Assembly: GCA_027038965.1 (NCBI GenBank)
Contig: JALWFG010000005.1
Location: 310,001-374,000, forward strand
Source of the DNA: Candidatus Desulfofervidaceae bacterium
Lineage (GTDB): Bacteria > Desulfobacterota > Desulfofervidia > Desulfofervidales > Desulfofervidaceae
Direction of reading: 5' to 3'
Length of the DNA: 64,000 bases
The notes under the pieces were generated by a model that was not told the DNA's origin, did not search any database, and worked only from the letters and a program-made list of their open reading frames with translations. The translations under genes were made by a program, and so were the position numbers. Below are positions 1 through 64,000 of this stretch, piece by piece (position 1 is the first letter of the stretch; every line of letters starts with the position of its first letter).

Positions 1-1245
1 GATACAGCGGTGCATTTTCTAGACAATGTGATTGATGCCAATAAATATCCCTTGCCTCAAATAGAAAAAATTACTAAGGCCAACCGTAAAATTGGTCTGG
101 GCGTTATGGGTTTTGCAGATATGCTTATAAAGCTTGGCATTCCTTATGATTCTGAAAGGGCGGAAAAAATTGCTGCAGAAGTGATGGATTTTATTAACAA
201 ACGTTCCAAAGAGGCCTCAATAAAGCTGGCTGAAAAAAGGGGAAGCTTCCCAAATTTTGAGAAAAGTATATATCCAGAAAAAGGCTTCAAATATCTCCGC
301 AACGCCACCACTACTACCATTGCCCCTACAGGCAGCTTAAGTATTATTGCCGGTTGTTCAAGTGGCATTGAACCCCTCTTTGCCCTGGCCTATGAAAGAC
401 ACATTCTAAACGGCAACATCTTGCAGGAAATCCATCCCTTGTTTTTAGAAGTCGTTAAAAAAGAGGATTTTTACGGAGAAGATTTTTTAAAAGCCATCTC
501 TCGAGTTGGTTCTATTAAAATGCTTCAAGGCTACCAAATTCCAGAAACACTGAAACGGCTCTTTGTCACCGCCCATGACATTGATTACGAGTGGCATTTA
601 AGAATCCAAGCCGCCTTTCAAAAACATACCGATAATGCCGTGTCTAAAACCATTAATTTACCTCAAACTGCTACGGTAGAAGATATAAAAAAAATTTACT
701 TGATGGCCTACAAGCTGGGATTAAAAGGGGTAACCATTTATAGGGATAAAAGCAAACCAGAACAGGTCTTGATGGTTCCCTCAAAAGAAGGAAAAAGAAA
801 AATTGCCCCTAGACCGCGTCCCAAAATCACTCATGGAATAACCGAACGTGTTATGACAGGCTGTGGCAAGTTATATGTTACCGTCAATTTTGATGAACAT
901 GGCATCTGCGAGGTCTTTGCCCACATGGGCAAAACTGGAGGCTGTGCGGCCTCGCAAATTGAGGCTACCTGCAGGCTTATCTCTCTAGCCCTTCGCTCAG
1001 GTGTAAAGGTAGAAGCCATTGTTAGACAACTAAGAGGGATTCGTTGTCCCAGGCCTACTTGGAGTGAAGGTAAACAAGTGCTCTCTTGTGCCGATGCCAT
1101 TGCCCAAGTATTGGCAGAAATAGGTCGGGTTCAGGCAGAACCTGTTGAAATTGGTGTGCTTGCCTGCCCTGAATGCGGCGACGTTCTCATCCATGAAGGA
1201 GGATGTGTCACCTGCCGCACCTGTGGTTTTTCCAGATGTGATTGA
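1..1245 (+). CDS. nrdJ: Vitamin B12-dependent ribonucleotide reductase, C-terminal part (5' end outside window)
   Basis: The frame is open from base 1, so this is the C-terminal 414 residues of a longer protein. It contains the class II reductase core stretch NATTTTIAPTGSLSIIAGCS followed by GIEPLFALAYER, part of the active-site barrel that reduces ribonucleotides to deoxyribonucleotides using adenosylcobalamin. After a basic linker comes a TSCPD-type domain (GCGKLYVTV, then GGCAASQIEATCRLISLALR), typical of bacterial NrdJ. The extreme C-terminus is a four-cysteine zinc-ribbon-like tail (CPEC, then CVTCRTCGFSRC). In the family this cysteine-rich end helps re-reduce the active site. The enzyme works with or without oxygen, fitting an anaerobe. 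No regulatory site can be judged because the upstream region is missing. Confidence 0.95.
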   Translation, partial: DTAVHFLDNVIDANKYPLPQIEKITKANRKIGLGVMGFADMLIKLGIPYDSERAEKIAAEVMDFINKRSKEASIKLAEKRGSFPNFEKSIYPEKGFKYLRNATTTTIAPTGSLSIIAGCSSGIEPLFALAYERHILNGNILQEIHPLFLEVVKKEDFYGEDFLKAISRVGSIKMLQGYQIPETLKRLFVTAHDIDYEWHLRIQAAFQKHTDNAVSKTINLPQTATVEDIKKIYLMAYKLGLKGVTIYRDKSKPEQVLMVPSKEGKRKIAPRPRPKITHGITERVMTGCGKLYVTVNFDEHGICEVFAHMGKTGGCAASQIEATCRLISLALRSGVKVEAIVRQLRGIRCPRPTWSEGKQVLSCADAIAQVLAEIGRVQAEPVEIGVLACPECGDVLIHEGGCVTCRTCGFSRCD

Positions 1246-1257
1246 CATTTAAGCAAA

Positions 1258-2139
1258 TTATCTATCCGTTACGCTTACTCCATCCCATTCAACCTTGGTA
1301 TCTCTGTTAGCCGAGGAACCAAAATCGGCCTGTTCGCAATCTGAAAAAGAAAAGATTTGATTTGTACAAGTATTATTAGAATAGCCATAGGCCCCTTTTT
1401 GAATAAAGGCTTCCTTATTATTACTAATTTTAGTACAACTAGAATAATCTCCGCCTAAAACATAAATATCCTTGCTACTATTATTAAGAAGCCGATAAAA
1501 CTCTTTACCGCATCCAAGTTTATTATACAAAAGGATAAAACCCTCCCATTTTATTAGGTCGTCTGAATTAGGATTTTGAGACTCATAATCTCTATCACCA
1601 TCGCTATTTTCACCTTCGTATTGTTTGTTATTCCCCTTTGCTAGGATAACAAAAGCTACATTGGCAAAGCTTTTTCCACCATCTAGGGTAACCCGCGTGG
1701 TAGCAGTAGTCACACCGTCAATATAGGCCCCTAGTTGGTGACATATGTTTTGTGAAGTGGTATCAGTCAGGCTTCCATTAATTGCAGGACTTCCCTCTAC
1801 ATCATAATCAAACACTTGCCCATAGGCATCAGAGGACTCGGCCTTAGTAAGACCCAAACTAACATATGGCACCTTGCCTACATATTGGCCGCTGTCTTCT
1901 ATTCCATCAGAATTGGCATCGGCATAAGGCAAACGGCTGTGGTTCAACATATAGCCCACTAAGGCATCTCTAACTATCTCCAATCGGTTTTGAGTTTTTT
2001 TAAGGCGGTTTGTTTTGGAAAGGTTTAACATTAAGGTAAGCGATAAGGTAAGCAATATTCCCACAATTACTAACACTAAGGCCATCTCCAGGAGAGTAAA
2101 ACCTGAAGGTCTATCCACTTTGTTTCCAGAAAAGCTCAT
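1258..2139 (-). CDS. Type IV prepilin-like / pseudopilin protein (third of three)
   Basis: A 293-residue protein with a prepilin peptidase motif near the N-terminus: after about 13 residues the sequence SGFTLLEMALVLVIVGILL gives the glycine cleavage site, Phe at +1, Glu at +5 and the hydrophobic helix that packs in pilus cores. The rest is a long, Asn/Ser-rich globular domain with several cysteines (for example ICHQL, KLGCG, SSCTK, NTCTN) that could form disulfides outside the cell. It lies last in a minus-strand set of three prepilin genes and is probably co-transcribed from the sigma-54 promoter near 3450. I cannot tell whether it is a minor pilin, a type II secretion pseudopilin or another filament subunit. 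Confidence 0.8.
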   Translation of the reverse strand: MSFSGNKVDRPSGFTLLEMALVLVIVGILLTLSLTLMLNLSKTNRLKKTQNRLEIVRDALVGYMLNHSRLPYADANSDGIEDSGQYVGKVPYVSLGLTKAESSDAYGQVFDYDVEGSPAINGSLTDTTSQNICHQLGAYIDGVTTATTRVTLDGGKSFANVAFVILAKGNNKQYEGENSDGDRDYESQNPNSDDLIKWEGFILLYNKLGCGKEFYRLLNNSSKDIYVLGGDYSSCTKISNNKEAFIQKGAYGYSNNTCTNQIFSFSDCEQADFGSSANRDTKVEWDGVSVTDR

Positions 2140-2182
2140 TTTCTCTCCCTACCCACCATCCGCTATCAACTATAAATAAGTC

Positions 2183-2731
2183 TTATCTATCAAACCACCA
2201 ATGGAGGGTAGCTGCATTATTGGGATCGCTTACACTGCCATAATTTCCTCCATCCCAGCGCACGTTACCCGTATTAGCCACACCATCATCAATTTTGGTA
2301 TCAATTGATTGGGCTACCCAGGCAGGAACCCTAGTGGCATTAATTCGGTTGTAATTCGTGTAAGGGGAAGCCCCACCTTCAAAAGAGAAGATACCATTAA
2401 ATACATGTCTCTTATCATTGTCATGCACCAGTTGCTGCTTTTCTAATTCCTGCCAAGCAGTGGCATTATCATCTATAATTCCATCTGGGGGATTAGTAGT
2501 ATCCCCTGCATACCTCCCAATTCTATCCAGGTAAGTAAGCTGCGCCGACGCCACTAATTGGAGCTTAGAAAAAAAATTTTTTTCTTTGGCACTTTTTATC
2601 AATTCCTGACCTCTTAAAATGGCACCCATTAAGATGCCGATAATGACCAAAACAATCGCCAGTTCAATCAAGGTGAACCCTTTGCTTTCTTTGTTAAAGT
2701 TAAGAGCAAAGCAAACAATCTTTCTTTTCAT
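2183..2731 (-). CDS. Type IV prepilin-like protein (second of three)
   Basis: This 182-residue protein has the N-methylation/cleavage motif KGFTLIELAIVLVIIGILMG preceded by a short basic leader with several lysines. The following helix carries GAILRGQELIKSAKEKNFFSKLQ, a pattern shared with its upstream neighbour. The C-terminal part is rich in Asn, Asp, Gly and Trp and ends in HWWFDR. Its likely role is as a surface filament or pseudopilin subunit processed by a prepilin peptidase not encoded here. A start at the ATG at 2731 is supported by AAGGAG a few bases upstream. A long stem-loop in the 5' leader (2747-2787) abuts that ribosome binding site and may affect expression. Confidence 0.83.
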   Translation of the reverse strand: MKRKIVCFALNFNKESKGFTLIELAIVLVIIGILMGAILRGQELIKSAKEKNFFSKLQLVASAQLTYLDRIGRYAGDTTNPPDGIIDDNATAWQELEKQQLVHDNDKRHVFNGIFSFEGGASPYTNYNRINATRVPAWVAQSIDTKIDDGVANTGNVRWDGGNYGSVSDPNNAATLHWWFDR

Positions 2732-2746
2732 TTTTTATCTACTCCT

Positions 2747-2787
2747 TATAGACATTTTCTGTCACTTAACGACAAAAAATGTCTATA
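2747..2787 (-). promoter_or_regulatory. 17-bp stem-loop in the leader of the second prepilin gene
   Basis: TATAGACATTTT begins the left arm (2747-2763), which pairs with the right arm (2771-2787) over 17 positions with one T/C mismatch (a G-T wobble in RNA), around a 7-nt loop. On the coding strand the hairpin ends right next to the AAGGAG of the gene starting at 2731, so it could mask or expose the ribosome binding site, stabilise the processed 3' mRNA segment or partly terminate transcription. There is no T-run after it, so a simple terminator is unlikely. Confidence 0.6.
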
Positions 2788-2812
2788 ACTCCTAATTCCT
2801 AGCCCCTGGTCA

Positions 2813-3379
2813 CTAATCTAATGCCCAATAAATCCTCAATAAAGCCGTACTTGTATAATCAGCGCTTGCTCGAATACTTCCGGTATTGTACACCCCATCA
2901 TCGTACTTCTCGTCCAGCATTCGAGCTGCATCAGCAGGAACATTGATAGCCATAATGCAATTGCGCCTGCCAACTGTGCCTCCAAAATTGTAATAGTAAA
3001 ACTGATACTGTCCCCCAAATGCATGATTTACTGGGGTTGTATCAGTCCCATCTCCAGCAATAAGCCGTGAATATCTCAAATGACTCCAAGCATTTGTACG
3101 CTCTGCCGTATTCCAAACGCCATCTCCATTCCCATCTGTAGCCCCTGTCCACCTAGTGCTGGCCTTAGGGTCATCTCCTGGTAAATACCCATATCTATCT
3201 TGATAAGAGTAAACAGCAGCCATCAAACCATTAAATCCATTAACTAAATTTTTCACCTTGGCGTTAAAAATCATTTCCTGCCCTTTCAATACGGCTCCTA
3301 GAATTAAACCAATAATCACCAAAACAATCGCCAGTTCTACCAAGGTAAAACCCCTCTTTTGATCTAGTACCCCTTTCAT
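2813..3379 (-). CDS. Type IV prepilin-like protein (first of three)
   Basis: The start is placed at the ATG at 3379 because GAGGAGG lies just upstream and because this leaves a short basic leader (MKGVLDQKR) before the processing motif GFTLVELAIVLVIIGLILG. An in-frame start further upstream at 3424 would add an unlikely leader. The mature helix continues as GAVLKGQEMIFNAKVKNLVN, then a globular part with an acidic, Ca-binding-like stretch DGNGDGVWN around mid-protein. At 188 residues it is the size of a minor pilin or pseudopilin. It is the promoter-proximal gene of the set and sits about 50 bases behind a sigma-54 type promoter, as is usual for pilin genes under PilR-like activators. Confidence 0.85.
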   Translation of the reverse strand: MKGVLDQKRGFTLVELAIVLVIIGLILGAVLKGQEMIFNAKVKNLVNGFNGLMAAVYSYQDRYGYLPGDDPKASTRWTGATDGNGDGVWNTAERTNAWSHLRYSRLIAGDGTDTTPVNHAFGGQYQFYYYNFGGTVGRRNCIMAINVPADAARMLDEKYDDGVYNTGSIRASADYTSTALLRIYWALD

Positions 3380-3439
3380 TGCCTCAACCTCCTCAATTTT
3401 AATTTTGTTTAACCTTGCTAGCAATCTTTAGCAAAATAG

Positions 3440-3457
3440 GAGCAAAATATATGCCAA
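3440..3457 (-). promoter_or_regulatory. Sigma-54 (-24/-12) promoter of the prepilin genes
   Basis: Read on the minus strand the site is TTGGCATATATTTTGCTC. It has GG at -24 (3454-3455) and GC at -12 (3442-3443) separated by exactly 10 bases, as in the consensus TGGCAC-N5-TTGCT. The expected transcription start is near 3430, leaving roughly a 50-base leader to the prepilin start at 3379. Pilin promoters of this class need an NtrC-family activator; one is encoded at 40770 but a link is only inferred. Confidence 0.72.
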
Positions 3458-3595
3458 ACATTAATCAAGAGGGGAATAATTTAACTACTAACCCTATATT
3501 TATTCAGTTTATAGATTCCCTGGGAAACCAGCCTATCAAGATTAACTACAAAAACTGTAGAATCAACCACAAAAAAATAAATGCACTTTTCATCA

Positions 3596-3871
3596 TCACT
3601 TAAAACCAATGGCATTTTTAGGACACACATTAACACATCGTCCACACCCAACACAAAGATTGGGATTTATTTTGGCCTTTTTATTCAAGATTTCTATGGC
3701 TCCCATAGGACATTCTTTGGCACACATCCCACATCCTACGCATTTTTCTTCATCTACCTTGGGAACCCTTCGGTAAACTCTTCTTCCTATTACCCCTATC
3801 CGTCTCCAACCCCCTCTTCTAGCCCAGCCTCTACCCTTACCCCAACCTCTGCCTCTACCCCAACCTGGCAT
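3596..3871 (-). CDS. 2[4Fe-4S] ferredoxin with a Gly/Arg/Trp-rich N-terminus
   Basis: The 91-residue product has two classical cluster motifs: Cys44, Cys47, Cys50 with Cys54-Pro, and Cys73, Cys76, Cys79 with Cys83-Pro. It can therefore carry two [4Fe-4S] centres for low-potential electron transfer in the cytoplasm. The first 40 residues are unusual: a glycine, arginine and tryptophan repeat region (MPGWGRGRGWGKGRGW) that is strongly basic. Such glycine-rich heads occur on small ferredoxin or DUF5320-like proteins of anaerobes, function unknown. The start is fixed by AGGAG overlapping the stop of the upstream yggS gene, so the two are translated together. Its redox partner is not evident in the window. 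Confidence 0.88.
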   Translation of the reverse strand: MPGWGRGRGWGKGRGWARRGGWRRIGVIGRRVYRRVPKVDEEKCVGCGMCAKECPMGAIEILNKKAKINPNLCVGCGRCVNVCPKNAIGFK

Positions 3872-3873
3872 TT

Positions 3874-4539
3874 TTATCTCCTTTCTCCAAAGATTTTGGT
3901 GCCAATACGCACCAGGTTAGCACCTTCCTCAATGGCTACTTTATAAGAATTTGTCATTCCCATAGAAAGATACTTCATTTCCACATTGGGAAGCTGAAGC
4001 GATTTAATCCTCTCAAATATCTGCTTGGTTTGTTTAAAATAGGGCCTTGAGTCCTCAGGATTACCAAACCTTGGTCCCATAGTCATAAGCCCCATTAATT
4101 TCACATTTTTCAAGCTTGATATTTTCTTAGCCAAGTCTTCAACCTCTTCAGGCATTACCCCCGATTTTTGAGGCTCTCGGCCGCTATTTACTTCTATGAG
4201 AATCGGCATTATTTTAGGAATGCGGGCACACTTTTCACTTATTGCCTGAGCGACTTCAAACGAATCTACCGTTTCAATCATATCAAAGGCCTTGAGGTAT
4301 TTTATCTTTAACAAATCGTGTTTTTGGGTTTTGGGGCTTCCGATAAAATGCCATCTTGCCTTTAGCTTTACTTCCGGATAAACCCTTTTCATATCTTTCA
4401 TGTAATTTTCGCCAATGATTTTAACCCCCGCAGCAATGGCTTCTTCAATTTCTTCAGCACTCCTTGTTTTGGCTGCGGCCTCAAGTTCCACCCCCTGAGG
4501 CAATTCGGCCAAAATACGTTTCACATTCTCAGCAATCAT
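3874..4539 (-). CDS. yggS: YggS/PLPBP family pyridoxal phosphate-binding protein
   Basis: The protein is 221 residues long, the usual size. The family lysine that binds pyridoxal phosphate is in AAAKTRSAEEIEEAI near residue 24, and other family landmarks are visible: GENYMKD, WHFIGSPKTQK (normally IGxLQxNK), a VNSGREPQKSG segment, GLMTMGP and SMGMTNSYKVAIEEGANLVRIG near the end. These proteins have a single TIM-barrel domain, are not known to catalyse a reaction, and buffer PLP and keto acid pools. The start ATG has AAGGAG upstream. It is followed at once by the ferredoxin gene, probably as one transcript. The GSPKTQK variation from GxLQxNK is mild and seen among distant members. Confidence 0.92.
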   Translation of the reverse strand: MIAENVKRILAELPQGVELEAAAKTRSAEEIEEAIAAGVKIIGENYMKDMKRVYPEVKLKARWHFIGSPKTQKHDLLKIKYLKAFDMIETVDSFEVAQAISEKCARIPKIMPILIEVNSGREPQKSGVMPEEVEDLAKKISSLKNVKLMGLMTMGPRFGNPEDSRPYFKQTKQIFERIKSLQLPNVEMKYLSMGMTNSYKVAIEEGANLVRIGTKIFGERR

Positions 4540-4613
4540 AAAACATCTCCTTATCAGAAACCTCCTGTAGATTTAACGATATATCTTTTTTTGATAAAAG
4601 GCAAGTTTAAATC

Positions 4614-4641
4614 AGTTGATAGTTGATAGTTGATAGTTGGT
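4614..4641. repeat. Tandem heptamer repeat (AGTTGAT)
   Basis: Three exact copies of AGTTGAT (4614-4634) and a variant AGTTGGT (4635-4641) sit in the gap between yggS and birA. Related A/GTTGAT-like words recur in other gaps of this window (about 2155-2175 and, reverse complemented, about 29716-29740). No gene overlaps it. Confidence 0.8.
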
Positions 4642-4695
4642 GGTTAAGTAGAAGTCCTTCCTTAAACCAGATGCCCTAAAGCGAAGTTTCCAGGC

Positions 4696-4733
4696 TTGAC
4701 AAGTCGTTAACCTAATTATATTAATAGTTAACT
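4696..4733 (+). promoter_or_regulatory. BirA-type operator overlapping the promoter of the biotin operon
   Basis: TTGACA at 4696-4701 is followed after 17 bases by TATTAA (4719-4724), a plausible -35/-10 pair. Two GTTAAC half-sites, at 4706-4711 and 4727-4732, form a dyad with 15 bases between them. This resembles the biotin operators of bacteria whose BirA has a DNA-binding domain (GTTAACC-spacer-GGTTAAC type), though the right half lacks the flanking GG. Occupancy would cover the -10 region, giving autorepression when biotin is plentiful. The start codon of birA at 4734 lies where transcription should begin, so the message may be nearly leaderless. Confidence 0.65.
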
Positions 4734-5645
4734 ATGCGAAAGGTCATTTTAGATATTTTAGCTCAGGCTCAATCCCCTGTTTCTGGAGAGGAACTAAGCA
4801 AAAAACTTGGGGTTTCAAGGGTAGCGGTGTGGAAACACATTCAAACTCTAAAGAAATTAGGCTATGGGATAGAAAGCAACTCATTGGGGTATCGGCTTTT
4901 AAATCGTCCGGATTTGCTTTTGCCTGAGGAATTAGGGGATTTGGGTATTAAAGTCTATCACTTTCAAGAATTACCCTCCACTATGGATGTCGCTCGTAAA
5001 CTGGCCCAAAAAGGAGAAACAGCGTTAGTCATTGCTGAAACTCAAACTCATGGTAAAGGGCGTCTGGGAAGAAATTGGCATTCCGATAAAGGGGGGATAT
5101 ATTTTAGCCTGATTTTAAGGCCCCATGTTTATCCCGCCTCTGCCCATTTGCTTTGTCTGATGACCGCTATCTGTGTAGCCAAGGCAATTAGGCATCTTTA
5201 TGGTCTGAAAGCCAAGTTGAAGTGGCCCAATGATGTTTTAATTGGTGGGAAAAAAGTTTGTGGCATACTGGCAGAAATGGAAGCTGAGATGGATATGGTA
5301 AAATATATCAATCTGGGCGTGGGTATAAACGCCAACAATACCATCTCCTATTATGCAAAGACTGCGGTGTCTTTAAAGGAACTCTTGGGCAAAGAAGTTA
5401 ATCGTAAGGCCCTTTTAATTGAGGTATTAAATCAGATTAAATATCATCTAGGACAACCTGAAGAAAAATTAACCCAATTGTGGAAGCAATTAAGCGATAC
5501 CTTGGGGAAAAAGGTCAGGGTAATTGCGCCCAGGCAAATCTTTGAGGGAGAAGCAATATCTTTAGATACAGATGGGGCCTTAATTATAAAAACGGCTCAG
5601 GGAATAAAGAAGGTGGTGGCTGGTGATTGTATACACCTGCGATAA
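4734..5645 (+). CDS. birA: Bifunctional biotin ligase / biotin operon repressor BirA
   Basis: BirA attaches biotin to acyl carrier subunits of carboxylases via biotinyl-AMP, and with biotinyl-AMP bound represses biotin genes. The 303-residue protein has an N-terminal winged helix (residues about 15-50, SGEELSKKLGVSRVAVWKHI), the ligase domain with the biotinyl-AMP loop GKGRLGR at 107-113, KWPNDV further on, and a small C-terminal SH3-like domain ending KKVVAGDCIHLR. The helix-turn-helix makes this the regulatory class of BirA, in line with the operator just upstream. No Shine-Dalgarno sequence precedes the ATG, consistent with a leaderless or very short leader transcript. It heads the operon, with the TonB receptor 15 bases downstream. 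Confidence 0.95.
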   Translation: MRKVILDILAQAQSPVSGEELSKKLGVSRVAVWKHIQTLKKLGYGIESNSLGYRLLNRPDLLLPEELGDLGIKVYHFQELPSTMDVARKLAQKGETALVIAETQTHGKGRLGRNWHSDKGGIYFSLILRPHVYPASAHLLCLMTAICVAKAIRHLYGLKAKLKWPNDVLIGGKKVCGILAEMEAEMDMVKYINLGVGINANNTISYYAKTAVSLKELLGKEVNRKALLIEVLNQIKYHLGQPEEKLTQLWKQLSDTLGKKVRVIAPRQIFEGEAISLDTDGALIIKTAQGIKKVVAGDCIHLR

Positions 5646-5660
5646 AAAGGAGGGCTAAGG

Positions 5661-7448
5661 ATGAGACACATCTTTGTTATGCTTGTTTGGTTAACTTTCT
5701 GTTCTTTATGGTTAACAAACACCATGGCAGAGGACATGATGCTTGCACCGGTGGTAGTTACCGCCACTCATTTTAAGACCCCTCAAACAGAGGTAGGTCG
5801 AAAGACTGAAGTTATTACAAAAGAGGAAATCAAGGCCTTGCCGGTCCATTCGGTTAACGAATTACTCGGATATTTAAGTAGTGTGGATGTGCGCACGCGG
5901 GGGATTGCAGGGATGCAAACCGATTTTTCCATCAGGGGAAGCAATTTTGAACAGGTATTGATTCTGGTCAACGGTATAAGAATCAACGACCCGCAAACCG
6001 GACATCTTTTGGGAGACATTCCCATATCCCTTTCTGAAATTGAGCGCATTGAGGTCGTGCCTGGAGGGGCCAGTGGCCTGTACGGACACGGTGGCTTTGG
6101 AGGCGTAATTAATATCATCACCCAAAAGAAAAAGAGACCCGGTATTCAGGCTCAATTTGGCCACGGGAAGTATGATTACAACCTTGAAGGGTTGGGACTA
6201 AGCACCCCTGCCTTTAAAGACACCCAGCTCAGCCTTAATTTAGAAAGGCAATTAAGCAATGGTTACCGGCCAGATACAGACTTTGACCATAAGCTGGGCA
6301 ATCTTTGCCTGAATGGTCAGGGCCTCCAATTGCTGGTCGGAATTGACGACAAAAAATTTGGGGCAAACAGCTTTTATACCACCTATTATCCCTGGCAATG
6401 GGAGCACACCCAGACACAGTTGCTTTTTGCCCAAAAGGAATTCTTGTTTGGGGAGGCTTCATTTACCCCAAGCCTTATCTACCGCCGTCATAATGACCAC
6501 TTTGTGTTGGATAGAAGCAATCCCGATTTTTATCAAAACCACCACCGCACCCATGTTTATGACTTACAGCTTCCTTTTAAATGGCACACAAAACTTGTTA
6601 ATTTGGGCACAGGCCTTGAACTGGGGCGTGAAGGGATAAAGAGCACCCGACTTGAGAATCACTTTCGGTGGCATGAAGGCATATTTTTTAGCCTGAATCC
6701 CCATCTTAAAAGGATTAACTCCAATCTTGACCTAAGGGTTGACCATTACAGTGAAGGACTAGGCACCCAATTTTCATACAACTTGGCCCTTGCCTATCAT
6801 CCCACAAAGGTCGTTAAGTTTAGGGCCGCCACAGGGCGCTCTTTTCGCATTCCAAGTTATACCGAACTCTATTATAGCTCTCCGGCCAATCATGGAAACC
6901 CAAATTTAAATCCTGAACGTGCCTGGCATTTGGAAGGAGGAATAGACTTTTTACAGCCTAATTGGGTATCAGGCATCACTATCTTTAAGCGCTGGGGAAG
7001 ACAAATCATTGACTGGATAAAGGAAGGCCATGCCTATTATGCCCAAAACATAGGGCAGGTAAACACCCTTGGCAGCACGGTTTATCTTAACCTTTTGTGG
7101 CAGAAACACACCTTGAAACTTGATTATACCTTTTTAAATCAAACATATCATTGTCAAGGCAAGGCTAAATATGCCGGTGGTTACTTAAAACATAAGGCCG
7201 ACCTTATCCTTATTTCCCGCTGGCCCTGGCAAATTAACACCAGTCTAGCCCTTTCCTACCAAAAGCGCCTTGGCCAAACTGCCTACCTTTTATTGGATGC
7301 CAAGCTAGAAAAGCAATTGAAGTCCCAATACGGGCGGTATAGCCTCTTTTTAGAGGGCAAAAACCTGCTTGATGCCAATTATGAAGACATAAGCGGTGTG
7401 CCTATGCCCGGCATCTGGTTTTGGGGAGGGGTAAAAATAAACCTTTAG
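5661..7448 (+). CDS. TonB-dependent outer membrane receptor in the biotin operon
   Basis: A 595-residue BtuB-sized receptor. It has a signal peptide of about 23 residues (hydrophobic core VMLVWLTFCSLWL, ending TMAED), a TonB box-like APVVVTAT at the mature N-terminus, then a plug domain with the family motifs FSIRGSNFEQVLILVNGIR, IERIEVVPGGASGLYG and GGVINIIT, and a long beta-barrel ending in an aromatic strand (WFWGGVKINL). Such receptors take up scarce nutrients across the outer membrane using TonB energy. Its place between birA and bioF, behind the BirA-type operator with strong AAGGAGG translation signal, suggests the ligand is biotin or a biotin precursor. The sequence alone does not prove the ligand; cobalamin or another vitamin is possible. 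Confidence 0.9.
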   Translation: MRHIFVMLVWLTFCSLWLTNTMAEDMMLAPVVVTATHFKTPQTEVGRKTEVITKEEIKALPVHSVNELLGYLSSVDVRTRGIAGMQTDFSIRGSNFEQVLILVNGIRINDPQTGHLLGDIPISLSEIERIEVVPGGASGLYGHGGFGGVINIITQKKKRPGIQAQFGHGKYDYNLEGLGLSTPAFKDTQLSLNLERQLSNGYRPDTDFDHKLGNLCLNGQGLQLLVGIDDKKFGANSFYTTYYPWQWEHTQTQLLFAQKEFLFGEASFTPSLIYRRHNDHFVLDRSNPDFYQNHHRTHVYDLQLPFKWHTKLVNLGTGLELGREGIKSTRLENHFRWHEGIFFSLNPHLKRINSNLDLRVDHYSEGLGTQFSYNLALAYHPTKVVKFRAATGRSFRIPSYTELYYSSPANHGNPNLNPERAWHLEGGIDFLQPNWVSGITIFKRWGRQIIDWIKEGHAYYAQNIGQVNTLGSTVYLNLLWQKHTLKLDYTFLNQTYHCQGKAKYAGGYLKHKADLILISRWPWQINTSLALSYQKRLGQTAYLLLDAKLEKQLKSQYGRYSLFLEGKNLLDANYEDISGVPMPGIWFWGGVKINL

Positions 7449-7458
7449 GAATCCGAGT

Positions 7459-8631
7459 ATGTTTTGGGAAGATATATCCCAAGAAATTGAAGCCATCAAA
7501 CAGAGCAATCTTTATCGCCATTGGCAGGAAATTAAACCGCTAGGTCCCACCCATGCCGTCATTAGGGGAAGGGAAGTGATTTTATTCTGTTCAAACAACT
7601 ATTTAGGCCTAACACACCATCCAGAGGTGATTAAAGCAGCCAAAATGGCACTTGAAGAATACGGTGCTGGCAGTGGTGCAGCTCGGTTAATAAGTGGGCA
7701 CAATCCCCTTTATACACAATTGGAAACTACGCTGGCCAGGTTTAAACAAGTAGAGGCCAGTTTGGTCTTTCCTACTGGTTATGCTGCCAATCTAGGTGTT
7801 ATCTCAGCCCTGGTTGGACGAAAGGATGCCGTCTTTTGCAACAAACTTGCCCATGCCTCTATCATAGATGGCTGTTTGTTAAGTGGGGCAAGGCTCTTTC
7901 GTTTCCGTCACAACGACTTAGAACATTTAAAAAAACTCCTTGAAAAAGAAACACAATACCGTCGGCGGTTAATCGTTACTGAGGGGGTGTTTTCCATGGA
8001 TGGCGATATGGCGCCATTGGTGGAAATTTATACCCTGGCACAGGCATTTGATGCCATTCTCCTAGTAGATGATGCCCATGGCACAGGTGTAATGGGTGAA
8101 AAGGGAAGGGGCACAGTAGCATATTCCGGGATTAACGGAGGATATCTTATCCAGATAGGGACATTGAGCAAGGCTATCGGTGCCCTGGGTGGCTTTGTGG
8201 CTGGAAACAAGGTTTTTATAGAATACCTAATCAACAAGGCACGGCCTTTCATTTTTACCACCGCCTTGCCCCCAAGTGTAGTAGCTGCGGCAAAGAAGGC
8301 AGTGGAAATCATGGAGACCGAGCCAAGTTACTGGCAAAGACTACAGGAAAATATAAGCGTATTAAGAGATGGACTTACAGCCTTGGGCTTTAAATTGCCT
8401 CCTTTTCCCACTCCAATCATTCCTGTAATTGTAGGGGCATCAGAAGCTGCCTTAAACCTAAGTAGAAAACTCCTTCAGGCAGGCATTTTCATTCCGGCCA
8501 TTCGTCCACCTACAGTGCCAAAAGGCAGTGCCCGTCTGCGCATTACAGTCAGTGCAGCCCATACCCGGGAGGACATTGAAAGACTATTAGATACTATTGC
8601 CAGGTGTGCTGGGGAGGAAAAACTCCTATGA
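7459..8631 (+). CDS. bioF: 8-amino-7-oxononanoate synthase BioF
   Basis: BioF condenses pimeloyl-ACP (or CoA) with L-alanine, releasing CO2, to start the biotin rings. The 390-residue protein is a fold-type I PLP enzyme of the alpha-oxoamine synthase family: FCSNNYLGLTHHPEV near the N-terminus, GAGSGAARLISG, the PLP-contacting VDDAHGTGVMG, and the Schiff-base lysine Lys238 in GTLSKAIGALGG. Length and motif order match the family. It follows the TonB receptor by 10 bases and its stop overlaps the start of bioD, so the genes are translationally coupled. Related 2-amino-3-ketobutyrate ligases share the fold, but the biotin context settles the assignment. Confidence 0.95.
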   Translation: MFWEDISQEIEAIKQSNLYRHWQEIKPLGPTHAVIRGREVILFCSNNYLGLTHHPEVIKAAKMALEEYGAGSGAARLISGHNPLYTQLETTLARFKQVEASLVFPTGYAANLGVISALVGRKDAVFCNKLAHASIIDGCLLSGARLFRFRHNDLEHLKKLLEKETQYRRRLIVTEGVFSMDGDMAPLVEIYTLAQAFDAILLVDDAHGTGVMGEKGRGTVAYSGINGGYLIQIGTLSKAIGALGGFVAGNKVFIEYLINKARPFIFTTALPPSVVAAAKKAVEIMETEPSYWQRLQENISVLRDGLTALGFKLPPFPTPIIPVIVGASEAALNLSRKLLQAGIFIPAIRPPTVPKGSARLRITVSAAHTREDIERLLDTIARCAGEEKLL

Positions 8632-9335
8632 AGCGACTGCGCTCTTTATTTATTACTGGCACAGATACAGATGTAGGCAAAACAGTGGTAACGGCCATTT
8701 TAGGATTGGCTTATCAGAAAAAGGGCATAAATGTAGGCTACTTTAAACCTGTTCAATCCGGCGCAGAGCGTAAAAATAATAAGTTAATTCCACCAGATGC
8801 TGAATTCTGCCGACGGAGTCTTAATTTGAATATATCTGCAGAGCAATTATGTGGTTATATATTTGAACCGCCTGTCTCACCCCACCTGGCAGCAAAATGG
8901 GCAGGGATAAAAATAGACCCAGCCCATATCAAGACCCGCTATGACCTTCTGACGGAGCAATATGACACCCTACTGGTAGAAGGTACTGGTGGCCTGTTAG
9001 TGCCACTCGCCCCAAATTATTTCATCCGTGATTTAATAAAAACACTTAATTTGCCTCTAATTGTTGTTGCCAGACCGGGTTTGGGCACACTTAACCACAC
9101 CCTGCTTACCCTTGAATGTGCTAGACAGGCAGGTATCAAGATTGCAGGCGTGATTATCAACCGTGCCCCCATTTTACCTGATCCGGTAGTGGAAAATAAT
9201 ATTAAGACCATCACCACAATGGGCCAAACAAAAATCCTAGCCGTGATTCCTGTTTTACCCTCATTAGAGCGGGAAGCACTTTCAACCATTGCCCGGCAAC
9301 CTGAACTCACAGAGGCAATTTCTAGTCTTATTTAG
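8628..9335 (+). CDS. bioD: Dethiobiotin synthetase BioD
   Basis: BioD closes the ureido ring of dethiobiotin from 7,8-diaminopelargonate, CO2 and ATP. The start is the ATG at 8628, overlapping the bioF stop as ATGA and preceded by GGGAGG; this puts the motif FITGTDTDVGKTVV (P-loop) at the N-terminus as usual. An upstream in-frame ATG at 8604 lies within bioF and is less likely. Other family signatures are YFKPVQSG, PVSPHLAA and VEGTGGLLVPL. The 235-residue length is normal for the family. Next gene bioA follows after 9 bases. Confidence 0.95.
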   Translation: MKRLRSLFITGTDTDVGKTVVTAILGLAYQKKGINVGYFKPVQSGAERKNNKLIPPDAEFCRRSLNLNISAEQLCGYIFEPPVSPHLAAKWAGIKIDPAHIKTRYDLLTEQYDTLLVEGTGGLLVPLAPNYFIRDLIKTLNLPLIVVARPGLGTLNHTLLTLECARQAGIKIAGVIINRAPILPDPVVENNIKTITTMGQTKILAVIPVLPSLEREALSTIARQPELTEAISSLI

Positions 9336-9344
9336 GAGGCAAAC

Positions 9345-10721
9345 ATGAAGCAAATCAGATTTACAGAAGAGGAAATTAGGCAGTTAAAATACATAGACAC
9401 ACATGTTCTGTGGCATCCTTTTACCCAGATGAAGGAATACGAAAAAGAAGATGCGCCCATCATTACGGCCGGAGAGGGCAATTACCTGATAGACATAGAG
9501 GGCAGGCGTTATTTGGACGGGGTGTCCTCATTATGGGTGAATGTGCATGGACACCGAGTTTCAGAAATAGATAATGCCATCATTGCCCAATTAAAGGAAA
9601 TTGCCCATTCCACCCTTTTGGGCATTGGTAATGTGCCTTCTATTAAATTGGCTGAAAGGTTGATTCAAATTACCCCTAAAGGACTTACCAAGGTTTTCTA
9701 TTCTGACAACGGCTCTACGGGTGTAGAAATTGCCTTAAAAATGGCCTTCCAATACTGGCAAAACATTGGGCGGGCTGAAAAAAAGCAATTTCTCTCTTTT
9801 TACAATGCCTATCATGGTGATACTTTGGGTGCTGTCGGGGTAGGCGGCATTCCCCTGTTTCATCAAATCTACGGTGACATTGTAGTTTCTAGTATTAAGG
9901 TGCCTTCTGCCTACTGTTATCGCTGCCCTTGGGGAAAACAATTATCAAACTGTAACCAGGCCTGTTTTCAGGCCTTAGAAGACACTATTAAGCAACATGC
10001 AAAATCGCTGGCTGCCGTCATTATTGAACCTATTATCCAAGCTGCCGCTGGGATGATTGTCTGGCCAGCAGGTTTTTTGAAACACTTACGGAAACTTTGC
10101 GACCAGTATGAGGTTTTGCTCATTTGCGATGAAGTAGCCACAGGCTTTGGCCGCACAGGTAAGATGTTTGCCTGTCAACATGAAGGAATTACACCTGATT
10201 TTATGGTATTGAGTAAAGGCATTACTGGCGGTTATCTTCCTCTGGCCGCCACTCTGACCACGAACAAGATTTATCAAGCCTTTTTTGCAAATTATGCTGA
10301 GCTAAAGACATTCTTTCATGGGCATTCCTATACTGGCAACCCTCTAGGCTGTGCGGCAGCCCTGGCCAGTCTGGAGTTATTTGAAAAGAATCGGGTGATT
10401 GAAAGGCTTCAGCCTAAGATAGAGCAATTAAAAGAACACCTGCAAAAATTCTGGGAACTGCCTCACGTAGGTGATATACGACAGGCAGGATTTATGGTAG
10501 GGATAGAATTGGTAAAGGACAGAAATACAAAAGAATCCTTTCCCTTTGAATGGCGGATAGGCCATCAGGTCATTCTTGCAGCGAGGAAACGAGGTGTGAT
10601 TATCCGACTTCTTGGCGATGTCATCGTCATCTTGCCGCCTTTAAGCATTTCCAAAGAAGAATTAAACATGCTCTGCGATGTTGTCTATGAGAGCATCAAA
10701 GAGGTAACAGGTGGAATATAG
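9345..10721 (+). CDS. bioA: Adenosylmethionine-8-amino-7-oxononanoate aminotransferase BioA
   Basis: BioA transfers the amino group of S-adenosylmethionine to 8-amino-7-oxononanoate to make 7,8-diaminopelargonate. The 458-residue protein is a class III aminotransferase: LWHPFTQMKEY and GVSSLWVNVHGH near the start, the PLP-phosphate region DNGSTGVEIALKMAFQYW, AYHGDTLGAVGVGG, CDEVATGFGRTGKMFA and the Schiff-base lysine at about residue 291 in MVLSKGITGGYLPL, followed by HGHSYTGNPLGCAAA. A cysteine cluster CYRCPWGKQLSNCNQAC (residues about 190-206) is an insertion also seen in some BioA of Gram-positive and delta-type bacteria. AGGAGG precedes the ATG. Its end overlaps the following hydrolase gene. 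Confidence 0.94.
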   Translation: MKQIRFTEEEIRQLKYIDTHVLWHPFTQMKEYEKEDAPIITAGEGNYLIDIEGRRYLDGVSSLWVNVHGHRVSEIDNAIIAQLKEIAHSTLLGIGNVPSIKLAERLIQITPKGLTKVFYSDNGSTGVEIALKMAFQYWQNIGRAEKKQFLSFYNAYHGDTLGAVGVGGIPLFHQIYGDIVVSSIKVPSAYCYRCPWGKQLSNCNQACFQALEDTIKQHAKSLAAVIIEPIIQAAAGMIVWPAGFLKHLRKLCDQYEVLLICDEVATGFGRTGKMFACQHEGITPDFMVLSKGITGGYLPLAATLTTNKIYQAFFANYAELKTFFHGHSYTGNPLGCAAALASLELFEKNRVIERLQPKIEQLKEHLQKFWELPHVGDIRQAGFMVGIELVKDRNTKESFPFEWRIGHQVILAARKRGVIIRLLGDVIVILPPLSISKEELNMLCDVVYESIKEVTGGI

Positions 10722-11355
10722 GCTTTTACTCATGAAAATTGCATCTGCCCCGGCTTATCTTCTATCTCCACCCGCAGATAAAGGTAATGCCCTAGTCTTG
10801 CATGGCTACGGCAGTAACAAAGAGGAAATGTTCGGCTGTGCCTTGGCCGTGGCAAGGGCAGGGTTTAAGGTCTATGTGCCTGATTTGCCAGGGCATGGGG
10901 CACATAAAGAAAGGCTCACTTGGCCGGCCATAAGGGAATTTATACAAAGGCTAAAGGGATTAGGATTTGAGGCAGCGGTGGGACACAGCCTTGGAGCAAG
11001 GCTTGCATGTCTGTTCTCCTGCCCCAGGCTTGTCTTACTTTCCCCACCCTTAGAGGCCGAATTTGCAGGCACAAAAAAGGCGCTCTTAAATACCTTGAGG
11101 GCAAGGAGGGTAAGAGAAGAGGGATATTATAAAGGCCTGACAAGCACTTTAAATGCCCTGCCAGCACTTGAATTTAGTCCTGAAAAAAAGGTGCTTTTTG
11201 TTTACAGTAAAAACGACATAGCAACGGTAAAAAGGGCGGCTGATAAGGCCAAAGAAAGGGGAGTGAAAGTAGAACCCATCTCCGGCGTGGGCCATAATGA
11301 CATTATCTCTGCCCAAACAACGCTTAAAAAAATAGAAAGATGGTTAAAAGACTGA
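10711..11355 (+). CDS. Alpha/beta hydrolase, candidate pimeloyl-ACP methyl ester esterase (BioH-like role)
   Basis: A small 214-residue alpha/beta hydrolase with an intact triad: nucleophile Ser93 in GHSLG, Asp169 in SKND and His195 in GVGHND; the oxyanion motif VLHGYGS lies near residue 30. It is cytoplasmic, with no signal peptide. It lies between bioA and bioC, so the simplest role is to cut the methyl ester from pimeloyl-ACP after BioC-dependent chain building, the step done elsewhere by BioH, BioG, BioK, BioJ or BioV. It does not look like a standard BioH. The start used is the GTG at 10711, overlapping the bioA end and preceded by GAGG; an ATG at 10732 is an alternative. Function is inferred from context. 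Confidence 0.8.
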   Translation: MEYRLLLMKIASAPAYLLSPPADKGNALVLHGYGSNKEEMFGCALAVARAGFKVYVPDLPGHGAHKERLTWPAIREFIQRLKGLGFEAAVGHSLGARLACLFSCPRLVLLSPPLEAEFAGTKKALLNTLRARRVREEGYYKGLTSTLNALPALEFSPEKKVLFVYSKNDIATVKRAADKAKERGVKVEPISGVGHNDIISAQTTLKKIERWLKD

Positions 11356-11356
11356 T

Positions 11357-12109
11357 ATGTGCCTTTCATATCAAAGACATGCCCACACTTATGAACATGA
11401 GAATAACCGTTTATTTTATGGGCACATTGCCGAGGCCCTTTGTCAGTTAATAAATGACTTTGTTGAACCCAGGCCCATCCATCATATCCTAGAACTAGGT
11501 GCAGGCACAGGCATAGCAACACAGGTCTTAAGAAGATGCTTCCCTAAAGCAGACATCCTGGCAACCGAGCCCTGCCTAGAGATGTTAAGGCTTGCTAAAG
11601 GAAAGAATATCCCCAAAGTAAAATACCTTGCGCTTAAGGCAGAAGATGCCTCAATGCTCAAGCAAAAATTTGATTTAATCTTTGGGAACTTTTGCTACCA
11701 CTGGTTTGAACAAGGCACAACCTCTGAGTTAAAAAAATGCCTTACTCCCCACGGCTTTCTGGCATTTTCCATCCCTGTCAATCGGGCAGATGGTGCTTTA
11801 GGAAACAGGCTGCTCATAAAGATTTATCGGGCCTTAAAAAGACATTACAGTCTTTCTCTAAAACCAAGGCTGAATTTTAAACATACGCTTAAAGAATTTG
11901 CGAATTTTAACCTCTATTATCATCTCCTTTCTTTTACTGAAGTCCATTCAGCCCATAGCTGGGGCCCAATTATGCGTAGCCGCGGCTCTTGGCATTGTCT
12001 CTTTGGCCAATTTGATCAAGAAGCAGAGAAACTATGGCAGCAATATATAGAAGGAAATCCAAGAGAAATTCCCTTAAAATGGCACATTGTGCTTATGGTG
12101 GCGAGATAA
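11357..12109 (+). CDS. bioC: Malonyl-ACP O-methyltransferase BioC
   Basis: BioC methylates the free carboxyl of malonyl-ACP with S-adenosylmethionine, so that fatty acid synthase can extend it to pimeloyl-ACP methyl ester. The 250-residue protein has the class I methyltransferase fold: motif I ILELGAGTGIATQVLRR (about residues 40-56), acidic residue of strand 2 in ILATEPCLEML, and motif LIFGNFCYHWFEQ resembling the LVSNxALQW segment of BioC. The opening residues (YQRHAHTYEHEN) fit the FxxxAxxYDxxAxxQ pattern. It begins one base after the hydrolase gene stop, the same order as bioH/bioC modules elsewhere. It is the last gene before the broken region separating bioB. Confidence 0.88.
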   Translation: MCLSYQRHAHTYEHENNRLFYGHIAEALCQLINDFVEPRPIHHILELGAGTGIATQVLRRCFPKADILATEPCLEMLRLAKGKNIPKVKYLALKAEDASMLKQKFDLIFGNFCYHWFEQGTTSELKKCLTPHGFLAFSIPVNRADGALGNRLLIKIYRALKRHYSLSLKPRLNFKHTLKEFANFNLYYHLLSFTEVHSAHSWGPIMRSRGSWHCLFGQFDQEAEKLWQQYIEGNPREIPLKWHIVLMVAR

Positions 12110-12113
12110 CCTT

Positions 12114-12139
12114 GTCCTGCACCCCTAGGGGTGCAGGAC
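12114..12139. terminator. Perfect 26-bp palindrome after bioC (possible terminator)
   Basis: The arm GTCCTGCACCCC is followed by TA and its exact complement, giving a GC-rich hairpin on either strand five bases past the bioC stop. There is no immediate T-run on the plus strand, so intrinsic termination would be imperfect. On the minus strand it lies about 14 bases downstream of the A6G slippery site at the end of the IS3-type orfA, where such elements often carry a stimulatory stem-loop. It may therefore belong to the insertion element instead. Confidence 0.55.
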
Positions 12140-12452
12140 ATGTATTTCTAATTCTTTTTTGGGCCAAGCAGTCTTTTAAGTCTTAGGTTTTCATCTTCAA
12201 GGATTTTAAGTTTTTTAGCTTCAGAAGAGGAAAGCCCTTTATATTTTTGTTTCCATCTATCAAAAGTGCTTCTCGCAATGGAATATTTTCTACAGACTTT
12301 AGCAATGGGGCTACCACGAAGTTCAGCTTCAGCAAGAATTTGTATAATTTTATCTGGTGGATATTTTGTTGGTTTCATAACAATACCTCCTTTTTCAGAA
12401 ATTTTACACAAAATTACCCTTTTTGACATTCCAAAAAATGGGGGGCAGGTCA
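12140..12452 (-). mobile_element. Remnant of an IS3-family insertion sequence (one end plus orfA)
   Basis: On the minus strand the segment starts at 12452 with TGACCTGCCCCCCATTTTTT, which resembles the terminal inverted repeat of IS3-family elements, then runs into a complete orfA. The frame continues to the A6G slippery heptamer (12154-12160) and into about ten residues of the expected orfB frame (reading KKELEI), then stops. The rest of orfB and the second terminus are absent, so the element was truncated right after its frameshift window and cannot move by itself. Confidence 0.7.
12148..12378 (-). CDS. IS3-family transposase OrfA (residual)
   Basis: The start is taken at the ATG at 12378, which has GGAGG upstream; the resulting protein is 76 residues. 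It is a helix-turn-helix protein: YPPDKIIQILAEAELRGSPI, then VCRKYSIARSTFDRWKQKYKG, followed by the leucine-zipper-like ILEDENLRLKRLL used for multimerisation in IS3 elements. The end (GPKKN) coincides with an A6G slippery sequence, the known site of the -1 frameshift that would fuse OrfA to the OrfB catalytic domain. OrfB is missing, so no active transposase can be made. OrfA alone could still bind DNA and repress related elements; this is speculative. Confidence 0.8.
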   Translation of the reverse strand: MKPTKYPPDKIIQILAEAELRGSPIAKVCRKYSIARSTFDRWKQKYKGLSSSEAKKLKILEDENLRLKRLLGPKKN

Positions 12453-12458
12453 ATTAAG

Positions 12459-12612
12459 TTCAAAAAGGAAACAGAGTTTAAGGAAACGGAAATCGGAAAG
12501 TTGCCAAGGGGGGGGAAGTTGACCGGTTAGGAAAACTTGCTACCATTAAGACAGGAAAAAACGAATGTGCAAGATGCTGTTGGAAATGAAAAGTATTTTT
12601 TTATTTGAAAGT
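12459..12612 (+). pseudogene. Fragment of a type I restriction specificity subunit (HsdS)
   Basis: Translating from 12459 gives FKKETEFKETEIGKLPRGG, the typical opening of HsdS proteins, up to a run of eight G (12508-12515). One frame over it continues EVDRLGKLATIKTGKN, and after another shift NVQDAVGNEKYFFI, which matches the usual target-recognition-domain start. The pieces are collinear but separated by two frameshifts. No start codon remains and the fragment begins 6 bases from the IS3-type end at 12452. It is a dead piece of a type I restriction-modification locus whose other subunits are not in the window. Confidence 0.7.
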
Positions 12613-12621
12613 TCAGAAGCT

Positions 12622-12760
12622 TTAAAAAGAAGCAAGGTGGTTTGAGTTTTTCTTTAATAGCTCAAAGTTTTTCTCTGCTAACCCTTTAATATTTTCTGGT
12701 AGCTCCTTATATTTTTCCCAGAAAAGTTGGAGTTGCGTAATGCTTTAAACTTCTTGACAC
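12622..12760 (-). pseudogene. Frameshifted RelE/ParE-like toxin fragment
   Basis: From a GTG at 12760, overlapping the antitoxin end, one frame reads VSRSLKHYATP. A neighbouring frame then reads LFWEKYKELPENIKGLAEKN followed by FELLKKNSNH, before a stop at 12622. Joined, they match the N-terminal half of small mRNA-interferase-type toxins (helices with FWxxYxxLP and a KNPxHPSL-like turn). At least one frameshift, and truncation near residue 45, remove the catalytic half. With an intact antitoxin upstream this looks like a neutralised toxin-antitoxin pair. Confidence 0.6.
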
Positions 12761-12942
12761 TTACCAGCCCGAAAATCCTTAATAGCTTGGTCTGCCAATT
12801 TTTCTAACTTACCAAGTTTCACATCTCTTTCAAATTCCCTATCCCACAGAGTCTGTTCAAAGTCTTCTATCCATTCAAGAAGGATTTTTAAATCACTTTC
12901 TGGCAATTTTTTAATGTTTTCAATGATTTCATGGACTTGCAT
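12745..12942 (-). CDS. Small antitoxin-like protein
   Basis: The 65-residue product has an amphipathic helical N-terminus (MQVHEIIENIKKLPESDLKI), a WIEDFEQTLWDREFERDV middle and the tail LADQAIKDFRAGKCQEV. This tail resembles the neutralising C-terminus of antitoxins paired with RelE/ParE-type toxins (commonly ADxALxDxRAGK). GAGGAAG precedes the ATG. A damaged toxin reading frame overlaps its 3' end (12622-12760), as expected for such operons. With the toxin broken it probably has no partner here, unless it controls a toxin elsewhere. Confidence 0.6.
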   Translation of the reverse strand: MQVHEIIENIKKLPESDLKILLEWIEDFEQTLWDREFERDVKLGKLEKLADQAIKDFRAGKCQEV

Positions 12943-13212
12943 AAAACTTCCTCAAAAAAATTGTTTATAATTAAGGGATGAGAACACAACACCTGTAGCA
13001 GGCATTCTGTCGCGGAGGCACCTAGCAAAGCAGTTGAATGTTAGCGCCTTTTACAAGGTTTCTTCTTTTTTCTTTCTTGTGAGATTCATAAGAATAGTTT
13101 ATATAAAAATCAATTACAGATTTTTGGCATTAAAAATCTTCTTTTGCTTATAAGGATTTTAAGGCCCTTTGACATAAAAGAAATTTGCCCTGGCAGAGGG
13201 ATGGAGAAAGGA

Positions 13213-14193
13213 ATGTCTATTTTGGCAAAAGACTTTATTGAAAACACGGCCCAAAGTGTATTGGCAGGAAAAGAGATTTCCTTTGCCGAGGCCCATCGTT
13301 TAATGCAGGTAGAGGGGACAGATATTTATCATTTGCTGGCCTGGGCCAATGAAATTCGGGAAAGGTTTAAAGGAAAAACAATCCATTTTTGTGGGATTAT
13401 CAATGCCAAGTCAGGCAGATGCCCGGAGGATTGTGCCTTTTGCGCTCAATCCGCATATCATAAGACTCAAATTAAGGTGTATCCTTTGATGTCCAAAGAA
13501 GAGATCTTAAGGGCAGCAGAAGAAAAGCTATCTCAAGGGGCACGGCGGGTCAGCATTGTGACCAGCGGCCGCAGTATAGAGGGCAAGGAATTAGGGACAA
13601 TCTGCGCGGCGATTAGGGATATGAAGCAGATGGGCATTTCCCCATGTGCTTCTTTAGGCCTGATGGATAAGGAAGGTCTCTTGCAATTAAAACTGGCAGG
13701 GTTAAACCGCTATCACCATAATCTGCAAACCTCAGCGGACTTTTATCCCCAAATTTGCACCACGCACAGCTATGAAGAAAAGATAGCTACGATAAAATAT
13801 GCTCAAGAAATCGGGCTTGAGGTCTGCTGTGGCGGCATTATGGGTATGGGAGAATCAATCAAAGACCGCTTAAATTTGGCATTCTTTTTAAGGGAATTGG
13901 ATATAACCGCCGTGCCGCTTAATTTTCTTCACCCTATTTCAGGCACCCCTTTAGAAGGATGCCGCTACCTAACACCATTAGAGTGCCTTAAAATTATCGC
14001 CGTCTATCGTTTCATCCTGCCTCAAAAGGAAATCATTGTTTGTGGTGGCCGGGAACTCAACCTGCGTCAACTGCAAAATTTCATGTTTGTCGCTGGCGCC
14101 ACCGGCACCATTGTAGGTAACTACCTGACCACCAAGGGCCGTACCCCAGAGGCAGATAAGGAACTGGTAGAAGATATGTATAGACACTCTTAA
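13213..14193 (+). CDS. bioB: Biotin synthase BioB
   Basis: BioB is a radical SAM enzyme that inserts sulfur into dethiobiotin to form biotin. The start at 13213 is chosen because GGAG/AAGGA lies just upstream and gives a 326-residue protein with normal N-terminus; ATG at 13201 and a TTG at 13144 are in frame but poorly placed. The radical cluster cysteines are Cys70, Cys74 and Cys77 in CPEDCAFC. Other BioB signatures are NAKSGRCPEDC, YHHNLQTS and GGIMGMGES, CGGRELNLR and NYLTTKGR near the end. It is the only biotin gene separated from the operon, by about 1.1 kb of IS, HsdS and toxin debris, so it needs its own promoter; a weak TTGTGA...TTATAT pair at 13077-13104 is a candidate. Confidence 0.94.
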   Translation: MSILAKDFIENTAQSVLAGKEISFAEAHRLMQVEGTDIYHLLAWANEIRERFKGKTIHFCGIINAKSGRCPEDCAFCAQSAYHKTQIKVYPLMSKEEILRAAEEKLSQGARRVSIVTSGRSIEGKELGTICAAIRDMKQMGISPCASLGLMDKEGLLQLKLAGLNRYHHNLQTSADFYPQICTTHSYEEKIATIKYAQEIGLEVCCGGIMGMGESIKDRLNLAFFLRELDITAVPLNFLHPISGTPLEGCRYLTPLECLKIIAVYRFILPQKEIIVCGGRELNLRQLQNFMFVAGATGTIVGNYLTTKGRTPEADKELVEDMYRHS

Positions 14194-14280
14194 TATAAAG
14201 ACTTGGTAAGTAAGTCTGTCCTTCATGAACTCGCCTAACGTCCTGTAGCACATTTTTCTTGATATCAAAATAACAAAAAT

Positions 14281-14336
14281 ACAGGAATATGGTAAAATTA
14301 CAGGAATATGGTAAAATCAGAGAATATTGTAAATTA
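14281..14336. repeat. Three tandem 19-bp repeats upstream of the permease gene
   Basis: ACAGGAATATGGTAAAATT (14281-14299) is repeated with one change at 14300-14318, and a third degenerate copy follows (14319-14336). The set ends about 30 bases before the permease start at 14369. Tandem direct repeats in that position could be operator sites or a small replication-slippage product. Confidence 0.75.
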
Positions 14337-14368
14337 AGGCCCTATATTTTGAAGTGAGGTTATAGGAT

Positions 14369-15469
14369 ATGGAAACGATAATCGCATGGGCTAAAAAAGA
14401 AATTATTTTATTGATATTTGTTTTGCTGTTTGTTAGCCTGGCTGTTCTAAATCCCCATTTAATAATTCATTACCCTTGTTTTATTGATTGGAAAACAATA
14501 ATAGCTCTTACAGGATTATTAATAATCACTACAGGATTAAAAGAAAGTGGATACCTCTATTTCTTTTCAAAAAGGATATTAAATAAAACAGGAAATGAAA
14601 GGAATTTGGCAATTTTTCTAATTTTGCTTTCAGCATTTTTATCTACATTTTTAACCAATGATATAACGTTATTTATAGTAATTCCCCTGACTCTCAGTTT
14701 GCAAAATTTAGTAAAGAGAGACATTTCAAAATTGGTAATATTTGAAACAATCTCTGTTAATGTAGGTTCTACTTTAACACCAATTGGAAATCCTCAAAAT
14801 CTTTTTTTATGGCATAAGTGGGGCATTTCTTTTGTAATGTTTATTATTAAAATGCTTCCATTAGTTGTTGTTCTTGTTGTAGCCCTTTTGATATTTATAT
14901 GGATTGTTTTCCCCAATAAAAAAGTGGAATTCTCAGATTTAACGAAGATAGATAGAATACCCCAAAAATCTTTGTTCTATTTCTCTTTAGCAATACTATT
15001 AGCTTATTTAATTTTCTTAGAGACGGAACAAGCTCAGTTAGCATTACCTGTTATTTTTATATTTTACTTAATATTCTATAAGGATGTTTTGCTAAAGACA
15101 GACTGGCTACTTTTACTAATATTCATTATTATTTTCATTGATTTTCACATAATTGCAACGATACCTTTTATGGTAAAATATGTGCATACATTAAATTTAC
15201 ACTCCTCAAAGAATGTCTTTTTGCTTTCTGTAGTGACTTCTCAGTTAATTAGCAATGTTCCTGCCAGCGTATTTGTCTCAAAGTTCAGTCATAATTGGCT
15301 TGCAATAAGTTACGGTGTAAACGTTGGAGGAAATGGTCTCGCTATAGGTTCTCTGGCAAATATTATCGCATTGCGAATGGCAAATGGCAAAAAAATGTGG
15401 TTAAAATTTCATAAATATTCTATAGTCTTTTTTCTAATCACGCTAGGCATTACATATTTTTTCTTTTAA
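14369..15469 (+). CDS. Anion permease of the ArsB/NhaD/SLC13-like superfamily
   Basis: This 366-residue integral membrane protein has about ten hydrophobic segments. Two superfamily landmarks are clear: SAFLSTFLTNDITLFIVIPL (ion transporter superfamily NDxT-like motif after a helix hairpin) and NVGSTLTPIGNPQNLFLW, with the GNPQN signature seen in ArsB, NhaD and related carriers. The second repeat shows SQLISNVPASVFVSKF near residue 295. At 366 residues it is shorter than typical 420-residue members. Substrate cannot be read from sequence (arsenite, sodium/proton, dicarboxylate or sulfate are all possible). It is markedly AT-richer than its neighbours and stands alone between gaps with repeats, suggesting acquisition from elsewhere. 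Confidence 0.78.
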   Translation: METIIAWAKKEIILLIFVLLFVSLAVLNPHLIIHYPCFIDWKTIIALTGLLIITTGLKESGYLYFFSKRILNKTGNERNLAIFLILLSAFLSTFLTNDITLFIVIPLTLSLQNLVKRDISKLVIFETISVNVGSTLTPIGNPQNLFLWHKWGISFVMFIIKMLPLVVVLVVALLIFIWIVFPNKKVEFSDLTKIDRIPQKSLFYFSLAILLAYLIFLETEQAQLALPVIFIFYLIFYKDVLLKTDWLLLLIFIIIFIDFHIIATIPFMVKYVHTLNLHSSKNVFLLSVVTSQLISNVPASVFVSKFSHNWLAISYGVNVGGNGLAIGSLANIIALRMANGKKMWLKFHKYSIVFFLITLGITYFFF

Positions 15470-15756
15470 ACAAGGCAAACTTATTGTTTTAAAAACAAAA
15501 ACTAAGTTAGTTAATAAACAATTCACCCTAGGATTTCATCAAAATAACTTTGACTAAATTCTAGGTAGATTTCAAAAGAGAATAGACCTTTTGGCAACTA
15601 GCCTAAAAAAATGTGCTTCTGCAGCATTTAAGAATAGGCTTCTCCAATTTTGACGCAGCCCTGCAATTAACAATTCTTTGGCCATGTAAATCCTTTTCTT
15701 TAACTTTTTTTTAGTGTATTATCAGAAATGCAACTTTGTAAAAAGGGGAGGAACTA

Positions 15757-17046
15757 ATGAGTTTGTCTGATACACTTTGGGAAAGGGCCCAGCAATTTTT
15801 GCCTGGTGGAGTAAACAGCCCGGTTCGAGCCTGGCGCTCAGTAAATGGACGTCCTGTTTTTATAGAAAGGGCAACTGGCTCCAAAATTTATGATGTGGAC
15901 GGTAACGAATACATTGATTATGTCTGCTCTTGGGGACCAATGATTGTAGGACATGCCCATCCAGAAGTTGTAGAGGCAGTCCAGAAAACAGCCATGAAGG
16001 GCACAAGTTTCGGAGCCCCCACGCCCCTTGAAGTAGAATTGGCTGAACTTGTAGTAACGGCATTTCCGTCTGTAGAAAAGGTGCGTATGGTAAATTCAGG
16101 CACTGAGGCTACTATGAGTGCCGTGCGTCTAGCCAGGGCTTATACCAAACGAGATAAAATTATTAAATTTGACGGGTGCTACCACGGCCACGCTGATAGT
16201 TTTTTGGTCAAAGCAGGTTCAGGATTGGCAACCTTCGGTATTCCTGCTTCTCCTGGCGTCCCTTCAGATTTAACCAAACACACCATTTCCTTGCCGTATA
16301 ATGATTTACAAGCAGTAGAAAAAACATTTGCTGAAATGGGAAGTGAAATTGCCTGCGTCATTGTGGAACCGGTGGCCGGAAATATGGGTGTCGTTTTACC
16401 AGAAAGGGGTTTTTTGGAGGGATTAAGAGAAATCACTTCTAAATTTGGAAGTCTTTTGATATTTGACGAAGTCATTACCGGGTTTAGGGTAAGTTTTGGT
16501 GGGGCTCAAGCATTTTATGGCATTTGTCCTGACCTCACCTGTTTAGGCAAGGTGATTGGCGGAGGACTTCCAGTAGGGGCTTATGGAGGTAAAAAGGAAA
16601 TTATGAACTTGGTATCCCCTGAGGGAGGGGTGTACCAGGCAGGAACCCTTTCGGGTAATCCCTTGGCCATGGCCGCAGGTGTAGCCACGGTAAAAATTTT
16701 AAAAAGGCCTGGGGTATATGAAGAGCTTGAGCAAAAGGCCCTTACCCTGACAGAAGGCATTAAACAAGCGGCTCAAGACGCTGGAATTAAGATCCAAATA
16801 AACCGAATTGCTTCCATGTTCTCTGTCTTTTTTGAACCCGAAGAATTTGTAAAGGATTATGCCAGTGTTTTGAAAACAAATGCCAAGATGTTTATAAATT
16901 ATTTCTATGGTATGTTTAAACGTGGCATCTATTTGGCCCCTTCGCCCTTTGAGGCAGGTTTTGTTTCTCTGGCCCATACTGAACAAGACATTCAAAAGAC
17001 GATTAAGGCCGCCAAAGAAGTTTTTAAAGAAATTAAGGGGGATTAA
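15757..17046 (+). CDS. hemL: Glutamate-1-semialdehyde 2,1-aminomutase HemL
   Basis: HemL converts glutamate-1-semialdehyde to 5-aminolevulinate, the tetrapyrrole precursor in the C5 pathway; the product feeds heme, siroheme and cobalamin. The 429-residue protein is a class III PLP aminotransferase with [12 protein letters not shown] at the N-terminus, [52 protein letters not shown], and the Schiff-base lysine in [17 protein letters not shown]. The signature [22 protein letters not shown] appears later. Length and motifs are standard. GGGGAGG precedes the ATG. A roughly 290-base gap without genes lies upstream; it has an AT-rich segment that may hold the promoter but no clear match. Confidence 0.96.
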
Positions 17047-17048
17047 AA

Positions 17049-17357
17049 ATGCCAATTTACGAATTTGGCTGTAAGAAATGTGGGTATGTGTTTGAAAAAA
17101 TTCAAGGTATGAATGATCCCCAGCCCCTTTGTCCCAAATGCGGGGGGGAAACAAGGCGGCTAATATCTCCTGTAGCGTTTAAAATGGCTTCAGATACGGC
17201 ACTGAAGCGGGTTGAAAAAAGGTTTAACGATTATGTTAGATGGGGAAAGTATAAAGATGCGGTTCGATTTGCTAAGAAGGCGTCTGAATATATAAAGCAT
17301 GACAAAATTAAAAAAATGCAGGAAAGAGTAGAAAGAAAACTGGAGCAATCTCGTTAA
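17049..17357 (+). CDS. FmdB family zinc-ribbon protein
   Basis: The 102-residue product opens with the FmdB signature: MPIYEFGCKKCGYVFEKIQ, then CPKCGG, with Cys8, Cys11, Cys28 and Cys31 forming one zinc ribbon. The rest is a lysine-rich helical tail with repeated KKA and VERK patterns. FmdB proteins were named as putative regulators of formamidase or amidase genes, but their actual job is not settled; many are conserved next to housekeeping genes as here. It begins two bases after hemL, so is co-transcribed with it. Confidence 0.85.
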   Translation: MPIYEFGCKKCGYVFEKIQGMNDPQPLCPKCGGETRRLISPVAFKMASDTALKRVEKRFNDYVRWGKYKDAVRFAKKASEYIKHDKIKKMQERVERKLEQSR

Positions 17358-17369
17358 GGTGTAAGGAAT

Positions 17370-17756
17370 ATGAAAACATTAAAATATGGAGAAAAGGCAA
17401 TAGCTGAAGCTAAATTAGAAGCCTGGCCCAATCCTTATCCTGACAGAAACTATACTATAGAGATTACCTTCCCCGAGTTCACCTGTCTTTGCCCTCGGTC
17501 TGGATATCCTGATTTTGCGACCATTCGTATCAAATATATTCCTGACAAGTTCATTGTGGAGTTAAAATCTCTAAAGCTTTATCTAAATAAGTATCGGAAA
17601 CAGTATATCTCTCACGAAGAAGCCACAAATAAGATTTATAGTGACCTTTATGAAATCCTTAACCCTCGTTTTTTGGAAGTAATTGGTGATTTTAATCCCA
17701 GGGGTAACGTAAAAACAATTGTTAAAGTTACCTCGTTAAAGGAGACAAGTCAGTGA
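17370..17756 (+). CDS. queF: NADPH-dependent 7-cyano-7-deazaguanine reductase QueF (type I)
   Basis: QueF reduces preQ0 nitrile to the preQ1 amine in queuosine tRNA modification. At 128 residues it is the short, unimodular type. The catalytic cysteine, Cys41, and the aspartate Asp48 lie in [16 protein letters not shown]. The substrate-binding stretch [14 protein letters not shown] and the tail ending GDFNPRGNV match the tunnelling-fold family. Its stop overlaps the GTG start of the downstream histidine kinase. No other queuosine genes are in the window. Confidence 0.93.
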
Positions 17757-19537
17757 ACTCAGGTAAGACGCTCAAGATTGCTTTAATAGGCGGAGGGCCT
17801 GGGGGATTGGCAGTTTTGAAGATGTTTGAATCCGAAGTTTTTACGCAGTTAAAAGCAAGGGTAGTTGGAGTGGCTGATGTCAATCCTAAAGCACCTGGAT
17901 ACATCTATGCTAAACAAAAAGGACTCTTGGTAACCTCAAATTACAAAGACTTTTACCATATTGAGGACCTTTACCTTCTTATTGAACTCACAGGAAGAGA
18001 TGATGTTTTAGAAGAAATTACCAAGACAAAGCCCTTGCACATCCAACTTATGGACCACATTACGGCCCGTCTCTTCTGGGATATCTTCCAAATTGAGGAA
18101 AAGAGAAAACAGGCAACTAGAGCATTGCAAAGAGCAAATGCCTTTTGGGAAAGCATATTTAACTGTATGCACGATTTTATTCTGGTAATTGATAAAAACT
18201 ATAATGTTATAAATGCAAATAAACCCGTTTTAGAAAAAACGGGATTGAATAAAGAAGAAATTAAACACAGGAAATGCTATGAAATAGCAGAGCGTTTATT
18301 TCTTTATAAACCTTGTGAATATTATGAAAAACCATGTCCTCTAGAAGAAGTTTTGCATCGAAAAAAACCAGTCACAAGACTGTATCATGTAAAAAAGGAT
18401 AACAGAGAGCGATACATAGAGGTTATGATGTACCCCTTAGAAATTGACGGGACGATTGACGAGGTAGTGGAAATTCAAAGAGATATTACCGATTTTATGA
18501 TTTGTAGTGCCGCCCTTGAAGAAACAGAGAAAAAATTTTATAGCCTTTTTGAAACCGCCCGAGAGGCAATTATTATTTTAGACGATAAATTGCAGATTAA
18601 CCAGGCAAATCGGACCGCAGCTAGAACCTTTGGATATTCTCAAGAGGAACTATTTCAAAAGGATATTAAAGAATTGATTCCTTTAAAGGAACATACGCTT
18701 TATGAAAATTTTGATAAAATTAAAGAAGAGCCTGTCATTGTCACTGGGATAAGAAAGAACGGAACATTATTCCCAGTCAGAGTTTCAGTAGCCCAATTTT
18801 CCTTTAAAGGAAGAAATTTTTTTACCCTTATTATGCGTGACCAGACCCGACGCAAGGAATTAGAAAAAAAGCTCTTACAGGCAGAAAAAATGGCAGCAAT
18901 AGGACAAACGGCTTCCTTTTTAATGCATGAAATTAAAAATCCCCTTGTAGCCATTGGAGGGTTCACTACTCAACTAATCCGCAAAACACAAGGGAAAGTA
19001 AAAAAGAAATTAGAGTTTATTCTGGAGGAAGTCAAAAGGTTGGACAACCTCTTAAGCGAAGTTAGGGACTTTACTAAACCAATAAAGCTGGAGAAGACAA
19101 AAACGGACATCAATGCCTTGCTTAAAGAATCTGCTAATTTGTTTCAAGATTGGGCGAAAAAACAAAATATAAGGATATATTTTAACTTAAGTCCTCAACT
19201 TCCCTCTATTTTTGTAGACCCAGAACTTATAAAACAGGTATTTATTAATGTCATCAAAAATGCCATAGAAGCCATGTCTGAAGGTGGAAGGGTGGATATA
19301 AAAACCTCTTTAGAAAACAGTTATATTAAGATAGAAATCAGCGATACCGGAAATGGAATCCCTGAAGAAAAATTGAAAGACATTTTTAATCCATTTTTTA
19401 CCACCAAAAAGAATGGAACTGGGTTGGGGTTGGCCATTTCTTATCGGGTTGTCAAAGACCACAAAGGAGATATTCAGATTAAAAATCTTGCTGGCAAAGG
19501 GGCAGCATGTATTATTCATCTACCCGTAAGTCATTAG
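17753..19537 (+). CDS. Sensor histidine kinase with N-terminal NAD(P)-binding-like domain and two PAS domains
   Basis: The 594-residue protein starts with a Rossmann-like segment (residues about 8-110): [18 protein letters not shown], then [14 protein letters not shown], similar to dinucleotide-binding domains of dehydrogenases. A first PAS domain (about 125-245) contains a cysteine group ([18 protein letters not shown]) that could bind a metal or sense redox state; a second PAS domain follows (about 256-370). The kinase core has the phospho-acceptor His392 in MHEIKNPL, an N-box around NAIEAMS, and G boxes [11 protein letters not shown] and GTGLGLAI. There are no membrane segments, so it should be cytoplasmic and could read NAD(P)H or cofactor status. 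No response regulator is adjacent; the NtrC-type regulator at 40770 is one conceivable partner. Confidence 0.88.
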
Positions 19538-19575
19538 AAGCTAAAAATAAAACAAACGACAGGCACGGGCAAGGC

Positions 19576-20178
19576 ATGTTTGTTACTTTTGAGGGAATAG
19601 AAGGTTGTGGGAAAACTACCCAGATAACGCTTCTGGCCAATTGGTTAAGGGAAAGGAGGCAATCTGTTTGCGTCACCTATGAACCAGGAGATACAGAATT
19701 GGGAAAATATTTAAGAAATCTCTTACTTTCTCCGGAATTTTCTCCTTCTAAGGCTACAGAACTTTTATTGTATCTCGCAGATAGGGCCGAACATGTAAGG
19801 AAGGTGATTATTCCGGCCATACAAAGGGGAGAGGTAGTCCTTTGCGACCGTTACCATGATTCAACGGTTGCCTATCAATGTTATGGAAGGGGAATAAATA
19901 TTGAATTCACTGAACTTAGCCTTAAATATTTGGAATTCCCTATACCCAATATCACTTTTTTATTAGATTGCCCTGTAGAAATCGGTTTAGAAAGGCTTAA
20001 AAACCGGCCCTTAGACCGGATGGAAAAAGAAGCCCTCTCTTTTCATCATCGGGTTAGAAAGGGTTTTTTAAAACTAGCCCGTAAATATCCTGAAAGAATA
20101 AAGGTCATTGATGCTACTCAGAGGAAGGAACACATTCAAAATCAAATCAGGAGCCTTATCTTAAAATATGGCCTTTAA
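19576..20178 (+). CDS. tmk: Thymidylate kinase
   Basis: Tmk phosphorylates dTMP to dTDP. The start chosen is the ATG at 19576, which places the P-loop FEGIEGCGKTTQ at residues 4-15 as usual; an upstream frame start at 19507 lies within the kinase gene. The DRYHDSTVAYQCYGRG segment is the DR(Y/F) dTMP-binding motif, with the lid region LKNRPLDRME. The 200-residue length is typical. The gene begins after the histidine kinase stop and its end overlaps holB, an arrangement often conserved as tmk-holB. Confidence 0.94.
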   Translation: MFVTFEGIEGCGKTTQITLLANWLRERRQSVCVTYEPGDTELGKYLRNLLLSPEFSPSKATELLLYLADRAEHVRKVIIPAIQRGEVVLCDRYHDSTVAYQCYGRGINIEFTELSLKYLEFPIPNITFLLDCPVEIGLERLKNRPLDRMEKEALSFHHRVRKGFLKLARKYPERIKVIDATQRKEHIQNQIRSLILKYGL

Positions 20179-21142
20179 AGATATTTTAGGACACGACAAG
20201 ATTATTACCTGGCTTCAAAGGGCAAAAGGGAAAAATCGCCTTGCAGGAAGCTATCTTTTTATAGGTAAAGAGGGAATTGGGAAAAAACTGGTGGCCCTCA
20301 ATTTGGCCAAGGTATTGAATTGTTTAGCCCCTCAAACAGAGGTAGAAGCAATAAAAAGCGACGCCTGTGAAAAATGTTTAAGTTGTCAAAAGATAAATAG
20401 CGGTATTCACCCAGATGTAATCTTGATAGAACCCGAACGGGAGAGCATTAAGATTGATCAAATTCGACATTTGAAACACATCCTTGGCTTAAAACCTGCC
20501 TTTGCTACTAAAAGGGTAGTCATTATTGACAATGCGCAATTTCTGACCTCTGAGGCAGCCAATGCCTTTCTTAAGACCTTGGAAGAACCCCCCTTAAATT
20601 CTGTTTTAATTCTTATTGCCCAAGATAAGACACAGCTTCCTCCTACCATCGTTTCGCGGTGTCAAATAATAAGATTTTCTCCACTCCCTTTAAAAATTGT
20701 GGCAAAAATGTTAAAAAAAGGGGGATTTGAAGAAAAAATAGCTAAATTTTTGGCCTCTATTTCTGATGGGAGTCCAGGAAGGGCAATGGCTCTGGCAGAA
20801 AGAATGAAAGAAATAGAATTGCTCTTTCCGCTCTTAAAACCCAGCTCTGTGAAAGATGCCCTTGCAGGAATAGAAAGGCTACTCAAGGCATATTCTGATG
20901 ATATATATGCCTTTTTAGACCTTTATCAAGGGCTCTTGCGGGATGTGCTATTCTTGAAACAGGGCCTGGACGAGTTCGTAATAAATAAGGACAGAAACAC
21001 CTTGTTAAAAGGACTGGTGGCCAAAATGGATTCTCAGGAGATATATAAAAAAATGTCCTTTTTACATGAGGCTCAAAGACTAATACAACAAAATATTCAA
21101 AAAAAATCTATTTTAGAAAGTTTGGTGCTTTATGGAGAATAA
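20168..21142 (+). CDS. holB: DNA polymerase III delta' subunit
   Basis: The delta' subunit is part of the clamp loader that puts the sliding clamp on DNA. The 324-residue protein has an AAA+ domain with GKEGIGKKLVALNLAKVLNC and a four-cysteine zinc module (CEKCLSCQK with an upstream Cys), then VVIIDNAQFLTSEAANAFLK and LEEPPLNSVLILIA (delta' SRC-type motif VSRCQIIRF follows). The P-loop is degenerate (GIGKK) as common for delta' subunits. It overlaps the end of tmk and is followed by ricT. Confidence 0.93.
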   Translation: MAFKDILGHDKIITWLQRAKGKNRLAGSYLFIGKEGIGKKLVALNLAKVLNCLAPQTEVEAIKSDACEKCLSCQKINSGIHPDVILIEPERESIKIDQIRHLKHILGLKPAFATKRVVIIDNAQFLTSEAANAFLKTLEEPPLNSVLILIAQDKTQLPPTIVSRCQIIRFSPLPLKIVAKMLKKGGFEEKIAKFLASISDGSPGRAMALAERMKEIELLFPLLKPSSVKDALAGIERLLKAYSDDIYAFLDLYQGLLRDVLFLKQGLDEFVINKDRNTLLKGLVAKMDSQEIYKKMSFLHEAQRLIQQNIQKKSILESLVLYGE

Positions 21143-21145
21143 AAT

Positions 21146-21946
21146 ATGAAGGTTGTAGGTGTAAAGCTAAGAGGGGACAAACGCATATATAAATTCGCCA
21201 CAGATGATGCAGAAATAAAGGAGGGCGATTATGTCGTTGTTACACTTGAAAAAGGCCCAGCCTTGGGTCAAATTACAGAAGTTTTAAACCTTTCTATAGA
21301 TGCGCCATTGCCATTTATTGAAAGAAAGGCCACGGAAAAAGATCTGGTTCAGAATGCCAAAAACGCAGCCTTGGAAAAGACTGCCTTCCACTTTTGTCTT
21401 GAGCGTATTCAGGCCCACGGCTTAGAAATGAAACTCATCCGAGTAGAATGTCTATTTGATAGAAGCAAGATTATTTTTTACTATACCGCCGATGGGCGAG
21501 TAGACTTTCGGGAGCTCCTCAAAGACCTGGTGAAGAGATTCCGAATGCGGATTGAATTACGCCAAATTGGTGTCCGCAATGAGACTCAAATGCTTGGAGG
21601 TTTAGGGCCTTGTGGGCGAGAGTTGTGTTGCAGTCTTTTCTTGAAACAGTTTGCACCTGTGTCTGTAAAAATGGCCAAAGAGCAATATGTTTCTCTAAAT
21701 CCTGAAAAAATTTCAGGTATCTGCGGTCGTCTTATGTGTTGCCTTTCTTATGAATGTCCCTTATATCAAGAATTCAAAAAGGGCCTACCAGAAGCAGGCG
21801 AGGAGGTCAAGATAGGAGAATTGAAAGGAAAGGTATTGCGTTATAATCTACCTAGACAATCGGTATATATAGAAACAGACGATCATCAAGAAATAGAATT
21901 GCCCATTACCAAGTTTAAAAACGAGTTAATAAGGGAGGAAGCATGA
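21146..21946 (+). CDS. ricT: PSP1-type protein RicT (YaaT)
   Basis: A 266-residue PSP1 C-terminal domain protein. The diagnostic part is the cysteine set GPCGRELCCSLFL and GICGRLMCCLSYECP (residues about 152-210), which in Bacillus YaaT binds iron-sulfur clusters as part of the RicA-F-T complex that affects RNA maturation and sporulation phosphorelays. Here no RicA or RicF gene is near. Position between holB and metG is the same as in many Firmicutes and delta-type genomes. Its end overlaps the metG start by four bases. In this lineage the function is not established. Confidence 0.9.
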   Translation: MKVVGVKLRGDKRIYKFATDDAEIKEGDYVVVTLEKGPALGQITEVLNLSIDAPLPFIERKATEKDLVQNAKNAALEKTAFHFCLERIQAHGLEMKLIRVECLFDRSKIIFYYTADGRVDFRELLKDLVKRFRMRIELRQIGVRNETQMLGGLGPCGRELCCSLFLKQFAPVSVKMAKEQYVSLNPEKISGICGRLMCCLSYECPLYQEFKKGLPEAGEEVKIGELKGKVLRYNLPRQSVYIETDDHQEIELPITKFKNELIREEA

Positions 21947-23835
21947 AACGCATCTACATTACCACTCCAATTTATTATGTGAATGCCAGGCCCCATCTAG
22001 GTCATGCCTATACTACCATTGTGGCAGATACCGTCAATCGTTTTTATAAGCATCTTGGATACGAAACCTTCTTTTTGACCGGGACCGATGAACACGGAGA
22101 CAAAATTGTTCAAGCCGCCCAGAAACTGAGGAAGACCCCTCAAGAATATGTAGATGAAATCAGTACTGATTTTCAGCAAACCTGGCGTAGCCTTGGAATC
22201 AAATATGACAAATTCATTCGCACCACTTATGACTATCACAAAAAGGTGGTTCAATATATATTGCAGAAACTCTACGAAAAGGGAGAAATTTATTTAAGTG
22301 AATATGAAGGTAAATACTGTTTTGGGTGTGAACGCTTTCTGACTGAAAAGGAGCTTATTGATGGGAAATGTCCTGATCACAAAACAGAACCTGTATTGCT
22401 GAAAGAACAAAATTACTTTTTCCGAATGAGTAAATATCAAGATTGGCTTGTTGATTATATAAATAAACACCCTGAGTTTATTCAACCAGAACGCTATCGC
22501 AATGAAGTATTGGGATTTTTAAGAGAGCCCCTTGAAGACCTGTGTATCTCTCGGCCTAAAAAAAGGCTCACCTGGGGCATTCCTTTGCCATTTGACGAAA
22601 ACTTTGTCACCTATGTCTGGTTTGATGCCCTCATCAATTACCTCTCGGCCTTAAATTATCCTGAAGGAGAATATTTTAAGAAATTTTGGCCGGTAGCCAA
22701 TCACATTATTGCCAAAGATATTTTGAAGCCTCATGGCATTTACTGGCCAATTATGCTTCATGCCGCTGGAATTGAACCTTATAAACATTTGCATGTCCAT
22801 GGCTATTGGAATGTTAGAGAACAAAAGATGTCAAAATCTCTAGGCAATGTAGTATCTCCGCTTGAGATGGCTGGAAAATACGGCAATGATGCCTTCCGCT
22901 ACTTTCTCTTAAGAGAAATGCCTTTTGGCCTGGATGCCAACTTTAGTGAAGAAGCCTTTATAGAACGTTACAATGCTGACTTGGCCAATGATTTAGGAAA
23001 TCTGGTAAACCGCAGTCTTACCATGGTCTTAAAATTTAACCAAGGTATAATCCCCGAACCAGGGCAAGAAACAGAACTTGAAGTTAAACTCAAGGGTCAG
23101 GCTCAGGCAACCGTTCAGACATATATAGACAACATGAAATCATTCGTCTTTCATAAGGCCCTTGCTTCCATTTGGGAATTTATTAATGTCTTAAATAAAT
23201 ATATTGATATCTCTGCTCCCTGGGTATTGGCCAAAGAAGGCAATTTAGATAGGATTCACACTGTGCTTTATTGCCTCATGGAGGGATTAAGATTAGTAGG
23301 CTTTTTATTGGCCCCGATCATGCCAGAAGCAAGTGCCAAAATTGAAAATTTCTTGGGTATTGATAAAAAAACCAGTTGGGAAGAAGGCATCAAATGGGGG
23401 AAATTAAGGCCTTATGGCAAGGTTGCTAAGCCTGTCCCCCTTTTTCCACGCCAGCAGCGGCTTAAGCCAGCCACTCCAAAAACACCAGAAAAATCTAAAA
23501 AGGCCGAAAAAAATTTAATCAGCATTGATGATTTTTCAAAAGTGGACATTAGGGTAGCCCAGATAATCAAGGCCGAAAGGATTCAAGGGGCAGACAAATT
23601 GCTCAAATTGACTGTGGATTTGGGCGAGGAAGAGCGCACCTTGGTAGCAGGTATTGCCAAGGCATATCAACCTGAAGAATTGGTTGGGAAAAGGGTGTTG
23701 GTGGTAGCCAATTTGAAACCTGCTAAAATTAGAGGAATTGTCTCTCAAGGCATGGTGCTGGCGGCCTCAAAGGGGAACAGAATGGTACTCACCACAGTGG
23801 ATGGTGAGATTGGATTGGGGGCTAAGGTAAAATAA
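21943..23835 (+). CDS. metG: Methionyl-tRNA synthetase with C-terminal tRNA-binding domain
   Basis: MetG charges tRNA-Met. The 630-residue enzyme has the class I signature (RPHLGHAY, residues 16-23), a zinc knuckle (CFGCERF with CPDH), and KMSKSLGNV near residue 300. The anticodon domain follows, and the last about 110 residues form an EMAP/Trbp111-like domain (DFSKVDIRVAQIIKAE, then LVAGIAKAY and NLKPAKIRGIVSQGMVLAA) that dimerises and binds tRNA. A lysine-rich linker (about 505-525) separates them. It overlaps ricT and precedes the chaperone gene by a few bases. Confidence 0.97.
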   Translation: MKRIYITTPIYYVNARPHLGHAYTTIVADTVNRFYKHLGYETFFLTGTDEHGDKIVQAAQKLRKTPQEYVDEISTDFQQTWRSLGIKYDKFIRTTYDYHKKVVQYILQKLYEKGEIYLSEYEGKYCFGCERFLTEKELIDGKCPDHKTEPVLLKEQNYFFRMSKYQDWLVDYINKHPEFIQPERYRNEVLGFLREPLEDLCISRPKKRLTWGIPLPFDENFVTYVWFDALINYLSALNYPEGEYFKKFWPVANHIIAKDILKPHGIYWPIMLHAAGIEPYKHLHVHGYWNVREQKMSKSLGNVVSPLEMAGKYGNDAFRYFLLREMPFGLDANFSEEAFIERYNADLANDLGNLVNRSLTMVLKFNQGIIPEPGQETELEVKLKGQAQATVQTYIDNMKSFVFHKALASIWEFINVLNKYIDISAPWVLAKEGNLDRIHTVLYCLMEGLRLVGFLLAPIMPEASAKIENFLGIDKKTSWEEGIKWGKLRPYGKVAKPVPLFPRQQRLKPATPKTPEKSKKAEKNLISIDDFSKVDIRVAQIIKAERIQGADKLLKLTVDLGEEERTLVAGIAKAYQPEELVGKRVLVVANLKPAKIRGIVSQGMVLAASKGNRMVLTTVDGEIGLGAKVK

Positions 23836-23844
23836 GGAGTGAGT

Positions 23845-24762
23845 ATGAAAAGGATTCTTTTGATTATCCTGATACTTCTTTTTTCTATGTCTGTAAATGC
23901 CAAGGTCATTGACCGGATTGTGGCCATTGTGAATGATGATGTGATTACCCTCTCTGAATTAAACGAAATGACCAGATATCTCACCCATCAGAATAATGTC
24001 TCCTTGGAAGTAAAAAGAAAGGTCTTGGATGATCTAATCAATTCCCGACTGGCCCTTCAACAGGCCGAAAAGATGGGTATTAAGGTAGAAGATAAGGAAA
24101 TAGAAGCCACCATTAAGGGTATGTTACAGCAAAATGGAATGACTTTAGAAGATTTAAAAAAGGATTTATCCCAGAATGGAATTTCTTTCCCTGAGTATAA
24201 AAAGTGGCTTAAGGAACAAATTGTAAAATCAAAACTTCTGGCCCTTGAAGTTCAAGGCAAAGTAACTGTTACAGATGAGGAAATAAAGCAATACTACCAA
24301 TCCTACAAAGATAAATATAAGGGGTTTACAAAGTATCATCTAAGACATATCTTACTCATGGCACCTCAAGGAGACGAAGGAAGTCAGTTGGAAGAATTGA
24401 AAAATAAGATATTGGAACTTCTTAAACAAGGCATTCCCTTTTCAGAAGTGGCAAAAAAATACTCCCAGGCCCCAACGGCCCCAGAAGGAGGAGATTTAGG
24501 CTGGATAAAGGAAAAGGACCTGGCACCAGAGATAAAATCTGCCCTAAAAGATTTAAAGCCCGGGCAATTTAGTGCCTGGATAAACACCGAAGCCGGTTAT
24601 CAGATCATTCAGCTAGTAGAGAAAAAACACACACCGGACAAATCCTTGTCAGCAGTAAAGGACGAAATCTATCAAGTTCTTTATAAAAAGAAAATGGAGC
24701 AACGATATAAAAACTGGCTCCAACAGCTTCGTAAACAGGCCTACATTCAAATTTTGTTGTAA
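23845..24762 (+). CDS. SurA-like periplasmic peptidyl-prolyl isomerase
   Basis: The start at the ATG at 23845 gives proper spacing to AAGGAG; a GTG at 23839 is next to that signal. The 305-residue protein has a signal peptide ending around SVNA, followed by VIDRIVAIVNDDVITLSELNE, the standard SurA N-terminal opening, a helical chaperone region, and one parvulin-type domain (about 165-265: YHLRHILLMA, FSEVAKKYSQAPTAPEGGDLGWI). It likely helps outer membrane proteins, such as the TonB receptor, fold in the periplasm. SurA of enterobacteria has two parvulin domains; one is typical of this shorter class. Confidence 0.88.
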   Translation: MKRILLIILILLFSMSVNAKVIDRIVAIVNDDVITLSELNEMTRYLTHQNNVSLEVKRKVLDDLINSRLALQQAEKMGIKVEDKEIEATIKGMLQQNGMTLEDLKKDLSQNGISFPEYKKWLKEQIVKSKLLALEVQGKVTVTDEEIKQYYQSYKDKYKGFTKYHLRHILLMAPQGDEGSQLEELKNKILELLKQGIPFSEVAKKYSQAPTAPEGGDLGWIKEKDLAPEIKSALKDLKPGQFSAWINTEAGYQIIQLVEKKHTPDKSLSAVKDEIYQVLYKKKMEQRYKNWLQQLRKQAYIQILL

Positions 24763-24771
24763 GGGGGAATT

Positions 24772-25071
24772 ATGTTTATTTTGGCTAACTTTCTTAAGGC
24801 ATTAGCTACCGTATTGGATGTTGCCCTTAACATTTACATGTGGGTTATTATCATTCGAGCCTTAATTTCCTGGGTCAATCCCGACCCCTATAATCCTATT
24901 GTGAGATTTCTATATAATGTTACTGATCCCGTCCTTTATCGGATACGGCGTTACCTGCCGGTAGCATTTGGGGGCATTGACCTTTCCCCTATTATAGTCA
25001 TTTTAATTATCATCTTTTTGAAGCAATTTCTGGTTGCCAGTCTCTATCAATTGGCAATTAGGTTGTTATAA
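24772..25071 (+). CDS. YggT family membrane protein
   Basis: This 99-residue protein has two hydrophobic helices and the family motifs ALISWVNPDPYNPIVRFLY and TDPVLYRIRRYLP, followed by GGIDLSPIIVILIIIFL. YggT proteins are inner membrane proteins, sometimes linked to osmotic stress or cell division; the exact role is unknown. It overlaps the next gene by one base (TAATG type), and a small cluster yggT-yggU is common in bacteria. Confidence 0.9.
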   Translation: MFILANFLKALATVLDVALNIYMWVIIIRALISWVNPDPYNPIVRFLYNVTDPVLYRIRRYLPVAFGGIDLSPIIVILIIIFLKQFLVASLYQLAIRLL

Positions 25072-25361
25072 TGCCTGCTATAGAACAAAAGAAAAACAAC
25101 GTAGTCCTGCGAGTTAAAGTACAACCCAAGTCCAAGCAAGAACGGGTTGTAGGGATTGAAGGAGGCGTGCTCAAAATCAGGGTAAATGCCCCACCAGAAA
25201 AGGGGAAGGCCAACGAGGCCTGCATTAAGCTCCTCTCCAAAGTGCTTAAAGTGCCCAAGGGAAGCATTGAACTCATTCAGGGACAAACGTCAAAAAACAA
25301 GGTTTTTTCAATTAGAGACATCACTTCAGAAGAGGTAAAGAAACACTTAGGGGTAATCTAA
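25071..25361 (+). CDS. DUF167 family protein (YggU)
   Basis: A 96-residue soluble protein with the DUF167 hallmark RVKVQPKSKQERVVGIEGG and the strongly conserved VNAPPEKGKANEACIKLLSK, plus IELIQGQTSKNKVFSI. Family structures show a small alpha/beta fold; the function is undetermined. Its start overlaps the yggT stop, and the ispD gene follows after two bases. Confidence 0.9.
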   Translation: MPAIEQKKNNVVLRVKVQPKSKQERVVGIEGGVLKIRVNAPPEKGKANEACIKLLSKVLKVPKGSIELIQGQTSKNKVFSIRDITSEEVKKHLGVI

Positions 25362-25363
25362 AG

Positions 25364-26017
25364 GTGGTGACCGCAATTGTATTAGCCGCAGGGACAGGCA
25401 AACGAATGGGTAGTAAAATTCCCAAACAGTTTTTGCCTCTTAAGGATAAAACCATCTTGGAGCATACTCTTAAATGTTTTGAAACATGTCGTGAAATAAA
25501 TGAAATCATCCTTGTAATTCACCCTCAGTGGCTTCAAAAGGGCAAACAGATAGCCAATTCCTTTCAAAAAGTAACCAAAATAGTGGAAGGAGGAGCAGAA
25601 AGACAGGATTCTGTTTGGGCGGGTCTCAAAGAGGTAAGGAGTGACATAGTTCTGGTCCACGACGGCGTTAGACCTTTTGTGCCCCAGGATTTAATCCTGA
25701 GGGTGATAGAAGGGACTAAAAGATGGGGGGCGGTAGTCCCGGCCTTGGAGGCCAAAGAAACGGTGAAGTGGGTGGAAGATAGGCGGATTAAAAAGACACT
25801 CCCTCGGGAATTCATCTATTTGGCTCAAACCCCTCAGGGATTTAAGTCCCAGCTTTTAAAAAACGCCTATAATCAAATTCCCTCAGGAGAAATATTTACC
25901 GATGACGCCAGTTTAATAGAACAATTGGGCTACGAAGTCCATATAGTCCCAGGCTATCCTTTCAATCTTAAAATTACTACGACTGAGGAGCTTGAATGGG
26001 CCAAACAAATGGTTTAA
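25364..26017 (+). CDS. ispD: 2-C-methyl-D-erythritol 4-phosphate cytidylyltransferase IspD
   Basis: IspD makes CDP-methylerythritol in the non-mevalonate isoprenoid pathway. The 217-residue enzyme opens with [20 protein letters not shown], the CTP-binding loop, with DGVRPFV mid-protein and [10 protein letters not shown] and [12 protein letters not shown] near the end, all family markers. Start is GTG at 25364 or 25367. Its last 22 bases overlap ispF, so the two are translated in tandem; many bacteria fuse the two into one IspDF protein. Confidence 0.95.
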
Positions 26018-26493
26018 GAGTGGGCTTTGGATTCGATGTCCATAGATTGATAGAAGGAAGACCCCTTATCCTTGGAGGAGTAAACATTCCCTTTTCCAAA
26101 GGGCTCTTGGGGCACTCTGATGCCGACGTTTTGGTCCATGCCATCATAGACGCCATTATTGGGGCTATGGGAGAAGGGGACATTGGGTGTCACTTTCCTG
26201 ATACCGACCCTCAATACAAAAACATATCCTCTTTAAGGCTTCTGGAACTCGTTTGCCACACAATTATGCTTCCCAGACAAGCAGAGATAATGAACATTGA
26301 TGCCACGATCATTGCCCAAGCTCCCAAGTTAAACCCTTATTTTACAGAGATGAAGAACCAAATCGCCAAGGTGCTTCATATTTCCCCTTCAATTATAAAC
26401 ATTAAGGCCAAAACCACTGAAGGCCTAGGCTACATTGGCCATAGTGAGGCCATGGCTGCCTATGCCGTAGTAGGTGTGGAGATAAAAAAGTGA
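25996..26493 (+). CDS. ispF: 2-C-methyl-D-erythritol 2,4-cyclodiphosphate synthase IspF
   Basis: IspF closes the cyclic diphosphate in isoprenoid precursor synthesis. The 165-residue protein has the metal ligands in GFGFDVHRL (Asp14, His16) and [18 protein letters not shown], followed by [15 protein letters not shown] and the C-terminal [21 protein letters not shown]. Length matches the homotrimeric family. It overlaps ispD by 22 bases. A short gap with no terminator separates it from ssb. Confidence 0.95.
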
Positions 26494-26581
26494 GAAGGCA
26501 GCCAACACGCAGGGATTTATTTTAGACCTTGGCAGAAGTCGCAGTTAATATATATATTCAAAAACCAACAAGGAGGTTTAA

Positions 26582-27007
26582 ATGGCAGGAAGTGTCAACA
26601 AAGTAATTCTGGTGGGCAGGCTTGGAGCTGACCCTGAACTTCGCTACACCCCTAATGGAACACCGGTGGCCAATTTTAGAATGGCTACCAGTGATTATCG
26701 GAAAGACCCAAACGGAGAAAGGATAGAAAATACCGAATGGCACAGAATCGTCGTCTTCGGGAAACTGGCTGAATTTTGCGGAAGATATTTGAGCAAAGGC
26801 AGACAAATCTACGTGGAAGGAAGACTGCAAACCCGCTCCTGGGAAGACAAAGATGGAAAAACACGCTGGACAACAGAGATAATTGCCCGAAACATTCAGA
26901 TACTGGACTCCATCCGAAGCGAAGCCAACAAACCCCAGGCCCCTGATTCAGGTGAAGAGGTTGTCCCACCAGAAGAAATTCCTATTGATGACGACATCCC
27001 ATTTTAA
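26582..27007 (+). CDS. ssb: Single-stranded DNA-binding protein
   Basis: The 141-residue protein has the OB-fold of bacterial [53 protein letters not shown] and [20 protein letters not shown]. It ends with an acidic tail DDDIPF that recruits partner proteins in replication and repair. AAGGAGG precedes the ATG. Its 3' end overlaps the convergent amrS gene by four bases. Confidence 0.96.
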
Positions 27008-28020
27008 AGCCCAACCCCTGCAATGGCTGTCCCGCATTGAGGGCACTTGCCGCCCTCTAGGCCGTAATACCCAATGGTATAGCCGTATCGGTTGATAAGC
27101 AAGCGGTGGCATGTAGGGCAATAGGTATTTTCTCCATCATCTCCAGGGATATTGCCTGTATAAACAAACCGCAGCCCCTCTTCCAGCCCAATCTCTCGGG
27201 CCCGTCTCACCAGCTCTACACCGGTAGGAGGCAAATGAGTCAAACGATAAGTAGGATAAAAACGGCTGATATGCCAAGGGATATTGGGGTCCAAAGCATA
27301 TATCCATTTGGCAATCTCCCTCAGCTCCTGTTCACTATCATTCAAGGTAGGAATCAAAAGGGTGGTCAGCTCTACCCAGATGCCCATCTTCACCATATTG
27401 GTTATGGTCTCAAGCACGGGTTCCAATTTGGCCCCACAAACTTCCCTGTAATATTTATCTTGAAACGACTTCAGATCCACATTGGCCGCGTGAAGGAAAG
27501 GGGAAATGGTCTCCAGGGCCTCTTGGCTCATATACCCATTGGTCACAAACACATTTTTCAAGCCCTTTGAAACCGCCAGTCTGGCAGTATCATAGGCCAG
27601 TTCAAAAAAGATGGTAGGTTCTGTATAAGTGTAGGCAATTGATTTGGCACCGGCCGCTATGGCCTCAGAGACAATCTCTTCGGGCGTGGTCTCCATGCCA
27701 ACAATGCGACCTTCTTCCCTAGGCATTTGGGAAATATCGGCATTCTGGCAAAACAGACACCGAAAATTGCAACCCACCGTAGCCACAGAAAACGAAAGGC
27801 TACCAGGCAAAAAGTGGTAAAGAGGCTTTTTTTCAATGGGGTCATTATGCTTGGCAATTACCTTCCCATAAACAAGAGAATACAATGTTCCCTCTTTATT
27901 AATCCTCACTCCACAAATACCCTGTTTACCCTCCCTAATAATGCAGCGGTGATGGCATAAATTACATCTAACCTTTTTATCCGCTAATTTCTGGCATAAC
28001 ATGGCCTCTTTCATTTTCAC
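27004..28020 (-). CDS. amrS: AmmeMemoRadiSam system radical SAM enzyme AmrS
   Basis: The 338-residue protein has a radical SAM cluster motif Cys84, Cys88, Cys91 (CNFRCLFC) preceded by a rubredoxin-like zinc segment (CNLCHHRC, then GICGVR). The core continues with [14 protein letters not shown] and [20 protein letters not shown] and NVDLKSF, diagnostic of AmrS, once called pyruvate formate-lyase activating enzyme-like. A C-terminal zinc ribbon (CPTC and CPQCG) follows. AmrS works with Memo and AMMECR1 proteins in an unresolved modification pathway; neither partner is in this window. It converges on ssb. A long gap upstream holds the CRISPR leader. Confidence 0.9.
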
Positions 28021-28442
28021 TACCTCCTATTTATTTATCTAACACAATCTTGGCAGCGATGTCAAAGTTTAACCCAATTAGGACTAAGAGAGTAAAAAGG
28101 CCTGAAGTAGAACAAGCCTACATTTTGGGATAAAAAACTTGCATTTATTTGAACAAAATGCTATATAAAAAATATAGCTCTTTTGAAAATCGGGTTTGGG
28201 AACAACCGGCGAGCCTAGCAGGGTTGGAGGCAACAGTTTAGAACAATTCTAAAATGCGGAGACCTAGGCCCTTAACGTAAGTGCCCAAAAAATCATGGCG
28301 GTTCCCGCATATAAATTTAGTTGCTTTTTAGGCAATTTGCAATTTTTAACAAAAATGTAAAGTGCAAAAATGAGAGGTTAAAGAGGAGGTCTCCGAAAAT
28401 GGCCTTCCAACTGCCCAAAAAATCAAAATAAAAGAGGGGTGC
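28021..28442 (+). promoter_or_regulatory. CRISPR leader region (no genes)
   Basis: This 422-base gap between amrS and the first CRISPR repeat has no supported gene. Its right part is AT-rich and purine-rich and probably serves as leader. TGCCCAAAAAATCA occurs twice, at 28282-28295 and 28412-28425, the second about 17 bases from the first repeat, which suggests a leader element recognised in spacer acquisition or transcription. A small palindrome TTTAGAA-CAA-TTCTAAA sits at 28237-28253. The left part should also contain the amrS promoter. Confidence 0.5.
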
Positions 28443-29545
28443 GTTAGAAACATTGACCCGACTTGAGGGGATTGCGACCAAATGAGGAAGTAAAGCCCTA
28501 AACAAATAAATAAATTACGTTAGAAACATTGACCCGACTTGAGGGGATTGCGACCTTGAGAACATTTCTTAGATGCAAGTTCTTGCAATTTATCATAATC
28601 AGTTAGAAACATTGACCCGACTTGAGGGGATTGCGACACTCCCCTGGCCACACCCGATGGCCGCAATGAGGACAGGTAACGTTAGAAACATTGACCCGAC
28701 TTGAGGGGATTGCGACCAGGGACCCTCGGGGCTTCACAGGGCCTCTCCTCACCACCCTTGGCGTTAGAAACATTGACCCGACTTGAGGGGATTGCGACGT
28801 CGCATATTACCCTCCTTTTAGCCCTCAGGCCGAGTTAGAAACATTGACCCGACTTGAGGGGATTGCGACTTGATTAGTAATGTAAAATTCCAATTTCGCT
28901 TTCCGTTAGAAACATTGACCCGACTTGAGGGGATTGCGACGAGGTGATGACCACACAACTCTTCGCCTCTCCTTTTTCGTTAGAAACATTGACCCGACTT
29001 GAGGGGATTGCGACCTTCTGAGGGTGCAAGGGAATATTCCTTGTCCCTGACTTTTAGTTAGAAACATTGACCCGACTTGAGGGGATTGCGACATTCGTGC
29101 TTATCTTTTTCTTAATTTCTTCAAGCTTTTCTATAGTTAGAAACATTGACCCGACTTGAGGGGATTGCGACCTTTACTTGGCCTCTGTCAAGGCCTTTTT
29201 AAATTTTTATTTAGTTAGAAACATTGACCCGACTTGAGGGGATTGCGACGAATAATGTCCGCCCAAACTTACAAAAGATTTCTGTTAGAAACATTGACCC
29301 GACTTGAGGGGATTGCGACTCTATCATTTTCCTTTTGAAGAGCCTTAATAAATTTTTTGAGTTAGAAACATTGACCCGACTTGAGGGGATTGCGACCATA
29401 TCGTATAGTTCGCCTACTTCCCGTTCGTACCACTGTTAGAAACATTGACCCGACTTGAGGGGATTGCGACTGTTACTCAAGACCTAACACTTTCCGCGCT
29501 TCCTCAAGAGTTAGAAACATTGACCCGACTTGAGGGGATTGCGAC
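28443..29545 (+). CRISPR. CRISPR array, 15 identical 36-nt repeats, 14 spacers
   Basis: The repeat begins GTTAGAAACATTGACCCGAC and ends TTGAGGGGATTGCGAC. Copies start at 28443, 28519, 28602, 28681, 28763, 28834, 28905, 28979, 29057, 29136, 29214, 29284, 29361, 29435 and 29510, and all appear identical, including the last. Spacers range from 34 to 47 nt. The 3' end ATTGCGAC resembles the 8-nt ATTGAAAC handle of type I and III crRNAs, so transcription should run left to right from the leader at 28021-28442. Most spacers read as coding sequence only on the opposite strand. No cas gene is present in the window. No degenerate terminal repeat marks the distal end. Confidence 0.98.
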
Positions 29546-29743
29546 GGCAGGCCTAAAAGGCCTGAAGTGAGTTAGTGACTAGTGAATTAGTGAGTTAGAA
29601 AAAAAGCCACATAAGGCCAGCCTGCCTTTTGCCTTTAGTCTTTAGTCTTTAGCCCTTTGTGCCTTTCGCCTTTGGTGCTTAATTATTAAGTTTTAAGTGT
29701 CAAGGGGAGTTTTTTATTCAACCACCAACTATTCAACCATCAA
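29546..29743. other. CRISPR trailer and repeat-rich gap before oppF
   Basis: No gene is evident. Right after the last repeat a hairpin CAGGCCT-AAA-AGGCCTG (29548-29564) could end the array transcript. GGCAGGC (29546-29552) also matches GCCTGCC at 29620-29626, which is followed by TTTT. Short tandem words follow (TTAGTGA-like at about 29570-29596, TTTAGTC at about 29633-29650). The end, about 29716-29740, is related to the heptamer repeat near 4614 when reverse complemented. Confidence 0.5.
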
Positions 29744-30697
29744 TTAAAATAAATGGCAGGCAATGAGGTGTCCTCCGGTTATTTGCTTTAAGGCGGGTTT
29801 TTCTTGGCTACAAACTCTTTTTTTATAGGGACACCGAGTTTGATAAGGGCATCCCGGCGGGAGTTTAAGGGGATTAGGGGGCTCTCCAAGGACCGGGGAT
29901 AGGGGCTTTTTCCCAAAAGAGGGAATGGCCTTTAAAAGGCATTCTGTATAGGGATGGTGGTTTGTCTGGAAATGCCTTCTTGCCATGATTTCTACCAACT
30001 GTCCCATATACATTACGCCGATACGGTCAGCAATATGGGCTACAAGACTTAAATCGTGAGAGATAAAGAGATAGGTGATGTTTCTAGACTTTTGAATGTC
30101 AAGCAGAAGATTAACAATCTGGGCCTGGACGGAGACATCTAGGGCAGAGGTAGGCTCATCGGCCACAATAAATTCTGGTTCTAGAATAAGGGCCCGGGCA
30201 ATGGTTACCCTCTGTCGTTGTCCGCCTGAGAGTTCATGAGGGTAACGTTTTTTGAAATGGGCGGGAAGGCCTACTTCCTGCAATATGCGGGTGATTTTCC
30301 GTTGGCGTAATCGTTTTCCCCTAAAGAGATTGTGAACAACCAGAGGTTCTTCCAGAATTTGCTCTACCGTTTGCCTGGGGTTTAAAGAGGCCAGAGGGTC
30401 TTGAAAGATGGGTTGACATCGCCTCCGCCACGCCTTGAGCTCTCGGGAAGAAAGTTTAGTAATATCCTGGCCTTTCCACTTAATTTCTCCCTGATCAGGA
30501 GTTTCTAGCAGAAGGATTAGTTTCCCCAAGGTTGATTTGCCACAACCACTTTCTCCTACCAAACCAAAAAGTTCCCCTTGCCTGAGGGTTAAACTAAAGT
30601 TGACCACTGCTGGCAAGGGACGTTTTTTTAACTCAAAGGGATGCCTTTTCACAAGGTAGAACTTGGTCAAATTTTTGACTTCCAGAATGTTTTTCAA
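29744..30697 (-). CDS. Oligopeptide/dipeptide ABC transporter ATPase OppF/DppF type
   Basis: The start is taken as the TTG at 30697 because AAGGAG lies just upstream, overlapping the oppD-like stop; in-frame starts further up (30715, 30730) would overlap that gene. The 317-residue ATPase has Walker A GESGCGKSTLGK, signature ELSGGQRQRVTIARAL, Walker B FIVADEPTSALD and the C-terminal oligopeptide-type extension with a cysteine set (CPYQTRCPYKKRVC) that can bind a [4Fe-4S] cluster. It would energise uptake of peptides, or nickel or other substrates. No permease or binding-protein genes accompany the pair. Confidence 0.9.
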   Translation of the reverse strand: MKNILEVKNLTKFYLVKRHPFELKKRPLPAVVNFSLTLRQGELFGLVGESGCGKSTLGKLILLLETPDQGEIKWKGQDITKLSSRELKAWRRRCQPIFQDPLASLNPRQTVEQILEEPLVVHNLFRGKRLRQRKITRILQEVGLPAHFKKRYPHELSGGQRQRVTIARALILEPEFIVADEPTSALDVSVQAQIVNLLLDIQKSRNITYLFISHDLSLVAHIADRIGVMYMGQLVEIMARRHFQTNHHPYTECLLKAIPSFGKKPLSPVLGEPPNPLKLPPGCPYQTRCPYKKRVCSQEKPALKQITGGHLIACHLF

Positions 30698-30707
30698 GTG
30701 TAGCTCC

Positions 30708-31664
30708 TTAATCATAAAGCCAACAGGCAACTTTATGGCCTGATATGGGTTCTTTAAAAGGGGGTCTCTCTTTAAGGCAAATTGACATTTTCTTAGGACA
30801 ACGTCCGTAAAAAGGACATCCTATTTCTCTCTCCTGTCTCTCTCCACAAAGCACCGGAAGTCGCCTTTTTTCTTGAGAAATTTCCTCTATTCGGGGAATG
30901 GAATTTAAAAGCCCCTGAGTATAAGGATGAAGTGGACTTTCACAGACTTGCTTTAGAGAACCACTTTCTATAATTGCCCCTGCATACATGACCAAGACCC
31001 TTTCTACAATTTGGGCTACAACTGTCAGATCGTGAGATATGAAAACGAGGCTCATTTTCTGTCTGTCTTTTATCTCCTGAAGCAGTTTGAGAATCTGGGC
31101 CTGAATAGTGACATCCAAGGCGGTAGTGGGCTCATCGGCAATCAGAATTTTAGGACGCAAGGCTAAGGCCATGGCAATCATGACCCGCTGTCGCATACCT
31201 CCACTAAGCTGATGAGGATAGGCAAAAAAACGAGATTCAGGAGCAGGGATGCCCACATCTTGAAAGATTTTAATAGTTTGTTCTTTGGCCTGAGACTTGG
31301 ACAGGTTATAATGATACCTCAGGCACTCACTTACCTGTTCTCCTACCGTAAAGACAGGGTTTAAGGCCGTAAGTGGGTCTTGAAAAATCATGGCAATTTT
31401 CTTTCCTCTCAGGCGGCATAGCTCTTGGGAGGATAGTGCGTATATATCCTTATCTTCAAACCAAACTTTACCCTTTATTCGCATGCCTTTTTCAGGAAGT
31501 AGTCTTAGAATGGCAAGGGCAGTAACACTCTTACCCGAGCCTGATTCTCCCACAATTCCTATGCTTTCGCTTTGATTTAATTCAAAAGAAATCCCCGACA
31601 GGGCCTTAACCCAATTCTGATCATTTTGGAACCAAACCCGAAGATTTTCAACTCTAAGAAGCAT
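30708..31664 (-). CDS. Oligopeptide/dipeptide ABC transporter ATPase OppD/DppD type
   Basis: Partner of the OppF-like ATPase. The 318-residue protein has Walker A GESGSGKSVTALAIL, the Q-loop MIFQDPLTALNPVFT, signature HQLSGGMRQRVMIAMAL and Walker B ILIADEPTTALD, then the family C-terminal domain with GCPFYGRCPKKMSIC. OppD and OppF form the asymmetric ATPase dimer on the inner membrane face. It starts two bases after the tldD stop, so tldD, oppD and oppF could share one message. The membrane subunits must be elsewhere. Confidence 0.9.
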   Translation of the reverse strand: MLLRVENLRVWFQNDQNWVKALSGISFELNQSESIGIVGESGSGKSVTALAILRLLPEKGMRIKGKVWFEDKDIYALSSQELCRLRGKKIAMIFQDPLTALNPVFTVGEQVSECLRYHYNLSKSQAKEQTIKIFQDVGIPAPESRFFAYPHQLSGGMRQRVMIAMALALRPKILIADEPTTALDVTIQAQILKLLQEIKDRQKMSLVFISHDLTVVAQIVERVLVMYAGAIIESGSLKQVCESPLHPYTQGLLNSIPRIEEISQEKRRLPVLCGERQEREIGCPFYGRCPKKMSICLKERPPFKEPISGHKVACWLYD

Positions 31665-31666
31665 TT

Positions 31667-33049
31667 TTATGATTGAATAGAGGTTCCTCCAACAATAATT
31701 TCAGGGATTAAAAGGGTTGGTTGACCATCACTGACAGGTGCATGTTGAGCATCTTTGCCACAGGTGCCAAATCCAAATTGTAAATCATTACCTACCATGG
31801 CAATGGACTGTAATATTTTAGGGCCATTACCTACTAGGGTAGCCCCCCTGACTGGTTCCCCAATCTGCCCCTTTTCTAATAAATAGGCCTCGGTAGCTTC
31901 AAATACAAAATCACCGTTGATAGTATTAACCTGTCCCCCACCCATTTTGCGCACCAAAAGCCCCTTTTCTACCGATTTGATAATTTCTTCTGGAGAATCC
32001 TTCCCAGGGGCAATAAAGGTATTTCCCATTCTAGGAATGGGTTTATGACGATATGACTGCCGTCTCCCATGACCATTACTAAATACACCTGCTTTTAAAG
32101 CATATTCGTTATTGTAAAGATATGTTTTTAAAATCCCATTTTCAATCAAAACAACCCTTTGGGCAGGGGTGCCTTCATCATCATATATGTAGTGGCCATA
32201 ATGACCCTTTAATGTAGGGTCGTCCACCACTGTGATTAAGGGAGAGGCCACCTGTTGTCCTATCTTGTTGGCATAGACAGAAAGCCCTTCATGTGCCAAA
32301 TCGGCTTCTAATCCATGTCCTATAGCCTCGTGGATCATGGTTCCCCCAGCCTCAGAAGAAAGCACCACCGGCATGGTGCCACTTGGGGCAGGGGCAGCTT
32401 TAAGCATTTTCAAGGCTCGGTCGGTCGCGATTTCAGCGATTTCTTCAGGAGACTTTTCTTCAAAAATTTCCAGTCCTTTAGAAGCCCCCCAGGGCTCATA
32501 CCCTGTTTGGAGGATGCCATTTTTTTCTCCCACTACCTGAACTAAAAAGACAACCCTGATCTGAGTTTCTTCACTGAGGCCATTTAAACTACTCAATACC
32601 TTGAATCTTCTGATTTTTTCTCTGTAAATCACCTTGACTTGTTTTATAAACGGACTCTTTGACCAGGCTACTCTATCCGCCCTTTGAACAAAATCTACCT
32701 TCTGAGAAAGGGGCACTGTCAAAGGGGAGTATTTCACCTGAGGCCAGGCAGCTACATTTCTTTTTATATCGCCAACCGTAATTCCCTCCTTTTCTTGGCT
32801 CAGATATTGAGCCAACTCAACTAGACCTTTGAAAGATAGATCATTCGTAAAACCATAGCTTGTTTTTCCATTTTTTAATATTCGCAATCCAATTCCTTTA
32901 TCCTGACCACATATAACCTTTTCAAGGCGTTTATTTTCACAAATAATGTTTGTCCCTTCAGTCTCTTCCCAGAAGATATCTGCCAAATCAGCATCCTTTT
33001 GAAGAATAGCCAAAATTTTTAAAAATTCTTCATACTTCTCTTCTAGCAT
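31667..33049 (-). CDS. tldD: TldD family metalloprotease
   Basis: TldD with TldE forms a peptidase that trims peptides such as microcin precursors. The 460-residue protein has the metal-binding HEAIGHGLEAD (HExxxH motif) after VVLSSEAGGTMI, followed by YANKIGQQVASPLITVVDDP and YDDEGTPAQRVVLIENGILK, then GNGHGRRQSYRHKPIPRMGN and FGTCGKDAQHAPVSDGQPTL. These are TldD, not TldE, markers. TldE is not in the window. Its neighbours oppD and oppF for peptide uptake suggest a peptide-handling theme, but this is inference. Confidence 0.93.
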   Translation of the reverse strand: MLEEKYEEFLKILAILQKDADLADIFWEETEGTNIICENKRLEKVICGQDKGIGLRILKNGKTSYGFTNDLSFKGLVELAQYLSQEKEGITVGDIKRNVAAWPQVKYSPLTVPLSQKVDFVQRADRVAWSKSPFIKQVKVIYREKIRRFKVLSSLNGLSEETQIRVVFLVQVVGEKNGILQTGYEPWGASKGLEIFEEKSPEEIAEIATDRALKMLKAAPAPSGTMPVVLSSEAGGTMIHEAIGHGLEADLAHEGLSVYANKIGQQVASPLITVVDDPTLKGHYGHYIYDDEGTPAQRVVLIENGILKTYLYNNEYALKAGVFSNGHGRRQSYRHKPIPRMGNTFIAPGKDSPEEIIKSVEKGLLVRKMGGGQVNTINGDFVFEATEAYLLEKGQIGEPVRGATLVGNGPKILQSIAMVGNDLQFGFGTCGKDAQHAPVSDGQPTLLIPEIIVGGTSIQS

Positions 33050-33075
33050 TACTTATTTCACCTCATCTCTCATAA

Positions 33076-33108
33076 AAAAAGGGGAGTGCCTTTTACACTC
33101 CCCTTTTT
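33076..33108 (-). terminator. Intrinsic terminator of the ferredoxin gene
   Basis: AAAAAGGGGAGTG (33076-33088) pairs with CACTCCCCTTTTT (33096-33108) across a 7-nt loop. Read on the minus strand, after the ferredoxin stop at 33126, the GC stem ends in a run of seven T. On the plus strand it also ends in T5, so it could work both ways. Confidence 0.85.
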
Positions 33109-33125
33109 CAATTCAGGCATAGTTC

Positions 33126-33314
33126 CTAAACTTCTTCAACTGTGATGCAATTATCAGGGCAAACTTCTACACAGCTCATACATCCTACGCATTCATCTGC
33201 ATTTACAGGCTCAGACTTACCATCTACAATCTCCCAAACACCTACAGGACAAATCTCCACACACTCACCACAGCCTGTGCAACAATCCTTGTCGTTACTT
33301 GGTTTAAAAGCCAT
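33126..33314 (-). CDS. 2[4Fe-4S] ferredoxin
   Basis: The 62-residue protein has two cluster motifs: Cys12, Cys15, Cys18 with Cys22-Pro, and Cys42, Cys45, Cys48 with Cys52-Pro. It is the standard small bacterial ferredoxin, a low-potential cytoplasmic electron carrier. AAGGAGG precedes the ATG and a terminator follows, so it is a separate, probably highly expressed, single-gene unit. The donor and acceptor cannot be told from sequence. Confidence 0.95.
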   Translation of the reverse strand: MAFKPSNDKDCCTGCGECVEICPVGVWEIVDGKSEPVNADECVGCMSCVEVCPDNCITVEEV

Positions 33315-33383
33315 TGTCCCAACCTCCTTTTTAGTAATTTTGAACCCTTATAAATAAAACTTTTCTCTTTGTCAACTAAAAAA

Positions 33384-33563
33384 TTAGGCCTTCTTTCGGC
33401 GTGGGCGTTGCATCAAAACCGGAGGAATAATGGTTAAGGCAATGAGGACTTCTCCAATCCATACTGCCTGCCATGATTCGGTAAAATGCCAAATTACTCC
33501 TCCACACACCATAAATACAATCCCAAATACAATCAAAATTCCCAAAATTCTTGGCCACGGCAT
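33384..33563 (-). CDS. Small membrane protein, two helices
   Basis: The 59-residue product from the ATG at 33563 (GAGGAGG lies upstream) has two hydrophobic stretches, ILGILIVFGIVFMVCGGVIW and a second around IGEVLIALTIIPPVLM, and a basic tail QRPRRKKA. I do not recognise a family. It lies between the ferredoxin and inositol phosphate synthase genes on the same strand. Coding status is supported by the ribosome binding site and charge pattern; an overlapping frame reading (33376-33558) has no such support. Confidence 0.6.
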   Translation of the reverse strand: MPWPRILGILIVFGIVFMVCGGVIWHFTESWQAVWIGEVLIALTIIPPVLMQRPRRKKA

Positions 33564-33630
33564 AACTTTCCTCCTCATCTAATCTATTCTTCCTCTTTAG
33601 CCTATTTTATTCCAAAAGGCAAGAGGAAAA

Positions 33631-34968
33631 TTACTCTTCAATATAATAATCCAGGCCTGTGTGAGTAATCTCCGTTTCTTCCATCAAAACGCGCAAGGTA
33701 TTTTTGAGCTTCATCAATTGTATAAACAAATCATGCTCGGGATAAAGTTCCTTGCCCACCATGGGGCTTTTGAAATAAAAAGAAAGCCACTCCTGAATAC
33801 CATAAAGCCCTGCCCTTCTGGCAAAGTCAATAAAAAGGGCCAAATCCAAAACCACTGGGGCAGCTAAAATGCTATCCCGACACAGGAAGTTAATTTTTAT
33901 TTGCATTTCATACCCAAGCCAACCAAAAATATCAATGTTATCCCATGCTTCTTTGTTGTCTCCCCGGGGCGGATAGTAGTTAATACGCACCTTGTGATAA
34001 ACATCTTTATAAAGCTCTGGATATACATCTGGTTGAAGAATATAATCAAGAACCGATTTTTTGCTGATTTCTTTTGTTTTAAAAGAAGCGGCATCATCAA
34101 GCACCAATCCATCCCGATTTCCAAGGATGTTGGTAGAAAACCACCCCTTTAATCCTAGCATCCGGGCCTTGATTCCAGGGGCAATAATGGTTTTTAAAAG
34201 GGTCTGGCCTGTTTTGAAATCCTTACCTGCTATCGGAACTTTATTTTTCTCGGCCAGTTCTATTAAAGCGGGAATGTCCACGGTTAAATTGGGCGCACCA
34301 TTAACAAAAGGCACTCCACTAGTAATGGCCGCATAGGCATAAAGCATGCTTGGAGCAATGGCTGGATCATTTTTCTTGAGGCCTTCTTCAAAGGCATCAA
34401 GGGATTTGTGAACGTCCTTTAAAGATAAATAAGCTTCAGTGCTACCACACCAAATCATGACACAACGGTTTAAATTGTGTCTCCTTTTGAAGTCTTCTAT
34501 ATCGGCCTTTAAGGCCTCTATAAGCCCAAGGTAATCTTTTTCTTTTTTGATATATTGCCCTTCAAGGTTGTGGACAAAGTCCTGTCTAAATACACCAGGA
34601 TACGGCTTAATCTCACATAAAAAGTCCTTAAGCCCTTCCACCAGGTCTTTCCTTAATACCTTGGCCTTAAGACAGGCATCATAAAGATTGTCCTCAAATA
34701 TATCCCATCCGCCAAAGACAAGACTCTCCAAATTCGCCAAGGGGACAAATTCTTTGATTTTGGGAACTCGGTTTTCTGTCCTTTTCCCCAAACGAATGGT
34801 GCCCATCTGAGTAAGAGAACCAATAGGCAAAGCCATTTTTCTCCTAACGGCCTCTACCCCAGCAATGAAGGTAGTGCTTACTGCCCCTGCTAAACCAGGA
34901 ATAAGCACACCCAATCTACCTTCGGGGGGCAAAATATCTTCTTTTCTTCGGATTTCATCTGCTTTCAC
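33631..34968 (-). CDS. Myo-inositol-1-phosphate synthase
   Basis: The enzyme converts glucose-6-phosphate to inositol-1-phosphate using NAD. The 445-residue protein shows the Rossmann opening LGVLIPGLAGAVSTTFIAGV and the family core with FVNGAPNLTVDIPALIELAE, KDFKTGQTLLKTIIAPGI and LGLKGWFSTNILGNRDGLVL. Start is GTG at 34968 with AAGGAGG. The product can feed inositol phospholipids or, in many thermophiles, di-myo-inositol phosphate as a heat solute, but no DIP synthase is present here. It is transcribed with neighbours on the minus strand only loosely, as the gaps are about 70 to 90 bases. Confidence 0.9.
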   Translation of the reverse strand: MKADEIRRKEDILPPEGRLGVLIPGLAGAVSTTFIAGVEAVRRKMALPIGSLTQMGTIRLGKRTENRVPKIKEFVPLANLESLVFGGWDIFEDNLYDACLKAKVLRKDLVEGLKDFLCEIKPYPGVFRQDFVHNLEGQYIKKEKDYLGLIEALKADIEDFKRRHNLNRCVMIWCGSTEAYLSLKDVHKSLDAFEEGLKKNDPAIAPSMLYAYAAITSGVPFVNGAPNLTVDIPALIELAEKNKVPIAGKDFKTGQTLLKTIIAPGIKARMLGLKGWFSTNILGNRDGLVLDDAASFKTKEISKKSVLDYILQPDVYPELYKDVYHKVRINYYPPRGDNKEAWDNIDIFGWLGYEMQIKINFLCRDSILAAPVVLDLALFIDFARRAGLYGIQEWLSFYFKSPMVGKELYPEHDLFIQLMKLKNTLRVLMEETEITHTGLDYYIEE

Positions 34969-35056
34969 CTTCTCCTCCTTACACTTTTTTACCAGCCATT
35001 ACTTCTTTTTAGGATTTCGGGCAGGGTATGATAACATTGTGGGGTTGTTAAAAATC

Positions 35057-35713
35057 TTATCCGTAGCTAGCAAGTCTTGCCTGAAGTACCTGGCCATCCC
35101 AATTTACCAAAACATAACCTCTATCAATACTGCCTGGATTTAAAATCAAGGTTTGCCCGATCCTGTCAATATTTCTTGATTCATGGATATGGCCACATAT
35201 GCACAACTCTGGCTGATGCTCCTCTATGAATTTTCTTATCACTTTACTACCCACATGCTCGCCCCGACCTACAATGTCGGTTTTGGTATTATAGGGAGGG
35301 CTATGGGAAACCAAAATCTTGTGAGGCACAGCCTCAATCTCCTCATAAGCCGTTTCTAAAAATGCAGCTAATTCTTCCTCCTCATATTCTGTAGGGGTGC
35401 CAAAGGGAGTGGGAGGAGAACCTCCTACGCCAAAAACAGCCAGATTTTGGTCAATTTGGCGGCCATGCCCGTGTAAATTAATGCCCAATTCATCAAAATA
35501 GGCATCAATTTCAATTCGATCCATATTCCCTATTTGAGCTAGGATATAGGGATTATATCGCTTTAGCTCCTGAATAACTATTGAGGCTTCCTTTCTGCCT
35601 CCCATATTGGTGAGGTCTCCAGTTACAATAACCCAGTTGGCCTCTGGCAACTCTTTAATCTTAGCAAAATATTTTTCTTGACCATGAATATCCCCAAAGG
35701 CTACAATAAGCAC
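35057..35713 (-). CDS. Metallophosphoesterase (YfcE-like/calcineurin fold)
   Basis: The start is taken at GTG 35713, with TTGGAGG a few bases upstream, giving 218 residues. Two-metal phosphoesterase motifs are present: AFGDIHGQ, VTGDLTNMGG, AQIGNMD, LVSHSPPYN and CICGHIHESRN. The active centre should carry two metal ions and split phosphodiesters or phosphomonoesters; the substrate is not readable. The 5' end overlaps the radical SAM gene end by 13 bases, so they are translated together. Confidence 0.85.
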   Translation of the reverse strand: MLIVAFGDIHGQEKYFAKIKELPEANWVIVTGDLTNMGGRKEASIVIQELKRYNPYILAQIGNMDRIEIDAYFDELGINLHGHGRQIDQNLAVFGVGGSPPTPFGTPTEYEEEELAAFLETAYEEIEAVPHKILVSHSPPYNTKTDIVGRGEHVGSKVIRKFIEEHQPELCICGHIHESRNIDRIGQTLILNPGSIDRGYVLVNWDGQVLQARLASYG

Positions 35714-36804
35714 CTTCCATCCTCCAAGCAAGAGTTAATAGAAAAGCACACCCAATTCCTGCCGTCTGAAATTTTCAATTTATCCTTTTTTAACATCAAA
35801 TCAGGAACAAATGCAATCCTCTTTTTTGGGAAAAGCCGTTTAAGGGCCTCTAAATTATTTTTTTTATGCCCGACTATTTGAGGCAAATTTGCGGGATGGG
35901 AAAAGATAGTCAGTTCCTTGGCCTGAAAATTGTTTTGGGTCAGGATCACCTTTAAACATTCTAGCCATACCGCTGATTTAACCAATTCGCCAAAAGCAGG
36001 ATGCCAGGGACCGGCTAAAATTTGCCCTGGCTTGAGGAGACTTTCAGAGGCTTGCAACCCCATTCTGATTACCCGAATGCCGTTCATTTCAAAACAAATA
36101 AACATTTTCTTACATATCTCTATGGCCTCATATAACTCCAAAGGTCTATATTTACCCTCTCTAAACCACCGGGCCAAAAGAGTGCCTTTAACTACCACAG
36201 TAGGATAAAGCCTTACAAAGTCTGGTCGCCACTTAAGCACTCCTTCAACGGTCTGTCTCAAACTATCTTGGGTTTCTCCTGGCAAACCTGGCATCAGTTG
36301 CCATCCTAGCAGAAATCCATTTTGCTTAATTTTTTCAGTCGCCTTATATACATCGGTGGCCATATGTCCCCTTTTACTCAGCCTAAGCACTCTATCATCA
36401 AGTGATTGTACTCCTAATTCTATAATTTTTACCCCATATGCCTTAAGCTCTGCCAAAATAGATTCGTCAACTGCATCTGGACGGGTAGATAAACGCAGGG
36501 CATCCACTTGACCCTTCCTCACATATTCATAGCCTAAATCAAGCAACTTTTTCCTCAAGCTTGGTTTTAATGCCGTAAAACTGCCACCATAAAAGGCAAT
36601 TTGAATTTCTTTATGTTTAGGATGTATTTTACGATTTAAAAAATAGTCAATTTCTCTTTTTATTTTTTCAAGATCTATTGTTTGTTTTTCCTTTAAAGGA
36701 AAGCTTAGACCTGTAATGGTCTTTTGATTACAATAGACACATTGATGAGGACAACCCAAGTGGGTGATAAATACAGGAATGATATATGGCTTAATGGATT
36801 TCAT
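35701..36804 (-). CDS. Elp3-like radical SAM protein
   Basis: The 367-residue protein has the cluster cysteines Cys18, Cys22 and Cys25 in CPHQCVYC near the N-terminus, an IAFYGGSFTALKP motif (SAM and substrate contact in Elp3/HemN-like enzymes), LSTRPDAVD, and LGWQLMPGLPGETQDSLRQT, ending with a small C-terminal domain of the radical SAM C-terminal type. It lacks the acetyltransferase of true Elp3. The reaction is not known. It starts by ATGA overlap with the rnc stop, so is co-transcribed with rnc. Confidence 0.85.
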   Translation of the reverse strand: MKSIKPYIIPVFITHLGCPHQCVYCNQKTITGLSFPLKEKQTIDLEKIKREIDYFLNRKIHPKHKEIQIAFYGGSFTALKPSLRKKLLDLGYEYVRKGQVDALRLSTRPDAVDESILAELKAYGVKIIELGVQSLDDRVLRLSKRGHMATDVYKATEKIKQNGFLLGWQLMPGLPGETQDSLRQTVEGVLKWRPDFVRLYPTVVVKGTLLARWFREGKYRPLELYEAIEICKKMFICFEMNGIRVIRMGLQASESLLKPGQILAGPWHPAFGELVKSAVWLECLKVILTQNNFQAKELTIFSHPANLPQIVGHKKNNLEALKRLFPKKRIAFVPDLMLKKDKLKISDGRNWVCFSINSCLEDGRCLL

Positions 36805-37523
36805 GGCTGTCTGTTATCTTTTTCTACTGGTTTGGAATCGAGATGAAATGTATCCCCAAGCCTTTTTAAGGCTATTTTAGCGGCCATTTGTTCCGCCGCC
36901 TTTCTAGATTTGCCCTTCCCTATAGCCCAGAGTCTTCCCTGGATATAAACCCCTACTTCAAATTGTTTGTCATGGTCAGGACCAATGGTCTTTATAATCC
37001 GATATTTGGGTAATATTTGTCTTGAAGACTGAAGGGTGTTCTGCAGGGTAGTTTTATAATCACTAATTTTATCAGGGCTTAAGCTTTCCAGAAAGCAGGA
37101 AAATATTTTAAGGACTACCCTTTTAGTAGTTTCAAAATCGCTGTCCAAATAGATTGCTCCCACCAAGGCTTCAAGTCCATCTGCTAGAATTGAATCTTTT
37201 TCCCTTCCCCCAGTAAGGAGTTCACTTTTACCTAAAAACAAACACCTGTTTAAAAGGACGCTTCGAGCTACCTTGGCCAGGGACGGTTCTTCTACCAATG
37301 ATGCCTTAAGGCGGGTTAGTTCCCCTTCCCTGCTTTTCGGATATCTTGTATAAAGCCAGTTTCTAATTATTAATTCTAATACCGCATCTCCCAAAAATTC
37401 AAGCCTTTCATTATCTTTAACCCTTCTTTCATGGGCATATGAGCGATGGCTCAGGGCCTGCCGAAGAAGATCCTTATTCTTGAACCGATATCCAATAAGC
37501 TCCTGAAGCCTTTCTATCAGCAT
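36801..37523 (-). CDS. rnc: Ribonuclease III
   Basis: RNase III cuts double-stranded RNA in rRNA processing and regulation. The 240-residue start at ATG 37523 fits the family; an in-frame upstream start (37562) would add a hydrophobic stretch that is not typical. The signature NERLEFLGDAVLE is at 38-50, with Glu42 and Asp46 as metal ligands, and a second acidic set in ADGLEALVGAIYLD. A double-stranded RNA-binding domain follows (about 160-230). It may also process crRNA-like or long hairpin RNAs. No strong Shine-Dalgarno sequence precedes the ATG. Confidence 0.93.
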   Translation of the reverse strand: MLIERLQELIGYRFKNKDLLRQALSHRSYAHERRVKDNERLEFLGDAVLELIIRNWLYTRYPKSREGELTRLKASLVEEPSLAKVARSVLLNRCLFLGKSELLTGGREKDSILADGLEALVGAIYLDSDFETTKRVVLKIFSCFLESLSPDKISDYKTTLQNTLQSSRQILPKYRIIKTIGPDHDKQFEVGVYIQGRLWAIGKGKSRKAAEQMAAKIALKRLGDTFHLDSKPVEKDNRQP

Positions 37524-37585
37524 CAAAAATAAGGTAAAACAAAAAGCAAAGGAAGTCAACAAAGGGAAAGAATAAGGACAAAGTC

Positions 37586-38107
37586 TTACTTACCCAAACA
37601 TACCTTTTTGATAAACTCTGCCAATTTATCTATTTGACTCCATCGGAATATAGGCACAGGGCATTCTATTGCCTCATCAGTAACCACCGCCATAAGCCTT
37701 TCTAGGGTTTGGGCAAGCAAGCAATTATCTTTTTTAGTCTTGCGATATACTTCTATTTTGGGATAAGGACTTCTTTTAAATCCTTCTGCCAAAACAAGGT
37801 CAACTTTACCTCTAAACTGCTGCCTGATTTCTTCTAGAGAGGCCTCCCTCCTCCGCTTTTCAATAAAGGCCAATTGGGTAGGTGAGGACATAAACACCAT
37901 ATCTGCTCCGGCCTGACGGTGACGCCAACTATCCTTTCCTTCCAAATCAAAATCAAAGTCAGCCCGATGATGTTTGATTGTTCCAATCCGGTATCCTCTT
38001 TGTTTGAAAATTTTAATCAGCCTTTCAATCAGGGTAGTTTTCCCTGTCTTGGAAGTCCCCACAATGGCAATCAAAGGAGGTAGTTTATCTGATTCTGTCT
38101 GAAACAC
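37586..38107 (-). CDS. mobB: Molybdopterin-guanine dinucleotide biosynthesis protein MobB
   Basis: MobB is a small GTP-binding helper for attaching GMP to the molybdenum cofactor. The 173-residue protein has a P-loop GTSKTGKTTLIERLI near residues 17-31, then GTIKHHRADFDFDLEGKDSW, HRQAGADMVF and VLAEGFKRSPYPKIEVYR, typical MobB motifs. Start is a GTG at 38107, just after the purB stop. Its presence implies molybdenum or tungsten enzymes such as formate dehydrogenase in the cell. MobA is not in this window. Confidence 0.9.
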   Translation of the reverse strand: MFQTESDKLPPLIAIVGTSKTGKTTLIERLIKIFKQRGYRIGTIKHHRADFDFDLEGKDSWRHRQAGADMVFMSSPTQLAFIEKRRREASLEEIRQQFRGKVDLVLAEGFKRSPYPKIEVYRKTKKDNCLLAQTLERLMAVVTDEAIECPVPIFRWSQIDKLAEFIKKVCLGK

Positions 38108-38110
38108 TTT

Positions 38111-39409
38111 TTAACCCTCACTAAAGACCCTTTGGAAGATATAATCTATATGTCGCAAGTGATGTCTAAGATCAAATATCTGGTTAATTTCTTCAGGGCT
38201 CAGGTATTCAGATATCTCTTTGCTAGCCAATACTTGAGACTTTAGGTCACCCAGTCCCTGCCACACCCTCATAGCGCAGGTCTGAACCATTTCATAGGCC
38301 CTCTGTCGAGCCAGTCCTTTCTTGACCAGGGCCAACAATATTCCTTGGGAAAAAATAAGCCCTTGAGTAATCTCTAAGTTCCTCTTCATGCGGTCTGGAT
38401 AGACACACATGTTGGCCAGGATGTTGCGCAAGCGACAAAGCATAAAGTCAATTAAAATGGTGCTATCTGGCATAATCACCCGCTCTACCGAAGAGTGACT
38501 AATGTCCCTTTCATGCCACAGGGCAATATTTTCTAAAGAAGCCATAGCATTGGTGCGCACTAGCCTTGCCAATCCACACAGATTTTCACATTGAATAGGA
38601 TTTCTCTTATGAGGCATAGCCGATGATCCCTTTTGGCCTTTCGTAAAGGGTTCTTCTACTTCCAAAACCTCTGTTCTTTGCAAGTGCCTAATTTCCAGGG
38701 CAATCTTCTCAATAGTGCCTGCCAGAATGGCCAGACTGGTGAAATAATGTGCATACCTATCTCTTTGGATAATTTGAGAAGATACAGGGGCCGGTTTTAA
38801 TCCCAATTTTTGGCAGACATATCTTTCTACTTCGGGGTTTAAATAGGCATAGGTGCCTACTGCCCCTGAAATCTTGCCATAAGCAATGTCTTCCTGGGCC
38901 TCTTTTAGGCGTTTCTGATTGCGTTTTAACTCTTCATACCAAAGGGCTAGTTTAAGACCAAAGGTAATGGGTTCAGCATGGACTCCATGCGAACGTCCAA
39001 TCATAACCGTGTCTTTATGACGAAGGGCCTGCTCTTTTACAACCTCCATCACTTCATTTAAATCCTTTAGAATAAGGCCCATCGCCTCTTTTAAAAGAAG
39101 GGCATTGCTGGTGTCCAAGATGTCTGAAGAAGTAAGGCCAAGATGTAGATAGCGACCTTCAGGACCAATATTTTCTTCCAAATTGCTAATGAAGGCAATA
39201 ACATCATGTTTTACCTTTTGCTCAATTTCATCAATCCGTTTCACCGAAAAAGTAGCCCTTTCTTTTATTTTGAACAGGGCAGAATCGGGAATTACCCCCA
39301 GCTTATTCCAGGCCTCACAGACCGCTAGTTCTACTTCTAACCATTTTTGATATTTATTTTCTAAGGTCCAAATCCGGGCCATTTCAGGCCTTGTGTAACG
39401 AGCAATCAT
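38111..39409 (-). CDS. purB: Adenylosuccinate lyase
   Basis: PurB splits succinylaminoimidazole carboxamide ribotide and adenylosuccinate in purine synthesis. The 432-residue protein shows the fumarase/aspartase superfamily signature GSSAMPHKRNPIQCENL, plus the catalytic regions GLTSSDILDTSNALLLKEA and RSHGVHAEPITFGLKLALW. Start ATG at 39409 gives the normal opening MIARYTRPEMARIWTLENKY. It is followed by mobB with three bases between. Confidence 0.96.
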   Translation of the reverse strand: MIARYTRPEMARIWTLENKYQKWLEVELAVCEAWNKLGVIPDSALFKIKERATFSVKRIDEIEQKVKHDVIAFISNLEENIGPEGRYLHLGLTSSDILDTSNALLLKEAMGLILKDLNEVMEVVKEQALRHKDTVMIGRSHGVHAEPITFGLKLALWYEELKRNQKRLKEAQEDIAYGKISGAVGTYAYLNPEVERYVCQKLGLKPAPVSSQIIQRDRYAHYFTSLAILAGTIEKIALEIRHLQRTEVLEVEEPFTKGQKGSSAMPHKRNPIQCENLCGLARLVRTNAMASLENIALWHERDISHSSVERVIMPDSTILIDFMLCRLRNILANMCVYPDRMKRNLEITQGLIFSQGILLALVKKGLARQRAYEMVQTCAMRVWQGLGDLKSQVLASKEISEYLSPEEINQIFDLRHHLRHIDYIFQRVFSEG

Positions 39410-39501
39410 CCAATCCCCCTCTTAAGAATAATTGGCACGTAAGATTATAAAATAAATTAAGAACTGTCAATTTTTTGGAAAGGAGGCAGACCTCCCTTTG
39501 A

Positions 39502-40527
39502 CTATTCTCTCAGGCCTTCAGGTTTACGTCCGGTAGTGCGTAAATTAACCAGTTTGCCTAAAAGATCAAACCAGAAGGGAGCTCCAAAAGAAACAGCTAC
39601 AGCAGTGATTAACCAGCCAAGAATTTTTTCAAAAAATAATAATGGACTCTTAGTAATGACTGAAAACGACCCTTCATGCCAACCAATAGGCAGAATTTTT
39701 AAATGAGCGTCAAGTTCAGCGATAAAATCTTGTTTGCCTTTGGTATTTTGCCTGCTATTTAATCTTGAATCGGGCATTTTTTTATTCTGTGAACCCGTGG
39801 GGTTTTCATTCTGCTGAGAACTATGCCGCTTCCAAAATTCCGTAGCCTGCTCAACGACAGATTCCCGTAAGAAGGAATTGGCATATAAAGTCTTCGCTAC
39901 CTGCATGGTATCTATATTTCCTAAAAGGGCCAAAATAAATCCGAACGCAAAAAGATACTTTAATACCTTTCTTTTGTACCAGCCCTGAGCCCTGTGTCTG
40001 ACATTTTCATACCACTTGCCCAGGTCACGGCGAAATTCTTCAATACTGGAGGACTTATAAAGGAAGTAAGCAATAGTATCTTCAAAGCCGCCGCCTTTTG
40101 TTTCCAAAGAGATACTTGTTCTATGCCCTTCCTTACCCTCAATTAACGCTTTCAAAACTTCTTTGAAATTAATCCTATCATTTTTATCAAAAAAACCAGA
40201 TAAAATCATATTTTCTATCGTTGCTATAAAGTTTTCTACAGGAATGTAAGACGGTTTTCTTGGAGGTCTGAATTTAAAGATAGCCAAGAGAAATTTTACT
40301 ATGTAAGACGGTTCTTTTGAAGGAGGACTTAATGACTTAATGAGAGGTTGTTTCCAGAATTCCGCCGCATAATCTTTTCCTAGAATATTTTCAATTACTT
40401 TTTGAAGATTTTTCGCTCTAAACTTAAAAATAGCCGAGATACATTCTACTATACAAGAACAAATGAGGCTTAAAAGCACATAAGTGAAAACAAGTCCAAC
40501 TGCTACATCCAATATGATTCCTAACAC
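39502..40527 (-). CDS. Conserved-type membrane protein of unknown function
   Basis: The 341-residue protein has a strongly hydrophobic N-terminus (DVAVGLVFTYVLLSLICSCI) and further probable membrane segments around residues 190-207 and 300-320. Between the second and third is a polar, Gln/Asn/Ser-rich stretch (about 240-265), likely exposed. The opening pattern with SAIFKFRAKNLQKVIENIL is familiar from hypothetical membrane proteins in several phyla, but I cannot name a function. Start is GTG at 40527 with AAGG upstream. It stands alone next to a divergent NtrC-type regulator gene. Confidence 0.7.
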   Translation of the reverse strand: MLGIILDVAVGLVFTYVLLSLICSCIVECISAIFKFRAKNLQKVIENILGKDYAAEFWKQPLIKSLSPPSKEPSYIVKFLLAIFKFRPPRKPSYIPVENFIATIENMILSGFFDKNDRINFKEVLKALIEGKEGHRTSISLETKGGGFEDTIAYFLYKSSSIEEFRRDLGKWYENVRHRAQGWYKRKVLKYLFAFGFILALLGNIDTMQVAKTLYANSFLRESVVEQATEFWKRHSSQQNENPTGSQNKKMPDSRLNSRQNTKGKQDFIAELDAHLKILPIGWHEGSFSVITKSPLLFFEKILGWLITAVAVSFGAPFWFDLLGKLVNLRTTGRKPEGLRE

Positions 40528-40708
40528 TATTTGGACCTTGTAAAAAAATGAATTATACGAATCTTATTTTTCCCAAATACTATATAGCATCTTCTTTGTC
40601 AAGTAAATTATGCTAAAATGAATGATAAGTTTTTCGTTTTTTTAAAACTCATAGATTAAAAATTCCGTTTTTTCTCTCAACTTTTTCAAACCAGACTTAA
40701 TTTTAGTG

Positions 40709-40741
40709 TTGACATAAATTTATTTTTATTTAAGGTATAAT
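40709..40741 (+). promoter_or_regulatory. Possible sigma-70 promoter of the NtrC-type regulator
   Basis: TTGACA at 40709-40714 and TATAAT at 40736-40741 both match consensus, but the spacer is 21 bases, longer than the preferred 17. The gene starts 28 bases downstream. The core hexamers are strong enough to note. Confidence 0.35.
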
Positions 40742-40769
40742 CTAAGCAAAGGTGGCATGGAGATAGAGG

Positions 40770-42131
40770 ATGCTAATTGAAAATAGGATATTAGTTGTTG
40801 ATGATGAACCCCAAGTTTGCGAAGTTTTGGAAAATTATTTAACCATGGAAGGTTATAAAGTATTTACAACCACAAGTGCGGAAAAGGCCTTAGATATTAT
40901 CAACAAACATGTCATTCAAGTAGTAATCACAGACCTCCGGTTACCCGGAATAGACGGAATTGAACTTATAAAAAAGATAAAGGAATTTGATCCTCTCATT
41001 GAAGTCATCATGCTTACAGGATATCCTTCTATTGACAGCGCTGTAGAAGCCGTTAAGTTAGGGGCATACGATTACCTCACTAAACCTATAGATTTCCGTA
41101 AGTTAAAGGTTACCCTTCAAAAAGTCTTTGAACAACAGGATCTCAAAAAACGAGTCACTTTATTAGAAGATAAGGTCGAAGGAAGATATATTTTTGAAGG
41201 TATGGTAGGTCAAAGTATCGCCATGCTAGAAATTTTCAATACGATCAAACACATTGCCAAATATCCCGCTACAGTCCTTATTACAGGGGAAACGGGAACC
41301 GGAAAAGAAATGGTTGCTAAAGCAATCCATAATCAGAGTCCCCGGGCAGGTAAACCCTTTGTAACCATAAACTGTGCTGGTTTGGTAGAAACACTATTAG
41401 AAAGTGAGCTCTTTGGACATGTCAAAGGGGCCTTTACCGGGGCCACTAGAGATAAACCAGGTCTTTTTGAAATTGCAGATGGAGGAACAATTTTCCTTGA
41501 CGAAGTGGGAGAACTTTCTCTATCGGTTCAAGCCAAGCTTTTGCGGGCGTTAGAACAACACGAGGTTCAACGAGTAGGAGATATAAAACCCAAAAAGGTA
41601 GATGTAAGGGTGATCGCCGCTACTAATAGAGACCTTAAAAAAATGGTTCAGGAAGGCAAATATCGAAAGGACCTTTTTTATCGGCTCAACACTATTCACA
41701 TACACATACCACCTTTAAGAGAAAGGGCAGAAGACATACCCCTTTTATCAGAATATTTCGTTCAGCAACTCAATACCGAAATAGGGAAAAATATAAAGGA
41801 AATTAAGCCTGAAGTATTGGAACATTTGAAGAAACTTGGGTGGGAAGGTAATATTAGAGAGCTCAAAAATGTAATTGAACGGGCCTATATTATGACTACT
41901 ACTGATTCTATAAAACTAAATGACCTCCCCGCGGAATATGTAGGGGAAATTTCTCCTTCCTTTGAACCTATAGAAGACCTTGAACCCCAAACAACACTCG
42001 CAGAAATGGAGAAAAAATATATTATGGAAGTCCTTCAGAAAACGGCCGGCAATAGGTCCCAAGCCGCTCGCATTCTAGGCCTGAGTCGACGTTCATTGTA
42101 TCGTAAATTAAAAAAATACGGCATTTCTTAA
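40770..42131 (+). CDS. NtrC-family sigma-54-dependent response regulator
   Basis: The 453-residue protein has a receiver domain with Asp11, Asp12 and phospho-acceptor Asp55 (ITDLRLPG), then an AAA+ domain with Walker A GETGTGKE at 173-180, the sigma-54 contact loop GAFTGA at 220-225, and a C-terminal Fis-type helix-turn-helix ([20 protein letters not shown]). It should bind enhancers and open sigma-54 promoters when phosphorylated. Its gene is directly upstream of a sigma-54 promoter serving the TPR and flagellar genes, so it is likely a FlgR/FleR-like flagellar activator. No cognate kinase lies next to it. Confidence 0.92.
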
Positions 42132-42287
42132 GTGACACAGAAGCACATTAGGGGCCTTTATCTAAAATCGGGTCTGTGTCTCTTCGGCACACTTTTTAAC
42201 CCCGATTCCCCTTCTATCTGTTCTCCGAGAGAGATATTTAATCATAGTTCAAACGGATTTTTTTCACATTTACTTGAAAAATCAAAC

Positions 42288-42305
42288 TTGGCATAAAGTT
42301 TGCTC
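42288..42305 (+). promoter_or_regulatory. Sigma-54 promoter of the TPR-flagellar operon
   Basis: TTGGCATAAAGTTTGCTC has GG at 42290-42291 and GC at 42302-42303 with exactly 10 bases between, as required for RpoN. The predicted start near 42315 lies just ahead of the GGGGGG ribosome binding site and the ATG at 42323. The adjacent upstream regulator is a sigma-54 activator. Confidence 0.75.
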
Positions 42306-42322
42306 AACCTTGTGGGGGGCAA

Positions 42323-44305
42323 ATGATGGCAAATATCTGTTTTAAAAAAATTTTCATCTTTTTTCTTTTGATATCGAGTTTAGAGGTCAGTGGAGTAATG
42401 CAAAGGCAAATAGAAGCACAGGAAAGGACTATGCCCTCATCTTATCAAGTAGGAGTTAAGGCATTTCAAAATAAAAAGTATCACCAGGCCATTGCCCAAT
42501 TGAAAGTTTTCCTTGCTCAATATCCCCATCATGCCTTAGCTCCCAAAGCCTTCTTTTTGTTGGCTGAATCCTATTTTTACTGTGGCAACTACGAGAAGGC
42601 CATTGCTGTCCTAGAAGATACCCTACAAAAATTTCCTCTTTATCCCACCGCTCCTAGGGGTATGTTAATTTTGGCCAAGTCTCACATTCATCTAGGGCAT
42701 CTATCCCTTGCCGATGAAATCTTGAAAAAGGCAATTCAGTTATACCCCAATAGTCGCTATGTAAACGATTTCTGGTACGAACGAGGCATTTTGGCTTATA
42801 AAGAACAAGAATATGAAAAGGCAAGAAGGTGTTTAATAAAGGCCCTAAAAAATTGTCAAGACCCAGAGCTTTATATGAGAGCATGTTTTGTCCTAGGAAA
42901 TACCTATCTAAAACTGAACAACGATGTAGCCGCTTGGAATTTATATTTAGAAGGACTTAAAAACAAAACCTCCTCTCAAGCCTTTTTAAGAAATCACCCT
43001 CAAACTTATTTTAATTTAGCCCAGCTCCTCGTTATCCATGGAAGGTTAAAAGAAGCCTTAAAGGCCTATGAAGAAATCGCTCAACTGGCGGCTCAAACAA
43101 ATTTAGGCAAAAAGGCCTCTGTCAAAGCAGGCGATTTAGCTTTAAAACTCAAAAAATATCAAAAAGCCCTCCAATACTATTGTAAAACAATCTCTAATTA
43201 TCCTGAGTCCCCAGAGGCCTTAATCAGCATGTTTAGAATGGCTGATATAGGGGTAGATAAACCTAATTTGAGTATCCCCCCTATGTCTTGTTATGAATCT
43301 TACCGTCATCCTTGGGATACCTATATTAAACTTTCCAAGCAACCTATAAAAGAATTGGCTGAGTTAGCTCATCTCCGAATGGCCCAATACAAACTTAAGC
43401 AACATAATTTTAAAAAAGCGGTATCATTGTTAAAAGAACATCTACGGCTCTATCCCAACGGCAATCTCAAGGACGCATGCCAGATTCTTTTAGAAGATTC
43501 TCTTCTATCATGGTTAAACGAATTGTACAAAGGCCATCAACTTATAGCCTTCTTAAAGATATTTGAAGATAATTCTTCTTTCATCTCTGGAAACCGTAAA
43601 AAGGAGATAATTTCTAAAGTTGCAGATGTCTATTATAAGTTTGGCTTATATCAAAGGGCCATGGAATATTATCAAAATGTCCCTTTAAATAATCATTCCA
43701 TTATCATGTTGGCTAAAATCTATTTTAACCTTGGATATTACCCCGATGTTGAACATCTCTTAGAACCTATTTTTGAAAAGACATATAATTTAAAACTAAA
43801 GTGTGAAACAGCCCAATTACTAGCAGATACGTACTATAGGGATAAAAAATACAACAAAGCCATCTCTCACTATGTTTATTTCCTAAAAACCTGCGAGCCT
43901 AAATCTCTATGCCCTTATTATTTATCAATCGCCCAAAGCTGTATGGGTATAAAAAACTGGGATGAGGCCATCAATTACATAAAGATGCTGATAGATAAAA
44001 AATGTGCTTCTAATACAGCCTATTTCTTACTGGGAGAATGTTATTATCAAAAAGAAAATTATCAAACCGCCCTTAATTGTTATCAGTCTCTAGTTGATAA
44101 AATCCAAGATAATTCGTTTCGCTCCTTTTTGTATTATCGAATCGCCAAATGCTATGAATACCTCAATGATTATTCAAAGGCCACTCTGACCTACAACATT
44201 TTGAAAAAAAACAATGATAAATTTTGGAGGGATTTAGGCCTTATTAATGCAGATTTTGTCTCTTGGCAGAAGAATAATAGGGAAATTATAGATATGTTTC
44301 AATAG
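42323..44305 (+). CDS. Periplasmic or exported TPR-repeat protein at the head of the flagellar operon
   Basis: The 660-residue protein has a signal-like N-terminus (FKKIFIFFLLISSLEVSGV) and then many tetratricopeptide repeats, visible as recurring patterns of about 34 residues such as YHQAIAQLKVFLAQYP, YEKAIAVLEDTLQKFP and YQKALQYYCKTISNYP, extending nearly to the C-terminus. TPR arrays bind partner proteins. I do not recognise a named family. It lies 9 bases before fliE and behind the sigma-54 promoter, so it is expressed with the flagellar basal genes and may act as an assembly scaffold or motility factor. This role is inference. Confidence 0.8.
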   Translation: MMANICFKKIFIFFLLISSLEVSGVMQRQIEAQERTMPSSYQVGVKAFQNKKYHQAIAQLKVFLAQYPHHALAPKAFFLLAESYFYCGNYEKAIAVLEDTLQKFPLYPTAPRGMLILAKSHIHLGHLSLADEILKKAIQLYPNSRYVNDFWYERGILAYKEQEYEKARRCLIKALKNCQDPELYMRACFVLGNTYLKLNNDVAAWNLYLEGLKNKTSSQAFLRNHPQTYFNLAQLLVIHGRLKEALKAYEEIAQLAAQTNLGKKASVKAGDLALKLKKYQKALQYYCKTISNYPESPEALISMFRMADIGVDKPNLSIPPMSCYESYRHPWDTYIKLSKQPIKELAELAHLRMAQYKLKQHNFKKAVSLLKEHLRLYPNGNLKDACQILLEDSLLSWLNELYKGHQLIAFLKIFEDNSSFISGNRKKEIISKVADVYYKFGLYQRAMEYYQNVPLNNHSIIMLAKIYFNLGYYPDVEHLLEPIFEKTYNLKLKCETAQLLADTYYRDKKYNKAISHYVYFLKTCEPKSLCPYYLSIAQSCMGIKNWDEAINYIKMLIDKKCASNTAYFLLGECYYQKENYQTALNCYQSLVDKIQDNSFRSFLYYRIAKCYEYLNDYSKATLTYNILKKNNDKFWRDLGLINADFVSWQKNNREIIDMFQ

Positions 44306-44314
44306 GAGGCTAAA

Positions 44315-44605
44315 ATGATTGATAAGGTAAGTTTAAGTCCGACTGCTCTTAATATAAGTTCCGAAGGTAAGTCTAAGGTTGACAAAAAGAATTCCTTTGC
44401 TGATTTGCTTAAGGGTTATTTGCAGAATGTCAACCAACAGCAACAGATTGCAGAAAATACCATTAATAAATTTTTGGTGGGAGAAGCAGATGTCCATCAA
44501 GTTATGATTTCTTTAGAAAAGGCTGACCTTTCGTTTCAGCTAATGATGCAAATAAGAAATAAACTTATAGAGGCATATCAAGAAATCATGAGAATGCAGG
44601 TATAA
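44315..44605 (+). CDS. fliE: Flagellar hook-basal body protein FliE
   Basis: FliE joins the MS ring to the rod. The 96-residue protein ends with the family pattern: HQVMISLEKADLSFQLMMQI followed by RNKLIEAYQEIMRMQV. The N-terminal half is flexible and Ser/Asn-rich. AGGAGG precedes the ATG, and fliF follows two bases later, matching the widespread fliE-fliF order. Confidence 0.94.
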   Translation: MIDKVSLSPTALNISSEGKSKVDKKNSFADLLKGYLQNVNQQQQIAENTINKFLVGEADVHQVMISLEKADLSFQLMMQIRNKLIEAYQEIMRMQV

Positions 44606-44607
44606 AA

Positions 44608-46200
44608 ATGAAAGAAAGGATAAATGCGATAATAGAAAAATTGAAAAAACTCTCTTTGGGGCAAAAGATTGCCTTGGTCATGGCAGGAGCACTGTTGATT
44701 AGTGGACTCATTGTGAGTCTCCTGTGGTTTAATGAACCCCAGTATCAGCTTTTATATGGCAATCTTTCTCCTGAAGATGCAGGTAGCATTATCAATCGCT
44801 TAAAAGAATTAAGGGTGAGCTATAAATTAAAAAATGGTGGAAAAGACATCTATGTTCCTCAGAATAAAGTATATGAAACTCGCCTCCAACTGGCCAGTGA
44901 AGGGTTACCTAAAGGAGGACAAGTAGGATTTGAAATATTTGATCGTTCTAATCTTGGAGTAACAGATTTTGTCCAAAAATTGAACTATCAACGGGCACTC
45001 CAAGGGGAATTGGCGCGTACAATTTCCAGTTTGGAAGAGGTAAAGTGGGCTCGGGTTCACATAGTAATGCCTCAAGAATCCTTGTTTAGCACAGAAGAAA
45101 AAAAACCTTCGGCCTCGGTATTGCTGGAATTAAACCCCAATCAAACTTTAACAAGGAGTCAGGTTAGGGCCATTGCCAATCTAGTGGCAGCAAGTGTATC
45201 TGGAATGACCCCTGATGACGTAGTAATTGTAGACAATGCTGGTCACATGCTTGCTGGAAAGAAGGGAGAAGACGATTCAGGAGAACTGATTGGAGAAGAG
45301 TTCAAATATAGACAAAAAGTTGAATCAACCTTGGAGAGAAAAATAGAAGACTTGCTAGAGAGGGCGGTAGGGCCTGGTAAGGTCATTGCCAAGGTTTCAG
45401 TAGACATGGACTTTTCGCGAGTTGAAAAAAAAGAAGAACTTTATAATCCTGACTTAACTGCGGTAAGAAGCGAACAAAAAATGGAAGAAACAACTTCGGG
45501 AGCTGAAAGCGTTCCGATAGGCATCCCTGGAGTGGCTTCCAACGTCCCTCAAATTAAAGAGCAGATTCCAAATCCACCCTCAGGGGGAAAGGCACCGCAG
45601 TCTCAACACAAACTTAACCAAATAATCAATTACGAAATTAGCAAGACAGTCCAACATGTTCAAGAACCTATCGGTCAAATTAAACGAATTTCTGTGGCCG
45701 TTTTGGTAGATGGGATTTACAAAAATAACAAATATTATCCTCGCCCTGAAGAGGAACTCGCTAAATTCAAGGCCATTGTGGAAAAAGCAGTTGGCTTTTC
45801 TAAAACAAGGGGCGACCAAATAGAAGTAGTAAGCGTTCCTTTTGATAAAAGCTTCCTTAAAACTCAGACCGCTATGGAAGCCACCATGGCATCTGCAGAA
45901 AAGAAGCGTATGTGGGCCCAGATTGCCCTTACCGTGTTTAAAGGAATCATATTATTAGCTATGATTATCATTTTAGCTCGTTTCCTCAAAAATTTGGTGG
46001 CTCCTCCAGAAAAAATTCCTGTTTCAGGAGAATTTCCCAAGCCTGTAAGGGAATTTGAAGAAGCAGCAGGAATTCTTCCTAAACCTAAATCCATCTCTGA
46101 AGAAGTAGAAAAACTGCGGCAAGAAATAAAAGAAATTGCCCAAAAGGAACCTGCAAGAATCGCGCAACTGGCTAAGGCATGGATAAAGGAGGAATCCTAA
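44608..46200 (+). CDS. fliF: Flagellar MS-ring protein FliF
   Basis: FliF forms the membrane ring on which the flagellum is built. The 530-residue protein has an N-terminal membrane helix (about 20-45, IALVMAGALLISGLIVSLLW), a YscJ-like domain with LYGNLSPEDAGSIINRLKEL and a second ring-building domain, a Pro/Ser-rich spacer near 310, a second helix (about 435-460, KGIILLAMIIILARFL) and an acidic C-terminus that binds FliG. Its stop overlaps the fliG start. Confidence 0.95.
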   Translation: MKERINAIIEKLKKLSLGQKIALVMAGALLISGLIVSLLWFNEPQYQLLYGNLSPEDAGSIINRLKELRVSYKLKNGGKDIYVPQNKVYETRLQLASEGLPKGGQVGFEIFDRSNLGVTDFVQKLNYQRALQGELARTISSLEEVKWARVHIVMPQESLFSTEEKKPSASVLLELNPNQTLTRSQVRAIANLVAASVSGMTPDDVVIVDNAGHMLAGKKGEDDSGELIGEEFKYRQKVESTLERKIEDLLERAVGPGKVIAKVSVDMDFSRVEKKEELYNPDLTAVRSEQKMEETTSGAESVPIGIPGVASNVPQIKEQIPNPPSGGKAPQSQHKLNQIINYEISKTVQHVQEPIGQIKRISVAVLVDGIYKNNKYYPRPEEELAKFKAIVEKAVGFSKTRGDQIEVVSVPFDKSFLKTQTAMEATMASAEKKRMWAQIALTVFKGIILLAMIIILARFLKNLVAPPEKIPVSGEFPKPVREFEEAAGILPKPKSISEEVEKLRQEIKEIAQKEPARIAQLAKAWIKEES

Positions 46201-47207
46201 TGAGCCCTAAAATGACGGGGTTGCAAAAGGCATCCATCTTACTGTTAAGTCTAGGTGAAGATACAGCCGCTCAAGTTTTGTCCAATTTGGATGATGAGGA
46301 CATCAAAAAATTAACCCGCACCATTACGCAATTACCAGTAGTAAAAACCGAACAAATGCAGGAAGTTTTACAAGAAGCCAAGTCATATTTAGATGGTATA
46401 GCGCTGGTGGGTGGTGATAAAATTGTAGCCCAGCTTTTAAAAAAGGCATTGGGAGAGAAAAAAACCGAAGAATTGGGGCGAGTGCTTCAGAGCTTCACCA
46501 GCAAAGAGGAAGACGCAGACATTATTCTAACAAAACATTTAGACAGCCGGATGTTGGCTACTCTTATTCAGGATGAACATCCTCAAATTATCGCCCTTAT
46601 TTTATCCTTATTGCCATCTGATAAGGCCAGAGAAGTGCTATTAATGCTCCCAGAAAATTTAAGGGCAGATATTATCTTCCGAATTTCCACCATGGAAACC
46701 ATTCCTCCAGAAGTAATCGAACAAATCAGGGAAACCTTAAAAGAAAAGTTTGCTACTATAAGCAGTATGGAAACAGGAAAAAGAGGAGGATTTACGAAAG
46801 TTTTAGATATAGTCAAAAAACTGGACAAAAGTACGGTTGAAAACATGCTTGCCGATCTACAAGAAATAGACCCCAATTTAGCCACTCAAATAGAGAACAA
46901 ACTATTGACCTTTGACGACTTGATTAACCTAGACGATAGGAGCGTCCAGGCCTTGTTGAGAGAAATTGATACTCGTGATCTTGTTTTGGCCCTTAAGGCT
47001 ACAAGCGAGGAGTTAAAAGACCTATTTCTTAGAAATATGTCTCAAAGGGCAAGAGAAATGATCCTGGACGACATGGAAGCTATGGGGCCTGTCAGGCTAA
47101 AAGATGTAGAGGCAGCTCAACAAAAAATCGTTGATGTAGCCAAGAAATTAGAAGAAGAAGGGAAAATTATCCTCCAAAGGGGTGGTGAAGAAAATGTCCT
47201 TGTCTAA
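46200..47207 (+). CDS. fliG: Flagellar motor switch protein FliG
   Basis: FliG forms the rotor part that meets the stator. The start is the ATG at 46200, overlapping the fliF stop, giving 335 residues. Typical regions are MTGLQKASILLLSLGED at the N-terminus, the middle domain with EHPQIIALILSLLPSDKA and the C-terminal torque helix with charged residues in LKDLFLRNMSQRAREMILDD and MEAMGPVRLKDVEAAQQKI. Length and motifs are standard. Confidence 0.96.
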   Translation: MSPKMTGLQKASILLLSLGEDTAAQVLSNLDDEDIKKLTRTITQLPVVKTEQMQEVLQEAKSYLDGIALVGGDKIVAQLLKKALGEKKTEELGRVLQSFTSKEEDADIILTKHLDSRMLATLIQDEHPQIIALILSLLPSDKAREVLLMLPENLRADIIFRISTMETIPPEVIEQIRETLKEKFATISSMETGKRGGFTKVLDIVKKLDKSTVENMLADLQEIDPNLATQIENKLLTFDDLINLDDRSVQALLREIDTRDLVLALKATSEELKDLFLRNMSQRAREMILDDMEAMGPVRLKDVEAAQQKIVDVAKKLEEEGKIILQRGGEENVLV

Positions 47208-47904
47208 TGTTAAAGCATTCCAATTTAAAGAACCAGAGAGTTTTGAAAAACCTAAAAAATTGAAGGTAAGCCCTCTCTTTGTTCCAGAAAGGTATAATCA
47301 GGAAATAAAAGAAATTTTAGAACAAAGGGTTATCGAAACGGCCAGAAGGCAGGCCAATGAAATTGTTTTAGAAGCCCAAAAAAAGGCAGAGGAAATAAAA
47401 AAGGCTGCTTATCAAGAAGGTTTTCAGCAGGGGTTTCAGGCAGGAAAGGAAAAGGTGGAAAAAGAAACCATTCAAGAAACCCAAAGGGCAATAGCAAATC
47501 TGGCTAGGATAGTGGACGAAATGGCACAGTTGCGGCAATCTATTCTTCAAAAGATGGAAAAGGAGATTTTAAATTTGGCCTTGGTCATTGCTAAAAAGAT
47601 TATCAAAGATGAAATCAAAAAAAATCCAGAAGTTGTTCTAAACAACATTAGAGATGCTATCCAAAAGGTTACAGAAACAGACACCATTACTATTAAACTA
47701 AATCCTGATGACTATACCTTTATTGAACAAAAAAAACCTGCTTTTTTTGATGAAATTGGTAGGGAAAGGAAAATTATACTTGTAAAAGACAAACAAATAT
47801 CCCCTGGAGGATGTCTTATAGAAACCAAATTTGGCCAGATAGATGCCACTTTAGAAACCCAATGGAAAAATATTGTGTATCCTCTTAAAAAGGTAGAAGG
47901 ATAA
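47194..47904 (+). CDS. fliH: Flagellar export ATPase regulator FliH
   Basis: FliH is the stalk-like regulator of the export ATPase FliI. The 236-residue protein has a basic, variable N-terminus, a long coiled coil with glycine-spaced repeats (YQEGFQQGFQAGKEKVEKE, the GxxxG-type region), and a C-terminal globular domain with LNLALVIAKKIIKDEI and ISPGGCLIETKFGQIDATLE. The start used is ATG 47194 inside the fliG end; a GTG at 47182 is also in frame. FliI overlaps its stop by one base. Confidence 0.9.
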   Translation: MSLSNVKAFQFKEPESFEKPKKLKVSPLFVPERYNQEIKEILEQRVIETARRQANEIVLEAQKKAEEIKKAAYQEGFQQGFQAGKEKVEKETIQETQRAIANLARIVDEMAQLRQSILQKMEKEILNLALVIAKKIIKDEIKKNPEVVLNNIRDAIQKVTETDTITIKLNPDDYTFIEQKKPAFFDEIGRERKIILVKDKQISPGGCLIETKFGQIDATLETQWKNIVYPLKKVEG

Positions 47905-49217
47905 TGTTGAATTTAAACTTGGATTTTAAAAAATATTACAAAATCTTAGAAACAACAGAGCCAATTTTAGTAAAGGGTAAGGTCTCTAAAGTGGTAGGAC
48001 TTACCATTGAAGGGACTGGTATTAAGGCCGCAGTAGGAGACGTATGCAAAATTAGGGCCGATGGCCATGAAATTCAAGCAGAAGTAATTGGCTTTAAAGA
48101 AAATTCTCTTATTTTAATGCCGTTTGGGGAAATTCAGGGGGTTTTGCCAGGTAGTGAAATATTACATGTAGGTAAGCGGGCTACCATTGGTGTGAGCCAA
48201 AAAATGCTTGGCAGAATCATTAATGCCTTAGGAGAACCAATAGATAGCCAAGGGCCTTTGCCTGTAGAAGATGAATATTATTTATACGCCTTGCCCTCAA
48301 ACCCTCTCAGTCGAGTTCCAATAGATACCCCTCTTGATGTAGGCATTAGGGCAATCAATGGGCTCCTCACCTTAGGCAAGGGGCAGAGGGTTGGAATCTT
48401 TGCAGGTAGCGGAATAGGCAAAACCACTCTGTTAGGAATGATGGTTAGATATGCCAAAGCAGATGTAAAGGTAATTGCCTTAATTGGTGAAAGGGGAAGA
48501 GAGGTTAGAGATTTTGTGGAAAAGCATGTTAAAGATGCTTTAGGACAAACAATTCTAGTAGTAGCTACTTCCGATCAACCACCTTTGTTGAGGATGAGAG
48601 GAGCCTTTGTTGCTACTGCCATTGCAGAATTCTTCCGAGACCAAGGGAAAGACGTCCTTTTAATTATGGACTCTTTAACTAGGTTTGCTATGGCTCAAAG
48701 AGAATTGGGGCTTTCGGCCGGAGAACCTCCTACTACTAAGGGATATACGCCTTCTGTTTTTGCCCTCTTACCCAAACTTTTGGAAAGGGCGGGCAAATGG
48801 AAAAATGGTAGCATTACTGCCCTTTATACAGTGCTTGTAGAAGGAGATGACATGAATGACCCCATTGCTGATGCCTCCAGGGCCATTCTCGATGGACACA
48901 TTGTGCTCTCTCGCGATATTGCAAGACAAAATCAATATCCCCCCATTGATGTCTTAAGCAGTGTCAGCAGGGTTATGTACGATGTCACCTCAAAAGAGCA
49001 TGTTAATCTCAGTAGTCAATTTAAAGAACTTTTAGCTACTTATAAAGAGGCTGAAGATATGATTAACATTGGGGCCTATGTAAAGGGAAGCAATCCCCAA
49101 ATTGACCGTGCTTTAAGGTTAATAGATCAAATGCGGAGTTATCTCAAACAAGACATAGAAGAAAGTGCTTCCTTGGAGTTGAGTATAAAACAATTGGCAC
49201 AAATTCTAAAACCTTAA
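47904..49217 (+). CDS. fliI: Flagellum-specific export ATPase FliI
   Basis: FliI powers substrate handling at the export gate. The 437-residue protein has Walker A GSGIGKTT at 168-175 and the F1-ATPase-like segments ALIGERGREVRDFVEKH, VVATSDQPPLLRMRGAF, LLIMDSLTRFAMAQRELGLS and GSITALYTVLVEGDDMNDP. The full length and YPPIDVLSSVSRVM motif near the end are standard. It follows fliH by a TAATG-type overlap. Confidence 0.96.
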   Translation: MLNLNLDFKKYYKILETTEPILVKGKVSKVVGLTIEGTGIKAAVGDVCKIRADGHEIQAEVIGFKENSLILMPFGEIQGVLPGSEILHVGKRATIGVSQKMLGRIINALGEPIDSQGPLPVEDEYYLYALPSNPLSRVPIDTPLDVGIRAINGLLTLGKGQRVGIFAGSGIGKTTLLGMMVRYAKADVKVIALIGERGREVRDFVEKHVKDALGQTILVVATSDQPPLLRMRGAFVATAIAEFFRDQGKDVLLIMDSLTRFAMAQRELGLSAGEPPTTKGYTPSVFALLPKLLERAGKWKNGSITALYTVLVEGDDMNDPIADASRAILDGHIVLSRDIARQNQYPPIDVLSSVSRVMYDVTSKEHVNLSSQFKELLATYKEAEDMINIGAYVKGSNPQIDRALRLIDQMRSYLKQDIEESASLELSIKQLAQILKP

Positions 49218-49235
49218 ACATAATAGGGAGAAAAT

Positions 49236-49676
49236 ATGGCCCGGTTTAGATTAGAGGCAGTATTGAGTTACAAGGCCCAAATGGTAGAAAATTTGACCAG
49301 AGAGTTAGCTAAATTGGAAGAAAGGCAAAGGGCAAAACGGCAAGAAATTTTGTTTTTAAAAAGAGAAATCCATAAAATAATGAAAAAATTGGGGCAATCT
49401 CAAAATAGTCCTCAAGAAATTACAGAAATAGTAACCACCCTTCACTACCTTTCAGCCCTTGAAAAAAAATTAAAGGCAAAACACGAAGAGCTTGAAATAA
49501 TTCAACATAAATGCCAAACAACAAGGAATAAATTAATTGAAATGGCCAAAGATAAAAAAATTCTTGAAAAATTAAAGGAAAAGTGGTGGCAACACGAACA
49601 GATGGTTATGCGGGAAAGGGAACAACGTCTTTTGGACGAAGTAGCTATAAATGGATTTTTAAGGGAAGAAATATAA
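49236..49676 (+). CDS. fliJ: Flagellar export chaperone FliJ
   Basis: A 146-residue, mostly helical, lysine/glutamate-rich protein: FRLEAVLSYKAQMVENLTRE is the family opening, and long coiled-coil heptads fill the rest. FliJ sits in the FliI ring and links it to FlhA. Position right after fliI supports the call; sequence identity alone would be weak, as usual for FliJ. Confidence 0.85.
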   Translation: MARFRLEAVLSYKAQMVENLTRELAKLEERQRAKRQEILFLKREIHKIMKKLGQSQNSPQEITEIVTTLHYLSALEKKLKAKHEELEIIQHKCQTTRNKLIEMAKDKKILEKLKEKWWQHEQMVMREREQRLLDEVAINGFLREEI

Positions 49677-49678
49677 AA

Positions 49679-50161
49679 ATGAAGTTGACAATCATTATAA
49701 GTTTATTATTCTTGATGCTAACTCCGTCTATTACTGTCTCAGCTCAAGAAATAAATCAAGATGTCAATATAAACCGGGAAAGCAAATTATTAAAAATTTT
49801 AGAGAAAAAAAGATTGGAATTAGAATCTAAAGAAAGGTTTTTGGCTGAACAAGCCAAGAGATTAAATGCTATTAAAGAAGACATCTTAAAAAGACTAAAA
49901 AAACTCCAAAGTCTAAAAAAGGAATTGGATACCTATTTTCAAAAACTTAAAGAAATGCAAAATGAACGATATGACAAATTGGCCCAAATCTACGCCTCTA
50001 CTCCTCCTCAAGAAGCGGGAAAGCAGTTAGAAAAATTGGACCCCAAGGTAGCAGCTCAGGTTATGCTGCGTTTAGATGGAAAAAAGGCGGGTAAAATCTG
50101 GGGATATTTGCCTCCCCAAACGGCCTCTAGAATTGCTCAAGAAATGTTAAAATTGAGGTGA
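49679..50161 (+). CDS. MotE/FlxA-like flagellar protein with signal peptide and coiled coil
   Basis: The start at ATG 49679, just past fliJ, gives 160 residues with an N-terminal signal-like helix (LTIIISLLFLMLTPSITVSA). A coiled coil (about 40-105) precedes a C-terminal MgtE-N-like domain with IYASTPPQEAGKQLEKLDPK and VAAQVMLRLDGKKAGKIWGY. This layout matches MotE-type periplasmic chaperones of the stator or other flagellar operon proteins with an MgtE_N domain. It directly precedes motA, supporting a motor role. The exact family name is inferred. Confidence 0.78.
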   Translation: MKLTIIISLLFLMLTPSITVSAQEINQDVNINRESKLLKILEKKRLELESKERFLAEQAKRLNAIKEDILKRLKKLQSLKKELDTYFQKLKEMQNERYDKLAQIYASTPPQEAGKQLEKLDPKVAAQVMLRLDGKKAGKIWGYLPPQTASRIAQEMLKLR

Positions 50162-50165
50162 TAAC

Positions 50166-50939
50166 ATGGACATTGCCACAATTTTAGGAATTGTTTCTGG
50201 ATTTGGTTTAATGATTATGGCCATCTTGCAGGGTAGCGGCATCAGTCTTTTTATAGATATCCCTTCAGCCTTAATAGTTGTAGGCGGAACTATAGGAGCT
50301 ACTTTAATTAACTTTCCATTGAAAGATGTTCTGCGGGCAATAAGCATAGCCAAAAATGCCTTTTTGAATAAACCCCTTAATCCTTTAGAATATGTAAAAA
50401 TGCTAGTTTCCTTTGCAGAACGGGCTAGAAAGGAAGGAATTCTGGCCCTAGAAGCAGATGCTGAAAAGGTAGAAGAACCCTTTTTGAAAAAAGGGCTTCA
50501 AATGCTTGTTGACGGATTTGAGCCCAAAATTATAGAAGATACACTAGGTAAGGAAATTGATTATCTGAAAGAAAGGCACAAGGCTGGTTCAGACATTTTT
50601 ATTGCCATGGGAACGTTTTCCCCAGCCATGGGAATGATAGGAACCCTAATAGGTTTAATCCAAATGCTTCAAAACATGTCTGATCCCTCTTCAATCGGTC
50701 CTGCCATGGCCGTAGCCTTGATTACCACATTTTATGGAGCCGTTTTGGCCAATATGCTATTTTTGCCAATCAGTGGAAAATTGCAGGTTTTAAGTGAACA
50801 AGAAAGGTTAGTTAAAGAAATGATTTTAGAAGGAATCCTTAGCATCTCAGAGGGGCTTAATCCCAGAATTGTGGAACAAAAACTTCATGTATTTCTAGAG
50901 CCAAAATTAAGAGAAAAGGCCAGCGAAAAAGGAGAATAA
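50166..50939 (+). CDS. motA: Flagellar motor stator protein MotA
   Basis: MotA is the four-helix stator subunit. The 257-residue protein opens DIATILGIVSGFGLMIMAIL, then the second helix with PSALIVVGGTIGATLINFPL, a cytoplasmic loop with conserved charged residues (ERARKEGILALE), and helices 3 and 4 with GTFSPAMGMIGTLIGLIQML and AVALITTFYGAVLANMLFLP. All MotA landmarks are present. The next gene begins at the base after its stop. Confidence 0.95.
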   Translation: MDIATILGIVSGFGLMIMAILQGSGISLFIDIPSALIVVGGTIGATLINFPLKDVLRAISIAKNAFLNKPLNPLEYVKMLVSFAERARKEGILALEADAEKVEEPFLKKGLQMLVDGFEPKIIEDTLGKEIDYLKERHKAGSDIFIAMGTFSPAMGMIGTLIGLIQMLQNMSDPSSIGPAMAVALITTFYGAVLANMLFLPISGKLQVLSEQERLVKEMILEGILSISEGLNPRIVEQKLHVFLEPKLREKASEKGE

Positions 50940-51704
50940 ATGGCCAGAAAAAAGAAAAAAGAGGAAGAAAGTAAACGTGGAGATAGTGCCGCTGTTTTAT
51001 CTGCTGCGTTAAATACTATTCTTTTGGCATTCTTTATATGTCTGACTTCCATGGCAACTATCACTACAGAGAAAGTAATGAAAGGACTTTATTCAATAAG
51101 AACCTCGTTTGGTGTTGCTGGAGGAGGCGTAAGCCCTATAGAAACAATGGGACCTTTAGACGAACTTTATTTGAAGGGAATCAATCACGAAGCCATAATG
51201 CAACTAAAACATTTTGTAGAAAGCCATCCATTTTCAAATCAAATTCGGTTGGGAGTTACTAAAAGGGGATTGGTTATTGAACTCAGTAGTGACCTTTTGT
51301 TTGCCCCTGGTAGTGCAAGTTTAAACGCTCGAATCTACCCAATTTTAGACAGAGTTGCCTCACTCATTAAAAGTTGCAAGAACAAAGTTATTATTGAGGG
51401 TTACACAGATTCCACCCCTGTAAGAACAGGGCCCTATTCTTCTAACTGGGAACTTTCAACCGCAAGGGCCATATCTGTTCTGAAGTTTTTTGTAAACCAA
51501 GAGGGGATTCCAGCCAATCGTTTTATCGCCGCAGGTTACGGTCCCACAAAGCCAATTTTCCCAAATGACACCCCCGAACATAGGGCAAAAAACCGTCGGG
51601 TCTGGATTCTCTTAAAAGGCACTCCTCAACCTTTAAAAAAGACCAATAATGAAGAAGTAAATATCAAAGGCTTTTTCTTTAAAGTTAAAGAATTTTTGAG
51701 GTAA
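50940..51704 (+). CDS. MotB-like OmpA-domain protein lacking the usual transmembrane Asp
   Basis: The 254-residue protein has one membrane helix (about 20-42, SALNTILLAFFICLTSMAT-like stretch) and a C-terminal OmpA/MotB peptidoglycan-binding domain (about 125-235: VIIEGYTDSTPVRTG, SNWELSTARAISVLKFF, FIAAGYGPTKP, KNRRVWILL). The helix holds Ala and Asn where MotB has its proton-carrying aspartate, and no acidic residue in the segment. So it probably cannot conduct protons by itself, although it directly follows motA. The next gene encodes a MotB that does have the Asp. It may be a non-conducting partner or a specialised anchor. Confidence 0.85.
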   Translation: MARKKKKEEESKRGDSAAVLSAALNTILLAFFICLTSMATITTEKVMKGLYSIRTSFGVAGGGVSPIETMGPLDELYLKGINHEAIMQLKHFVESHPFSNQIRLGVTKRGLVIELSSDLLFAPGSASLNARIYPILDRVASLIKSCKNKVIIEGYTDSTPVRTGPYSSNWELSTARAISVLKFFVNQEGIPANRFIAAGYGPTKPIFPNDTPEHRAKNRRVWILLKGTPQPLKKTNNEEVNIKGFFFKVKEFLR

Positions 51705-51706
51705 CA

Positions 51707-52363
51707 ATGGCAGAAAGAAATCCCAATGGATGGCTAGTAACGTTTTCGGATATGATTAGTCTTTTGCTAACCTTTTTTGTCTTGCTTATTTCGATGTCCT
51801 CCTTTGATACCCAAAAGTTTAAATCCCTTTCTACGAGTGTGGGAAATGCCCTCATCAGCGGTACTGGATTGGGCATTTTCAAAAAAGGAGGAACCGGCAA
51901 ATTTAAAATTACATCTCGTAAAATGGTCCTTAATCAGCTTCGAAGAGGACTTCCCAAAGAGATCTTAGCTAGCCTTACACAACATATTGAAGTTATCCCT
52001 CGAAAAAACGGCTGGACCCTCCGCATTCCTGCAAATGTGCTTTTTGCGCCCAATAGTGTCAAAATTGCCCGGGAGGCATATCCCATTCTAGATAAAATCG
52101 CCTTACTTTTAAAAAAGATATTAGCAAATGTAGAAATTAGAGGATATGCTGATTCTTGGGAAAAAAATAAATGGGAGCTTTCAGGACTCAGAGCGGCAAG
52201 GATTTTGCATTACTTCATAGACGTCAAAGGACTTGACCCTAACCGGTTTGTGATTAAGGCGTATGGAGATACACAACCAATCAGTACAAACAGACAGAAA
52301 AATAGGCGTGTAGAAATCATTATTAAAAAGAAAAAATTTATTGTGGAGAGTGAAAATGGCTGA
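51707..52363 (+). CDS. motB: Flagellar motor stator protein MotB
   Basis: The 218-residue protein has the MotB opening WLVTFSDMISLLLTFFVLLI, with the conserved proton-binding Asp15 at the start of the membrane helix, followed by a plug-like segment and an OmpA domain (about 110-205: VEIRGYADSWEKN, WELSGLRAARILHYF, FVIKAYGDTQP, KNRRVEIII). It anchors the stator to peptidoglycan. It follows an Asp-less MotB-like gene by two bases and overlaps the start region of fliL. Confidence 0.92.
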   Translation: MAERNPNGWLVTFSDMISLLLTFFVLLISMSSFDTQKFKSLSTSVGNALISGTGLGIFKKGGTGKFKITSRKMVLNQLRRGLPKEILASLTQHIEVIPRKNGWTLRIPANVLFAPNSVKIAREAYPILDKIALLLKKILANVEIRGYADSWEKNKWELSGLRAARILHYFIDVKGLDPNRFVIKAYGDTQPISTNRQKNRRVEIIIKKKKFIVESENG

Positions 52364-52904
52364 AACTGCAAAAGACAAAGAAAAACAGGAAACTAAAGAA
52401 GAGACCAAACCCAAACCCAAAAGAGATTTATTTAAGCTAATTCTTATTGTAACCCAAGTTTTAACCCTTGTATTGATAGGTGGTTTGGGCTTTTTGTATT
52501 TTAAGATGTTTTCTGTAGTGACTACTAAGCAAATTCAACCTCAAGCAAAGACTGTCCAGACAGAAACGGAAAAAACATCCCAAGAAACAAAATCTAGCTC
52601 TAAGCAAGTTATTTACCATCTTGACCCCTTTGTAGTCAATTTATTAGATGAAGATGGAACTAGATATTTAAAGACCACCATAGATCTTGTGCTTGATTCT
52701 AATAAGGTCAAAGATGAGATTGATAATCGCTTGCCGGAAATTAGGGATGCCATCATTATGTGCTTAAGCGATCGGAGTTTTAAGGAAATTGCTGATATGA
52801 CTGGTAAAATGCATTTAAGAGAAGATATTAAAAGGAAATTAAACAGCATGCTTGAAAGTGGGAAGGTAGAAAAGGTTCTTTTTAGCGAATTTATCGTGCA
52901 GTAA
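52356..52904 (+). CDS. fliL: Flagellar basal body-associated protein FliL
   Basis: FliL rings the stator and supports torque. The start at ATG 52356 (GGAGAG upstream) gives 182 residues: a charged, Lys/Glu-rich cytoplasmic part, one membrane helix (about 28-52, LILIVTQVLTLVLIGGLGFL) and a periplasmic domain with DPFVVNLLDEDGTRYLKTTI, LPEIRDAIIMCLSDRSF and EKVLFSEFIVQ. Its place after motB is usual. A 236-base gap follows before fliM. Confidence 0.92.
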   Translation: MAETAKDKEKQETKEETKPKPKRDLFKLILIVTQVLTLVLIGGLGFLYFKMFSVVTTKQIQPQAKTVQTETEKTSQETKSSSKQVIYHLDPFVVNLLDEDGTRYLKTTIDLVLDSNKVKDEIDNRLPEIRDAIIMCLSDRSFKEIADMTGKMHLREDIKRKLNSMLESGKVEKVLFSEFIVQ

Positions 52905-52934
52905 AAAAATCCTACTGAAGGAGCCAACTTAACA

Positions 52935-53060
52935 ATGAATAAACAAAATCGATTAACTTCCTCAAGGCAGGATATATTTTCCTACAGACTCGGTTTATTT
53001 TTTGTTATTGATAGGAGTCTACCTAAATACATTTACCACTTAATTTTATCATGTTTTTAA
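52935..53060 (+). CDS. Possible 41-residue ORF in the fliL-fliM gap
   Basis: An ATG at 52935 with AAGGAG about 11 bases upstream opens a 41-codon frame, basic at first then hydrophobic (FFVIDRSLPKYIYHLILSCF), before a stop at 53060. No family is recognised. The gap otherwise contains repeated TTAGTATAAA words near 53072-53092 that could be a promoter for fliM. It may be a real small membrane peptide or chance. Confidence 0.25.
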   Translation: MNKQNRLTSSRQDIFSYRLGLFFVIDRSLPKYIYHLILSCF

Positions 53061-53140
53061 CTAGCAAAAAGGTTAGTATAAATTAGTATAAAATTGTGGC
53101 TGATCATCATAAATGAAAATTCAGCTTTAAGGAGACGAAA

Positions 53141-54166
53141 TTGCCTCAAATTCTTTCGGATAAAGAAATAGAAGCCCTGCAAAAGGCCTTAGCTGATGAG
53201 GAAATTGAATTAGATAAGGCTGATAAAAAGGAAATTTCGAAAAAGTATGACCTTATATTTCAAAAAAGGTTAACCCCTAAACTATCGGCTATTTTAAACG
53301 TTGTTTTTAGCCGCTTTATTGTCAACTTAAGGGCCTCTCTTTCTCTTCGGCTTCGTCGGGTAATAAGAACAGAATTACTTAGTTTTGATTATCAAAAATA
53401 TACCGATTTAGTAGATGGGCTCCCCACTGTGTGTTGGATAGAGATAGTAGAAATTCAACCCTTTCATGGCTATTGCATCTTGGTCTTCAATCCTGATTTG
53501 GCCTTGGTGTTAATTGATTTGCTATGTGGTGGTAACGGTAAGATCAGTTTTGATAAAGAAAGCTTCACTTCCTTCGCCCCTTTAGAACAATCTTTAATGC
53601 GAAATATTGTTAAGTTAACCCTTTCAGACCTACAAACCGCTTGGCAAAGCGTAACTCCTGAAATTAAATTAATTTCTCAAGGCTTTGAATTCAATCCTCA
53701 GCTTCTTACAGGTTTTTCTCCTGATGATTCCTTTACCATCATCCCTATAAAGGTCACAATTGGAGACTTTAGCGGGAATATGGCCTTTTGCATGCCTCAA
53801 TATGCTCTGGAGCCCCTTAAGGAAGAGTTTTTGGGAAAGGAAAAGGAGGAAAAGAGAGAAGTTGACCCCGAAACTATGGTGAAAATTATGCAAAATCTCT
53901 TAGATACCGAAGTAGAACTCAGTGTTGTGTTGGCTGAAAAAACATTGACATTAAGAGATATTCTTAATCTAGAACCCAACCAAGTTCTAGATTTAAATAA
54001 AAGTGTTGATGATGAAATTGTTGTCAGAGTAGAAGGAGTAGCCAGATTTAAGGGATACCCAGTGCAAGTAAAAGGAAACAAAGCAGTAAAAATTTCAGAA
54101 ACTTTATTGCCATTCAGTTTGGAGGGAAAAGAAGATGAAAGGGACAATTCCCAAGGAAAAAGTTAA
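53141..54166 (+). CDS. fliM: Flagellar motor switch protein FliM
   Basis: FliM binds CheY-P and sets rotation direction. The start is TTG at 53141, with AAGGAG upstream, giving the CheY-binding N-terminal segment MPQILSDKEIEALQKAL (ILSxxEIDAL pattern). The middle CheC-like domain and a C-terminal SpoA domain (ELSVVLAEKTLTLRDILNLE and VRVEGVARFKGYPVQVKGN) follow. The 341-residue size is standard. Its end overlaps fliN by about 30 bases. Confidence 0.94.
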   Translation: MPQILSDKEIEALQKALADEEIELDKADKKEISKKYDLIFQKRLTPKLSAILNVVFSRFIVNLRASLSLRLRRVIRTELLSFDYQKYTDLVDGLPTVCWIEIVEIQPFHGYCILVFNPDLALVLIDLLCGGNGKISFDKESFTSFAPLEQSLMRNIVKLTLSDLQTAWQSVTPEIKLISQGFEFNPQLLTGFSPDDSFTIIPIKVTIGDFSGNMAFCMPQYALEPLKEEFLGKEKEEKREVDPETMVKIMQNLLDTEVELSVVLAEKTLTLRDILNLEPNQVLDLNKSVDDEIVVRVEGVARFKGYPVQVKGNKAVKISETLLPFSLEGKEDERDNSQGKS

Positions 54167-54464
54167 AGAAATACTCAAGGATGCCACTGACCAACAGATC
54201 ATTTCCCCTAATTTGGATTTGGTTTTAGACGTTCCCTTGCAAATTAGTGTGGAGCTAGGACGAACCAAAATGACTATTAGAGACCTGTTAAGGCTTAGAG
54301 AGGGTTCTATTATTGAATTGCCCACCCCTGTGGGAGAACCTCTAGAAATTTTGGTCAATGAAAAACCCATTGCTAAGGGAGAAGTAGTTGTAGTAAACGA
54401 CAAATATGGAATTCGAATCACATCTATTATAAGTCCAACTGAAAGAATAGAACAATTAAAGTGA
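54135..54464 (+). CDS. fliN: Flagellar motor switch protein FliN
   Basis: The 109-residue protein has one SpoA domain: DVPLQISVELGRTKMTIRDL, then LREGSIIELPTPVGEPLEIL and VNEKPIAKGEVVVVNDKYGI, the standard FliN core. It builds the C-ring base with FliM and FliG. It overlaps the end of fliM in another frame and ends nine bases before fliO. Confidence 0.95.
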   Translation: MKGTIPKEKVKEILKDATDQQIISPNLDLVLDVPLQISVELGRTKMTIRDLLRLREGSIIELPTPVGEPLEILVNEKPIAKGEVVVVNDKYGIRITSIISPTERIEQLK

Positions 54465-54472
54465 GGTAAAGA

Positions 54473-55630
54473 ATGAAGTGGATAACCCAAATAATTGTTA
54501 TTTTTTCTATTATTTCAGGTTATCTCTTCCCATCTTTTGCCATTGATGGTCCCAGTTCTTTGAATATGCTCCAAAAGATTGAGGTTATCCCAAGTCCTAA
54601 AAAATCTCTCCTAACAGTAAAACTCTGCTTTACCTCTCATCCTAAACGCAAACAGTGGAAGGTAATTTCAGACAAAAATTCAATTCTTGTTTATTTATAT
54701 CAAATTGGAGCAACAAGGAAGCTTAGTTGGCAAAATAAAACCCATATTATTGACAATATCTTGGTAAAACAAATCGCTCCCAATGCCAATTTGGTCAATA
54801 TAGTCCTAAAGGGTCCGGCAAAGAACTTTTTAAAGAGTGTTTGTTATGACTACCTAGACGATAAAAAACTTGCCTTGATTTTGCACTTCCCCAATCAAAA
54901 CCAAAGTACTGCTAACCATTCTCGCTCCAAAACCTTGAGTTCTACTAACAACGTAAAGGAGTTAAATAGCAATAGCGGGCTAGAGCCTTCTTTAGACGCC
55001 GTAAGAAAAGAGATCCTGGCTGAAAAAGAGGAGAACAGCATTGAAGAAATCCTCAATCGTTCTACCTCTCAACCTCAAAAAGTTTCTTCTCAAATCTCAC
55101 AAAAACAGACACCTGAACTATTGCATCAAGGCATCGGTTCTAAAATCGGTTCTAAAAAGAATACCCTAACACCAGATCAGTCTCTTCCTTCTCATTCAAA
55201 TCTTCCTACTTCTCCACTAGGTGCGTTGTTCAAGAGCTTTTCCGTTCTTCTGGTAGTCATTGGAAGTATTCTTTTAAGCCTTTGGGGGTGGAAAAAATTA
55301 CTTGTCCTAAAACAAAAAAAGCTGGGTATAAACAAAAATTTTATGAAAATTTTGGCCGTACATCATTTCTCTCCAAAACAAATTATCGCTTTAGTAGAAA
55401 TCGCTGGACAAAAACTGGTGTTGGGCATAACCCCTACCCAAATTACGACTTTAATGAAATTGGATTCTATTAATGAAAGTCCAAATAGAAGCAAAATGAA
55501 TAATAAAATCGGCATCGCCCCGTCAGAGTTTGCTTTGAACCTCCAACAAGAAACAGCAAAGGTAGAGCAAACAATGTCTAAAGCCGTAGAAGTATTGCAG
55601 AAAAAAATGGAGCAACTTAAAAAGATATGA
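54473..55630 (+). CDS. fliO: Flagellar protein FliO with a large periplasmic N-terminal extension
   Basis: FliO helps assemble the FliP gate. The 385-residue product is longer than most FliO. A signal-like N-terminus (ITQIIVIFSIISGYLFPSFA) leads to a predicted beta-rich region (about 30-140, AMIN-like in look: LQKIEVIPSPKKSLLTVKLC) and a Ser/Gln-rich linker. The true FliO core is a membrane helix at about 255-275 (FSVLLVVIGSILLSLWGW) and a cytoplasmic part with MKILAVHHFSPKQIIALVEI and AGQKLVLGITPTQITTLMKL. A coiled tail follows. It overlaps fliP by four bases. Confidence 0.85.
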   Translation: MKWITQIIVIFSIISGYLFPSFAIDGPSSLNMLQKIEVIPSPKKSLLTVKLCFTSHPKRKQWKVISDKNSILVYLYQIGATRKLSWQNKTHIIDNILVKQIAPNANLVNIVLKGPAKNFLKSVCYDYLDDKKLALILHFPNQNQSTANHSRSKTLSSTNNVKELNSNSGLEPSLDAVRKEILAEKEENSIEEILNRSTSQPQKVSSQISQKQTPELLHQGIGSKIGSKKNTLTPDQSLPSHSNLPTSPLGALFKSFSVLLVVIGSILLSLWGWKKLLVLKQKKLGINKNFMKILAVHHFSPKQIIALVEIAGQKLVLGITPTQITTLMKLDSINESPNRSKMNNKIGIAPSEFALNLQQETAKVEQTMSKAVEVLQKKMEQLKKI

Positions 55631-56352
55631 AAAGAGTTCTCTTCATTACTTTAATATTAATAACCTCTCCTTCTCTTCTTATGGCCCAAGGATGGACTAA
55701 CCCTTTGGGCAAACCACAGGATGTGAGTACCGTGCTCCAAATTGCCCTTCTCCTCACGGTGCTCACCCTGGCCCCTTCCATTCTTATTATGCTCACTTCT
55801 TTTACCCGAATTGTGATTGTATTTTCCATCTTAAGACAGGCATTGGGCACTCAACAAATGCCCCCTAATCAAGTAATCGTTGGCCTTTCACTATTCTTAA
55901 CCTTCTTTATCATGACCCCTGTTTGGGAAAATATTAATCAAAATGCCTTACAGCCATATTTACAACATCAAATCGGTTTTCAGCAGGCCTCCCAAAATGC
56001 CATTAAACCCATTCGAAGATTCATGCTTGCCCAAACAAGCCAAAAAGATCTGGCCGTTTTTGTTAAACTTACAAACAGCCCTCGGCCTGCTACTGTTCAG
56101 GACTTGCCATTAAGGATCATTATCCCTGCCTTCATCGTAGGCGAGTTAAAAAAGGCGTTTCAGATTGGTTTTTTCATCTATATACCATTTTTAGTTATTG
56201 ACATGGTTGTGGCATCAGTTTTGCTATCTATGGGAATGTTAATGCTACCTCCAATCATGATTTCGCTACCATTTAAACTAATGCTATTTGTATTGGTAGA
56301 TGGATGGGATTTAATAGCAGGCTCTCTTTTACAAAGCTTTCATCATTTTTAG
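55627..56352 (+). CDS. fliP: Flagellar export gate protein FliP
   Basis: FliP is a core channel subunit. The 241-residue protein has a cleavable signal peptide (LFITLILITSPSLLMAQG) and the family signatures LLTVLTLAPSILIMLTSFTR, IVIVFSILRQALGTQQMPPN, QDLPLRIIIPAFIVGELKKA and MVVASVLLSMGMLMLPPIMI. Length and topology are standard. fliQ follows after 15 bases. Confidence 0.96.
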   Translation: MKRVLFITLILITSPSLLMAQGWTNPLGKPQDVSTVLQIALLLTVLTLAPSILIMLTSFTRIVIVFSILRQALGTQQMPPNQVIVGLSLFLTFFIMTPVWENINQNALQPYLQHQIGFQQASQNAIKPIRRFMLAQTSQKDLAVFVKLTNSPRPATVQDLPLRIIIPAFIVGELKKAFQIGFFIYIPFLVIDMVVASVLLSMGMLMLPPIMISLPFKLMLFVLVDGWDLIAGSLLQSFHHF

Positions 56353-56367
56353 GAGTTTAGTATAAAA

Positions 56368-56637
56368 ATGAGCCCAGAATTTATTTTAGGAATTGGCCAA
56401 GAAACTCTAAAAGTAACCCTTTTTGTTTCTGCGCCCATGCTTATTGCTGGCCTGATAGCAGGGGTGCTTGTAAGTATATTCCAAGCCGTGACTCAAATTC
56501 AGGAAATGACCTTAACCTTTGTTCCTAAGATTTTGGCAGTAATAGCCGCCCTGCTTTTTTTCGCTCCATGGATGTTGCGTTTGATGATAGATTTTACCAC
56601 GCAAATTTTTACACAAATACCCTTATACGTAAAATAG
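56368..56637 (+). CDS. fliQ: Flagellar export gate protein FliQ
   Basis: FliQ has two membrane helices; the 89-residue product shows GIGQETLKVTLFVSAPMLIA and IFQAVTQIQEMTLTFVPKIL, diagnostic for FliQ. AGGAG precedes the ATG. A perfect 12-bp hairpin lies directly after its stop, before fliR. Confidence 0.95.
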   Translation: MSPEFILGIGQETLKVTLFVSAPMLIAGLIAGVLVSIFQAVTQIQEMTLTFVPKILAVIAALLFFAPWMLRLMIDFTTQIFTQIPLYVK

Positions 56638-56669
56638 GATCAAATCAGAGCTTAAGGTCTGATTTGATC
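56638..56669 (+). other. Perfect 12-bp intra-operon hairpin between fliQ and fliR
   Basis: GATCAAATCAGA (56638-56649) pairs with TCTGATTTGATC (56658-56669) across an 8-nt loop. No T-run follows, so it is not a typical terminator. It may stabilise or segment the mRNA, or tune expression of fliR and downstream genes. Confidence 0.65.
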
Positions 56670-56695
56670 GTGTCATAAACGCACACAAAGGGAAA

Positions 56696-57484
56696 ATGAA
56701 AGAATTAACTACGTTTTACAACCAATATTTTCCGTACGCACCTTGGTTTCTTCTAGTATTCATTCGGGTATTTGCTATTATTTATTCCTTTCCTTTTTTA
56801 GGGGGCAAAAACGTTCCTTGGCAGGCAAAATCTGGACTGGCTGGGGTCCTTAGTATTATCTTCCTTTCCCTTATTCCAGCCCAAAGAATACCTTTGAATG
56901 TATGGATAATTGGTATAGGTGTAATCAAAGAATTCTTAATTGGTTTTACCTTAGGTTTTATCATCAGACTGGTATTTGATGGCATTCAATTGGGAGGTCA
57001 ATTTATTGGATATCAAATGGGCTTTGCCATAGTAAATGTCATTGACCCTTATTCAAGCAATCAAGTTTCTATTATTGCCCAATTTAAGACCCTATTGGCA
57101 ATTCTCATCTTTTTAACTATAAATGGTCATTATATTCTGATTGCTGCGATAAAAAAGAGTTTCCTTCTCGTTCCTATCTTAGGATGGTCATTAAAAGGAC
57201 CCTTAACTTCTCAAATACTGCGTCTAACAGGTAATATTTTCGCCATTGGTCTAAAAATTGCGGCCCCTGTACTTGTAACATTAATCTTTACGCATATTGC
57301 CCTAGCCCTTGTCGCAAGGACTATGCCTCAAATCAACGTTTTCATTGTAGGATTTCCTTTAGAAATTGGAGTAGGTTTTTTCATTTTAGGGGCATCTATG
57401 CCGTTTTTAGGCTGGTGTTATAAACACTTCTTCATCCAGGCATTTAAAGAAATGTGGCTGGGTTTAAAATTAATGGGGAGCTAA
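56696..57484 (+). CDS. fliR: Flagellar export gate protein FliR
   Basis: The 262-residue, very hydrophobic protein has the FliR signatures FIRVFAIIYSFPFLGGKNVP, LIGFTLGFIIRLVFDGIQLG and GQFIGYQMGFAIVNVIDPYS, and later LVARTMPQINVFIVGFPLEI. It completes the FliPQR gate. GGGAAA precedes the ATG only weakly. flhB follows one base after its stop. Confidence 0.95.
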   Translation: MKELTTFYNQYFPYAPWFLLVFIRVFAIIYSFPFLGGKNVPWQAKSGLAGVLSIIFLSLIPAQRIPLNVWIIGIGVIKEFLIGFTLGFIIRLVFDGIQLGGQFIGYQMGFAIVNVIDPYSSNQVSIIAQFKTLLAILIFLTINGHYILIAAIKKSFLLVPILGWSLKGPLTSQILRLTGNIFAIGLKIAAPVLVTLIFTHIALALVARTMPQINVFIVGFPLEIGVGFFILGASMPFLGWCYKHFFIQAFKEMWLGLKLMGS

Positions 57485-57485
57485 A

Positions 57486-58559
57486 ATGCCCATTTTTCGT
57501 GATGACGATCGTACTGAACCGGCTACGCCGAAAAGGCGGGAGGAAGCCAGAGAAAAGGGGCAGGTAGCCAAAAGCAGAGAGATCCCTTCTGCTTTTATTA
57601 TCTTGGGAGGCACCCTTGTTATCTATTTTGCAGGACATTATATGCAAAATAGACTCCTCATTACTACCCAAAGATTTCTCAGTCAATCAGGAGAATTAAA
57701 ACTTACAGATACGAATCTTTATCATTTAGGCATTTTTGTCATTCGGGATTGCACTTTAACCTTGCTACCAATCCTTATTTCTCTCATAGTCATTGGAATC
57801 CTGTCTAACTATTTTCAGACAGGTTTGCTCCTTTCCACAAAGCCCTTAGAACCAGACCTCAACCGAATCAATCCCATAGGTGGACTTAAACGGATAATAT
57901 CCTTAACTGCCTTTGTAGAACTCTTTAAATCAATCCTCAAACTACTTATTATTGGATTTGTCTCTTATAAAATTATCAAATCAGAGCTGCCCCACTTGGC
58001 CATACTAGCTGCTGTTCCTTGTCACCAAATATTTGCCTATACCTTTAAAATAGCCTTTAAGATCTGCTTTTATACTGGTTTGGTTCTGTGTGTTTTGTCT
58101 GTATTTGATTATTTTTACCAGAGATACGAATATGAACAAAATCTGAAGATGACCAAACAAGAAGTGAAAGAAGAATTTAAAGAAAGAGAAGGAGACCCCA
58201 AGATCAAAGGCAGAATTAGAAGAATGCAGATGGAGATGGTTAGGAAAAGGATGCTTCAAGAAGTCCCTAAGGCAGATGTGGTAATAACAAACCCTACTCA
58301 TCTAGCAGTAGCGCTCAAATATGACTACGCCAAAATGGTTGCTCCCAAGGTAGTAGCCAAAGGGGCTGGTTATCTAGCCCAGAAAATAAAGGAAATGGCC
58401 ATCCAAAATGGGGTTGTAATCGTAGAAAACAAGTGGTTAGCAAGAACACTCTACAAAACAGTAGAGATTGATGAATATATTCCCCCAATGCTCTATCAGG
58501 CAGTAGCCGAGATTTTGGCCTATGTTTATCGACTTAAGGAAAGGAGAGTAGTAGGATAA
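57486..58559 (+). CDS. flhB: Flagellar export switch protein FlhB
   Basis: FlhB switches export from hook to filament substrates by autocleavage at the NPTH motif, here Asn269-Pro270-Thr271-His272 in VVITNPTHLAVALKYD. The N-terminus shows DDRTEPATPKRREEAREKGQ, a hallmark, then four membrane helices. Length 357 is standard. Its stop overlaps the flhA start. Confidence 0.97.
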   Translation: MPIFRDDDRTEPATPKRREEAREKGQVAKSREIPSAFIILGGTLVIYFAGHYMQNRLLITTQRFLSQSGELKLTDTNLYHLGIFVIRDCTLTLLPILISLIVIGILSNYFQTGLLLSTKPLEPDLNRINPIGGLKRIISLTAFVELFKSILKLLIIGFVSYKIIKSELPHLAILAAVPCHQIFAYTFKIAFKICFYTGLVLCVLSVFDYFYQRYEYEQNLKMTKQEVKEEFKEREGDPKIKGRIRRMQMEMVRKRMLQEVPKADVVITNPTHLAVALKYDYAKMVAPKVVAKGAGYLAQKIKEMAIQNGVVIVENKWLARTLYKTVEIDEYIPPMLYQAVAEILAYVYRLKERRVVG

Positions 58560-60637
58560 TGTCTACCCCTCAAACATTACCCCAAAATTTACTAAACCGT
58601 AGTGATGTTTTAGCTGCCTTTGGTATTGTCCTGATTTTGGTAGTTATGATTTTGCCCCTTCCTCCTTTTTTGTTAGATATTCTCCTTACATTCAATATTA
58701 GTCTTTCTCTAATCATCCTCCTTGTGGCAATGTATATTATGAACCCTCTTGAATTTTCTGTATTCCCCTCGCTCTTATTGGTAGCCACCCTATTCAGGCT
58801 ATCCCTCAATGTGGCCTCTACCCGTCTTATTCTCCTTCACGGTAAAGAAGGCCCCTTGGCCGCTGGAAGGGTAATTCACTCCTTTGGCCAATTTGTAGTA
58901 GGAGGGAATTATGTGGTAGGTTTTGTAGTCTTTGCAATCCTGGTGATTATTAACTTTGTCGTCATTACTAAAGGTGCCGGTCGAATAGCAGAAGTGGCCG
59001 CCCGTTTTACCTTAGATGCCATGCCGGGGAAACAAATGAGCATCGATGCCGATTTAAATGCCGGATTAATTGATGAAGCAGAGGCCAGAAGGCGACGGGA
59101 GGATATTGCGCGTGAGGCCGATTTTTACGGAGCTATGGATGGTGCGAGTAAATTTGTCAGGGGAGATGCCGTCGCAGGCATTATAATTACCACAATCAAT
59201 ATTATCGGTGGCTTAATCATAGGAGTCCTCCAGCAAGGTATGCCCATTGCCAAGGCCGCTAGAACCTACACCATTCTAACCGTTGGTGATGGTCTCGTAA
59301 GCCAAATCCCGGCCTTAATTGTCTCTACAGCCGCGGGTATAATCATATCCCGAGCGGCATCCGAATCAAATTTAGGATATGACCTTACCAAGCAACTTCT
59401 TACCCATCCTCGCGCTGTTCTTACAGCAGCAGCCATTGTATTCAGCTTTGGACTCATACCTGGGCTCCCTCATATTCCTTTTATACTCCTTGGAATCTTA
59501 ATAGGTGGGATTGGATATATAATACTTCAAGAAGGGAAAAAGGCAGAAATTGAGCAATTAGAGGAGGAAGCCCCTGCCCCTGTAGAAGAGGAGATTACCG
59601 AAATTCCACCTTTGGATCCTATAACTTTAGAAATTGGTTACCGCCTCATCACCCTTGTAGATAGTTCCCAAGGAGGTGACGTCTTAGAAAGGATTAAAAT
59701 CCTACGTAAAAAATATGCTGAAGAAATGGGATTTATTTTGCCTCCTGTCCGCATAAAAGACAACCTTCAGCTCTCCCCCAATGAATATGTCTTTTTAATC
59801 AAGGGGGTAGAAGTGGCCAAAGGGGAACTCATGATTGGATATAATTTAGCCATTAATCCGGGAAATGTCCAAGAAAAAGTTGAAGGAATAGAAACTAAAG
59901 AACCTGTATTTGGACTCCCTGCCCTTTGGATCCCTGAAAAGGAGGTCAAAAAGGCAAGGGCCCTTGGCTATACAGTGGTTGACCCCTCAACCGTATTAAT
60001 CACCCATTTTACAGAGATTATAAAACGCTATTGTCATGAACTGCTTGACAGACAAGAAATTCAGAACCTGCTGGATTCTCTGCGCAAAACCCATCCCAAA
60101 GTAGTTGAAGAACTGGTTCCTACCGTATTAAGCTTGGGAATTGTCCAAAAAGTGCTTCAAAATTTATTAAAAGAGCAGGTGCCTATTCGGGACCTAGTAA
60201 CCATCTTAGAAACCCTAGCAGACTATGCCCCTGTGACAAAAGATCCCGATTTGCTCACTGAATATGTGCGGGAACGTCTCTCCCGTTTTATTGCCAAACA
60301 GTACCAAACCGAAGACGGCACTATCCCTGTTGTCATGTTAGACAAGGAATTAGAGGAACTCATCGCCAATTCTCTTCAGCAAAGTGAATTTGGCACATAT
60401 CCTGCATTAGAACCTAACGTGGTGAACAAAATTATGACTAAAATAAACCAAGCTGTTACCAACTTAACCATGCAAGGACATTTACCAGTCATTCTTTGTT
60501 CTTCTAAGATAAGACGGCATTTAAAAAGGCTAACCGAAAGGTCATTACCCAATCTGGTAGTCTTATCCTATAATGAAATCCCGAATAATGTCAAAATAAA
60601 GTCCCTGGGTATGGTGAGGTTAGACAATGAAAGTTAA
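58559..60637 (+). CDS. flhA: Flagellar export apparatus protein FlhA
   Basis: FlhA is the nonameric export gate receptor. The 692-residue protein has about eight membrane helices at the N-terminus with LNVASTRLILLHGKEGPLAA, VITKGAGRIAEVAARFTLDA and MPGKQMSIDADLNAGLIDEA, all family signatures, and a large cytoplasmic domain that docks chaperones. It overlaps flhF by 11 bases. Confidence 0.97.
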   Translation: MSTPQTLPQNLLNRSDVLAAFGIVLILVVMILPLPPFLLDILLTFNISLSLIILLVAMYIMNPLEFSVFPSLLLVATLFRLSLNVASTRLILLHGKEGPLAAGRVIHSFGQFVVGGNYVVGFVVFAILVIINFVVITKGAGRIAEVAARFTLDAMPGKQMSIDADLNAGLIDEAEARRRREDIAREADFYGAMDGASKFVRGDAVAGIIITTINIIGGLIIGVLQQGMPIAKAARTYTILTVGDGLVSQIPALIVSTAAGIIISRAASESNLGYDLTKQLLTHPRAVLTAAAIVFSFGLIPGLPHIPFILLGILIGGIGYIILQEGKKAEIEQLEEEAPAPVEEEITEIPPLDPITLEIGYRLITLVDSSQGGDVLERIKILRKKYAEEMGFILPPVRIKDNLQLSPNEYVFLIKGVEVAKGELMIGYNLAINPGNVQEKVEGIETKEPVFGLPALWIPEKEVKKARALGYTVVDPSTVLITHFTEIIKRYCHELLDRQEIQNLLDSLRKTHPKVVEELVPTVLSLGIVQKVLQNLLKEQVPIRDLVTILETLADYAPVTKDPDLLTEYVRERLSRFIAKQYQTEDGTIPVVMLDKELEELIANSLQQSEFGTYPALEPNVVNKIMTKINQAVTNLTMQGHLPVILCSSKIRRHLKRLTERSLPNLVVLSYNEIPNNVKIKSLGMVRLDNES

Positions 60638-61865
60638 AAGATTTGAGGCCCCTACCATTCAAGAAGCAATCAAACAGGTTAAAGAAACCCTTGGTCCTGA
60701 TGCCGTAATTCTTTCGGTTAAGGAAATAAAAAAAGGAAAAGGACTGCTTGGGCTATTTACTAAGGGAGTAGAGGTAACTGCGGCCATAGATACGCCTTTG
60801 CCGTCAGAAACCCCAATTCTTAAAGAAAACCGCGAGTTCAGTAAGAACACTTCAGACAGAATGAATAGTCCAAATAAACTTGAGGGCGATTTGGTGGACA
60901 GGGAAGATTTCTTAGAAATAAATTCTTCCCCAACCCAAGCCGATTTTATAACTCAAATAACAGAGCTAAATCAAGAAGTCAAAAAACTACGCATGTTTCT
61001 TGAAACCTTTATGCCTCAAATGGGAGGGCATGGGAAAACAGAAACAGATTTTCTGGATTTTTGTAATCGTCTCAAGAAAAGTGGCTTATCTCAAGAAATT
61101 GCCCTAAAGCTATTGGAGGCATTCAAAGAGGGTCTCTTAGATGGAGCCCTCAATGAAGAAATTAGTGTCAAAGATTTTTTGCTAAATCTCATAAAAAGTC
61201 TCATTAAAGTAGCTCCTCCGTTAGATAAGAAGCCTGTAGATCAACAAATTATCGCCTTTATAGGGACTTCTGGAAGCGGTAAAACTACCACCTTGGCAAA
61301 AATAGCTGCCCGATTGAATAACCCTAATCAGAGGCTTTGTGTTATTACCATTGACCCTCGGTCTCCAGAACGAGAGCAACTAAGGTTTTATGCTCGGACA
61401 TTGGATCTTCCTGTAGAAATTGCTACTTCTCCTAAAGAAATCTCAAAGGCAGTTCAGGCAAATGCCGATAAAGATTTCATATTGATAGATACCGCTGGTT
61501 GCAGCCCTTATAACGAATTTCATATAAAAGATTTAGGAAGATATTTCAGAAATTTACCTAAACCTGTCGCTCCATATCTAGTGATGGATGTTACCGCTAA
61601 GGACGAAGTTTTAGTAAAAATTGCAAACAGCTTCGAACCCCTTGGTTGGAAATATCTTATTTTCACCAAACTGGATGAAACTGAAATATATGGAAGTATT
61701 TTTAATCAGATGATTTATACAGGAAAGGCCTTATCATATTTTTCTGTAGGACAAAGGGTACCAGAAGATTTAGAAACTGCAACTCCGGAAAGAGTTGTTG
61801 ATTTAATCATGAAAATAAGAGGTGAAGAAAATGGTATTAAAAGAAGCAGCCAAAGAGTATCTTAA
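60627..61865 (+). CDS. flhF: Flagellar biosynthesis GTPase FlhF
   Basis: FlhF is an SRP-type GTPase that places flagella, usually at a pole. The 412-residue protein has an N-terminal FlhF B domain (FEAPTIQEAIKQVKETLGPD), a variable middle, and a G domain with IAFIGTSGSGKTTTLAKIAA (P-loop), ITIDPRSPEREQLRFYA, LIDTAGCSPYNEF and FTKLDETEIYGSIFN. It overlaps flhG by 35 bases, so the pair is tightly coupled. Confidence 0.94.
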   Translation: MKVKRFEAPTIQEAIKQVKETLGPDAVILSVKEIKKGKGLLGLFTKGVEVTAAIDTPLPSETPILKENREFSKNTSDRMNSPNKLEGDLVDREDFLEINSSPTQADFITQITELNQEVKKLRMFLETFMPQMGGHGKTETDFLDFCNRLKKSGLSQEIALKLLEAFKEGLLDGALNEEISVKDFLLNLIKSLIKVAPPLDKKPVDQQIIAFIGTSGSGKTTTLAKIAARLNNPNQRLCVITIDPRSPEREQLRFYARTLDLPVEIATSPKEISKAVQANADKDFILIDTAGCSPYNEFHIKDLGRYFRNLPKPVAPYLVMDVTAKDEVLVKIANSFEPLGWKYLIFTKLDETEIYGSIFNQMIYTGKALSYFSVGQRVPEDLETATPERVVDLIMKIRGEENGIKRSSQRVS

Positions 61866-62730
61866 TAAAAAACCTCGTTCTAATGTGAACTATCTAATGG
61901 GAGAAATGTTTAAAATAAAGGCTCCCCAATCCCGAGTGGTTTCTATTACTAGTGGGAAAGGAGGAGTTGGTAAAACAAACGCAGTGGCCAATTTGGCCTA
62001 TGCTTTATGTCAAACTGGGAAAAAGGTCCTTATCGTGGATGCGGATTTGGGATTAGCAAATGTCGATATCCTTTTTGGCCTGACGCCTAAATATAATCTC
62101 CAACATGTCATCTTAGGTCAAAAACGTTTAAGTGAAGTCATTGTTTCAGGACCTGGAGGAGTAAAGGTCCTACCAGCCAGTTCAGGAGTAGAAGAATTAA
62201 CCAATTTAAATGCTGATCAGAGAAAACGGCTAATGGCAGAATTTTCCCATTTAGACGAGGCTTATGACTTTATTTTAATAGATACCGCTGCTGGCATTTC
62301 CTCTAATGTAATTTATTTCAATCTGGCCGCGGCTGAAATCATCAACATTGTTGAGCCTGATCCCACCTCGTTTACAGATGCTTATGCCCTCATGAAGGTC
62401 CTCTCGGTGAAATATGGAGTTACCGATTTCAAGGTCGTTGTAAATAACGTCATCTCTGAAGGCGAGGCCAAAGAGCTTTTTGAAAAGCTGAAATTGGTAT
62501 CATCTAAGTTCCTTCAAATAAACTTGCATTATCTCGGCTATGTTCTTCATGACGAAAAGCTAAAAGAGGCTGTGAGGATGCAAAAGGCCGTTGTAGATGC
62601 TTTCCCTTATGCAAAATCAAGCCGGTGCTTTTATCAAATTGTTAAAAACCTTTGTAGAATTCCCAAGGAACATATAGACAAACAAGGCTTTAACAAATTT
62701 TTAACTAAACTCTTGGGAAGAGGAGAATAG
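61831..62730 (+). CDS. flhG: MinD-like flagellar number regulator FlhG
   Basis: FlhG limits flagella number and works with FlhF. The start is ATG 61831, within the flhF end, giving 299 residues. A deviant Walker A motif of the ParA/MinD type is present (SGKGGVGKTN, about residues 42-51), followed by LIVDADLGLANVDILFGLTP and DFILIDTAAGISSNVIYFN. The N-terminal extension may activate FlhF. fliA follows after two bases. Confidence 0.93.
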   Translation: MVLKEAAKEYLNKKPRSNVNYLMGEMFKIKAPQSRVVSITSGKGGVGKTNAVANLAYALCQTGKKVLIVDADLGLANVDILFGLTPKYNLQHVILGQKRLSEVIVSGPGGVKVLPASSGVEELTNLNADQRKRLMAEFSHLDEAYDFILIDTAAGISSNVIYFNLAAAEIINIVEPDPTSFTDAYALMKVLSVKYGVTDFKVVVNNVISEGEAKELFEKLKLVSSKFLQINLHYLGYVLHDEKLKEAVRMQKAVVDAFPYAKSSRCFYQIVKNLCRIPKEHIDKQGFNKFLTKLLGRGE

Positions 62731-62732
62731 GT

Positions 62733-63509
62733 ATGAACTTAGCTATGGAGCGTTCTGAAAAATCCCCTTCTAAAAAAGGCAGCCGGATTCCCAGAGAAGA
62801 ACTTATATTAACCCACTTACCCCTAGTTCATTATATTGTAGAAAGGATGCTCATCTATACCCCCCCTACCCTTGACAAAGAAGATCTCATTGAAGCAGGC
62901 ATTATGGGACTTATTGATGCTGTAGATAAATTTGACCCTCAAAGGAATATAAGCTTTGCTACCTATGCAAAATTTAGGATTAAAGGGGCCATCTTGGATC
63001 AACTTCGTAATCTTGATTGGATGCCCAAGTTGCTGCGGCAAAAGGCCAGGGAATTAGAAAGGGTCTTTTTAGAATTAGAACAAAAGCTAGGGCATCCGCC
63101 TAGCGATGAAACGGTTTCTGAGGCCTTGGGGATAAGCTTAGAAGAGTATTACCAATTGATTCACCAATTGAAAGGCATAGGAATGATATACCTTGACGAC
63201 CTTATTGATACTACTGGCGAAAGCAATACCTCTGTTTTAGACAGAATTGCATACAGTGATGATGAAGAAATCTTAGAATCTGTATTTTCCAAGGAATTAA
63301 TCTCTATCCTGGCCAAGGCCATAGAACAACTTCCAGAAAGGGAAAAACTGGTTATTTCCTTATATTATTTTGATGAATTTACTATTAGAGAAATTGGCGA
63401 AATCTTGGGGTTAGCCAAATCTACTGTGTCTGAACTCCATACCAAAGCCCTTCTTCGTTTAAGGGCAAAATTGAGGTATACTTTAAAGAAGGAAGACCGA
63501 TGCGGGTAA
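62733..63509 (+). CDS. fliA: RNA polymerase sigma-28 factor FliA
   Basis: FliA directs late flagellar and chemotaxis promoters. The 258-residue protein has region 2 with IEAGIMGLIDAVDKFDPQRN and ISFATYAKFRIKGAILDQLR, followed by NLDWMPKLLRQKARELERVF, all diagnostic for sigma-28, and region 4 with LPEREKLVISLYYFDEFTIR and EIGEILGLAKSTVSELHTKA. An AGGAG precedes the ATG. No FlgM anti-sigma gene is nearby. Confidence 0.96.
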   Translation: MNLAMERSEKSPSKKGSRIPREELILTHLPLVHYIVERMLIYTPPTLDKEDLIEAGIMGLIDAVDKFDPQRNISFATYAKFRIKGAILDQLRNLDWMPKLLRQKARELERVFLELEQKLGHPPSDETVSEALGISLEEYYQLIHQLKGIGMIYLDDLIDTTGESNTSVLDRIAYSDDEEILESVFSKELISILAKAIEQLPEREKLVISLYYFDEFTIREIGEILGLAKSTVSELHTKALLRLRAKLRYTLKKEDRCG

Positions 63510-63766
63510 TGGACATTGCTCAAATTCTTTCGCATAGTTCTTTAATAGAAAAAAGTCAACAGGCTCACCAGCGTATGAATGAAGAAGCTCAAAAGATGTT
63601 TTTTCTCAATATTCAAAATGAAATTATTAGAAAAGACCAAAAAATTCCTGAAACCCCTGAAAAGAAGCGGGCAAAATTAGAAGAAAAGGGGGAAGAAGAG
63701 AAAAGACACCAAAAGAAACACCAGCAAGCTCAAAAACGTAAGGGCGGAATTGACATTAAGGTATAA
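63500..63766 (+). CDS. Small charged protein between fliA and flgB
   Basis: The 88-residue product has a helical N-terminal part (MRVMDIAQILSHSSLIEKSQ) and a strongly basic/acidic Lys/Glu/Gln-rich tail (RAKLEEKGEEEKRHQKKHQQ). I do not recognise a family. The start at 63500 overlaps fliA by ten bases and has AAGGA upstream; an ATG at 63509 is an alternative. Its position suggests a flagellar role. No membrane segment. Confidence 0.65.
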   Translation: MRVMDIAQILSHSSLIEKSQQAHQRMNEEAQKMFFLNIQNEIIRKDQKIPETPEKKRAKLEEKGEEEKRHQKKHQQAQKRKGGIDIKV

Positions 63767-63849
63767 ACGGCACTGAAAAAAATGTGCTGAATTGGCACAT
63801 TAATCAAGGCAAACTTAAAGATAAGACATTAAGACTGGATTCAAATAAA

Positions 63850-63867
63850 TGGCACAAAATTTGCTTA
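63850..63867 (+). promoter_or_regulatory. Sigma-54 promoter of flgB
   Basis: TGGCACAAAATTTGCTT has GG (63851-63852) and GC (63863-63864) 10 bases apart and matches the consensus almost fully. The flgB ATG is at 63895 with AGGAGG upstream. Just before it, at 63782-63800, ATGTGC...GCACAT forms a small palindrome that could be an activator site or weak terminator. Confidence 0.8.
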
Positions 63868-63894
63868 AATAGCTTGGATGTAGGAGGCCTAAAA

Positions 63895-64000
63895 ATGGCT
63901 GATATTTTTGGAGGCTCTTTTAAAAGCATTAGTAAGGTATTAGACCTTTGTCAATTAAGGCACAACATACTCACAGCAAATATTGCCAATGCCGAAACAC
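63895..64000 (+). CDS. flgB: Flagellar rod protein FlgB (5' part, continues past the window)
   Basis: The frame from ATG 63895 is open to the window edge (35 residues). It reads SISKVLDLCQLRHNILTANI then ANAET, the typical FlgB N-terminal helix and NIANADTP-like motif of proximal rod proteins. TAGGAGG precedes the start. The sigma-54 promoter lies upstream. The 3' part lies outside the window. Confidence 0.92.
   Translation, partial: MADIFGGSFKSISKVLDLCQLRHNILTANIANAET

Follow-up and report, generated by a model that had tools for sequence, protein, structure and literature searches.

Within the window, a 64,000-nucleotide stretch of a Candidatus Desulfofervidaceae genome, we identified a CRISPR array with spacers of 34–47 nt, preceded by a conserved leader. 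The original prediction held that the spacers mostly read as coding sequence on the opposite strand and that left-to-right transcription would yield crRNAs antisense to target mRNAs; the range on which it was based (28479–29509) coincides exactly with the stretch from the first base of spacer 1 through the last base of spacer 14, and every peptide quoted from the spacers was found again at the sequence level. The features of the locus are:

28129..28442, + strand: conserved leader, upstream of the array, which aligns with five sister-array leaders from the same genome and the family
28139..28167, + strand: promoter-like site recognized by eye (TTGCAT, 17 nt, and TATATA preceded by TG), partly conserved among the leaders
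28177..28189, + strand: boxA-like GCTCTTTTGAAAA, recognized by eye, directly past the predicted transcription start
28443..29545, + strand: CRISPR array of 15 identical 36-nt repeats (GTTAGAAACATTGACCCGACTTGAGGGGATTGCGAC) and 14 spacers
28555..28601, − strand: spacer 2, the most strongly antisense-scoring spacer of the window (difference 4.56)
28799..28833, − strand: spacer 5, with AAGGAGGGTAATATG, a ribosome binding site and start codon, on the reverse strand
29093..29135, − strand: spacer 9, antisense score 4.19
29172..29213, no strand assigned: spacer 10, the sole sense-scoring spacer of the window (−1.76), its reverse strand readable as a gene end
29397..29434, − strand: spacer 13, antisense score 3.58

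The nearest genes on one side of the array encode IspD, IspF, SSB and a radical SAM protein, and those on the other side encode oligopeptide ABC transporter ATPases, TldD and inositol-phosphate synthase; no cas genes were found among these nearest neighbors, which were the genes scanned around the array. Elsewhere, exact matches to the repeat core were found in Desulfobacterales and Deltaproteobacteria MAGs. The DNA taken from the genome comprised the stretches surrounding arrays and cas genes, and included sister arrays in L035 (beside a III-A operon, 9 spacers), in L036 (beside a III-B operon, 6 spacers) and, on a third contig, in L038 (5 spacers taken). Sister arrays from the family contributed 18 (G001, L075), 7 (G004, L076) and 1 (G002, L077) spacers. 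The spacer sets analyzed were thus those of the window (n = 14), the own genome (n = 34), and the own genome together with the 26 family spacers (n = 60).

The L038 array (3152–3581) is a single array with mixed repeat variants that shift with distance from the leader, from GTTGGAAAACATGACCCGATTCGAGGGG... to GTTGGAAAACCTTGACCCGACTTG... and then CTTAGAAACCTTG... Solitary repeat copies remote from arrays were also observed, at about 5319–5354 in L039 and as single ones in L078 and L079. In L036, two spacers (8123–8162 and 8276–8318) cover an MSWEV gene start but differ in the upstream DNA, as if one gene had been sampled from two related invaders.

Six leaders were alignable, all lying on the same (left) side of their arrays. 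In one alignment, a boxA-like AGCTCTTT and a TAT-containing −10 region are common to all six; in a second alignment, of shorter stretches, these features are aligned only in the four leaders of the own genome. Sites of the boxA type upstream of natural arrays aid array transcription (PMC7862264). The repeats end in ATTGCGAC, a type III crRNA handle that is also the handle of Csm crRNAs in Thermus thermophilus (PMC8157118). The conserved leader with its promoter-like and boxA-like sites and the AUUGCGAC handle indicate that the array would be transcribed left to right, as had been proposed. The leader also contains an inverted repeat, CGGAGACCT at 28257–28265 and AGGTCTCCG at 28387–28395. Of its nine pairs, two differ at both bases in other leaders from the family (alignment columns 189/321 and 190/320; six sequences), and the repeat might form a hairpin in RNA or serve as a protein site. 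A direct repeat, TGCCCAAAAAATC, occurs at 28282–28294 and 28412–28424, with the second copy near the first CRISPR repeat, and is mostly retained in the sister leaders of the same genome.

A search of the genome for cas10 and csm or cmr genes, suggested along with the original prediction, located three type III loci, one III-A and two III-B, with Cas10 models matching above the family cut-off in L035, L036 and L037. In L035, the gene order is a Card1-like CARF nuclease gene, csm5, csm4, csm3, csm2 and cas10, followed on the other strand by PrimPol, cas1 and two cas2-like ORFs (one of which was scanned), and then by cas6. L036 encodes cmr6, cmr5, cmr4, a CARF-RelE gene, cmr3 and cas10, and no cmr1 was seen in this locus, which stops at the contig end. 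L037 consists of cmr1, cas10, cmr3, cmr4, cmr5 and cmr6 along with a CARF-HEPN csx1. The shared leader and the near-identical repeats of the arrays beside the operons suggest that the window array may feed both the III-A and the III-B complexes.

The PrimPol gene (L035, 9216–10946) matches the PADLOC PrimPol model (E = 9e-80) and an AEP-type Pfam model and lies directly before cas1 and cas2, the operonic arrangement expected of a CAPP adaptation module. There is one cas1 in the whole genome, encoding a stand-alone protein of 327 aa, and the genome has no match to the reverse transcriptase domain (PF00078). No genome match to Cas3 (TIGR01587) exceeded the cut-off, all helicase matches falling below it; among the effectors of type I and class 2 systems, Cas3 was the one covered by this genome-wide check.

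Raw counting of open frames was rejected as evidence: the two strands are open to the same degree (window, 23 reverse and 22 forward frames; 60 spacers, 97 and 101), and the open peptides that were originally cited in support of an antisense orientation are by themselves weightless. The spacers are pyrimidine-rich, so that fewer open frames are expected on the reverse strand. Compared with shuffles of the same spacers, reverse open frames are in excess both in the window (17.4 expected, p = 0.024) and in the 60 spacers (74.4 expected; the observed count was reached by 0 of 2000 shuffles), whereas forward frames in the 60 spacers show no excess (100.8 in shuffles). Base composition masks the strand signal in bare frame counts.

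The orientation of the spacers was further assessed with a codon model that included start, stop and SD states and had been trained on genes of the host and the family; the strand calls thus rest on host codon usage. A first model, without start and stop states, called 11 of the 14 window spacers antisense. With these states, which were added after gene-end spacers scored badly, so that the later counts are not fully blind, antisense calls were obtained for 13 of 14 spacers in the window (p = 0.0018), 29 of 34 in the own genome (p = 3.9e-5) and 49 of 60 in the pooled set (p = 7.6e-7; LRT p about 6e-10). In mixture fits, the antisense class in the window is 0.71 and the sense class 0.00 (LRT p = 0.006), and the sense class is likewise 0 for the sets of 34 and 60. 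The mean score was reached by 0 of 300 same-composition shuffles for each of the two larger sets and by 9 of 300 for the window, and a gene set without overlap gave the same outcome. Of the held-out coding pieces that are truly antisense, 76–78% score positive, and the spacer data therefore fit a nearly complete antisense bias. SD-to-start patterns in the 60 spacers, counted with a loose pattern that admits doubtful GTG and TTG starts, number 10 antisense versus 1 sense. The strand bias at the core of the original prediction is thus borne out, as is the ribosome binding site with start codon claimed for spacer 5; the zinc-ribbon-like reading of spacer 3, to which weight had also been given, is nearly neutral by codon score (difference 0.32). 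By inference from the codon phase of the spacers, the crRNAs would be complementary to target transcripts.

As a control, the same code was applied to spacers of T. thermophilus pTT27, mainly from strain HB8 and some from HB27. The type III spacers gave a mixture of 0.50 antisense versus 0.10 sense (p = 0.02), with just 25 of 45 positive (p = 0.55), and the I-E spacers were unbiased (0.24 antisense versus 0.36 sense, p = 0.5; 20 of 43 positive). The 13 spacers of a third repeat family of Thermus (GAAAC) showed a non-significant sense lean. For a distant Desulfobacteraceae array (L070), 37 of 65 spacers were antisense with the codons of the window's host (p = 0.32), and 43 of 65 when the codons came from a small set of local genes (mixture 0.47 versus 0.04, p = 0.03); this array lends weak support to antisense bias.

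Searches for protospacers yielded none in cultured phages for 28 of the 34 own-genome spacers or 25 of the 26 family spacers, none in plasmids for the window spacers, none in 395 genomes of the phylum for 28 own spacers (among the matches listed, no more than two candidates were scored for each genome), none in five family genomes and none in IMG/VR with wobble-degenerate patterns. Matches of 20–32 nt were judged to be of low complexity or due to chance. An MSWEVES match in a phage protein was rejected, the motif being seemingly internal and no spacer matching over its full length, and a scan for SD plus MSWEV returned five loci, none with a spacer-length match. With respect to self-targeting by the window spacers, the genome beyond the array is clean except for a 20-nt match in C13 (spacer 10-9 query space).

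Taken together, these findings make it very probable that this is a type III array, transcribed left to right, whose crRNAs pair with invader mRNA and in which antisense spacers survive by selection. Kept apart from its cas genes, the array would serve Cas10-Csm/Cmr immunity. A promoter in the conserved leader would drive transcription, probably with boxA-assisted antitermination, and Cas6 would cut the transcript into crRNAs bearing AUUGCGAC as their 5′ tag, to be loaded into the III-A and III-B complexes of the genome. Pairing of a crRNA with invader mRNA is predicted to trigger RNA cutting and to activate Cas10, which would then produce cyclic oligoadenylates for the Card1-like, CARF-RelE and Csx1 effectors. 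The Cas1-Cas2-PrimPol module probably acquires spacers from both DNA strands, and if only the antisense ones protect, the surviving arrays would become almost wholly antisense. In T. thermophilus, which likewise lacks an RT, both strands contribute type III spacers when there is no selection, and a strong bias arises as protected cells are selected (PMC7515739); according to a survey, type III systems in general prefer the mRNA strand (PMC8482600). By analogy with this precedent and the survey, selection is most likely the cause of the bias here; on this reading, the antisense bias is a matter of which spacers survive in the array, not of their mode of acquisition.

The pyrimidine content of the spacers is not predicted by this explanation. 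The pyrimidine fraction is 0.606 in the 34 own spacers versus 0.536 in antisense host coding DNA, a value as high being reached in 0 of 5000 resamplings, and 33 of the 34 lean antisense by composition alone, the corresponding share of antisense host coding pieces being 64%. Such an excess would arise if viral mRNAs were richer in purines than those of the host. It would also be expected if composition set the orientation, with the acquisition machinery, perhaps a Cas1-linked PrimPol, inserting the strand rich in pyrimidines such that it becomes the crRNA strand, so that purine-rich mRNAs would give the spacers an antisense look. In a composition-matched test, the 14 window spacers by themselves are compatible with a pure composition bias (p = 0.30–0.37); however, the 60 spacers are more antisense than such a bias allows (p = 0.003–0.006) and fit an all-antisense model, and open frames surpass same-composition shuffles on the reverse strand only. 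We consider it unlikely that composition sets the orientation, and equally so that the adaptation module with PrimPol in this family favors pyrimidine-rich crRNA strands or uses them to set orientation, in which case the antisense bias would be partly built in rather than solely selected.

Slightly less probable still is that spacers are already antisense when acquired, whether their source is RNA or transcribed regions taken up in a fixed orientation. RT-Cas1 systems do take spacers from RNA (PMC7515739), and a PrimPol adjoins cas1 here; however, the genome lacks a reverse transcriptase match and its single Cas1 is a stand-alone protein, RT-free T. thermophilus draws unselected spacers from both strands (PMC7515739), and CAPPs have been characterized as DNA-dependent primases and polymerases (PMC8211822). 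That there is no real bias, with short frames open by chance and spacers used for DNA targeting, would agree with the equal raw open-frame counts on the two strands but is highly improbable, given that the codon-model, shuffle and start-signal tests contradict it (p about 1e-6 for the pooled spacers), that the I-E control is unbiased under the same code, and that no Cas3 was found above the cut-off.

Among the closest known systems are the type III-A and III-B systems of T. thermophilus pTT27 with their GTTGCAAGGGATTGAGCCCCGTAAGGGGATTGCGAC arrays. Both genomes combine III-A and III-B, share a type III repeat end (GGGGATTGCGAC) with the AUUGCGAC handle and an RT-free Cas1, and show an antisense lean of their type III spacers by mixture fit. 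In contrast, Thermus has type I systems besides, with no PrimPol seen beside its cas1, and the present genome has a second III-B locus, other CARF effectors and a boxA-like leader. The CAPP modules of type III systems, such as that of Marinitoga piezophila, are similar in that PrimPol adjoins cas1 and cas2 in a setting of type III loci with a long conserved leader; they belong to another lineage, and the putative module described here is assigned by the PADLOC PrimPol and AEP-type Pfam matches. The coding-strand preference reported in the survey (PMC8482600) is the same bias, there derived from matched protospacers and here from the spacers themselves.

To conclude, the window array is a well-supported new example of the known mRNA-strand bias of type III systems, and the system seems to function in the same way as those already described. 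The original reading of mRNA-directed guides is supported, and is stronger under proper testing, for a property that was already known. The pyrimidine excess and a PrimPol adaptation module in one genome provide a lead on a possible acquisition bias; a preference for pyrimidine-rich strands, if true, would give RNA-targeting spacers a head start at acquisition. More generally, a controlled codon-phase test can reveal the mRNA-strand bias of type III systems from the spacers alone, with no known virus; this makes the strand question askable for many arrays whose targets are unknown.
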